Under the pieces are notes generated by a model that saw only the letters and a program-made list of their open reading frames with translations, was not told where the DNA came from and ran no database searches. DNA of 36,615 nucleotides from Deltaproteobacteria bacterium ADurb.Bin207 (GTDB lineage Bacteria; Myxococcota_A; Polyangia; Polyangiales; Polyangiaceae), in assembly GCA_002070115.1 (NCBI GenBank), contig MWCO01000062.1:1-36615 (forward strand). The letters run 5' to 3'. The position numbers and the translations under genes are program-made. Shown in pieces: positions 1-36,615 of this stretch (position 1 is the stretch's first letter; each line of letters opens with the position of its first letter).

Positions 1-531
1 CTTCATTCATTTCGTAGGTCATACGCAAGCGCTTATCGAAGTATTTTCAGGTGGGCCAAATTTCCGGCAGCAGTAATAAATTATCCTGGTGCCCATATTT
101 TTCCTTTCTCGTTTATGATCTACCCGTATATCACGAATTGTTCGCTGATACCGAGGTCGGAAGCCCGGGCCGCGGAACCATGGGTACGACTCACGCCCAT
201 GCCCTTTCCTCGCTCCGAAACCGCCTGCCCGCCCATGGGCGCCAAGGCTTCGGGCTGGTCCAGTTCAGATCGTCGAGCACGGCTTTTTGCCTCGGGCCTC
301 CCCAGTTCCGCTGTCCGAAAACGCAATCAAAAACGTTGTCGTCGTGCGTGAATCCCAATAGGCGACCGACGCTGGCATGCTACACTGCACCCATCGAAAC
401 AAAAGCAAACGGTTCAAAAGGCGATAGGCCATCTCGTTTCCGAAAAATTCATCGACCGCACCTAAGATATGACGAAAACTTTTTGCTTCGCCCCACGCCG
501 CTCGAGCCGACAGAACCGGGAGAATTCAATC
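1..531. other. Gene-free leader region
   Basis: I see no convincing gene here. The reading frames that cross it are short, Arg/Pro-rich and have no ribosome binding site. It presumably holds the promoter of the lipoprotein gene that starts at 532 and may contain the end of an upstream unit outside the window. There is an AT-rich patch near 75-110 but no clear terminator. Confidence 0.5.
518..523 (+). promoter_or_regulatory. Ribosome binding site that selects a GTG start
   Basis: GGGAGA lies 8 nt before GTG at 532. The in-frame ATG at 469 has no Shine-Dalgarno sequence. Starting at 532 also leaves a compact lipoprotein signal peptide. Confidence 0.6.
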
Positions 532-1806
532 GTGTGTGCATGGAAAAGTCTTTGCTTGGTAACCAGCATCGCCATGGCGGGATGCTCGGGCTCCGTCGTC
601 GAAAATGACCACGCCCAGCAGGAGGCTGGTTCGGCAGGCGCCGGACCTTCCGATGCGGCGGTCGACGTGTTGCCATCGGATTCCCCCCTGCCCACCGATG
701 GGCCATTGCCATCCGATGCCCCATCTCCCACTGACTCGCCCTTACCTACCGATGCTCCCGTACCGCCCGATTCATCTGCTCCTGATGCCCACTGCCTCGA
801 GCCGGAAGCGGACTTTGATGGGGATGGGTATACCATCTTGCAAGGGGATTGCGACGACTGCAATCCACATATCAATCCGGGAGCTTATGACTACTTGGGA
901 GATGGCTTGGACAACGATTGCAACGGCACCATCGACGACGGGCCTCACCTTTGTGACCAGGGATTGGCGATGAAAAGCAGTGAGTCGGTAGATGGGGCAC
1001 GGGCCATCGGCCTTTGCCGATCCACCTCGCTTGGCGCCGAAGGCAAAGACAAGACCTGGGGAGTCATCCGCACTCGTTATGTCAAAGCGGACGGTACGGA
1101 AGGAATGAATCCCTTATCCCATGGTCTGCTTGCGAACTTTGGCCCGGAGACTCCACCCGAGGGGGTGACGATGTTGGCATTGTCCACGGGAACAGCCCGC
1201 GCGCCCAATCACCCCGACTACAGTTCCAACGATGGCGCCAACATGGGCACGACGAGCAACCCTCCACCGGGTTATCCAAAACCGATTGCTTCTTGTCCAG
1301 GCGTTATCCTAGGCTCCTGCAACGATCCGGCAGCGTTCGAAATCGACCTTCGCGTGCCCACGAACGCTCATTCGTTCTCCTTCAAATTCAATTTCTATTC
1401 TTCCGAATTCCCTGTTTACGTCTGTAGTCAGTACAATGACATTTTTGTCACGATGATGGCGCCAATTCCGTCGGGAATACCGGATGGCAACATCTGCTTC
1501 GGGCCCAATCTGGACCCCATCAGCCCCAACACGACACTCCTTCAGGTTTGCAAGGCCCAGACTGCCGGCGGCAATCAGTATGATTGTCCGTTGGGGCCCG
1601 CGGGGTTAGAAGGCACAGGGTTCGAAGGAAAAGGCGCCACGGGATGGCTCCAAACCACAGCGCCCGTGGAACCTGGATCCATCATCAATCTTCGGTTTGC
1701 GACCTGGGATTCTGGCGACGCCATCCTGGACTCGCTCGTTCTTATCGATGACTTTCAATGGTCGATAGAATTGGTACCCAAAGTGGTCACAACCCCCGTC
1801 CTTTGA
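532..1806 (+). CDS. Secreted lipoprotein with MopE-like metal-binding motif and anchor-L-like domain
   Basis: This is a predicted surface lipoprotein of 424 residues from the GTG at 532; an ATG at 469 would add 21 residues. The signal peptide ends in a lipobox (MAGC, Cys18). A Pro/Ser/Asp linker at about residues 47-80 is built from repeated P(S/T)D(S/A/G)P units. Residues 94-136 form an Asp/Gly/Asn-rich motif (DFDGDGY, GDCDDC, GLDNDCNG) typical of the MopE-type putative metal-binding motif. The rest resembles choice-of-anchor L domains: a FxFxFYSSEFP...YNDIFV core and a late DSLVLIDDF strand. Proteins with this architecture are common in Myxococcota and are presumed to be exported; the ligand is unknown. 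The gene is monocistronic and convergent with the kinase gene. The lipobox and metal-binding motif are direct readings; the anchor-L call is moderately confident. Confidence 0.7.
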   Translation: MCAWKSLCLVTSIAMAGCSGSVVENDHAQQEAGSAGAGPSDAAVDVLPSDSPLPTDGPLPSDAPSPTDSPLPTDAPVPPDSSAPDAHCLEPEADFDGDGYTILQGDCDDCNPHINPGAYDYLGDGLDNDCNGTIDDGPHLCDQGLAMKSSESVDGARAIGLCRSTSLGAEGKDKTWGVIRTRYVKADGTEGMNPLSHGLLANFGPETPPEGVTMLALSTGTARAPNHPDYSSNDGANMGTTSNPPPGYPKPIASCPGVILGSCNDPAAFEIDLRVPTNAHSFSFKFNFYSSEFPVYVCSQYNDIFVTMMAPIPSGIPDGNICFGPNLDPISPNTTLLQVCKAQTAGGNQYDCPLGPAGLEGTGFEGKGATGWLQTTAPVEPGSIINLRFATWDSGDAILDSLVLIDDFQWSIELVPKVVTTPVL

Positions 1807-1941
1807 ATCCCGACTTGGATGACTTGATAGGGTGATCACGGATAACAAGCGGGATCCCTCCACGACTCGGCCAACGCGCCCGGGGGGATGGTTTTCGCCC
1901 CTGCCTGTCGGCATCGCTGTCCCCAACAGGTTCTAACCATT

Positions 1942-1970
1942 GGATATTACATATTAATTTCTATTATCCC
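1942..1970 (+). repeat. AT-rich intergenic element, copy A
   Basis: An AT-rich patch with imperfect inverted ends (GGATATTA and TATTATCC). It shares ATTACATATTAATTT with the other AT-rich patches in this window. It lies between two convergent genes and ends just before the kinase stop codon, where it could act as a bidirectional terminator. Confidence 0.5.
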
Positions 1971-3441
1971 CAAGGACCGTATCGCTCTCCGAGTCTTGAG
2001 AATCCAACCTCGCGCTTCGCGCTACCTGCGTCGACGTTATCGGGATTCGCACGAAAAAGGTGGATCCTTGTCCGAGTTCGCTCGTGGCCCAGATCTCCCC
2101 CTGGTGCGCCCTCACGATGCGTCGCACGAGCGCTAGGCCGAGTCCCGTACCCGCAACTTTGGTTCGCACCGAAGGCGCACGGAAGAAATCCTCGAACAAT
2201 CGTTCCAAGTCTTCGCCACGGATGCCTATTCCCTTGTCGAGAACCGAAACGAGCAGATCGTCACCTTCTCGACCTGCTTCGACGCGCACTTTTCCCCCAT
2301 CTTGGGAGTATTTCACCGCATTGGAGACCAAGTTTTCGAATACCTGGTTCATGCGTTCGGGCGAGCAATCTACTTTCGGCAAGGGATGGGGCACGACCAA
2401 GCGAATATCGATATCGCGAGCCAGGGCAGTGTCTCTATGGTCTTCTATCACGCGCTGAAGAAGCTTCTCGATGTCCACGGGTCGAATCTCCTGGCGGAGC
2501 ATCCCTTGCTCGATCGATGACCACGCAAGAACGTCGTCGATGAACCCCCTCAGCCGAGATAGTCGGTCCAACGAACGTTGCACCACGTGCTTTTGTTCGT
2601 CGGTGAGCGGTCCCAAGTACCCATCGCGCATGCCCGCAAGGTAGCTGGAGACAGCGCCGAGCGGAGATTTCAAGTCGTGGGACGCCACCGCGAGAAGCTG
2701 CTTTCGCATCTGATCGATACGAAGCAATTCGCGATTCTTCAGGTCCAGCGCGCGGCTCAATTCGACCATCTGATTTCGACGTCGGGCCCGCTCATTCATG
2801 ATCGAAATCGTTAGGAATGTAAGAGCCAAAAAGGTGATCGTCATGACGCCTGGAAGTCCGAGCGCGAAAAGCCAACTCTGCAATGGGTCGGTCGAACCGA
2901 GGATTTCCACGGATCGATAATGCGAGAGCCATCCCATTCTTTCGAACAAACCAAGGCAAAAAATCAGGGCGCACGTTAAGCAAGCCACCGCAATGGCCCG
3001 TGAGGGTTCGAGCAAAATGCCGGCTACGACCACATGAAATAGAAAGAAAAGAACGAAGGGATTCGTCAGCCCTCCGGAGAAGTGCAACAAGCCGAAAAGC
3101 GCAATCAAATCGAATAGGATTTGGATGAGCGCCCCGAGCCGTCCTCTGCGATAAAGCAAATCGTCCTGCGATTCTCCGCCCTGCGCTTTCGCAGGGGGCA
3201 GGCGCAGCACCACGAAAAACAAGCTATTATAGACAAGAATCGAGGCTACGATCGAGTAAAGCCACGGATAGGCAAAGCTATCCAAGCGCAGAGCGAATTG
3301 GGCCAGAAAAACGACCAAGCCCGCGCAGGCTGCCGCAATCCAGCGAAGTTGCACAAATAGGTTGAGGAAATAGGAAAAATCGAGGGTTCGCGGTAGATGT
3401 GTCCGCGCAAGACCCTCGACGATTGCCTTCTCCTCCCGCAT
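1954..3441 (-). CDS. Sensor histidine kinase with RegB-like membrane domain
   Basis: A membrane-bound histidine kinase of 495 residues. About six hydrophobic segments fill residues 28-215. Between two of them is GGLTNPF (residues 123-129), which matches the GGxxNPF heptapeptide that binds quinone in the redox sensor RegB/PrrB. A linker leads to the HisKA domain with HDLKSP (phosphoacceptor His255). The HATPase domain has an N-box (FENLVSNAVKYS, Asn374), G1 (DKGIGI, 402-407) and G2 (GTGLGL, 431-436). The H-box is not the RegB form (HELGTP), so only the sensor half looks RegB-like. No response regulator lies nearby. The gene is divergent from the hydratase/citrate lyase operon across a 229-bp spacer. 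Kinase identity is secure; redox sensing is inferred. Confidence 0.9.
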   Translation of the reverse strand: MREEKAIVEGLARTHLPRTLDFSYFLNLFVQLRWIAAACAGLVVFLAQFALRLDSFAYPWLYSIVASILVYNSLFFVVLRLPPAKAQGGESQDDLLYRRGRLGALIQILFDLIALFGLLHFSGGLTNPFVLFFLFHVVVAGILLEPSRAIAVACLTCALIFCLGLFERMGWLSHYRSVEILGSTDPLQSWLFALGLPGVMTITFLALTFLTISIMNERARRRNQMVELSRALDLKNRELLRIDQMRKQLLAVASHDLKSPLGAVSSYLAGMRDGYLGPLTDEQKHVVQRSLDRLSRLRGFIDDVLAWSSIEQGMLRQEIRPVDIEKLLQRVIEDHRDTALARDIDIRLVVPHPLPKVDCSPERMNQVFENLVSNAVKYSQDGGKVRVEAGREGDDLLVSVLDKGIGIRGEDLERLFEDFFRAPSVRTKVAGTGLGLALVRRIVRAHQGEIWATSELGQGSTFFVRIPITSTQVARSARLDSQDSESDTVLGDNRN

Positions 3442-3670
3442 GTCGACGTTATTTTACCCCTGACCGGACTCGCCGTTCAAGCCTGCCATGTCCGGTTCCG
3501 ACTGGTTCCGTCTCTTCGCGGCCACCCGTGACATTGGCTCGAATAGCCCTGGCTATCCACCGCCACTTCCATCACGCGCCCCTGCGACTCGGCCTTGACC
3601 CGTTTTGGTCCCGAAGGCAAGGTCCGCCGCAACTCGCGATACCCATCGAAAACGATAGAAAGGCTGTCCC

Positions 3671-5476
3671 ATGGGCAGGACCATCGTCGAAAAAATCCTC
3701 GGTACCAAAAGCAATTGCGATGCTCGCGCCGGCGATATCGTCGATATCCACATCGACGCTCGCGTGGCACGCGACTTCGGCGGCGCCAACGTCGTCAAAC
3801 ACATCCAATCCACAGGATTGCGTGTCCACGACCCCGCGCGCACTTACTTCACCTTCGATTGCAATCCCACCGGCAGCGATCAGAAATACGCCACCAACCA
3901 ACAAACCTGCCGCATGTTCGCGCGCGATCATGGCATCCGCGTCTTCGACATCGACCAAGGCATCGGTACGCATCTCGCCATGGACCGTGGCCTGATCGGT
4001 CCTGGAGACACCTTCGTTTCCACCGATTCGCACGCCAACATCCTCGGCGCCATCTGTGCCTTTGGACAGGGCATGGGCGATCAAGATATCGCACACGCCT
4101 TCGCTCACGGCACCGTCTGGTTCCGTGTTCCGCCTTCCGTTCGCATCGAGTTGCGTGGCACGCCCGCGCCCGATGCCACCCCCAAGGATATCACGCTCGC
4201 CTTGCTCCGACGTTTCGGCGCCAATGGGCTGCTCGGTGTCGCCGCCGAGATGTACGGCACCTATATCGACAACCTCGATCTTCCGGGACGGATCACCATG
4301 GCGTCCATGTTTACGGAAATGGGTGCAATCATTGGACTTTTCCCTGTCACGGACACCATCGCCCAACAGCTTTCCACCATCTCGAAACGTCCTTTCACCA
4401 TCATGCATGCCGACCCGGACGCCGAGTATGTCGAACGGTATGTCGTCGATATCGAAGGCATCGGCCCGATGATCTCGCGTCCAGGTCATCCCGAAGACGT
4501 GGTTCCCGTCACCGAAGTCGAAGGCATTCCGATCGATTCGGCGCTCGTTGGCTCTTGCACCAATGGTCGCATCGACGATATTCGCGCGGCGGCGCGCGTG
4601 CTTTCCGGAAGGCATGTAGCCGAAAGTGTCGTATTCAAGATCGTGCCTTCCACCGATGCGGTGTGGAATCTTGCCTTGCAAGACGGACTGCTGCGCGAAC
4701 TCAAGCAGGCGGGCGTGCTCGTGGGCAACGCGGGATGCGCGGGTTGCGCCGCGGGTCAAGTGGGTCAAAACGGTCCTGGGGAGGTGACGGTCACGACGGG
4801 AAATCGAAATTTTGCTGGTAAACAAGGCAAAGGGGACGTGTATCTTGCCTCTCCGGAAACGGTGGCGGCCTCTGCCGTGGCCGGATGCATCACGACTGCA
4901 AAGCGCCTGGCCGCGGGCGCTTACACACGAAAAGCTAGAAAAACACATCTCGAAGCGGCTCAAAAAGAGGCTGCGACTCGACGGCAAGTCCCCACCGAGG
5001 TCACGGGAAGGGTGTGGCGAATCCCTGTCGATAACATCGATACCGATATGATTTTTCATAATAGGCATCTCGCCATCACCGCCCGGCAGGAGATGGGACA
5101 ATACGCCTTTGGCAACTTGCAGGGGTTTGAACACTTTGCGAAGCAAGCCAAACCCGGCGACATCATCGTGACGGGAAAAAACTTCGGTGCGGGTAGTTCT
5201 CGTCAACAAGCCGTGGATTGCTTTCTGGCGCTGGGAATCAGCGTCATTGTCGCCGAGTCTTTCGGCGCCATCTACGAACGCAACGCGATCAACGTGGGCA
5301 TGCCGATTTTACGCGCCCCTGCCCTTGCCGAAGTGCAAGACGGCGACACGGTCCATGTGGATTTCCGAACGGGTGTCGTGAGCATCCCTTCCCGCGGAAT
5401 ATCCGTAAAGGGACAGCCGTTTTCCGATGTTCAACTTCGTATTTATGAGCGAGGAGGCCTTCTGGTCGCGGGTTGA
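3671..5476 (+). CDS. Aconitase/3-isopropylmalate isomerase-family hydratase, large and small domains fused
   Basis: A [4Fe-4S] hydro-lyase of 601 residues resembling LeuC fused to LeuD, the layout of the putative Aquifex-type aconitases. The catalytic domain carries DSHANILGA (119-127) and three cluster cysteines: Cys296 in GSCTNGR, then Cys356 and Cys359 in NAGCAGC. The swivel domain begins with DNIDTD (454-459) and has GSSRQQAV (508-515), where the family usually has GSSREHA. Expected chemistry is water removal and addition on a citrate- or malate-like acid. Citrate/isocitrate is the simplest guess because the next two genes encode citrate lyase; homologous enzymes on citraconate or dimethylmalate remain possible. 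GAAAGG lies 7 nt before the ATG. It is first of three genes in one direction, 41 bp before citDE. The family is certain, the substrate is not. Confidence 0.85.
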   Translation: MGRTIVEKILGTKSNCDARAGDIVDIHIDARVARDFGGANVVKHIQSTGLRVHDPARTYFTFDCNPTGSDQKYATNQQTCRMFARDHGIRVFDIDQGIGTHLAMDRGLIGPGDTFVSTDSHANILGAICAFGQGMGDQDIAHAFAHGTVWFRVPPSVRIELRGTPAPDATPKDITLALLRRFGANGLLGVAAEMYGTYIDNLDLPGRITMASMFTEMGAIIGLFPVTDTIAQQLSTISKRPFTIMHADPDAEYVERYVVDIEGIGPMISRPGHPEDVVPVTEVEGIPIDSALVGSCTNGRIDDIRAAARVLSGRHVAESVVFKIVPSTDAVWNLALQDGLLRELKQAGVLVGNAGCAGCAAGQVGQNGPGEVTVTTGNRNFAGKQGKGDVYLASPETVAASAVAGCITTAKRLAAGAYTRKARKTHLEAAQKEAATRRQVPTEVTGRVWRIPVDNIDTDMIFHNRHLAITARQEMGQYAFGNLQGFEHFAKQAKPGDIIVTGKNFGAGSSRQQAVDCFLALGISVIVAESFGAIYERNAINVGMPILRAPALAEVQDGDTVHVDFRTGVVSIPSRGISVKGQPFSDVQLRIYERGGLLVAG

Positions 5477-5517
5477 ACCCCGATCCATGGGCTCTGATTC
5501 ACAGCAGGAGAACAAAC

Positions 5518-6732
5518 ATGACGAGACAAGGTCAGGCCGGAAGGCAAGGCGCGGACGTTCGATCCGATTGTCATGTCGCCTGTACACTGCGCGACGAAGG
5601 GGGCATCGATCTCGAGATCGAATCGAAAGTCGCCACGATGTTCGGCCACAAGATCCGCAAGCAGGTGCTTGATATTTTGGCGGACATGAATGTGGCTCAT
5701 GCCACGGTGCAGGTGCAGGACGGGGGGGCTTTGCCCTTCACGTTGGATGCGCGGGTGGAGGCGGCCCTCCGAGCCGCCGACCCTTCGTTGAAGCGAAACC
5801 GATGGATCGAGGCAAAAGCCGGTTGGGACACGCCGACACGACGTGATCGGTTTCGTCGATCACGCTTGTATCTACCCGGAAATGAACCGAAATTCATGAT
5901 CAACGCGGGGCTCTACGGAGCGGATGGTCTCATCCTCGATCTCGAAGATTCCGTCGCGCCCATGCATAAGTTCGCCGCGCGTTATCTCGTTCGAAACGCG
6001 CTGCGCATCCTGGACTTCGGCACCGCGGAACGCATGGTCCGCATCAACCAGGGGGACCTGGGACTCGAGGACCTCGATGTCATCCTGCCGCATCACGTTC
6101 ATCTCGTGCTGATTCCTAAGGTCGAGACCGCGGAACAAGTTCGGCAGGTCGATGACCGGGTGGCAATGCATCTTGGCAAAGACCACGGCGTGCTGTTGAT
6201 GCCGATTATCGAGAGCGCCAAAGGCGGATGGTTTGCCTACGATATCGCGATGGCGTCGCCATCGGTAGTAGCGCTCGCCATTGGCTTGGAGGACTATACG
6301 GCGGACATTGGCACGCAGCGAACCAACGAGGGTCGCGAGAGTCTCTGGCTTCGTCAGCAGGTGATCAATGCCGCCCGTGCGGCAGGGGTGCAGCCCATCG
6401 ATACGGTTTTTTCCGATGTGGCGGATTCGGAAGGTCTTCGCGGCAGCGTCATCGAAGCCAAACAACTCGGTTTCGATGGCAAAGGATGCATTCATCCTCG
6501 TCAGATTCCGATCATCCACGAGGCTTTCGCGCCCACGCGCCAAGAGATCGACAAAGCGCAAAAAATCGTGCGTGCTTTCGACGTGGCGCAGCAACAAGGG
6601 CTCGCGGCCGTGTCGTTGGGAAGCAAAATGATCGACCCACCGGTGGTGAAACGAGCCATGCATACCGTAACGCTTGCGATTGCCTGTGGGTTGTTGTCGG
6701 AGGACTGGAAAACGAAGGAGGTGTCTTCATGA
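5518..6732 (+). CDS. Fused citrate lyase acyl carrier protein (CitD) and beta subunit (CitE)
   Basis: A 404-residue fusion. Residues 1-90 match CitD, the carrier subunit of citrate lyase: RSDCHV followed 13 residues after the Ser by IDLEI aligns with the E(S/T)xDVM...IxLxI pattern of CitD, making Ser16 the likely attachment site for the phosphoribosyl-dephospho-CoA group. Residues 108-404 are CitE, the citryl lyase: RSRLYLPGNEPK, DLEDSV (141-146), VRIN and PKVE (200-203). CitE releases oxaloacetate from the citryl thioester. In classical operons these are separate genes. AGCAGGAG ends 7 nt before the ATG at 5518, so that start is preferred to an in-frame ATG at 5473. The stop overlaps the citF start (ATGA). 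No citC, citX or citG is nearby, although the lyase needs a prosthetic group and acetylation. Confidence 0.88.
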   Translation: MTRQGQAGRQGADVRSDCHVACTLRDEGGIDLEIESKVATMFGHKIRKQVLDILADMNVAHATVQVQDGGALPFTLDARVEAALRAADPSLKRNRWIEAKAGWDTPTRRDRFRRSRLYLPGNEPKFMINAGLYGADGLILDLEDSVAPMHKFAARYLVRNALRILDFGTAERMVRINQGDLGLEDLDVILPHHVHLVLIPKVETAEQVRQVDDRVAMHLGKDHGVLLMPIIESAKGGWFAYDIAMASPSVVALAIGLEDYTADIGTQRTNEGRESLWLRQQVINAARAAGVQPIDTVFSDVADSEGLRGSVIEAKQLGFDGKGCIHPRQIPIIHEAFAPTRQEIDKAQKIVRAFDVAQQQGLAAVSLGSKMIDPPVVKRAMHTVTLAIACGLLSEDWKTKEVSS

Positions 6733-8291
6733 GCGCGCTCGTTAAAAACGCCGCGGGACGCCTCGTCCCCACGGAAATCAACGGAAAACCTGCCGTCCCC
6801 TACCAGGGCGTCCACCAGTTTCGACCCTCGGGACGCAAGGCCGCTCCGCCCATTCGTTCCTGCGCCGACTACCCGGCCGACGGCAACAAAATCGTGGGCA
6901 GCCTTCGCGAAGCCTTGGAACGCTGTGGCGTGAAAAACGGAATGACCGTGGGCACGCACCATCACTTCCGCAATGGCGATTTCGTGGCCAATGCCGTGAT
7001 GGATACCCTGGCGGACATGGGCGTACGCGATGTGGTTTGGGCACCTTCCGCCTCGTTTCCATGCCACGCTCCGATGGTTCGCCACCTCGAATCCGGGGTC
7101 ATGCACCATATCGAAGGAAGCATGAATGGCCCGCTTGGCGAGTATTGCTCCGCCGGAAAAATGCGAGGTCTCGGCGTATTGCGCTCCCACGGCGGAAGAT
7201 TCCAAGCCATCCAAGACGATGAATTGCACATCGACCTGGCGGTCATCGCCGCTCCCACCGCCGACCCCTTCGGCAACGCCAACGGCGTTCAAGGTCCGAG
7301 CGCTTGTGGCCCCCTCGGCTTCGCCCTCGCCGACTCCCTGTACGCGGATCGCGTCGTCGTCGTCACCGATAACCTCGTCCCCTTCCCTTGTGTACCTTGG
7401 CAAATTCACGGACAAAACGTCGATTATGTCGTCGTTCACGACCGCATCGGAGACCCAAGCAAAATCGTCAGCGGCACCACCCAGGTAACCCGAAGCCCCG
7501 ACCGATTGCTCATCGCCGAATATATCGCTCGCTTCGTCGCCGAAGTCGGAATCATGGCGGACGGCTTCTCCTTTCAGGCCGGCGCCGGCGGAATCACCCT
7601 CGCCTTCGCCTTGTACCTGAAAGAACTCATGCGAAAGGCAAACGTCAAAGCTCGCTTCATTCGCGGCGGCTCCACCAAATATCTCGTCGATATGCTCCAA
7701 GAAGGATTCACCGACTATATCCTCGACGGACAAACCTTCGATCTCGATGGTGTGAGGTCCATGCGCGAGGACCCCAAACGGCACCTCGATACCAGCCCGT
7801 TCACCAGCTACAATTTCCACGGCAAAGGCAATTTCGCCTCGATCCTCGACTGCGTCGTGCTCGGCGCCACCGAAGTCGACAGAGCTTTCAACGCCAATGT
7901 CGTCACCCACTCCGACGGCGTTTTGCTCCATGGCATTGGCGGCTGGCAAAATTGCCTCACCGCAAAGTGTACGATCCTGGCCGTTCCCAGCTTCCGCGAC
8001 CGCATCCCCGTCATCCTCGATCGCGTCACGACGCTCTGCGGTCCTGGAGAACTCATCGATGTAATTGCCACCGAACGCGGGATTGCCATCAATCCCCGGC
8101 GACAGGATCTCATCGATGCCGCAAAACGCTGCACGGTCCCCATCCGCTCGATCGATGATATCGCCGATGAAGTGAATCGTCTCACGGGCGGCCCCCCTGA
8201 TGCTCCCACCTTGGGAGACAAGGTCGTTGCCGCCATCAAATGGGTCGATGGAACCGTCATCGATAGCGTGCGCCAATCCCTGAATTGTTGA
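6729..8291 (+). CDS. citF: Citrate lyase alpha subunit (citrate:acetyl-ACP transferase)
   Basis: A 520-residue protein close in length to known CitF (about 510). CitF swaps the acetyl group on the carrier for citrate, giving citryl-ACP, which CitE cleaves to oxaloacetate and acetyl-ACP; the net reaction is citrate to acetate plus oxaloacetate. Family signs include MTVGTHHHFRNGD near the N-terminus, AAPTADPFGNANG, a glycine-rich FQAGAGGITLA segment and HGIGGWQNC near the C-terminus. A strong AAGGAGG at 6715-6721, 7 nt before the ATG, sits inside the end of citDE, and start and stop overlap by four bases, so the two subunits should be translationally coupled. A 9-bp hairpin follows the stop. 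Citramalate lyase uses the same subunit type, so citramalate is an alternative substrate. Confidence 0.9.
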   Translation: MSALVKNAAGRLVPTEINGKPAVPYQGVHQFRPSGRKAAPPIRSCADYPADGNKIVGSLREALERCGVKNGMTVGTHHHFRNGDFVANAVMDTLADMGVRDVVWAPSASFPCHAPMVRHLESGVMHHIEGSMNGPLGEYCSAGKMRGLGVLRSHGGRFQAIQDDELHIDLAVIAAPTADPFGNANGVQGPSACGPLGFALADSLYADRVVVVTDNLVPFPCVPWQIHGQNVDYVVVHDRIGDPSKIVSGTTQVTRSPDRLLIAEYIARFVAEVGIMADGFSFQAGAGGITLAFALYLKELMRKANVKARFIRGGSTKYLVDMLQEGFTDYILDGQTFDLDGVRSMREDPKRHLDTSPFTSYNFHGKGNFASILDCVVLGATEVDRAFNANVVTHSDGVLLHGIGGWQNCLTAKCTILAVPSFRDRIPVILDRVTTLCGPGELIDVIATERGIAINPRRQDLIDAAKRCTVPIRSIDDIADEVNRLTGGPPDAPTLGDKVVAAIKWVDGTVIDSVRQSLNC

Positions 8292-8293
8292 TA

Positions 8294-8315
8294 GACTATC
8301 CGTAAACGGATAGTC
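8294..8315 (+). terminator. Perfect 9-bp hairpin after citF
   Basis: GACTATCCG and CGGATAGTC enclose the loop TAAA, beginning 3 nt after the citF stop. No T-run follows, so it is a hairpin that may attenuate transcription or protect the mRNA 3' end rather than a standard intrinsic terminator. It separates the citrate genes from the RNA methyltransferase gene. Confidence 0.55.
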
Positions 8316-8355
8316 GTGAATCGTCTCTCTCCCGTCCTCTTTCGAGACCACCGCC

Positions 8356-10137
8356 ATGCCAAACAACACCGATGGGCTCGCCGCCTGCTCGATATCCTGC
8401 CCGCATCACCCACGTTGCCCAGGATGTCCCTTGCTCGACCTGCCCTACCCCGAGCAATGCCAACGCAAGCATAATACCGTGGTCGACGCCTTCCGTGCCT
8501 ATCCTTCCCTTCGAAATATCGAGGTTTCCGATCTACGCGCCGCGCCAACCATCCATTCTTATCGCATCCGCGCCAAGCTCGTCGTCAGCGACGACGGCAT
8601 CGGTTTGTTCGCCGCCGGTACCCACGATATCGTCGATACCCCCTCGTGCCCCGTCCTTCATCCGCTCGTACGACAAACCGTGCAGCGATTGCGCCTTTTG
8701 CCTCTTGTCCGACTCGGTGTGAGCAGCGTGGATGTGCGGCACGTCGACGACGGCGTGCTGATCACGCTTGCCACAAGCCAGCGCCACAATCCCGCGCTGC
8801 TCGCGTCGATCGATGAGATGATGCTGTCGATTCCCCACCTCGTCTGTGTGGCGGTCAGCGAGCGCGACCGTTCCGATCCGCAAGTGCTCGGCAGCCAACC
8901 CACCGTCGTTCGGGGCCCCGACGCCGCGCGCTACACCCCCGATCGGCATGCGCCTTATCACTATGCTGGACCAGGAGCTTTCACCCAGGCCCACCCGGAA
9001 TCCATGACGCAATTGCACCGAGACCTGGAAGAACAAATCATTCGTTCTTTCGGTCGTATCGAAGGATGTCGGGTGCTCGAACTTTACGCGGGAACAGGAG
9101 CGTTTAGCCTTCGACTGGCGCACGCCGGCGCCCACGTCACACTCGTCGAAAGCTTTGCGCCTTCCGTTCAACTGGCGGCTCGAGCTGCCACGGAACAAAA
9201 TCTCGCCCTCGAGACCCGCATCGGCGACGCCGCGGTCGTGACCCAGCAACTCCTTCGAAACCATGCTTTTTTCGACCTCATCATCGTCAATCCGCCGCGA
9301 CGAGGACTCGCTCCCGCCGTACGAACGGCCGTGATTTCTCTTCAACCGCGCATGGCGCTTTACGTGTCTTGCAACCCAATCACATTGGCGCGCGACGTAG
9401 CCGTGTGGACATACCATGGCCTACGCCCACGGATGATTCGCCCCTACGACATGATCCCCCTGTCCGAAGTGGTGGAAACAATGGCCGTGCTGACTCCGGC
9501 TGTACCAACCCAGCCAACCCTGCTGTATTCCGACCCCCAACTGCTCGTGGTCGATAAACCAGCCCACGAAAAACTCCTCGCTTCCCCAGGCGCTCCAGGC
9601 TCCTTGCTCGAACGGGTCCGGCAAACGTTAGGCGCACCCGACGCCCAACCTCTTCATCCGATGGACGTGGGACAGAGCGGCGTTTGTTTGCTGGCCCGTA
9701 CGGCTGCAGCGAAAAATGCGCTACTTCAAGACGTTCTCCCACGCCAAAGCAGTTGGACCGTCCTCGCCAAAGGCATCCCGCACGCCAAAGGCTCCCTGGG
9801 AAAAACCAAAGCAGCACACCCCGGTCCGCCCATGCGCTACGTTCGACAACAAGTCATCGCGGGCCACGGATGGCTCCAGGTTTTTACGCAAGGAGACGAT
9901 GCTCAGGGGATGGCTCGCGGCCTGTCACGAATCGGTCATCCCATCGTGGGTGACGAAAAATTCGGCGACCGGCGCACCAACCAATACTTCATCCACCGTC
10001 ACGGCCTCGATCGGCCGTTCATGCATCTGGATACGGTGACGGTATTTCACCAGGGCAGGACGCTTCAGTTTCGAAGCGAACTTGCAGCGGATCTGCAGGC
10101 CGTTGCCGACGACCTGCGTGCGTCGGCAGAAGAATAA
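8356..10137 (+). CDS. RlmD/TrmA-type RNA uracil-C5 methyltransferase fused to a degenerate RluA-like domain
   Basis: A 593-residue fusion. Residues 1-380 are a TrmA/RlmD-family m5U methyltransferase: Fe-S cysteines Cys15, Cys21, Cys24 (C-x5-C-x2-C) and Cys98; SAM motif LELYAGTGAFS (241-251); NPPRRG (312-317); catalytic Cys339 in VSCNP; and Glu374 exactly 35 residues later, the same spacing as in E. coli RlmD. Residues 385-580 resemble RluA pseudouridine synthases: LLVVDKPA, then HPMDVGQSG where the family has HRLDxxTSG (candidate Asp437), and IGHPIVGDEKFG. Several RluA hallmarks are altered: HRLD Arg is Pro, the KxY Tyr is Trp, and the HQIR motif is lost. The second domain may therefore bind RNA without modifying it. 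The methyltransferase call is strong; activity of the second domain is uncertain. Confidence 0.85.
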   Translation: MPNNTDGLAACSISCPHHPRCPGCPLLDLPYPEQCQRKHNTVVDAFRAYPSLRNIEVSDLRAAPTIHSYRIRAKLVVSDDGIGLFAAGTHDIVDTPSCPVLHPLVRQTVQRLRLLPLVRLGVSSVDVRHVDDGVLITLATSQRHNPALLASIDEMMLSIPHLVCVAVSERDRSDPQVLGSQPTVVRGPDAARYTPDRHAPYHYAGPGAFTQAHPESMTQLHRDLEEQIIRSFGRIEGCRVLELYAGTGAFSLRLAHAGAHVTLVESFAPSVQLAARAATEQNLALETRIGDAAVVTQQLLRNHAFFDLIIVNPPRRGLAPAVRTAVISLQPRMALYVSCNPITLARDVAVWTYHGLRPRMIRPYDMIPLSEVVETMAVLTPAVPTQPTLLYSDPQLLVVDKPAHEKLLASPGAPGSLLERVRQTLGAPDAQPLHPMDVGQSGVCLLARTAAAKNALLQDVLPRQSSWTVLAKGIPHAKGSLGKTKAAHPGPPMRYVRQQVIAGHGWLQVFTQGDDAQGMARGLSRIGHPIVGDEKFGDRRTNQYFIHRHGLDRPFMHLDTVTVFHQGRTLQFRSELAADLQAVADDLRASAEE

Positions 10138-10165
10138 ATATTGTTATTTCAAATAGTTATAACGA
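10133..10165. repeat. AT-rich intergenic element, copy B, containing both stop codons
   Basis: An AT-rich patch containing TATTTCAAATA, which is self-complementary around a central C, and ending in GTTATAAC. The TAA of the fused methyltransferase gene (10135-10137) and the stop of the convergent DUF2400 gene (10157-10159) both lie inside it. Confidence 0.5.
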
Positions 10166-11035
10166 TTCCGCCATCCTAGGTTGCGCTCGTTGTTGGCAAT
10201 CGGCTCGAACCGGACAGCTTTCACACCGTGTGGGATCGGGGCGGGTCGAACAGCCAAGCGTCATCCCGAGATGGCATAAAGCAAAGTCGAAACGCACGGG
10301 ATCGTCGGGGTCAATTTGACGCAATACCGCGGTGATATCCTCCGCTGCCAACCAGCTTGGGTTGGACCGTTGGGTCATGCCAAGGAGTTTTCCCAGGCGA
10401 TGAATATGCGTATCGACGGGGATCAACAGCGCACTGGGCGGGACCGTGGTCCACAATCCCAAGTCGACACCATCGTTCGGACGCACCATCCAGCGTAGAA
10501 AAAGCAGGAGTCGCTTATTTGGGCTTGCCCCGGCCGGGTCGGGCAGCACATGACCATAACCGCGTCGCCCCTGATCCTCATGGTCGAAAGCACCGGCGGC
10601 ATCGCGCAACTGTCGCGTCCACGCTACGAGGGCGGGTCGTAACGCTCCCGCCAGGTGGAATTCTTTGCAAAATGCTTCGCCCAACGAGCCCTGCCGACGT
10701 TGTACGAACCTGGCGCCCACTAGCAAACGGCCGATGTCCCGCCCTCGAACCATCCGGTACTGGAACCCCTCCAAACGACACAACGTTTCGTGCCGATCCT
10801 CGAGCACACCCATCCAATCGCTGCCCATTCGCGAAAGCACCTGTTCGATCGCGCGTCGCAGGGCTTTCACCTGACCGAAGGCGAGAGATGCGGAAAGCAA
10901 TCCCGCCAATTCCTGCTGGGCGGGATGACGATACGTTCGCACGACGCCTACGGGGTCGAGAGCCAGACGGGCCGGCACGTCACAGGTGGCGACGATCGAT
11001 TCGAGTATTTCAGCCAGTTGCACGCAAGAGCGCAT
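10157..11035 (-). CDS. TIGR02757/DUF2400 family protein
   Basis: A 292-residue protein of the conserved family TIGR02757 (DUF2400), whose function is not established. Family landmarks are ELAGLLSASLAFGQV near the N-terminus, NKRLLLFLRWMVR followed by DGVDLGLW, and LIPVDTHIHRLGKLLG. The C-terminus carries four cysteines, Cys262-x8-Cys271-x2-Cys274-x5-Cys280, a spacing like the [4Fe-4S] loop of endonuclease III-type DNA glycosylases (C-x6-C-x2-C-x5-C). This, with the all-helical sequence, suggests a relation to the HhH-GPD fold, but I see no clear catalytic Lys/Asp pair. It is convergent with the methyltransferase gene and shares its terminal AT-rich element. The family call is strong; function is unknown. 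Confidence 0.82.
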   Translation of the reverse strand: MRSCVQLAEILESIVATCDVPARLALDPVGVVRTYRHPAQQELAGLLSASLAFGQVKALRRAIEQVLSRMGSDWMGVLEDRHETLCRLEGFQYRMVRGRDIGRLLVGARFVQRRQGSLGEAFCKEFHLAGALRPALVAWTRQLRDAAGAFDHEDQGRRGYGHVLPDPAGASPNKRLLLFLRWMVRPNDGVDLGLWTTVPPSALLIPVDTHIHRLGKLLGMTQRSNPSWLAAEDITAVLRQIDPDDPVRFDFALCHLGMTLGCSTRPDPTRCESCPVRADCQQRAQPRMAESL

Positions 11036-11083
11036 GGGAATGATTCATCGGGCGGGGGGAGGTGATTGGCAAGCGGAAGGAGC

Positions 11084-11110
11084 GATAGGGAGAATACCAA
11101 CGCTGGCGAA
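11084..11110 (+). repeat. Short dispersed repeat, copy 1
   Basis: GATAGGGA, then AA and CC, then ACGCTGGC followed by AA recurs with a 3-nt length difference at 34544-34569. Both copies lie just outside the end of a gene and are followed within about 0-225 bp by an AT-rich element. Confidence 0.4.
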
Positions 11111-11142
11111 TTCAAATTAAATCTTGTTAAATCAATATGTTG
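11111..11142. repeat. AT-rich intergenic element, copy C
   Basis: An AT-rich patch sharing AAATCAATATGTT with copy E at 13338. It lies directly after the short dispersed repeat at 11084 and upstream of the DUF2400 gene start. Confidence 0.5.
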
Positions 11143-11251
11143 CGACTGATCTGGAAGGGGCCCCTCGTCCATCGGAAAATGGCCGAAAGGCTTACCCGCG
11201 CCAAATCTCCAAGCGTTCGTCGGACGGGTTGGCTCCGGGGCGGCAAATCAA

Positions 11252-11297
11252 GCATAACCATAGAAATGATAAGGATATTTTATCGTTATGGCTATGC
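11252..11297. repeat. AT-rich inverted repeat, copy D
   Basis: The longest hairpin of the AT-rich family. The left arm starts GCATAACCATA and ends GATAA; the right arm is TTATCGTTATGGCTATGC. The arms pair with one mismatch-rich bulge around GGATAT. It lies downstream of the outer-membrane protein gene on the minus strand and could end its transcript. Confidence 0.55.
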
Positions 11298-11342
11298 GGG
11301 GCCGTGCTCCGCGTGCGGCTATTGGATGGCTACCCGCGCCGA

Positions 11343-12383
11343 TCAGAAAACGAACGGCAAATCAAGCTGGACATACTTGTACTCGGCGTCGCTGAGAGGC
11401 TCGTCGAGAGCTTGATGATAGCTCAACCCTGGTCGCAGCGATATGGAGTCGCCGAGTTTGAAGTAACCGCGAACACCCCCTGCCGAAAGGTTATTGCGCG
11501 CGACACTGTTTTTTTCGACGGCGGCTGGCGTGCTCAACCAATGGCCGTAGCGAAGTTCGGCACCCACGGATAGTTCGGGGATGAGAAAATAACCGGCGAA
11601 CAACCCGGTTGTCAGCAAACTGCGGAGTTCGTCCTTCTGAACGTTGTCGCCGCGAATTCGAATGAATTGCAGATACGTAGCTTCCGCTTGCACGGTCAGC
11701 CCGCCAGCCACATACGCGAGATCCGCACCACCGATGAGGACCGAATCATTGTTGGCGAAAATGGCACCATCCCAGGCGTATCGGGCAGGACTCGCCGATG
11801 CTACGGCGCTGGCATTCTCCGCATTGGGATCGTTGCCCGCCCCAGTACCCGTCGGCAGCGTGACCAGGACTATGAATCCCGCTTTGAAATCCGTGCTGAC
11901 CGGAGTTCCCAGCAAGCCTCCGACACCGAGGTTGGAAATGGCTGTCCCCGAAGAGCCGTCCAACGAATTATGCACGAGACCAAGACGGGCGATGGGGGCC
12001 AACCAGGGAGCTACTTTGTAGCTTGCGGTCAATACGGACGTCAGCGTGTTGCCGGACTCATCCACGGGAGCCGGGAGTTTGTACATGGCATAGGTGGATT
12101 CGAGGCGAGCGACCGTACCGGGAACGACGCCACGCAAGTAAAAAGGCAGCGCATAGGCAGCGGGTGCCGACGGCGAAGCGGAATTGTCAGCGGCTGGTTG
12201 TTCCGGCGTGGATACGGCCTGCGCGACGCTTGTTTCGGGTGCGGTGGAGACGGCCGCCGGCCTTTCATCGGTGGTGACAGCCGAAGCACCAGGCTCAGAC
12301 AAAGGTTCTTCAGCACCGACGCTGCCGACCCACCCACAATAACCGCCCACAATCGCGATGATGCACGATAAAAATCGATTCAT
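11343..12383 (-). CDS. Predicted outer-membrane beta-barrel protein
   Basis: A predicted 346-residue envelope protein of unknown function. MNRFLSCIIAIVGGY...SVGAEE is a cleavable signal peptide. An Ala/Ser/Pro/Thr-rich linker of about 60 residues follows. The remainder alternates polar and hydrophobic residues in short strands separated by Gly/Asn/Asp turns, and the protein ends in Phe (LDLPFVF), as many outer-membrane barrels do. The start at 12383 is chosen because GGAG lies 9 nt upstream and the signal peptide begins there; the longer frame to 12506 adds 41 residues without signal character. It is transcribed away from mobA across a 330-bp spacer. Barrel topology is an inference from pattern, not from a recognised family. 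Confidence 0.65.
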   Translation of the reverse strand: MNRFLSCIIAIVGGYCGWVGSVGAEEPLSEPGASAVTTDERPAAVSTAPETSVAQAVSTPEQPAADNSASPSAPAAYALPFYLRGVVPGTVARLESTYAMYKLPAPVDESGNTLTSVLTASYKVAPWLAPIARLGLVHNSLDGSSGTAISNLGVGGLLGTPVSTDFKAGFIVLVTLPTGTGAGNDPNAENASAVASASPARYAWDGAIFANNDSVLIGGADLAYVAGGLTVQAEATYLQFIRIRGDNVQKDELRSLLTTGLFAGYFLIPELSVGAELRYGHWLSTPAAVEKNSVARNNLSAGGVRGYFKLGDSISLRPGLSYHQALDEPLSDAEYKYVQLDLPFVF

Positions 12384-12713
12384 GGTGTCTCGCTCCGGAC
12401 ATGAACCGAGGCCCTTGGAGCACGAAACCCAGAGTGCTGTCCACGAATATTTGATGACATGACATCGATCCATGGCTTCTTCTTTGCGTGACCTCGTCCG
12501 CCCCAAGGCAACAGGCGAAGACCATTGGCTTTCTCCACTTTTTCAACCCTCATCGCTATACTTCCCAGGTGGTTTCGACACCGAGGCAACGCCGCTTCCC
12601 TCCCCCAACTCTAGCCGCGATGATTCCCATCGAGGGAATCGCATGCTCCGATCCCATGAAAACACTTGAAATACATGAACTTACTGCCCTTGGGCCCAGC
12701 CGGAATGCGCTCG
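12384..12713. other. Divergent promoter region, no gene seen
   Basis: A spacer of about 330 bp between the outer-membrane protein gene (-) and mobA (+). Frames that cross it lack ribosome binding sites and protein-like composition. It should hold two divergent promoters, but I cannot place a -35/-10 pair with confidence. Confidence 0.45.
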
Positions 12714-13307
12714 ATGCATGATGCAACTGCCATCGTTCTCGCGGGAGGACGCAGCAAACGAATGGGCATAAACAAGGCTTTTCTCGATTTCGACGGCAAG
12801 CCTCTCATCGCCCGTTTGGTGGACATGCTGCGTCAAGCGTTCGCCGAGGTGCTCCTAAGCGCCAATACGCCACAGCCGTACGCATTTCTGGGGGTCGAGA
12901 TCGTTGCGGACGAGCCAAAGGATGCGGGACCGCTTGGGGCCATCATATCGTGTCTAGCGAAATCCAGTCGGGAACTGAACTTCGTGATGGGATGCGATAT
13001 GCCCTTCGTTCGCCTCGACCTCGTGCATAGCCTGGTATCGATGGCGGCACAGCAGCATTGCGATGCGGTGATTCCCCAATCCTCCGAAGGGCTGTACGAA
13101 CCGCTGCTGGCGGTCTACAAACGCAGCGCCTTGGAACCTGCCCGAGCTTTGCTGGCGCGGGGAAATCGCCGCGTGCTCGACCTTGCCCAGGAGATTCGCG
13201 CGCTACATCCCATGATCGACCGGCAGTCGGCCATCAACATCAATACGCCTGAGGATTATGCGGCTGCTTTGGCCGCCTGGCGACAATGGCATGATCCAGC
13301 GCTTTGA
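12714..13307 (+). CDS. mobA: Molybdenum cofactor guanylyltransferase
   Basis: MobA joins GMP from GTP to molybdopterin to make the guanine dinucleotide cofactor. The N-terminal nucleotide-binding loop reads AIVLAGGRSKRMGxNKAFL, followed by DGKPLI. The metal-binding region is GCDMPF, and GLYEPLLAVY and ININTPED near the C-terminus are typical of the family. From the ATG at 12714 it has 197 residues, the usual size. ATGs at 12675 and 12705 are also in frame; 12714 is chosen because CGGA lies 9 nt upstream and it leaves a normal short lead before LAGG. No other molybdopterin gene or molybdoenzyme is in the window. An AT-rich element follows the stop. Confidence 0.88.
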   Translation: MHDATAIVLAGGRSKRMGINKAFLDFDGKPLIARLVDMLRQAFAEVLLSANTPQPYAFLGVEIVADEPKDAGPLGAIISCLAKSSRELNFVMGCDMPFVRLDLVHSLVSMAAQQHCDAVIPQSSEGLYEPLLAVYKRSALEPARALLARGNRRVLDLAQEIRALHPMIDRQSAININTPEDYAAALAAWRQWHDPAL

Positions 13308-13337
13308 CCGGAAGCTGAGGCAGGCCCAGCGGGAAGG

Positions 13338-13370
13338 AATAAAAATATTCATAAAATCAATATGTTATGC
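13338..13370. repeat. AT-rich intergenic element, copy E
   Basis: An AT-rich patch ending AAATCAATATGTTATGC followed by TCCC. It lies between the convergent mobA and isomerase-like genes, the position of a bidirectional terminator. Confidence 0.5.
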
Positions 13371-13441
13371 TCCCACAACGCACACTTATCCCTTTGAGCA
13401 CGGGCTTTGGTCCCATCTACGAGCCAGGGCCGAAGCCCCAC

Positions 13442-14680
13442 CTACCCCGGCCCAAATTGCTCCCACCACGACCGGAGCCGAGCCCCATGATGCCCTCGCA
13501 CCAACAATAGATGATTGCCCAAAGGGCGAAGCAACAACTCCGTCGCGGCTCCCTCGCGCAACACCACTTTCGCTTGCGTTCTACAAAGCCCTTCCTCCGT
13601 GCTCGTTGCCACCAACTCGCCTTCCTCGAACCAGGCTTTGTCGAGCTGGCGTCCTCCCACACGCAACAGCGTCACGGGGCCTCTGGCAAACCGTCCCGCC
13701 AACGCTACGCCAATCCCGGACTCGAAATGCACACGAAGCGTGCAGTCTCCCACCATCGAACGAGGCACCGTGCAATGGGCAAGCACCACATGGCTCGAAT
13801 ACTCATCAATCGCGGCGGGATTGGCCATCCATGAAGGCTCATCGAGCAACGCTCGAACCCACATCATCCCGACCACGCTTGCCACATCCCCTTCACAGCC
13901 CGCCGTGATACCCGCATCGTTGAGACGGGAAAGCGCATGGCAAGCCGTTGTTTTTCGTTCCATGACCAGATCGAAACAGCGCATGGTGATCGCATCGAGC
14001 CGATGGGTTTTGATAACGGTTTCGAGGGCCAAGGCCACCCTGCCAGCATTTCGCACCGCTTCGTGGCTCACCTCCCCTTGCGAAACACCAAGGGGATACG
14101 GCTCGGAGGGCGTCGGAGGCCGACGCCGCGCTTCGTCGAATACCGCGAAAAACTGCTGCATTTCGATAGGTACCCAGGTCGGGCCCCAGCCAGCACGAAC
14201 GACCTGGGGATCGACCGTGCTGGCTACCAACCAATCGGATGGACGACCGATGACGCCAAGTCGGCTTTGTCGCATCTTTCGCCATGCCTCAAGATCGTGA
14301 ATTCCTTGTGCTAGCCGTTCGAACCCTTCGGCGTCGGAAGGGGAAGAAACGAATAGTACCCTTCCTTTTCGGCCTTCCTGCTGCAACCGCGCAAGCGTTT
14401 CGAGGGCAGCCGGCAAGGAGTTCTGACCCCCATGGGCAAGAAGCATCACGGGGCCAGGACCCACGCGACGCTCATGGTCTGCCATGGCATCGAGCAAGCG
14501 CTGCTCGGTCCCCCCTGTCAATACGAACCAGATCACGGGAGTCCAAGGGTCCGAAGGGTCTTCCCAGCACGCTCCTCCCATCCGTTCGAGAGCGGGCGAA
14601 AACTCGGCCTGAAGCGCGGTGATCGCACGGGTATCATGCAACGACGAAGCTATCGGAACGAACCGAAACGCGGGTTTCAT
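13442..14680 (-). CDS. L-fucose/L-arabinose isomerase-like protein
   Basis: A 412-residue protein related to the short fucose/arabinose isomerase-like family, which converts aldoses to ketoses or has unknown sugar substrates. Signs are an N-terminal Rossmann-like half with LLAHGGQNSLPAALE (compare the conserved HGG region) and a central stretch with DLVMERKTTACHALSRLN followed by AGCEGDV, where Glu and Asp are candidate metal ligands. The C-terminal half is beta-rich, with GDCTLRVHFESG and GPVTLLRVGG. The start at 14680 is preferred because GGAG lies 6 nt upstream; a GTG at 14692 overlaps that site. It follows the small lipoprotein gene by 49 bp on the same strand. No sugar kinase or transporter is adjacent, so the substrate cannot be assigned. 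Confidence 0.75.
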   Translation of the reverse strand: MKPAFRFVPIASSLHDTRAITALQAEFSPALERMGGACWEDPSDPWTPVIWFVLTGGTEQRLLDAMADHERRVGPGPVMLLAHGGQNSLPAALETLARLQQEGRKGRVLFVSSPSDAEGFERLAQGIHDLEAWRKMRQSRLGVIGRPSDWLVASTVDPQVVRAGWGPTWVPIEMQQFFAVFDEARRRPPTPSEPYPLGVSQGEVSHEAVRNAGRVALALETVIKTHRLDAITMRCFDLVMERKTTACHALSRLNDAGITAGCEGDVASVVGMMWVRALLDEPSWMANPAAIDEYSSHVVLAHCTVPRSMVGDCTLRVHFESGIGVALAGRFARGPVTLLRVGGRQLDKAWFEEGELVATSTEEGLCRTQAKVVLREGAATELLLRPLGNHLLLVRGHHGARLRSWWEQFGPG

Positions 14681-14729
14681 GCTCTTCTCCACGACGGCTC
14701 ATAGCATATCGCACCGAAAGCCACAGCGA

Positions 14730-15083
14730 TCAAGGTCGACAACCGTTGGGGGGACAACCTTCGCAAGCGGTCGCGTGCCCGGCCGCGCGAAGCTTCGTCC
14801 TGGCTTGCTCGAAATGTCCTTGTCGCGCCAGCGCCTCACAATCGCGCGCGGCGTGCAGGACATTCGAATTCGGAGGGTCCGAATTCCACGCTTCATGGGC
14901 CAAGGCCTGACAACACTGCACAAGACGCGCTCTTTCTTCTTTTTCGTCGCTTTCCACGACCCCCGGCGACGATTCGCATGCCACCATGGTCATCCCAACG
15001 CTTACGGTGAATAAGATCACCCCCACACGTATGGAGGCCTTGCCCACGGTCCGACGTTGTAACCAGCGTTGTCTCACGGCCAC
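14730..15083 (-). CDS. Small Cys-rich putative lipoprotein
   Basis: I do not recognise this protein. From the GTG at 15083 it has 117 residues; a GTG at 15047 would give a tidier signal peptide (GKASIRVGVILFTVSVGMTMVAC). The hydrophobic stretch ends in MVAC, an acceptable lipobox. The mature part is helical and Ala/Arg/Glu-rich with cysteines at CCQ, DCE, CEGC and NGC, ending in a short Cys/Pro-rich tail. It is the first gene of a likely two-gene unit with the isomerase-like gene and is divergent from the MglA-like gene. No Shine-Dalgarno sequence is obvious at either start. Confidence 0.5.
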   Translation of the reverse strand: MAVRQRWLQRRTVGKASIRVGVILFTVSVGMTMVACESSPGVVESDEKEERARLVQCCQALAHEAWNSDPPNSNVLHAARDCEALARQGHFEQARTKLRAAGHATACEGCPPNGCRP

Positions 15084-15097
15084 AATTATTCTAACCT

Positions 15098-15113
15098 GTT
15101 ATCGACCGATAAC
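15098..15113. promoter_or_regulatory. Palindrome in a divergent promoter region
   Basis: GTTATCG and CGATAAC are separated by AC, forming a 16-bp dyad 15 bp upstream of the small lipoprotein gene start and about 195 bp before the MglA-like gene. Its size and position suit a dimeric repressor site. There is no independent support. Confidence 0.35.
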
Positions 15114-15308
15114 GCTATCCTCCGGCGGCTCAACCTTCGAATTCAGAGCTGGATGACGAAAAACCCGATCCGTCAAGCCAAAGGTCCCCATGGAACAAAA
15201 CCGCCGATGAGGCTTTCAACCATTCAGATCGCCGCCAACCCGCTGCTGGAGCAGTCCCCCTATTCCGTGGTAGTCTATACGTAGAACTCATCACTCGCAA
15301 CAGCCCCC

Positions 15309-16067
15309 ATGCCCGTCATCCACCACGCCACCAAAGAAATCCAACTCAAGATCGTGTATTACGGGCCTGGTCTGGGAGGCAAAACCACCAACCTGAAGTA
15401 CCTGCACGCCGCCAGCCGCCCCGATCTTCGCGGAAAACTCCTCTCGTTTACCACCGAATCCGACCGTACCTACTTTTTCGACCTGCTGCCCGTCGAACTT
15501 GGACTCTTTCGCGAATACCAAATTCGCCTGCACTTATGCACCGTCCCAGGCCAGATCGCCCTGGATTCCACCCGAAGACTCGTCCTGCGTAACGTCGATG
15601 GCATCGTCTTCGTCGTGGATAGCCAGATAGAAGCGCTGAATGCCAATATCGAAAGCATCCGCAACCTCGAGACCAACCTGCGTCTGCAAGGCGATGACCC
15701 GGACCGTATGCCCCTGGTGGTTCAATACAACAAAAGGGACCTTCCCAACATCATCCCTGTCGAAGACCTATCCGTCGCCCTAAAAGTCCCCAACGAAGTC
15801 AAGGAATTCGAAGCCTGCGCCAAAACCGGCATGGGAGTCAGCGATACCCTCAAAGCCATCGTCAAAGACTGCCTCCGGCTCGTGGCCGACCCACGGCGCG
15901 CCAAAGAAGGAAGAACACCATCCATTCTGCCAGGCATTCGAGCCTCGATGTACCCCGACTCCCTTCCCGCATCGTTGTCCGAACCGCCGATTCCAGCACC
16001 CCCCAAAGTGCCCCTGATGTTCGAAGATGATCTTGTATTCTCGCCCGACGACCCTTCGAAGTCATGA
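15309..16067 (+). CDS. MglA-like Ras-family GTPase
   Basis: A small GTPase of the bacterial MglA family, which sets cell polarity and motility direction in Myxococcus and has many paralogs in Myxococcota. The P-loop is GPGLGGKTT (residues 19-27). The switch 2 region is TVPGQ with Gln82, the same number as the catalytic Gln of M. xanthus MglA. The base-recognition motif is NKRD (141-144). An ACAKTG motif (169-174) takes the SAK position. Canonical MglA has about 195 residues; here a 55-residue tail follows (about 198-252), rich in Pro and Ser with an acidic end. No MglB-type (roadblock) GAP gene is adjacent, although MglA usually sits with one. It may be a paralog with another task. Confidence 0.9.
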   Translation: MPVIHHATKEIQLKIVYYGPGLGGKTTNLKYLHAASRPDLRGKLLSFTTESDRTYFFDLLPVELGLFREYQIRLHLCTVPGQIALDSTRRLVLRNVDGIVFVVDSQIEALNANIESIRNLETNLRLQGDDPDRMPLVVQYNKRDLPNIIPVEDLSVALKVPNEVKEFEACAKTGMGVSDTLKAIVKDCLRLVADPRRAKEGRTPSILPGIRASMYPDSLPASLSEPPIPAPPKVPLMFEDDLVFSPDDPSKS

Positions 16068-16098
16068 TGGGCTATCGAAAACCACAAGGGATGTCATG

Positions 16099-16132
16099 CG
16101 ATTAACTGGTTGATTTTATTATTTAATTCTAC
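16099..16132 (+). repeat. AT-rich intergenic element, copy F
   Basis: An AT-rich patch reading ATTAACTGGTTGATTTTAT and ending TTCTACG before CCCC. It lies between the MglA-like gene and the exporter operon on the same strand. Confidence 0.5.
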
Positions 16133-16266
16133 GACCCCATCCTTTTTTCCCCGAGGTGACTCCCATTCCGACAGATTGTCGGGCTCATGAACACCTGGTG
16201 CCCTGTATTGCGCCCAATCACTGCTTTTTCTGCTCCGGCATGGCCTGTGCATCCTACGCCTTCACC

Positions 16267-17313
16267 ATGAAAAAGGTGTTCGCTATTCTGACAATCCTGG
16301 TGGTGACGCTGTCGGTTGCGCTCGGCTACCGTATTCATCAACAACAAGCGTATCGGCAGGCTCCGTCGGGCGGCTCGGGTGTGATTGAAGCCACGCAGAT
16401 TGACCTGGGCACCCGTCTTTCATCACGAATCCGCACCATCCACGTGCGCGAGGGCCAGCCTGTTCAAAAGGGACAGCCCCTTGTCGAGTTCGACTGTGAG
16501 GAGCCTTTGGCAAGCGTGGATGAGGCTAAGGCGCGATTGGCCATGGCCCGCGCGGGAGTGCAAGCCGCCGAAGCTTCGGAGCGGGTCGCGCGGGGCAATA
16601 CGCAAGCGGCATGGCAAACGGCGCGAGCCTCGGCCGCCCAGGTCAAAGCCCTGCAAGCCGAACGCAACCATGCCGAAAAAGAGGCGTTTCGGCTCGCTTC
16701 CTTGCACACGCAAGGCGCTATCTCCGATTCCGCCTTCGATACCACCGAAACACGGGTCGCAAGCGTTCAGCAGCAACAGTTGGCGCTCGAAGCCAATACC
16801 GCCGCCGCAGGCGCCCGCGCCGATGCCGCCTATCGCTCGCAACAAGCCGCAGCCGTGCAAATCACCTCGGCCGAATATGCCGTCGCCGCCGCCGAAGCGA
16901 CCCTTCGACGAGCCTCCACGATGCTCGACGAATGCATCCTCAAAAGCCCCATCGACGGAGTCGTACTTCATCGCAACTACGAGCCCGGAGAACTCGTTTT
17001 GCCCGGCTCTCGCATCCTCAGCCTCGTCGACCTGACCCACGCCAAGGTCACGTTTTACTTACCCAATGCGGAATTGGGGACCGCCGTCGCCGGCGGCAGC
17101 GTCGAAGTCGTTGCCGACGCCTGGCCCGGCCAACGCTTCGAAGGAACCATCCTGTCGGTCGCCGTACAAGCCGAATTCACCCCACGCAACGTGCAAACCC
17201 GGGAAGATCGCGACCGCCTCGTGTATGCCGTCGAAGTATCCATTCCCAACGCCGACCAACGGCTGCGCCCCGGCATGCCCGTCGATGTCTCCATCGTGGG
17301 AACAGGGCGATGA
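16267..17313 (+). CDS. HlyD/YbhG-family membrane fusion protein
   Basis: The periplasmic adaptor of an ABC exporter, 348 residues from the ATG at 16267. An N-terminal membrane anchor (about residues 4-22) is followed by a biotinyl-lipoyl-like half (GVIEATQIDLGTRLSSRI, VREGQPVQKGQPLVEFD). Next is a long Ala/Gln/Glu-rich coiled-coil hairpin (about 85-215), then the second lipoyl half (LKSPIDGVVLHRNYEPGE) and a beta-barrel domain ending PGMPVDVSI. This order matches YbhG/EmrA-type adaptors. It is the first gene of a tightly packed operon: its TGA overlaps the ATG of the first ATPase. No clear Shine-Dalgarno sequence is visible; an in-frame ATG at 16240 is a possible alternative start. Confidence 0.88.
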   Translation: MKKVFAILTILVVTLSVALGYRIHQQQAYRQAPSGGSGVIEATQIDLGTRLSSRIRTIHVREGQPVQKGQPLVEFDCEEPLASVDEAKARLAMARAGVQAAEASERVARGNTQAAWQTARASAAQVKALQAERNHAEKEAFRLASLHTQGAISDSAFDTTETRVASVQQQQLALEANTAAAGARADAAYRSQQAAAVQITSAEYAVAAAEATLRRASTMLDECILKSPIDGVVLHRNYEPGELVLPGSRILSLVDLTHAKVTFYLPNAELGTAVAGGSVEVVADAWPGQRFEGTILSVAVQAEFTPRNVQTREDRDRLVYAVEVSIPNADQRLRPGMPVDVSIVGTGR

Positions 17314-18269
17314 ACACCATAACCCCAAGGGCCGAAGCCACGAAACTGCTTGAAGCCGTCGATATTTGGCGTCGCTTCGGACAGACCTGGGCCGTGCAGG
17401 GAGCCGGGCTGCAAGTCCAAAAAGGAGAAGTCTTTGGCCTGCTGGGGCCGGATGCGGCGGGAAAAACGACGTTAATCCGCATTCTTGTGGGACTTTTGGA
17501 CCCGGACCGAGGCCAGGCGCGTTTGCTCGGCCATCCCGCCACCGCCGAATCCGCCGAAGTGCGGGCTTCCATCGGTTATATGCCCCAGCAATATAGCCTG
17601 TACGGGGACCTGACCGTGGGTGAAAACCTCGCGTTTTTCGCGTCGATGTTCGGTCTGCGCCAGGCCGAGTATTCGGAACGTCGAAAAAAACTGCTCCAGT
17701 TGACCCGATTGGAGCGATTCCACGACCGACGAGCCGATGCCCTGTCGGGAGGCATGTACAAAAAACTCGCGCTGGCCTGCGCCTTGTTGCATCAACCACA
17801 GGTGTTGGTTCTCGACGAGCCGACCAACGGCGTTGATCCGGTAAGTCGTCGGGAATTCTGGGACTTGATTGCCTCTTTCGTTCGCGAAGGCATGGGAGTT
17901 CTCATCTCCACTCCCTATATGGACGAGGCTTCGCGCTGCTCGCGGGTCGCCCTCATGCATCAAGGACGGATTTTGGAACAGGGCGTGCCCCATGACATGC
18001 TCAAGCGATTCGAAGGGGCCGCCTTTCGTGTGGAAGGTCCCCACCGCGACCTTCTCGCACAACACCTCGACCACCATCCCGCCGTCATCGCTTTATCGCC
18101 CTCGGGAGGCAGTCTGCGGGTGGTGGTTTCCCCCTCTGGCCTCGAAGATATCCGCCAACTCGCCGCCCGCCACGAGGCAACCCTCGTTCCCGTTCCTCCC
18201 ATTTTCGAGGACGTATTCCTCGACCGGCTTCGAAATACGTCCGTCCAACCCCACGAGCAAAACCCATGA
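17310..18269 (+). CDS. ABC exporter ATPase (matches first half of YbhF)
   Basis: A nucleotide-binding subunit of 319 residues for the exporter encoded around it. The Walker A motif is GPDAAGKTT (46-54), where GPNGAGKTT is usual; the lysine and following threonines are kept. Q-loop MPQQYSLYGDLTV, signature LSGGM, and Walker B VLVLDEPTNGVDP are all present. The switch histidine is replaced: TTHY of other family members reads STPYMDEA here, as is typical for the first nucleotide-binding domain of YbhF. In E. coli both ATPase domains are one polypeptide; here they are two genes with a four-base start/stop overlap. This subunit probably pairs with the next one as a heterodimer with one weakened catalytic site. 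Confidence 0.9.
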   Translation: MNTITPRAEATKLLEAVDIWRRFGQTWAVQGAGLQVQKGEVFGLLGPDAAGKTTLIRILVGLLDPDRGQARLLGHPATAESAEVRASIGYMPQQYSLYGDLTVGENLAFFASMFGLRQAEYSERRKKLLQLTRLERFHDRRADALSGGMYKKLALACALLHQPQVLVLDEPTNGVDPVSRREFWDLIASFVREGMGVLISTPYMDEASRCSRVALMHQGRILEQGVPHDMLKRFEGAAFRVEGPHRDLLAQHLDHHPAVIALSPSGGSLRVVVSPSGLEDIRQLAARHEATLVPVPPIFEDVFLDRLRNTSVQPHEQNP

Positions 18270-19183
18270 ATATTATGGAAATACGCGGACTTACACGACG
18301 ATTCGGGAACTTCGTGGCGGTCGATGCGGTCGACTTCGACGTTCGAAAAGGCGAAATTTTTGGATATCTAGGCGCCAACGGTGCCGGCAAATCCACCACC
18401 ATTCGTATGCTCTGCGGCCTGCTCACCCCTTCCTCCGGAACCGCCCTTGTGGCCGGTATCGACGTGGGAAAAAAACCCGAGCAGGTCAAACGCGTCATTG
18501 GCTATATGTCACAGAAGTTTTCTCTGTACCATGACTTGCAAGTCATTGAAAATTTAGAGTTTTTTGCTGGCATGTACGGTCTTGGGGGCAAGCGTTTCCG
18601 AAAGCGGGCCGACGAGCTTCTCTCGGTCATGTCACTGCAGTCGTTGAGAAACGTGCAGACCGCGCAACTTCCGGCCGGTTTTCGACAGCGCCTGGCCCTT
18701 GCTTGTTCGATCCTGCACGAGCCTAGCATCCTTTTTCTGGATGAACCCACGGCAGGCGTCGATCCGCACGCTCGACGGGACTTCTGGCGTCTGGTCCGGT
18801 CCCTTTCCGCACAAGGGACCACGATTTTGGTGACGACCCACTACATGGATGAAGCGGAGTATTGTGATCGTGTGGGATTGATGGTGGATGGTCGGTTGGC
18901 CGCCCTGGGCACGCCTGCTGCGTTGAAAGCCCAATTCGTTCATGACCCGGTGGTCGAAGTACAATCAGGTTACGATGCGTTGCGCGCTTCGATGCAAAGC
19001 CTATCCGGCGTACGTTCGGTGGAGCCTTTCGGGTCTGCCTGGCATCTGCGTGTCGAGCGGAGGGAATCGGTGGCCGAGGTCATCGAAGCACTGGTTTCGA
19101 TGGGGATTGACCGAGCGGATGTCGGGGTCACGGAGCCCACGCTTGAGGACGTATTTCTCGAGGTGGTGGGGGGTGCGCGATGA
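18266..19183 (+). CDS. ABC exporter ATPase (matches second half of YbhF)
   Basis: The second nucleotide-binding subunit, 305 residues. Walker A is GANGAGKST, Q-loop MSQKFSLYHDLQV, Walker B ILFLDEPTAGVDP, and the switch region TTHYMDEAEYCDR keeps its histidine. The signature motif reads LPAGFRQRLAL instead of LSGGQ, a variation seen in YbhF-type second domains. The start overlaps the stop of the previous gene by four bases, and its own stop overlaps the next start in the same way, so the subunits should be made in fixed proportions. The complementary defects (switch region in one subunit, signature in the other) support an asymmetric heterodimer. Confidence 0.9.
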   Translation: MNIMEIRGLTRRFGNFVAVDAVDFDVRKGEIFGYLGANGAGKSTTIRMLCGLLTPSSGTALVAGIDVGKKPEQVKRVIGYMSQKFSLYHDLQVIENLEFFAGMYGLGGKRFRKRADELLSVMSLQSLRNVQTAQLPAGFRQRLALACSILHEPSILFLDEPTAGVDPHARRDFWRLVRSLSAQGTTILVTTHYMDEAEYCDRVGLMVDGRLAALGTPAALKAQFVHDPVVEVQSGYDALRASMQSLSGVRSVEPFGSAWHLRVERRESVAEVIEALVSMGIDRADVGVTEPTLEDVFLEVVGGAR

Positions 19184-20331
19184 AAGCGCTCGTTCGTGCT
19201 TCGGCCATTGGTTCTTCGATTCGCCGGGTGGTTGCGCTGGCCCATAAGGAGACATTGCACGTTCTTCGCGACATGCGCGTGGTGTATTTGGCTTTCGGTA
19301 TGCCGATTTTGCTCCTTTTGCTCTTCGGCTACGCGGTGAGTTTCGACCTGGACCGGCTTTCGATCGGACTCATCGATCAAGACCAGACCCCCTCGTCGCG
19401 AAGCTATGCCGCGTCGCTCGTGTCGAGTGGGGCTTTTGTGGTGACCCATCAGCTTAACGACGTAAGCGAAATCGAGTCTCTTTTTCGAAAAGGGACACTA
19501 AAAGTTGGGGTATTGATACCGAAGGGCTTCGAACGAAGCCTGAAACGAGAAGAAACCGCCGAAGTGCAGGTGCTTCTCGATGGGGCGGATGGCACCACGA
19601 CGAGTATCGCGCTGGGTCATGTGGTGGGGGTCACCCAAGCCCAGACGATGTCGCTGGTGGCCTCGAAAACACCGCAGCATCGACTCGCATTGCAGGCGCA
19701 AACAAGGATGCTTTTCAATCCGGGGATGCGGTCGTCGCTTTTCGTGGTTCCCGGATTGATCGCGTTGATTTTGGCCATCATGGCGGTGCTTCTCACGGCG
19801 TTGACGGTAGCGCGGGAATGGGAGCGGGGCAGCATGGAGCAGCTCTTTTCCACGCCAGTCCGCAGAGTAGAGGTGGTCGTGGGCAAACTCCTACCTTACT
19901 TGGCAGTGGGGGTGATCCAAGTTCTTCTCGTGACGGCTTTGGGAGCCTGGCTCTTCGACGTTCCCCTGCGAGGGTCGGTGGCGCTCCTATTTGCGAGTTC
20001 CATCTTGTTTTTGACAGGGATGCTGGGACAAGGTCTCCTGATAAGCGTATTGACTCGTAACCAACAGGTCGCCACCCAAGTGGGCATTATCACATCGCTG
20101 CTTCCCACGTTATTGCTCAGTGGCTTTCTATCTCCGGTGGAAAACATGCCGCTTGCGCTACAAGCCATTGCCATGATCCTGCCGTCCACCCACTTCATCG
20201 TCATTTTGCGAGGTATTCTGCTGAAAGGCAACGGCGCGGAGGTTCTTTGGCCGCATATCGCCGCCTTGGCGGCCTTCGCAAGCGTCATGATTGGCGTGTC
20301 CACAGCCCGTTTTCGTCGTCGATTGGCATAA
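19180..20331 (+). CDS. ABC-2 type permease (YbhS/YbhR-like)
   Basis: A membrane subunit of the exporter, 383 residues. One N-terminal membrane helix (MPILLLLLFGYAV) is followed by an external domain of about 130 residues and five C-terminal helices, the ABC-2 family layout. The cytoplasmic coupling region reads REWERGSMEQLFSTPVRRVE, matching the conserved RE(K/W)ExGTxEQL motif. The segment GAWLFDVPLRGS is identical in the next permease, showing the two are paralogs. The ATG overlaps the upstream stop codon. The transported compound is unknown; the related E. coli YbhGFSR and YhiI/RbbA/YhhJ systems export drugs or envelope components. Confidence 0.9.
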   Translation: MKALVRASAIGSSIRRVVALAHKETLHVLRDMRVVYLAFGMPILLLLLFGYAVSFDLDRLSIGLIDQDQTPSSRSYAASLVSSGAFVVTHQLNDVSEIESLFRKGTLKVGVLIPKGFERSLKREETAEVQVLLDGADGTTTSIALGHVVGVTQAQTMSLVASKTPQHRLALQAQTRMLFNPGMRSSLFVVPGLIALILAIMAVLLTALTVAREWERGSMEQLFSTPVRRVEVVVGKLLPYLAVGVIQVLLVTALGAWLFDVPLRGSVALLFASSILFLTGMLGQGLLISVLTRNQQVATQVGIITSLLPTLLLSGFLSPVENMPLALQAIAMILPSTHFIVILRGILLKGNGAEVLWPHIAALAAFASVMIGVSTARFRRRLA

Positions 20332-20347
20332 AAAAGGACATGATTCC

Positions 20348-21499
20348 ATGGGACGAACACTCCTACTCATGCTCTATTCCGTGATGCGCAAAGAGGTTCT
20401 CCAAGCCTTTCGGGACAAGCGGATGGCCACACTGTTGCTCATCGCGCCTCTCATGCAGCTCGTGGTGCTGGGCTACGCCGTCGACCTCGAAGTCGACCAC
20501 ATCCCCACCGTCGTATGCGACCAAGACCGCACGCCCGCAAGCCGTGCGTTGTTGGAGGCCACCTTCGCGGAAGGCACGTTTCAACGGGTGGCGACGGTGA
20601 CACGGCCAGCAGAGGCGGTTGCCCAAGTAACCGATGGGAAGGCAGCCAGCGCTTGGATCATACCCCGTGGCTATGAACAGGCATTGGCGCGGGGTACGGG
20701 TGCCGCCGTGCAGGTGCTCATCGACGGAACCGATACGAATCGCGCCCAAGTGGCTTCCGCCGCTGCCCAGCAGATGGCCCTCTTTCGCTCGGTGGAAATC
20801 AGCACACAATCGCTGGCGTCCTCGTCGGCCCTGGCGCAACGACAAGCCTCCACGGCGCAGATCTCCCCCGTCGCCAGGGTGCTCTACAACCCGAACCTGC
20901 GTTCTGCCACCTATATGGTTCCCGGGCTCGCCGCCACCGTGGTGCTGATCGTGACCACCATCGTAACGGCCATGGGAATTGCCCGAGAAAAAGAGATGGG
21001 AACCATGGAACAGCTTCTGGTCACCCCGCTTCGACCCTGGATATTGCTCGTGGGAAAGTGCCTTCCTTTCGCGGCCGTGGGGCTGCTCGATGTCGCGGGC
21101 GTGATCGCCATCGGCGCCTGGCTTTTCGACGTTCCTCTTCGAGGTTCGCTGCTCGTGGTTTTCGTCGGCGCCGCGTTTTACGTCTTATCAACCTTGGGCA
21201 TGGGCGTTTTCATCAGTACCGTGAGTTCCTCTCAACAACAAGCGATCCTCGGAGGGTTTCTGTTCTTGTTGCCGGCCATCTTGCTATCCGGATTCATGAC
21301 CCCCATCGACAATATGCCGCAACCGATTCAATGGCTGACCTACGCCAACCCCGTTCGCTATTTCATCGAAGTGATGCGAAGCGTGCTGCTCAAAGGGGCA
21401 GGATTTGCGGAATTGGGCTTTCAGCTCGTGGCGTTGGCGAGTTTCGGCGTGCTCATCCTTGCCCTCAGCGCCTTTCGGTTCAAAAAACAGCTAGACTAA
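20348..21499 (+). CDS. ABC-2 type permease, second subunit
   Basis: The second membrane subunit, 383 residues. It has the same plan as its neighbour: an N-terminal helix (LLLIAPLMQLVVLGYAV), a large external domain and five C-terminal helices. REKEMGTMEQLLVTPLRPW is the coupling motif, and LSGFMTPIDNMP matches LSGFLSPVENMP of the first permease. AAAAGGA at 20332-20338 lies 9 nt before the ATG, which supports 20348 over longer frames. The 16-bp gap is the only break in an otherwise overlapping operon. It probably forms a heterodimer with the previous gene product. The HD-domain gene is convergent 17 bp downstream. Confidence 0.9.
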   Translation: MGRTLLLMLYSVMRKEVLQAFRDKRMATLLLIAPLMQLVVLGYAVDLEVDHIPTVVCDQDRTPASRALLEATFAEGTFQRVATVTRPAEAVAQVTDGKAASAWIIPRGYEQALARGTGAAVQVLIDGTDTNRAQVASAAAQQMALFRSVEISTQSLASSSALAQRQASTAQISPVARVLYNPNLRSATYMVPGLAATVVLIVTTIVTAMGIAREKEMGTMEQLLVTPLRPWILLVGKCLPFAAVGLLDVAGVIAIGAWLFDVPLRGSLLVVFVGAAFYVLSTLGMGVFISTVSSSQQQAILGGFLFLLPAILLSGFMTPIDNMPQPIQWLTYANPVRYFIEVMRSVLLKGAGFAELGFQLVALASFGVLILALSAFRFKKQLD

Positions 21500-21516
21500 T
21501 GAATTTACAAAGGAAT

Positions 21517-22104
21517 TCAGCCGGTCGATCCCACCGTGATCCCGCATAGGCGCTCCAGATTTTCGACCGTTTGCTTGAGGGTGACCACGATCTCGTTGGA
21601 CCAACCGTCCCGCAACGCCTCCACGCACGATCGCAAGTACCAGCATTGTCTTTCTTTGGAGGCATTGAAGCGCGCCCAATGGGAGTCACCCAACATGCGG
21701 GCATCGCGCAACAACGACGATGCATTGTGGAGTTTGTCGGCGGCAGCGACGAGTTTGACGTCCGCGCTTTCACGGTGGAGGCGTTCGAGGAAGACGGTTT
21801 TTCGCTGTTCCCAGGGCAGTTTGGGTAGCTGATGGGAATCGGTGCAGCCATGGACGACGTGGCCGACGCGCCAGCCGAAGCGGGCTATGATCTGCGGAAG
21901 TGTGATGCGATCCGGCCTGTCTTCGAGCGTATCGTGCAAGAGGGCGGCAATCATGAGGTCTTCGTCGCCCCCATACTCGGCCACCAGGGAGCTGACGGCC
22001 ATCAAATGCGTGAGATAGGGCACGCCCGTACCTTTTCGAACGTGATCGCCATGGACTTGCACGGCAAGAGTAAAAGCGGAAACCAAGCGTGCGGAAACCA
22101 TCAT
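21517..22104 (-). CDS. Mesh1/SpoT-like HD-domain hydrolase
   Basis: A stand-alone HD protein of about 195 residues that resembles small alarmone hydrolases, which remove pyrophosphate from (p)ppGpp. Visible residues: RKGTGVPYLTH (23-33, with the first His ligand), ALLHDTLED (54-62, the HD pair His57-Asp58 and the following ED), and KLVAAADKLHN (117-127, metal ligand Asp123). This order and spacing follow the SpoT/Mesh1 hydrolase domain. No synthetase, TGS or ACT domain is present. ATGs at 22101, 22104 and 22125 are possible and none has a clear ribosome binding site. Many HD proteins of this length are uncharacterised, so alarmone hydrolysis is a likely but unproved role. Confidence 0.75.
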   Translation of the reverse strand: MMVSARLVSAFTLAVQVHGDHVRKGTGVPYLTHLMAVSSLVAEYGGDEDLMIAALLHDTLEDRPDRITLPQIIARFGWRVGHVVHGCTDSHQLPKLPWEQRKTVFLERLHRESADVKLVAAADKLHNASSLLRDARMLGDSHWARFNASKERQCWYLRSCVEALRDGWSNEIVVTLKQTVENLERLCGITVGSTG

Positions 22105-22209
22105 GGCGCGGCAGTGTAGCATCATTCGAGCCGAGGGAGGAATCGATTGAGATCCATGGGCCCGAAATCAACCGGGAATAGGGGGTTCGTTATGCAAGCA
22201 GGGGATGGG

Positions 22210-22235
22210 AAAAGCGCAGGAGGCTTGCGCTTTTT
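22210..22235 (+). terminator. Intrinsic terminator-like hairpin
   Basis: AAAAGCGCA and TGCGCTTTT pair perfectly around a 7-nt loop and end in a run of five T. On the plus strand this is a short intrinsic terminator; the A-run on the other side allows function in both directions. No gene ends directly before it, so it hints at an unannotated short transcript or leftover element. Confidence 0.5.
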
Positions 22236-22257
22236 CGTATTTCGGGCTCAGGCAGGG

Positions 22258-22278
22258 GGGCGGGTTTGAAACCCGCCC
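22258..22278. repeat. Dispersed GC-rich palindrome, copy 1
   Basis: Arms GGGCGGGTTT and AAACCCGCCC surround a single G. The palindrome plus the following CCTAC is identical at 34613-34633. Both copies are intergenic. Confidence 0.7.
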
Positions 22279-22316
22279 CTACGGTACCGGATTTGACTAT
22301 ACGCCAGACGCGTCAT

Positions 22317-22354
22317 TTCCAGCCCAGCCAGGATGCTTCGCGGCTCGGCTGGAA
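22317..22354. repeat. Inverted repeat with 13-bp arms
   Basis: TTCCAGCCCAGCC pairs with GGCTCGGCTGGAA (12 of 13) around a 12-nt loop. It lies 38 bp after the GC-rich palindrome, inside the gene-free spacer. Confidence 0.5.
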
Positions 22355-22539
22355 CGGTATTCCGCAGATGGTCGGGCGTGTCCTGTGTAGAAAGGCTGCA
22401 GGAAACCGAGATGTTTTCGATGCGTCGGCATCTTACGATACGTTGAGCGTAGTTGCCGACTTTGACACCAGAATTAGTAAATCCGAGTAATTTCCATAAC
22501 TTATGTGCGCCTTGCGGCGAACAAAATGGAATGGGATGA

Positions 22540-22604
22540 CCGTGACCGTTTCGCGTGTGCCGTGACCGTGACCGTGACCGTGACCGTTTTGCGTGTGCCG
22601 TGAC
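22540..22604 (+). repeat. Tandem GTGACC-type repeat with flanking duplication
   Basis: Six-base CCGTGA units occur in two runs (about two copies, then four to five), each followed by CCGTTTTGCGTGTG or the same with one change. A larger unit appears to have been duplicated and then differently expanded. Confidence 0.6.
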
Positions 22605-22717
22605 GATGATGGCAGGTACTTGTTTCCAGCAGTCGAAGATGAAGGAAAGGCTCGGGAAAAATGAGGGGTTGGCTCAGCCGTGGATCGGGGGGCCAGGATA
22701 AGAAAAAGCGCTATAGG

Positions 22718-24907
22718 CTACTTTCCCTTGCCCTTGGGGACCGGGAAGCCGCGTTTTTTCATCAGCGCATCGATGGTGGCATCACGCCCGCGGAACCGAC
22801 GATATCCCTGTTCCGGATCGATGGTATTGCCCACGGAAAAGACGTTATCTCGCAGGCGTTTCGCCACCGCTTTGTCGTACGGCCCCCCCGCTTCGGTAAA
22901 CGCCCCATAACCATCGGCGGTCAGCACGTCGGCCCACATATAGCTATAATACCCGGCGGAATAGCCGTCGCTGGAGAAAACATGCATGAATTGAGGCGTT
23001 CGATGGCGCATGACCAGTTCCCGCGGCATTCCCAACTTCTTGAGCGTGTCCCGCTCGAAAGCGTCCGGGTCGATCCGCTGGGCGCCAGCCAGGTGCAATT
23101 TCATGTCGATGAACGCACTGGCCAGGTATTCTACCGTTGCAAACCCCTGCTTGAACGTCGAAGCCTTTTCGATTCGCTCCACGAGTTCTTTGGGAATGGG
23201 TTTGCCCGTCTGGTAATGCAGCGCATACTTCTGCAACACCTCAGGCGTGGAAAGCCAGTGTTCGAGAAGCTGAGAGGGGAATTCCACGTAGTCGCGCACC
23301 ACTTCCGTTCCCGCCAACGAAGGATAGGTCACATTCGAAGATAGGCCATGAAGGGCGTGACCGAACTCATGAAATAGCGTCGAAGCGTCATCCCAGGAAA
23401 TGAGCACGGGTTCGCCCGGCTTACCTTTCAGGAAATTGGCATTATTCGATACGATGGGCAACGTCTCGCCATCGAAGCGCTCCTGAGCCCGATATTCACT
23501 CATCCAGGCGCCGGAGCGTTTCCCCGATCGCGCCCAGGGGTCGAAGTACCAGAGGCCCACCTCTTTTCCCGTTTCCTTGTTCGTCACCTTCCATACGGTC
23601 ACTTCGGGAGAAAACACGGGCACGCCGGAGATCGGGGCGAATTGCAGATTGAACAGTTCGCCGGCCACCCAGAACATGGCCTCTCGCAACTTGTCGAGCT
23701 GGAGATACGGTTTTATCTGGCTTTCGTCCAAGTCGTACTTCTGTTTTCGCACCTTTTCGGCGTAATAGTGGTAGTCCCAAGGCTCGATTGTGATCTTGGC
23801 CTTTTCTTTATTTGCGATGGCCTGCATATCCCGGACTTCTTCTTTGACGCGAGCCACGGCGGGTGTCCACACGGCCTCCAACAGTTCTAGGACACGGGCG
23901 GGCGTTTTGGCCATCGAGTCTTCCAAACGCCAATGGGCGTGGGTTTCATAGCCAAGGAGCTTGGCTCGCTCGGCCCGCAAGGCGAGAATCTCGGTGATGA
24001 TCGCGTTATTATCGGTCTTACCGCCATTATCCCCCCGGTTGATGAACATTTTCCAGGCGCGTTCGCGCAAATCCCGACGCTCCGAATAGGTGAGGAAGGG
24101 GTCGACGGCGGAGCGGGTATTGGAAATCACCCACTTTCCTGCCATTTTTCGAGCTTCCGCTTCCATCGCGGCCGAGTCGACGAGTTCCTTGGGCAGACCC
24201 GCCAGGTCGGCTTCCGACTCCAATACGAGCGTTTGATCTTTTTCGTCGGCGAGAACGTTCTGTCCAAATTGTGTGAACAACGTGGCAAGCTTCTGGTTGA
24301 TCTCCGAAAGGCGCTTTTTCGCCGCATCATCGAGCTTGGCCCCCGCGCGAACGAAGTCGTGATAGACCTTCCACGCTAGCCTTTGCTGCTCGGGCGTCAG
24401 CGAATCCTTGGCTTGATACACCACTTCGATGCGCCGGAACAATTCGGCGTTTTGTGTGATTTTATCCACGAAACCTGCGAGTTTCGGCTCCATTTCCTGC
24501 TCGATGGCCTGAAACTCATCGGTGTTTTTCGATCCACTCCAAACCCCATAGACCGCCACCGCCCGATCAAAGGCGCGTGTCGCGCGCTCCAACGCCGCCA
24601 GCGTATTGTCGAACGTGGCAGGTTGCGGATCCTTCGCAATTCGGTCGACCGCCTCGAGAGCCATCGCCATCGATTGCTCCAATCCCGGTCGGAAATCCGA
24701 TAACTGCACCTTATCAAAAGGCGGCACGCCACCATAAGGCCCCGTCCAGGGTTCGAGCAGCGGGTTGACCGCCACCGGTTCAGCCACGGCCGGCTCCGAA
24801 GAAGCCGTAGGGGCCGGCGGCAAAGGCGTCACGGAAACTTGCGTCGCACATGCGGATAACAACCCCGCCATCATCAGGGCTCGCGTAATCGTCGACAGTC
24901 TAGGCAT
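22718..24907 (-). CDS. M3-family oligopeptidase/dipeptidyl carboxypeptidase lipoprotein (Dcp-like)
   Basis: A zinc metallopeptidase of 729 residues in the thimet oligopeptidase/Dcp family, which cleaves short peptides. The zinc site is HEFGH (His513, Glu514, His517) with the third ligand, Glu542, in DYVEFPSQ. The C-terminal substrate-binding loops GYSAGYYSYMWADVL and HVFSSDGY are family hallmarks. Unlike cytoplasmic Dcp, it starts with a lipoprotein signal (ITRALMMAGLLSAC, Cys20) and an Ala/Pro linker, so it should act in the periplasm or at the outer membrane. Three ATGs lie together; the one at 24907 has AGGAG 9 nt upstream, while the first touches it. It stands alone but is near an S9 peptidase gene of similar envelope type. 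Confidence 0.92.
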   Translation of the reverse strand: MPRLSTITRALMMAGLLSACATQVSVTPLPPAPTASSEPAVAEPVAVNPLLEPWTGPYGGVPPFDKVQLSDFRPGLEQSMAMALEAVDRIAKDPQPATFDNTLAALERATRAFDRAVAVYGVWSGSKNTDEFQAIEQEMEPKLAGFVDKITQNAELFRRIEVVYQAKDSLTPEQQRLAWKVYHDFVRAGAKLDDAAKKRLSEINQKLATLFTQFGQNVLADEKDQTLVLESEADLAGLPKELVDSAAMEAEARKMAGKWVISNTRSAVDPFLTYSERRDLRERAWKMFINRGDNGGKTDNNAIITEILALRAERAKLLGYETHAHWRLEDSMAKTPARVLELLEAVWTPAVARVKEEVRDMQAIANKEKAKITIEPWDYHYYAEKVRKQKYDLDESQIKPYLQLDKLREAMFWVAGELFNLQFAPISGVPVFSPEVTVWKVTNKETGKEVGLWYFDPWARSGKRSGAWMSEYRAQERFDGETLPIVSNNANFLKGKPGEPVLISWDDASTLFHEFGHALHGLSSNVTYPSLAGTEVVRDYVEFPSQLLEHWLSTPEVLQKYALHYQTGKPIPKELVERIEKASTFKQGFATVEYLASAFIDMKLHLAGAQRIDPDAFERDTLKKLGMPRELVMRHRTPQFMHVFSSDGYSAGYYSYMWADVLTADGYGAFTEAGGPYDKAVAKRLRDNVFSVGNTIDPEQGYRRFRGRDATIDALMKKRGFPVPKGKGK

Positions 24908-24916
24908 CGGCATCAT

Positions 24917-24921
24917 CTCCT
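24917..24921 (-). promoter_or_regulatory. Ribosome binding site choosing the third ATG of the oligopeptidase gene
   Basis: AGGAG on the minus strand directly touches the first ATG (24916) but is 9 nt from the ATG at 24907, so initiation at 24907 is most likely. Confidence 0.6.
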
Positions 24922-25044
24922 GGCAAGATCGATGGCTACCGGTCTAGCTTCCCCGCCCGCCGAATACAACCGTTTGTTCGTATCACCGACGGATCGCGCT
25001 GGGATAGCGCCAGGCAAGAGACAGCGAAGACAGGGGCGGCGCAT

Positions 25045-25078
25045 GCATAACTAGTTGAATTGATTATATTTTATTATG
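25045..25078 (+). repeat. AT-rich intergenic element, copy G
   Basis: Begins GCATAACTAGTTGAATTGAT and ends TTATTATG before ATTCCCC. It shows the best preserved left end of the family and lies between two minus-strand genes. Confidence 0.55.
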
Positions 25079-25174
25079 ATTCCCCTAGTACGAGGGGTAC
25101 GGGAAGACGGTTGGGAGGGATGCCGATGGGCTGGGGAGGCGAGGTAGGCTGACCTTGGGCCCGGCGCCGGCGGG

Positions 25175-26575
25175 TTACTTGGTTTTTCCAGCGCTTTTGA
25201 CGGCATCCACGGCTTGGGAAGCGGTCTGTAACGCGCTGCGGACACCGGGGACTGGTACGAGATCCGAGGCGAGTTGCAGCACTTTCGAGGCATCGCCGTT
25301 TTTGAGGGCGGCCACGCCTTCGAGAGCAAGTTTGACTTGAGCAACGCCGGGGATGGATCCTAAAAGGCCCATCAACCCGCCCGAGCTGCTTTCTTGCGCT
25401 GCATTGGCGGAGCCTCCGGTCAGCCGCTGCAGAACGTCGGGGCTCAAGGAACCATCAGGATTGGCACTTGCTTTGGCCTCTTTGCACTTGGCGGGACCGA
25501 CCATGGTATCCGGGGGCAAGGCTTCGCCGCGGGCACACTTTTCGAGGTCCGCCTTATACTTTTCATTGGTCTGAGCCATCAATTCGGTGGCGCTCAACGC
25601 TTTGGTGGCGCTGGCGGCCTGGGCGAACATGCCATCGAGTTGCGCCTTGTATTTGGCTTCGTATTCCTGATCACCGAAGGTTTTTCGCATCTGCTCTTCG
25701 TAGGTTTTTTGCGAAGCCTCCACGTTCTGAGCGAAATGGTCCACATACGTTTTCGCATCCTCCAAGGAGGCTTGCCCTTGCAACGGGATTGCTTCGATCC
25801 CCGCCTTCGCCACATCGTCAATCAGGGAGGGGTCCGCACCATGGTTGACGACCGCTTGATAGGTGGCCATCAGGGCCATACTCAGGGCAGCCACAGCCTC
25901 CCGACGGCTCTGTCTTTCCATGAGTTGCCGCACCATTTCATAATCCTGGTCGGTCCATTGCATTTCCATCTGGCGACGGGATCGGATCATGCCGGCCACG
26001 GTGGTCATGGTAGTCATCGAGCCGGTGGTGACCATCCATCCGGCATTCATCGCGGGAGTGGTAGCCAGGCGGACCTGCGCTTTGAGGTCATTGATTTTCT
26101 GGACGTGCTGCACGCCATCCTGCAGGAACTTGATTTCTGCCTGGGTAGCTTTTTTGCTAGCCATTTTTGGCCCGATTTCTTGCGCTCGCTTGGAATAGGA
26201 GTCCTCGAGCTGCATGAACTGGTTGGCAACTGGCTTGCCTTGCGCATCAAGGACCGGGCTGATCGATAGCTCGATCTTGGCCGCGCGAACCTCTTTGATG
26301 GCTTGCGAAGCCGGCATCGGCATGGGACCGCCCGCAAAGGAAGCTTCCTGTCCGACGGCCGCCTTCATGGCCTTCTCGATCTCCGCCTGGTTCTTATCGA
26401 TTTCTTCGTCCATTTGCTTCTGGGCCGCAAGGACCATCTCATCCCCCTGCCGCACCATCGCCTTGGATTCCTCCGGAATGGCAGAGCCCGACGGCTCTTG
26501 CGCAGGCTGCTGGGGAGGAAAACATCCGCCCGCCAATACGGCAACCACCAACGCACCCAATCGAATATGACGCAT
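25175..26575 (-). CDS. Met-rich putative lipoprotein of unknown function
   Basis: I do not recognise this 466-residue protein. A lipoprotein signal (RHIRLGALVVAVLAGGC) precedes a Pro/Gln-rich linker. Residues of about 25-330 are mostly helical and rich in Met, Gln, Lys and Glu, with probable coiled-coil stretches. A central segment (GWMVTTGSMTTMTTVAGMI) is weakly hydrophobic and very Met/Thr-rich. The C-terminus has two hydrophobic helices (GLMGLLGSIPGVAQVKLALE and LVPVPGVRSALQTA). The ATG at 26575 is chosen because AAGGAGGG lies 6 nt upstream; the adjacent ATG at 26578 is the alternative. It follows the S9 peptidase gene by 23 bp, so both probably share a transcript and may work on the same envelope process. 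Confidence 0.7.
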   Translation of the reverse strand: MRHIRLGALVVAVLAGGCFPPQQPAQEPSGSAIPEESKAMVRQGDEMVLAAQKQMDEEIDKNQAEIEKAMKAAVGQEASFAGGPMPMPASQAIKEVRAAKIELSISPVLDAQGKPVANQFMQLEDSYSKRAQEIGPKMASKKATQAEIKFLQDGVQHVQKINDLKAQVRLATTPAMNAGWMVTTGSMTTMTTVAGMIRSRRQMEMQWTDQDYEMVRQLMERQSRREAVAALSMALMATYQAVVNHGADPSLIDDVAKAGIEAIPLQGQASLEDAKTYVDHFAQNVEASQKTYEEQMRKTFGDQEYEAKYKAQLDGMFAQAASATKALSATELMAQTNEKYKADLEKCARGEALPPDTMVGPAKCKEAKASANPDGSLSPDVLQRLTGGSANAAQESSSGGLMGLLGSIPGVAQVKLALEGVAALKNGDASKVLQLASDLVPVPGVRSALQTASQAVDAVKSAGKTK

Positions 26576-26598
26576 CATGAGCCCTCCTTGATCAATCA

Positions 26599-28719
26599 TT
26601 ATTTTCCAGGCGTTTTGTTCGTTGGCAGTGCCCCTGGCAAACCATAAATGGCCTCCGCTCCAACCGGCACTGTCAAACTCGACCCATTGAAATCGTTTCC
26701 GATCGGGTCATATGGGCCTTGCAAACACTGCGCAAGAAAAATCTCCGCAATGGCGTTGAACGACATTCGATTTTCCGCGCGCACAAACCCATGCCCCTCG
26801 TCCGGATATAATATATAAGTCACCGGAATATCCTTTTTTTGCATGGCCTTCACGATTTGGTCGGATTCGGATTGCTTGACCCGCGGATCGTTGGCGCCTT
26901 GACCAATCAACAAAGGACGCAAAATCTTATCCACCCGAAAAAGCGGTGAACGCTCCCGCAGCAGCGCCCTGCCCGACTCCGTACGATGGTCCCCCACCCG
27001 CTTGGTGAACATCTCGATCATCGGCTCCCAATAAGGCGGAATGGTTTGCAATAGCGTGAGCAGATTCGATGGGCCGACGATATCCACACCACAAGCAAAA
27101 ACCTCGGGTGTAAATGTCAGTCCCACCAAGGTGGCATATCCACCATAACTTCCGCCCATGATAGCCACTTTATCAGGAATTGCCACCTTCTCGTCGATGG
27201 CCCATCGCACGGCATCCAGCAGGTCATCGTGCATTTTCGCCGCCCATTGCTTATCCCCCGCATTCACGAAGCGCTTGCCAAATCCCGTGGAACCACGATA
27301 GTTTACACTCAATACGGCATACCCACGGTTCGCGAGCCATTGATGATACGAATCGTATCCCCACTCGTCTCTCGACCAAGGCCCCCCATGGACGAAAAGC
27401 ACCAGGGGAAGCGGCGAAGACGGATGAATGCCCCCTTGCGGATTGGAATCCACGGGAAGCGTTAGATAACTCACCAATTCCAACCCATCCCGTGACCGAA
27501 TCACGACCGGATGCATCTTCGCCAACCGCAATCCCTCCAACGAAGAGCGGGAGGTAAAAAGAAAGGTCACTTTTTTATCCTTGCGATCATAACGAGCATA
27601 ACGCGTGGGACCATCATCCAGCTCGTACGCCACCACCCATCGCTCATTATCCAACGACCTATCCACCACACTCAAATCCCCCGGATAAGCCGTTTTGAGA
27701 ACCTCCATATCCGGCCGAATATCCGGATCGACGATCTGCCACGCCACTCGCTCGTAGTTCGACGATGCAGCCTGCACCTTCTGCGTCCGGGGATGAACGA
27801 GCACGTTTTGCACATCCGCTTTCTCATCCTGCGCCAACAACGTCGCCTTGTGGGTAGCCAAATTGAACTCGAAAAGCGCCGCGGTATTCCTTTGCCGGCT
27901 GTCCACCATCACCATGTTCCGCCCCTGCGGGTCGAGCGTGAAAGGACCGGTCGTCAGTACATCCTCGTGGGGCACGACAAACATCGGCTCCTCGCGTTTT
28001 TTCCCCACCGCCGTCAGATCGAAGTACGCGTCGCTCCCATCCGGCTGCTGTTTGATGCCAACCCGCAACCGAAAGCCATCATCGGCAAGAAATCCAGAAA
28101 ACCTCTCCTCGTTTTTATATACGAGTTGACGCTTACCCGTCGTCACGTCGATCCGATACACATCGTGCCATTTGGGATCCCTATCGTTCAATCCCACCAA
28201 GACCTCCCGAGGATGCTGCGGGCTGGCGTGCAGCAGATTGGCTTGCACGTCTTTGTCGGGACTCAGCACCCGTTGGGCGCCCGACTCCACATCCAACGCG
28301 ATAAGGTACCAGTTTTCATCTCCGCCCTTGTCTTTCGAAAATACGATATGTTTATTGTCATAGGCCCACTGATAGCGAGTAATGCTGCGCTCGGTTTCGG
28401 AGGTGAGGGGACGGGCGTTTCGATGATCGAGGGCAGGAGCAACCCAAAGGTTGAGCACCCCATCCTTGGGCGCCAGGAAGCTCAACCACTTTCCATCGTG
28501 ACTGAGACGCACCCGCGCCCGGTCGGGATCGCCAAACAATACCTTGCGCGGAATGAGAGACGTATCCTGCCTGGGAATGGACGTCATGGGCGTGGAAGGC
28601 CCGGTCACCGCCGAAGCCGAAGTCGAAGGCGCAGGGGAAGGCAATGGCGTCAAAGCCGGCGAGGAACCGCCACAGGCGGCCACCAGCAGACACAGAAACG
28701 GGGTGGCAAATGTCTTCAT
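26599..28719 (-). CDS. S9-family serine peptidase lipoprotein (prolyl oligopeptidase-like)
   Basis: A secreted serine peptidase of 706 residues. The lipobox is LVAAC (Cys16), followed by a Pro/Ser/Thr linker. Residues of about 55-400 form repeated WD/propeller-like blades (for example SHDGKWLSF and LDPQGRNMVM). The C-terminal alpha/beta-hydrolase domain starts with LVLFVHGGP and YRGSTGFGK. The triad is visible: Ser524 in GGSYGGYA, Asp611 in GANDPRV and His643 in DEGHGF. This order is typical of dipeptidyl aminopeptidase/acylaminoacyl-peptidase types. The ATG at 28719 fits the signal peptide; the frame extends 24 residues upstream without signal features. It is the first gene of a probable pair with the Met-rich lipoprotein and is expected to degrade peptides in the envelope. 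Confidence 0.92.
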   Translation of the reverse strand: MKTFATPFLCLLVAACGGSSPALTPLPSPAPSTSASAVTGPSTPMTSIPRQDTSLIPRKVLFGDPDRARVRLSHDGKWLSFLAPKDGVLNLWVAPALDHRNARPLTSETERSITRYQWAYDNKHIVFSKDKGGDENWYLIALDVESGAQRVLSPDKDVQANLLHASPQHPREVLVGLNDRDPKWHDVYRIDVTTGKRQLVYKNEERFSGFLADDGFRLRVGIKQQPDGSDAYFDLTAVGKKREEPMFVVPHEDVLTTGPFTLDPQGRNMVMVDSRQRNTAALFEFNLATHKATLLAQDEKADVQNVLVHPRTQKVQAASSNYERVAWQIVDPDIRPDMEVLKTAYPGDLSVVDRSLDNERWVVAYELDDGPTRYARYDRKDKKVTFLFTSRSSLEGLRLAKMHPVVIRSRDGLELVSYLTLPVDSNPQGGIHPSSPLPLVLFVHGGPWSRDEWGYDSYHQWLANRGYAVLSVNYRGSTGFGKRFVNAGDKQWAAKMHDDLLDAVRWAIDEKVAIPDKVAIMGGSYGGYATLVGLTFTPEVFACGVDIVGPSNLLTLLQTIPPYWEPMIEMFTKRVGDHRTESGRALLRERSPLFRVDKILRPLLIGQGANDPRVKQSESDQIVKAMQKKDIPVTYILYPDEGHGFVRAENRMSFNAIAEIFLAQCLQGPYDPIGNDFNGSSLTVPVGAEAIYGLPGALPTNKTPGK

Positions 28720-28797
28720 GCGCGAGGTATTCGCGCGAAAATGTTCTGAAGGCAAGCGTCGACCCGCGCCAAAATCAATGGACGACCACAAAGGCTC

Positions 28798-29598
28798 TCA
28801 TTGACCGCGGTCGGTGGATTCGAAAATTCTATCCGCCGAGGCCGCGACGAACCCTTGGTACAATTCGCCGTCCGGGCCCGGGTAGCGACGGGCAAACTCA
28901 TAATAACACCCAGGAATCGGATGGATCCCGTCGTCGAAAGCCACGTCGATCGTATTCGCCAACACCGAGGATTGCTCGAGGAGCACGGCGGCGGAACCTT
29001 TGATTTTCCCGCCGGAGTCGTTGAGTACGAATCCTTGGGCCTCCAAAAAATCATTGACCTGCTGCAGGGATTGAAACGTCCGCAGCGCATTGACCATGAC
29101 CGTGAAGTGGTTGGGGCGGAACCCATGGGCCGCCACCCAGGCAGCGTATTCACTGGCCTCGCGCAATCGCGTATAGACGTCGTAGCTCAAGTTCCAGGGA
29201 CGTCCCACCATGCAAAAGTCCTGTCGCTCGGGCAGCGATGGGTCCATCTGCGCCACGAGTCCCGTCACCATCTCCCGCACCTCGGGGGGAAATAGCTCCA
29301 CTTGCAGCTCGCTTACGAAGACTTTCGGGAGCCCCGGCGCTTCGAAATGCTTCGCCACTAGCTTCTTATTCGGAAACGAATAGGTTCCCCGAGGCTGATA
29401 GCCGCCACGCACGAAAGGTTCGGCCAGCACGTCGATACCGATGCCAGGCAAGTTGAAGGTGCGAAGCGCAATATGGTCGTTGACCACCTCTTCCCCGCGA
29501 TCCGCAAAGAGCCTGGCAATGCGGTCCGCTTGCGGATTGAGACGGATATAATCGCGCCACATGGCCGCGAGCAAATCGTTGATAGTCATTGAATTCAT
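28798..29598 (-). CDS. DUF1338 / HglS-like 2-oxoadipate dioxygenase-decarboxylase family protein
   Basis: A 266-residue protein of the DUF1338 family. A characterised member, HglS of Pseudomonas putida, uses Fe(II) and O2 to convert 2-oxoadipate to D-2-hydroxyglutarate in lysine catabolism; this is the short form. Candidate metal ligands are His42 (NDHIALRTF), His164 (NHFTV) and Glu234 (CYYEFARR). The N-terminal LDR-like core PRGTYSFPNKKLVAKHF is also typical. GGAG lies 9 nt before the ATG at 29598; an ATG at 29613 overlaps the upstream stop (TGATG). The pairing with a GlcD-type dehydrogenase, whose family includes D-2-hydroxyglutarate dehydrogenases, supports the proposed step, but other 2-oxoacids are possible. 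Confidence 0.85.
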   Translation of the reverse strand: MNSMTINDLLAAMWRDYIRLNPQADRIARLFADRGEEVVNDHIALRTFNLPGIGIDVLAEPFVRGGYQPRGTYSFPNKKLVAKHFEAPGLPKVFVSELQVELFPPEVREMVTGLVAQMDPSLPERQDFCMVGRPWNLSYDVYTRLREASEYAAWVAAHGFRPNHFTVMVNALRTFQSLQQVNDFLEAQGFVLNDSGGKIKGSAAVLLEQSSVLANTIDVAFDDGIHPIPGCYYEFARRYPGPDGELYQGFVAASADRIFESTDRGQ

Positions 29599-29612
29599 TA
29601 CCTTTTTCTCCA

Positions 29613-31238
29613 TCACGGATCCCACAGGATCCCCCGACCCAGCCGCCCCTTGGGGTCCAACGCACGCTTGATGCGCTTCATTTCCTCGATGACCCCTTGC
29701 CCCCAATACATGGATAACATTTGCTTCTTCCACGGATGTTTGCCCACCCCATGCTCCGACAACGGACAGCCTCCCAACGCTTTGGCTTCCTGCGCCAACT
29801 CCCATAACGCTTGTTTGGCCCTTGGCATATCCGCTGCCTGCCGAGGCAGCCCGTTGGGATGCACGTTCCCGTCGGAAATATGCCCGAAAATCACGACATC
29901 GACCCCGTGCTGGCGAAATACCTCATCATATCGCCCGAGCATGTGGGCGAAATGGTCCATCGGGACGATCATGTCACCTGCAACTTTATGAATTTCTTTA
30001 TCTTTTTCATGTTGCGCCCGCAGATAATCGCTGATGTCAAGCGGAATGGCCTCCCTAATCGCCGCTAGCTGGCGCTTCCTTCTCGAATCCGAAGGCAAGG
30101 CCAGTTCGGTATGTTCCACCACCTCATGAGCCATCAACACCGCCATCAACTCGCCAATGCCCTCGACAGCTTCTTTGCCTTCATGGACGGCAGCCAGGCG
30201 TTCCAGGATCTCATCATGGGAAAGGGTTTTATCGATTTCTTGTTCGAAGAGCAGGCAAGCGACGGCCCCCGGGGGCACATCAACCCCGTGTTCTGCCAAT
30301 TTGCCGCTATTTCGCAGCATTTGCAGGCAGCGGGCGTCGAAATATTCGATGGCCCGCACGTCCATCCCCGGGGTTTTGGCGGCCCAGGCGGCCAGAGAGC
30401 GCTGTCGAAGATCGGTCACCAACGCCAGGGTATCCGCCACGGAATGCAAGAAACATAGACCCGTAAGCACCGAAGGTCGGGGCACGAGCCGCACTTCGAT
30501 CTCGGTCACGATACCCAGGGTTCCCTCACTTCCGATGAAAAGGTCAATCAGGTCCCAGGGGCGCTTCCCATAATACCCGACCGAGCTTTTTTTCAGCGCT
30601 GGGCTCTCATAGCTCGGCACGTCGAACTCGATGGGCACGCTGGCTTCGATACGTACGCGGTCCGAGGGCTCGAGCACGCATTGTCCCCTTCGAAGTTCGA
30701 GGACATCGCCGCTTGCCAGCACGATACGCAGTCGCTCGACCCAATCGCGGGTGGTGCCGTACTTGAACGTGGCCGCTCCCGCGGCGTTGGTCGCCACATT
30801 GCCTCCCAAGCTGGCGCCATCGTGGGTGGGAGCCGGTGGATAATAAAGGTCTTCGTCGGCAAGGGCAGCCTGCAATTCGGATAGGGTGAGTCCCGCTCCC
30901 ACCACCGCACGAAGGTTGGCGGGATCCACCCGCAGCGATGTCATTTTTTTCGTGGAAATGACGATATCGTCACTCGGAGTGGCTCCTCCCGTCAGGCTGG
31001 TCAATGCCCCTTGCACGATCACGGCGGCGGCGGGATTGTCACGAAGCCAGCGAGCGAGCTGGCCTTCGGAGGAAGGAACGGCGAGGCCAGCGGCCCCCGA
31101 GCCTTCGAGGGCGCCGGCATCTTTTGCGATCGGGGCCAGTTCGTCCGGATCCGTACTCACCGAAAGCGGCGCGGGTCGACCCTGCGGATCGAGGGATGGA
31201 TCGTCGGGGGTGAGGGCGTAAATCGTTCGAATTGCCAT
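29613..31238 (-). CDS. GlcD-type FAD-binding dehydrogenase (D-2-hydroxyacid dehydrogenase)
   Basis: A flavin dehydrogenase of 541 residues in the GlcD/D-lactate/D-2-hydroxyglutarate group. The PCMH FAD-binding fold is seen in VQGALTSLTGGATP (75-88) and DGASLGGNVATNAAG (140-154), then GSEGTLGIVTEIEVRL. The metal-binding site reads GHISDGNVH (His454, His461) in place of the usual GHxGDGNxH. EHGVGK (496-501) and RALDPKGRLGRG complete the C-terminal pattern. The stop overlaps the possible 29613 start of the DUF1338 gene, so the two are likely coupled. The most economical role is oxidation of the D-2-hydroxyglutarate made by that enzyme to 2-oxoglutarate; D-lactate or glycolate are alternatives. 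The electron acceptor cannot be told from sequence. Confidence 0.88.
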   Translation of the reverse strand: MAIRTIYALTPDDPSLDPQGRPAPLSVSTDPDELAPIAKDAGALEGSGAAGLAVPSSEGQLARWLRDNPAAAVIVQGALTSLTGGATPSDDIVISTKKMTSLRVDPANLRAVVGAGLTLSELQAALADEDLYYPPAPTHDGASLGGNVATNAAGAATFKYGTTRDWVERLRIVLASGDVLELRRGQCVLEPSDRVRIEASVPIEFDVPSYESPALKKSSVGYYGKRPWDLIDLFIGSEGTLGIVTEIEVRLVPRPSVLTGLCFLHSVADTLALVTDLRQRSLAAWAAKTPGMDVRAIEYFDARCLQMLRNSGKLAEHGVDVPPGAVACLLFEQEIDKTLSHDEILERLAAVHEGKEAVEGIGELMAVLMAHEVVEHTELALPSDSRRKRQLAAIREAIPLDISDYLRAQHEKDKEIHKVAGDMIVPMDHFAHMLGRYDEVFRQHGVDVVIFGHISDGNVHPNGLPRQAADMPRAKQALWELAQEAKALGGCPLSEHGVGKHPWKKQMLSMYWGQGVIEEMKRIKRALDPKGRLGRGILWDP

Positions 31239-31399
31239 GATACCAAGCGGGTGATGCGTGAGCGAATTGGATGCCGGAAAAAAAGATAGGTTGCGGCTAT
31301 GCCCGATGATTCATCCCGCCCCGGACAATGCCTGCAAAATCGCCCAAGGACACGTCGACGAGCGCGCGCCTTCGGGCTCGTCGTTCCCCTCGCACCGAC

Positions 31400-32719
31400 T
31401 TACTTCACCTCGGTGGGACAGCCATAGGCGACTTCGATCCGGCCATTTTTTTCCACGCCAACCACGCTTTGCGCAACATCACAAGACGCGGGGCAGAGAA
31501 TGACTCGCTTCGGATCCGATTCGTCGTCGTAATACCATCCGCCGCTCGCATCACAGGCTTGCGGTCCGGCGACTTTGAACACCGGGATTTCTTGCTCTTG
31601 CCCGTTGGGTTGGTCATCGACGATGCGAACGTTGACGGCAGCCGGATTGATGGGGCCATCGTCGGGGGGAGGGATTTCGAATTCACAATCGATTTTCGAC
31701 GTTGCGATCACCGCTTGCGCGATGCTTTCGAAAAAGGGTGTCCAAGCGGTGGCACCATCGCAGATCTTCGCGCGGACACCGCCGGTTTTTTGCACCAACT
31801 CGGTGTACGTGGGGCCGGAGCTGGGCGGTTGTTTACTATCCGGATACGTACACTTGACCCCCGGATCCGTGTCGTCGCCCCATCCATACAGCCCGTGAAA
31901 AAGATAATCTTCGAACACGGCCCCGCGACTGGCATGAAGAATTCCTGGTGGAAGCACGTACTTGCTGTTGTTGGGATTCGTTCCGCCCGGGAATGTTTCA
32001 AAATAGCTCGCACTCAACCGGGAGTTGTCATCGGTCACCACCACGATCGACTTGGTGGCTTCAGGCCGCAACCATTGTGCCCAGGGCTCTCCCCCTCGTT
32101 CTTCTCCCTCGGCATAACCCTGGGTTTGATCGAGCGTGCCCAAAAACTGTTCGAGCGGTTGCGTACTGCGAATGTCGATGCTCGATTGGAAGTAGCGCTG
32201 TCCGTTGCCGCAATCATCGTCGCCCGCCAACGGAGGCGGAATGCATACCCCATAGCGCTTGCCCACGGGTAAGGTCACGGGATTGATTTTGCTGCGAAGA
32301 GACAGCATGATCACACGAAAATCGATGGTGGTGGAGGCCACGAGGTTCGCGAAATCATTGAGCCCCTGGGTCAGCTCATCGATCGCGGGTTTCATGCTCG
32401 CGGAGTTGTCCACGACCCAGATGATATCGACCGGAAGCGGATAGGTGGGAGCTTCCGCCACCGTGGTGGCGCAGGCAGAATCGGGGTCCCAGGGCCCCTG
32501 CTCGCTCGAGACGTCGAGAGCCACGAAAGCATCCTCGTCCGCTGGCTCATCGATATCAGCCATGTCCTCGACCACATCCGCACCGGCGTCGACAGGCGAT
32601 TCGGCATCTGGGACCGTCGTACCAGCCGGATCCTCGACCCCTCGAGCACTACAACCAACGATGGTCACCACACTGCATAAGCTCAAGAAAAGGCCAAAGC
32701 CAACGCGATGATACGGCAT
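31400..32719 (-). CDS. vWA-like lipoprotein with MIDAS motif
   Basis: A surface lipoprotein of 439 residues. The signal peptide ends TIVGC (Cys23), then an acidic linker of about 55 residues rich in Asp, Glu, Ala and Pro. The body starts as a von Willebrand A-like domain: LPVDIIWVVDNSASM holds a MIDAS motif DxSxS (Asp104, Ser106, Ser108) after a hydrophobic strand, with SIVVVTDDNS as a later core strand. Scattered cysteine pairs (CIPPP, DDDC, KC, KIC, IDC, ACDA, LCPASCD) suggest a disulfide-rich exported fold. Such proteins are common in Myxococcota, with unknown ligands. The ATG at 32719 is chosen for the signal peptide; the frame runs 38 residues further upstream without one. It is divergent from the next lipoprotein gene. 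Confidence 0.8.
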   Translation of the reverse strand: MPYHRVGFGLFLSLCSVVTIVGCSARGVEDPAGTTVPDAESPVDAGADVVEDMADIDEPADEDAFVALDVSSEQGPWDPDSACATTVAEAPTYPLPVDIIWVVDNSASMKPAIDELTQGLNDFANLVASTTIDFRVIMLSLRSKINPVTLPVGKRYGVCIPPPLAGDDDCGNGQRYFQSSIDIRSTQPLEQFLGTLDQTQGYAEGEERGGEPWAQWLRPEATKSIVVVTDDNSRLSASYFETFPGGTNPNNSKYVLPPGILHASRGAVFEDYLFHGLYGWGDDTDPGVKCTYPDSKQPPSSGPTYTELVQKTGGVRAKICDGATAWTPFFESIAQAVIATSKIDCEFEIPPPDDGPINPAAVNVRIVDDQPNGQEQEIPVFKVAGPQACDASGGWYYDDESDPKRVILCPASCDVAQSVVGVEKNGRIEVAYGCPTEVK

Positions 32720-32831
32720 GAAAGGCAGTGTAGTACACGGCTCGTCAATCGGGTAGGAATCCAAAGCCAGATGCGATGATGAGAAGGCGATGATGAAACG
32801 GAACCGCGGGCGCGAAGCGGGGCCGCAAATC

Positions 32832-32868
32832 ATATAACTAGATAATATTATTTAATATTTTGTTATGC
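32832..32868 (+). repeat. AT-rich intergenic element, copy H
   Basis: Begins ATATAACTAG and ends GTTATGC before CTCC, with an internal AATATT...AATATT palindrome. It lies in a divergent promoter region, which argues against all copies being terminators. Confidence 0.55.
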
Positions 32869-32967
32869 CTCCACGATGCTAGGCCCCCGAAAAACACCGT
32901 CATGAAACAAACCGAGATACGGAGCGAGCCCATTTCCCAATCATCGAAGCTGTATTAGGGAGGAAGC

Positions 32968-34536
32968 ATGCGAATCCTTGGGACGATCATGCTTGCGGGG
33001 CTGCTGTGGGGCTGCGGCTCGGCTTCTGCTTCCGCACCGAAAACACCGACAGCTCCCCAACCCGATGACGGAGCCACCACAACACCCCTGCGACCATCGT
33101 CGAAAGGGTTACCGGTAGCTCATGGTGCGGTTCCCGCGGCACCATCGCAGTGTGAGGCGTATTCCCATGCGGTGGAGGAGGCGGGGGCTTGTGGTTCGGA
33201 TCGTTCGGAAACGTGGAATCGGTTGCTCGAGGCGTTGGAGGCCAGGGAGGAGACGCGGGATCGTCGGCTGGCCGCACTCGAGAATTGTGACGTATTTCCG
33301 AGGGGTTGGGTTCGAGCCGTGCGCGCGGAGCTGGCCCCTTTGGCATGCGGCGACGTGTTGGTGGAGCCATGGCTGGCGCATGTTTCGGCTTCGGAAGTCC
33401 GGCGAGACGTGCAGTTGTCGCTGATTGGGTTGGGGTTGGGAGCGCGGCTGTCACGCCTGGTGAACGAAGCTCCCCGCATCGAGCCGCCGTTCGACAAAGA
33501 GGGTTTCCATCGATTCATGAAAGAGCGTCTGAGGCCCTGGATTATCGAACAAGCGGCAGCGATCCAAGAGCTATCGCAAGAGGGGGCGCGTCTCGAAGGC
33601 TATGGTCGCGCGATTGTGGCGGTGGAAGCGGGCATGGCGGATATGCGGTTCGTGGACGTGATGCGGAGCATTCCGCTTCCGACAGAAATGGAAGCGGATC
33701 CCGAGATCAAAGATATCTATTACGGCACCCTGGACGAGGTGCTGGAGCCTCGAAAACAGCGAGGTCGGGATGCGGCGTTGGTGGGGTTGCGCGATTTGGC
33801 CGCCGTGGGGGTGTTGCGCGACGCGCGGGTGGATCGGGCGCGTGCGTTGTTGTCGAAGTTGTATGGGGGGCGGCGGATCGACGCGCTGGATGGTTTGCTT
33901 TTGCCCGCGATGCCGTCGTGGGAACCGGAAACGGTGGAGCAGCGCTTGGCGGTGAAGTTGCCGACGTTTTATGCGGGATTGTTGTTGACGGAGCTGAATC
34001 CAACGGATTTGGGCAATCTTCGCGCGTGGATGGAGCGGGGCATCCCAGCGTGGGGGTGGGAAAAGCTCGAGCAGAACGTGTGGACGGAGGAGGGGCGACG
34101 GCTTTGGGCGCGGGCCTTGGTGCTTTATGGACAGCGGTATTGGCGAAGCGGAGATTTTGCGCGAGCGTCGGCGCTGGTCAAACAGGACAAGACGCCGGAG
34201 GCTCGGCTGCTTTCCGCGTTGGCGGTGGCGCTGCAGGGAGGACCGAAGGATGCGGCGGAAATGATGGTCAGAGGGCCATTGTTGCCGGAAGGGGTGGGCA
34301 ACGTGGCGGACCTGGATGCGATCGCGCGTTCCAAAAGCCCTCTCGCGGCCATGGCATCGTATGATGCGGCCTACCTGCTTCAGCTCGTGCCTCCCCAGAC
34401 CCCGAGCGCGCCATTTTGGCGGTCCGTGGCAGAACGTTATGAATATGCCGCCCCTTTGCTCGAAGATCCCGCGTATCGCCGTGAGGCTAGCGACCGGGCC
34501 AAAGCCGCACGTCAGATAGCCGCTACGCTTCGTTGA
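32968..34536 (+). CDS. Large putative lipoprotein of unknown function
   Basis: A 522-residue protein I cannot assign. The signal [15 protein letters not shown] gives lipobox LWGC (Cys16), followed by a Thr/Pro/Ser-rich linker to about residue 60. A small Cys-containing segment ([16 protein letters not shown]) and two more cysteines (ENCDVF, LACGD) follow. The rest is long and helical, rich in Ala, Leu, Arg and Glu; paired helices such as [21 protein letters not shown] and [11 protein letters not shown] suggest TPR- or HEAT-like solenoid repeats. GGGAGG lies 4 nt before the ATG. Third positions are unusually rich in G (many GCG, GGG, TTG codons) compared with the neighbours. A short dispersed repeat begins just after the stop. 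Confidence 0.75.
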
Positions 34537-34543
34537 AGCGGGG

Positions 34544-34569
34544 GATAGGGAAAACCCACGCTGGCAAAA
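34544..34569 (+). repeat. Short dispersed repeat, copy 2
   Basis: GATAGGGA, AA, CC and ACGCTGGC followed by AA match 11084-11110 with a small length difference. It lies between the lipoprotein stop codon and the putative inverted-repeat element. Confidence 0.4.
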
Positions 34570-34751
34570 GGGCACAGGCGCTTCAACAAGAGCAACATCC
34601 GGTATACCATACGGGCGGGTTTGAAACCCGCCCCTACAGGCGACATTGGCGAGAGGTTGAAATCCCCTGGAAACAACGGGGGGATGGCTTAGCACGCCTA
34701 GACGCCCAGATTTCCGCTCCCTCTTTCCCTCTTGTTAAAGCGCCTGTGGGC
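34570..34751. mobile_element. Putative MITE-like element with 23-bp inverted ends
   Basis: 34570-34592 and 34729-34751 are inverted repeats matching at 20 of 23 positions (core ACAGGCGCTT...AACAAGAG). They enclose about 136 bp without an ORF, including the GC-rich palindrome. AAAAG is found at both outer edges (34566-34570 and 34753-34757) and might be a 5-bp target duplication. No second copy is in the window, so its mobile nature is a proposal; a large stem-loop RNA is an alternative. Confidence 0.45.
34613..34633. repeat. Dispersed GC-rich palindrome, copy 2
   Basis: Same palindrome as 22258-22278, including the following CCTAC. It lies inside the 182-bp inverted-repeat element. Confidence 0.7.
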
Positions 34752-34768
34752 GAAAAGCGGATCGCTCC

Positions 34769-34802
34769 ATATATAAACCAATAAATTCAATATATTATAT
34801 CG
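34769..34802. repeat. AT-rich intergenic element, copy I
   Basis: An AT-rich patch with ATATATAAACCAATAAATTC and TCAATATATTATAT followed by CGGATTC. It lies 17 bp beyond the inverted-repeat element. Confidence 0.45.
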
Positions 34803-34827
34803 GATTCACGGATAGAATTGACCGGAC

Positions 34828-34865
34828 AAAAAAAGTCGCGCGAGGGGGGGGCTACCTCGCGCGAC
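34828..34865 (-). terminator. Strong intrinsic terminator on the minus strand
   Basis: Read on the minus strand, an 11-bp GC-rich stem (GTCGCGCGAGG with CCTCGCGCGAC) and a 9-nt loop are followed by seven T. This is the clearest intrinsic terminator in the window. No recognised minus-strand gene precedes it, so it implies a short transcript starting between about 34866 and 35103. Confidence 0.8.
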
Positions 34866-34907
34866 ACACGAAACAGCGTGACGATTGGAGGGGAGGGATG
34901 CGGACCG

Positions 34908-35015
34908 TCACGCCGAGTTTTCGTTGAGCAGGCGGCGTGCCACCCGGAAACGACGCTTTGTCGCAACGTTCTCCTCGGATTCATCAGCCAGCGTTTCGAG
35001 ACTGCAATGGCGCAT
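34908..35015 (-). CDS. Possible 35-residue small protein
   Basis: A minus-strand ORF beginning MRHCSLETLADESEEN and ending RRLLNENSA, with a stop 43 nt before the intrinsic terminator. The N-half is acidic; the C-half is basic and could form an amphipathic helix (KRRFRVARRLL). The frame is closed by TGA seven codons before the ATG. The nearest Shine-Dalgarno-like sequence (GAGGAT) is about 14 nt upstream, a little far. I do not recognise it. The terminator supports a real transcript here, but the transcript could equally be a non-coding RNA. It is divergent from the TraB-family gene. Confidence 0.35.
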   Translation of the reverse strand: MRHCSLETLADESEENVATKRRFRVARRLLNENSA

Positions 35016-35103
35016 CTCGTGATTGCGACATCCTCATGGGATAAGTGCATTCCGTTTTCGTTGCCTCTTGCATGAACGGCCCTTTCGGTCCAGGTACTCA
35101 TCC

Positions 35104-36264
35104 ATGCCGTTTTCCGATAACGTCACCGAGCTGACCTACGACCACAAAAGGTTGATTATCGTTGGCACGGCTCACGTATCCCAGCGTAGCGTCGATGAGG
35201 TACGCGAGGTCATCGAGCAAGTCCGTCCGGATTCCGTTTGTGTCGAGTTGGACAAGACGCGCCATGATGCGTTGGTCGACGAGGCAAGGTGGCGCAAGCT
35301 CGATATTTTTCAGGTTATCCGGCAAAAAAAGGTATTGATGCTGATGGCAAGCCTTGCGTTGGCCGCGTTTCAGCGTCGATTGGGGGATAAGCTCGGGGTA
35401 AAGCCGGGCGCGGAGATGCTGGCGGCCCTTCAGAAGGCCAAGGAGATCGACGCTCAGGTGGTGCTTGCGGATCGGGATATTCAGGCAACGCTCAAGCGAA
35501 CCTGGGCGGCCTTGTCGTTATGGAACAAGGCGAGAGTGGCGGCGTTGTTGATGGTGGCCCTGACGTCGAAGGAAGAGATTACGGAAGAGCGAATCGAGGA
35601 ACTCAAAGAGAGGGATACGCTCAATGAAACGCTGCAGGAGTTTGCGGAAGCGCTTCCCCAGGTGAAGGAGCCGCTGATCGACGAGCGGGATCGATTTTTG
35701 ATATCGTCGATACGGGAGGCGCCAGGAGAAACGGTGGTGGCGGTGGTGGGAGCGGCGCACGTACAAGGGATGGTGTCGAATTTGGAGGCGACGGTCGATC
35801 GCGACGCGTTATCGGTGATTCCGCCGGCGCCTTGGTCACGAAAACTGCTCAAGTGGATATTGCCGTTGATCGTCATCGGAGCGTTTTATTTTGGTTTTCG
35901 GCAGCATGAAGGGGAAACCTTGGAGCGGATGATTTACGCGTGGGTGATACCGAATGCGGTGCTGGCGGGGATTCTTGCGCTGGTAGCGGGGGCAAAGCCG
36001 TTGACGGTGCTATTGGTGTCTCTGGCGTCACCGATAACGTCGTTGAATCCGACGATTGGGGCGGGAATGGTGGGGGGATTGGTGGAAGCGTGGCTGCGCA
36101 AGCCGACAGTCGCGGATTGTGAGCGTGTTTCGGAGGACAGCACGACGCTGCGGGGGATTTATCGAAACGCTTTCTCGCGGGTATTGTTGGTGGCGGTATT
36201 GTCCACGATTGGTTCGGCGCTTGGGGCTTATGTGGGGGCAACCTGGGTGGTGTTATTGCTTTGA
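35104..36264 (+). CDS. TraB/PrgY-family membrane protein
   Basis: A 386-residue protein of the TraB family, named after the enterococcal pheromone-shutdown protein and found in bacteria, archaea and eukaryotes; its biochemical role is not settled, and a relation to proteolytic (Tiki/GumN-type) enzymes has been proposed. The N-terminal domain carries GTAHVS (21-26), CVELD (46-50) and a second VGAAHVQGM motif, which together hold the conserved His and Glu residues. Four hydrophobic segments fill the C-terminal third (LLKWILPLIVIGAFYFGF, WVIPNAVLAGILALVAGA, VLLVSLASPITSLNPTIGAG and the last 25 residues). The ATG at 35104 begins right before the conserved domain; no good Shine-Dalgarno sequence is seen. 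A hairpin 22 bp after the stop may end the transcript. Confidence 0.88.
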   Translation: MPFSDNVTELTYDHKRLIIVGTAHVSQRSVDEVREVIEQVRPDSVCVELDKTRHDALVDEARWRKLDIFQVIRQKKVLMLMASLALAAFQRRLGDKLGVKPGAEMLAALQKAKEIDAQVVLADRDIQATLKRTWAALSLWNKARVAALLMVALTSKEEITEERIEELKERDTLNETLQEFAEALPQVKEPLIDERDRFLISSIREAPGETVVAVVGAAHVQGMVSNLEATVDRDALSVIPPAPWSRKLLKWILPLIVIGAFYFGFRQHEGETLERMIYAWVIPNAVLAGILALVAGAKPLTVLLVSLASPITSLNPTIGAGMVGGLVEAWLRKPTVADCERVSEDSTTLRGIYRNAFSRVLLVAVLSTIGSALGAYVGATWVVLLL

Positions 36265-36286
36265 AAGGGGGCTGCTGGCTTTTTGC

Positions 36287-36307
36287 GCCTTCCCCTGGGG
36301 CGAAGGC
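36287..36307 (+). terminator. Hairpin after the TraB-family gene
   Basis: GCCTTCCC pairs with GGCGAAGGC with one bulged C and a 4-nt loop. There is no T-run after it, so termination efficiency is doubtful. Confidence 0.35.
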
Positions 36308-36367
36308 TTGCTATGCTGAGGCGAGACGATGATGGCTCCGTGGGATCTGGACAAGCAAGAGGCTTCG

Positions 36368-36615
36368 ATGGCGTGTGAGCGAGGGCGTTGGATTTGGGTA
36401 GCCGGCATGACGTGGCTGGCCTTGGCGGGATGTTCCTTTCCGGGCTACGGATTTCCCGTCGAAGGAAACGCTGGGCAGTCGGGCGAAGGAGGCTCGGGGG
36501 GAGCGTCGGGGGCGAATCCAGGAGGCAATGGTGGACAGGGCGGGGTTACCGGAGGAGCGGGCGGCACGGGGGGAGGAACGCAGACAGGAGGCACGGGCGC
36601 GACAGGGGGAACGGG
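36368..36615 (+). CDS. Gly-rich lipoprotein, N-terminal part only
   Basis: The reading frame runs off the window. From the ATG at 36368 the signal is MACERGRWIWVAGMTWLALAGC with lipobox LAGC; in-frame ATGs at 36329 and 36332 are alternative starts, and AGAGG lies 5 nt before 36368. The mature part starts SFPGYGF and soon becomes a repetitive Gly/Ser/Ala/Thr/Asn sequence with GGxGG and GGTG units, like the flexible linkers behind the lipidation site of many myxobacterial surface lipoproteins. The functional domain should follow beyond the window, so nothing can be said about its role. Confidence 0.65.
   Translation, partial: MACERGRWIWVAGMTWLALAGCSFPGYGFPVEGNAGQSGEGGSGGASGANPGGNGGQGGVTGGAGGTGGGTQTGGTGATGGT

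Follow-up and report, generated by a model that had tools for sequence, protein, structure and literature searches.

An RNA uracil-C5 methyltransferase fused to an RluA-fold domain with recurrent loss of the pseudouridine synthase active site in Myxococcota

Introduction

The known 5-methyluridine (m5U) sites of bacterial RNA are U54 of tRNA and U747 and U1939 of 23S rRNA. The two 23S sites (PMC6235398) are the business of RlmC, RlmD (RumA) and RlmCD, methyltransferases that have in common a fold, Fe-S cysteines, an S-adenosylmethionine (SAM) motif and a catalytic pair of Cys and Glu. Pseudouridine synthases (PUS) of the RluA family, among them TruC, RluC, RluA and RluD, share another fold and the motifs HRLD, Tyr and HQIR. 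An enzyme in which an RluA-type synthase is joined to a second RNA-modifying domain has been described in Vibrio cholerae, where TrcP combines a deaminase with an RluA-like synthase and the linkage of the two is needed for activity (PMC9553926). We found no description of a methyltransferase-PUS fusion in the open-access literature.

Here, we analyze such a fusion in a stretch of 36,615 nucleotides from a member of the Polyangiaceae (hereafter the window). The fusion protein has the fold, Fe-S cysteines, SAM motif and Cys and Glu pair of the 23S m5U methyltransferases but, unlike RlmD and RlmCD, no N-terminal TRAM domain, and it carries an extra C-terminal RluA-fold domain. The HRLD, Tyr and HQIR motifs of the RluA family are shared by canonical orthologues of the fusion, whereas the window copy lacks three of the four key residues, is fused to a methyltransferase and has no S4 domain. 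TrcP differs in its partner, a cytidine deaminase, in its target, position 32 of tRNA-Tyr, and in that both of its halves are active.

Results

The fusion is encoded by a single open reading frame that starts with ATG and runs for 593 codons without interruption (Table 1). No NCBIfam model spans the whole protein in a profile search, and the protein falls below every NCBIfam equivalog cut-off, scoring 124.4 bits against the RlmD equivalog (cut-off 183.55) and 114.1 bits against that of RlmC (cut-off 558), with which it is nevertheless colinear end to end, from residue 15. The RlmD match starts at model position 57 of 432 and the structural alignment at RlmCD residue 71, in keeping with the missing TRAM domain, and the same genome encodes a separate RlmD-like protein of 446 amino acids on another contig (C165). 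When aligned with RlmC, RlmD and TrmA of Escherichia coli, the putative nucleophile and catalytic base lie 35 residues apart and are invariant among the orthologues. Because this catalytic chemistry is invariant, we infer that the methyltransferase half is active. A preliminary description, made from the letters of the window, had proposed an RNA methyltransferase joined to an RluA-like domain, and the intact reading frame, the profile matches and the predicted fold bear this out. It had also credited the first half with a complete RlmD-type set of residues; all the Fe-S cysteines, C339, E374 and the spacing are indeed present, but 'RlmD-type' is too specific a label for a protein that has no TRAM domain, scores under the RlmD cut-off and coexists with a separate RlmD-like protein.

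Table 1. Features of the fusion gene and their positions in the window
Feature	Position	Strand	Evidence
Fusion gene, m5U-type RNA methyltransferase and RluA-fold domain	8356..10137	+	593 aa; full length in orthologues from many tens of genomes
Methyltransferase half (residues 14-383), of RlmC/RlmD/RlmCD type but lacking a TRAM domain	8395..9504	+	TIGR00479, E 5.3e-36; Z 44.7 to 5zq0 (rmsd 2.0, 364 residues)
Fe-S cysteines C15, C21, C24 and C98	8398..8649	+	Cys in 118-123 of 124 orthologues, also in E. coli RlmC and RlmD
Nucleophile Cys339 (catalytic)	9370..9372	+	124/124 orthologues
Catalytic base Glu374	9475..9477	+	124/124 orthologues
RluA-fold C-terminal domain, residues 384-593, damaged active site	9505..10134	+	Z 23.0 to RluC catalytic domain 1v9k over 387-591; Z 21-22 to RluD; PF00849 15.4 bits (cut-off 26.8)
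Motif II H434-P-M-D437 (HRLD in sister and most orthologues); Pro435 at the flipping Arg, Asp437 retained	9655..9666	+	Alignment
Trp467 replacing active-site Tyr	9754..9756	+	Alignment
Q517-G518-M519-A520-R521 replacing HQIRR; catalytic Arg is Ala520	9904..9918	+	Alignment
Retained non-catalytic motif N542...L551-D-R553-P-F-M-H557	9979..10026	+	L551 and R553 100%, H557 95-100% conserved even in copies without catalytic residues

Directly upstream of the fusion gene lies an apparent CitD-CitE fusion (5473-6732, +), in which a CitD-like acyl-carrier domain of citrate lyase (PF06857) and a CitE lyase domain share one frame, followed by citF (ORF 6228-8291). Convergent with the fusion gene is a gene (10157-11035, -) for a TIGR02757/DUF2400 protein with weak similarity to DNA glycosylases.

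Structure prediction, one of the checks suggested in the preliminary description, returned an RlmCD/RumA fold for the N-terminal half and an RluC/RluD fold for the C-terminal half. The AlphaFold2 model, for which 26 sequences were aligned, has a mean pLDDT of 89.7 and a pTM of 0.89; the best structural match of residues 14-383 is RlmCD in complex with U747-loop RNA (5zq0), with RumA at Z 39.4. The damaged half is predicted to fold still as a complete RluA domain, since residues 384-593 superpose on RluC and RluD. The fusion protein matches the RluA subfamily model TIGR00005 (E 1.4e-11), and while the PF00849 score of the window copy stays under the gathering threshold, that of its orthologue L009 reaches 78.3 bits. 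In a model of a shortened relative (L041), the C-terminal remnant lay mostly at pLDDT 50-83, and the list of structural matches was filled by methyltransferases.

The alignment reproduces exactly the C-terminal motifs that had been read from the sequence, that is, HPMD in place of HRLD, Trp in place of Tyr, a missing HQIR arginine and a retained Asp437. Thus D437 is the only one of four key residues left in the window PUS domain, the others being replaced by P435, W467 and A520. RluA loses all activity when its motif II Arg is changed to Met or Lys, and RluB with Ala there retains 0.6%; the Tyr to Phe change Y140F leaves RluB about 3% (PMC3919597). By analogy with these mutants, pseudouridine formation by the window protein is very unlikely, because Pro, Trp and Ala occupy the places of the flipping Arg, the Tyr and the HQIR Arg. 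D437 by itself is no evidence of activity.

We then looked at the distribution of the fusion, using as query the nearest orthologue of the window copy, L009 (genome G045), to which it is 49% identical. Matches were retrieved from 110 of 183 genomes searched in the order, the majority spanning both halves and a few the methyltransferase half only. Other classes of the phylum yielded further full-length fusions as well as a second set in which the match was limited to the methyltransferase half, yet a C-terminal synthase remnant was present; the fusion sought by the preliminary description in other Myxococcota is therefore widespread. The records holding it include metagenome assemblies labelled Polyangiaceae, Myxococcales and Deltaproteobacteria, and several copies sit on contigs of >10 Mb. 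No plasmid or phage record gave a match covering >80% of the query, and spread by such elements was rejected on this ground; viral contigs held two standalone methyltransferases and no fusion. Four families (f30, f32, f38 and f39; L228-L246) have a uniformly shortened synthase remnant of about 110-130 amino acids after the methyltransferase, with a strongly conserved FFxEKxGLxRPFxH motif. Each genome of genus g6 encodes two fusion paralogues whose synthase halves are damaged to different degrees (L208 and L209 in G005, L206 and L207 in G050, and also G171-G173).

Loss of the active site is a recurrent event in this family. The complete set of four PUS residues (the Arg and Asp of HRLD, the Tyr and the HQIR Arg) is present in 53 of 127 distinct C-terminal domains, and the remaining domains lack one to four of them. 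On a tree of the methyltransferase half, parsimony required at least 15 state changes of the catalytic Asp, and counts allowing losses only were 15 for the Asp, 19 for the Tyr, 13 for the HQIR Arg and 28 for any of the four, all of them approximate, as this was a quick tree with 38 unsupported inner branches. The columns that are lost (the Asp, the flipping Arg, the Tyr and HQIRRH), close to invariant in canonical copies, are conserved at 0.05-0.32 in 22 damaged domains and at 0-0.05 in 19 short remnants. In contrast, S441, G442, H504, G532, L551, R553 and H557, likewise close to invariant in canonical copies, are conserved at 0.95-1.0 in damaged domains and short remnants alike, and the window copy holds every residue of this class. 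The dN/dS of damaged domains was 0.01-0.51, and no tested pair reached 1: L199/L200, in which the Asp has become Glu, gave 0.01, the short remnants L240/L244 gave 0.03, L220/L221 gave 0.06 and more distant pairs, several of which are near saturation in dS, gave 0.20-0.51. These low values come from the damaged domains of relatives, the closest relative of the window copy being only 49% identical to it. In canonical copies, the synthase half is mostly slower to evolve than the methyltransferase to which it is joined, whereas the most damaged halves evolve about equally fast or somewhat faster, as would be expected if catalytic constraint were lost and another constraint remained. None of the 127 domains surveyed, all from genomes with a fusion match, has been deleted outright. 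Across the family, the decay of the PUS half is thus selective and not random rot, because the Asp was lost repeatedly while another set of residues stayed near-invariant and dN/dS was low.

Within this family, the window copy is sister to the canonical L009, with 97% support in the methyltransferase tree and 98/88 in the PUS tree. The two lineages differ mainly in the PUS half, whose branch is 1.85 long in the window copy and 0.14 in L009, compared with 0.66 and 0.43 for the methyltransferase half. Likewise, the PUS half of the window copy is 30-38% identical to outgroup fusions and that of its sister 50-58%, while the methyltransferase halves are about equally close to the outgroups (for example, 45% and 44%, respectively, to L011). 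The long PUS branch would be equally compatible with relaxed constraint and with a new role. The motif set had been put forward as something special to this protein, a view that canonical orthologues would contradict, and such orthologues make up 53 of the 127 domains, sister L009 included. Given the canonical motifs of the sister and of many relatives, the motifs of the window copy are a derived, decayed state and no new catalytic design, and a 'conserved novel catalytic motif' was rejected.

To narrow down the target of the methyltransferase, we considered the three known bacterial m5U sites by elimination. TrmFO is encoded in the host genome (529 bits, over the cut-off) and exceeds the cut-off in 86 of the 97 genomes searched, which disfavours tRNA U54. 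The host 23S rRNA retains the loop GUUGAAAA, with U746 and U747 both present. As TrmFO and the RlmD-like protein cover U54 and U1939 and the host 23S rRNA keeps this loop, the likeliest target of the fusion is probably 23S U747. Since U1939 is a substrate of RlmCD too, the structural match does not favour U747 over it. E. coli RluA modifies U746, the neighbour of U747, according to its record annotation, which would make it attractive to suppose an ancestor that modified both of these adjacent nucleotides. The fused PUS domains are, however, sister to TruC (support 96/88) and nearer to it than to RluA in the tree. TruC is the enzyme of tRNA position 65, and this proximity would count against the U746/U747 reading.

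The host genome also encodes a second fusion of an RluA-like domain, with an RlmI/RlmK-like methyltransferase (G000:C29:41433-43145; L124:1387-3099). Both fusions pair a PUS domain with an rRNA-type methyltransferase, but in the second the domain order is opposite and the methyltransferase belongs to an unrelated family. It too is damaged in the host (HLD, W and no HQIR), while full-length orthologues, found in about half of the relatives, are mostly canonical. Damage in the two fusions co-occurs across 46 genomes (Fisher P=0.006), but the supported branches supply no more than 3 independent pairs.

Discussion

On balance, we favour the explanation that the window protein is an active methyltransferase, with 23S U747 as its probable target, and that its PUS-derived module is a pseudoenzyme that has been kept to dock on RNA or to act as a scaffold. 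A domain of the RluA family, closest to TruC in the tree, would have been fused to a uracil-C5 methyltransferase early in Myxococcota, both halves probably being active in the ancestor. The synthase half would then have lost key catalytic residues in the window lineage and, independently, in many others, and yet have been kept as a non-catalytic module. Given the invariant residues and the fold, methylation would proceed at the Cys/Glu site, with helix 35 of 23S rRNA as the putative substrate. The retention of the PUS-derived domain and the selection on it suggest that it docks on or shapes the rRNA, or braces the methyltransferase, and thereby helps the target uridine into the methyltransferase site; in canonical relatives, the domain would also isomerize a nearby uridine. 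The preliminary description had offered an RNA-targeting module as one of two readings, and it is the one that we prefer for the window copy, in which catalytic residues of a kind lost repeatedly are gone and residues invariant elsewhere are kept. A bolder version, in which the ancestral polypeptide made neighbouring Psi746-m5U747 in helix 35 throughout the phylum and its synthase was converted many times into a dead but selected rRNA-handling module, is doubtful.

Several other explanations were weighed. The synthase half of the window copy may simply be dying, functionless and persisting only through co-translation with the methyltransferase, and the strong acceleration confined to the PUS half, the fully canonical sister and the shortened domains of some damaged relatives would all agree with such neutral decay. 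A frame open across 210 codons, a confident predicted fold and the presence in the window copy of each column kept by other damaged lineages argue against it, as do the purifying selection on damaged domains elsewhere and the lack of outright deletions among those surveyed, and we regard neutral decay as unlikely, if still a serious contender. We consider it rather improbable that the C-terminal domain serves folding, stability, oligomerization or the binding of a ribosome assembly factor with no contact to RNA. That the retained residues differ from the RNA-flipping and catalytic ones, and that what survives in the short remnants is mostly the C-terminal half of the domain, would suit a role of this kind; on the other hand, the domain descends from an RNA-binding fold, its fusion partner acts on RNA, and nothing found here points to a protein partner.

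The second reading of the preliminary description, in which a variant synthase makes two linked modifications, would have the window protein still bifunctional, with D437, Trp467 and other contacts producing pseudouridine through a variant site coupled to m5U formation. The retention of D437 speaks for it, as does the fact that the Tyr is not strictly essential, judging by RluB Y140F (PMC3919597), and two-domain RNA-modifying synthases exist in the form of TrcP (PMC9553926). Yet the flipping Arg has become Pro in a place where Met, Lys or Ala nearly inactivate RluA or RluB (PMC3919597), the HQIR Arg has become Ala, and in many relatives the Asp has been lost too; with flipping Arg, Tyr and HQIR Arg all gone, there is little chance that this copy is bifunctional, while for the 53 canonical orthologues a linked double modification would be the natural interpretation. 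As for an error of assembly or sequencing that brought two separate genes together, the host assembly is a draft in 220 contigs, but the same in-frame joint recurs in many tens of independent genomes, several times on contigs of >10 Mb, so that an artefact is excluded for practical purposes.

It has long been asked whether cells retain rRNA-modifying enzymes for the mark that they leave or for the handling of RNA in ribosome assembly. The present family offers many natural and independent losses of the active site in a PUS domain that is tied covalently to what would be a still-active enzyme, and the residues that survive can be read. A non-catalytic role of the PUS fold thereby becomes directly testable, and among cultivable myxobacteria the canonical members provide a candidate for a single bifunctional enzyme that sets two adjacent marks on rRNA.
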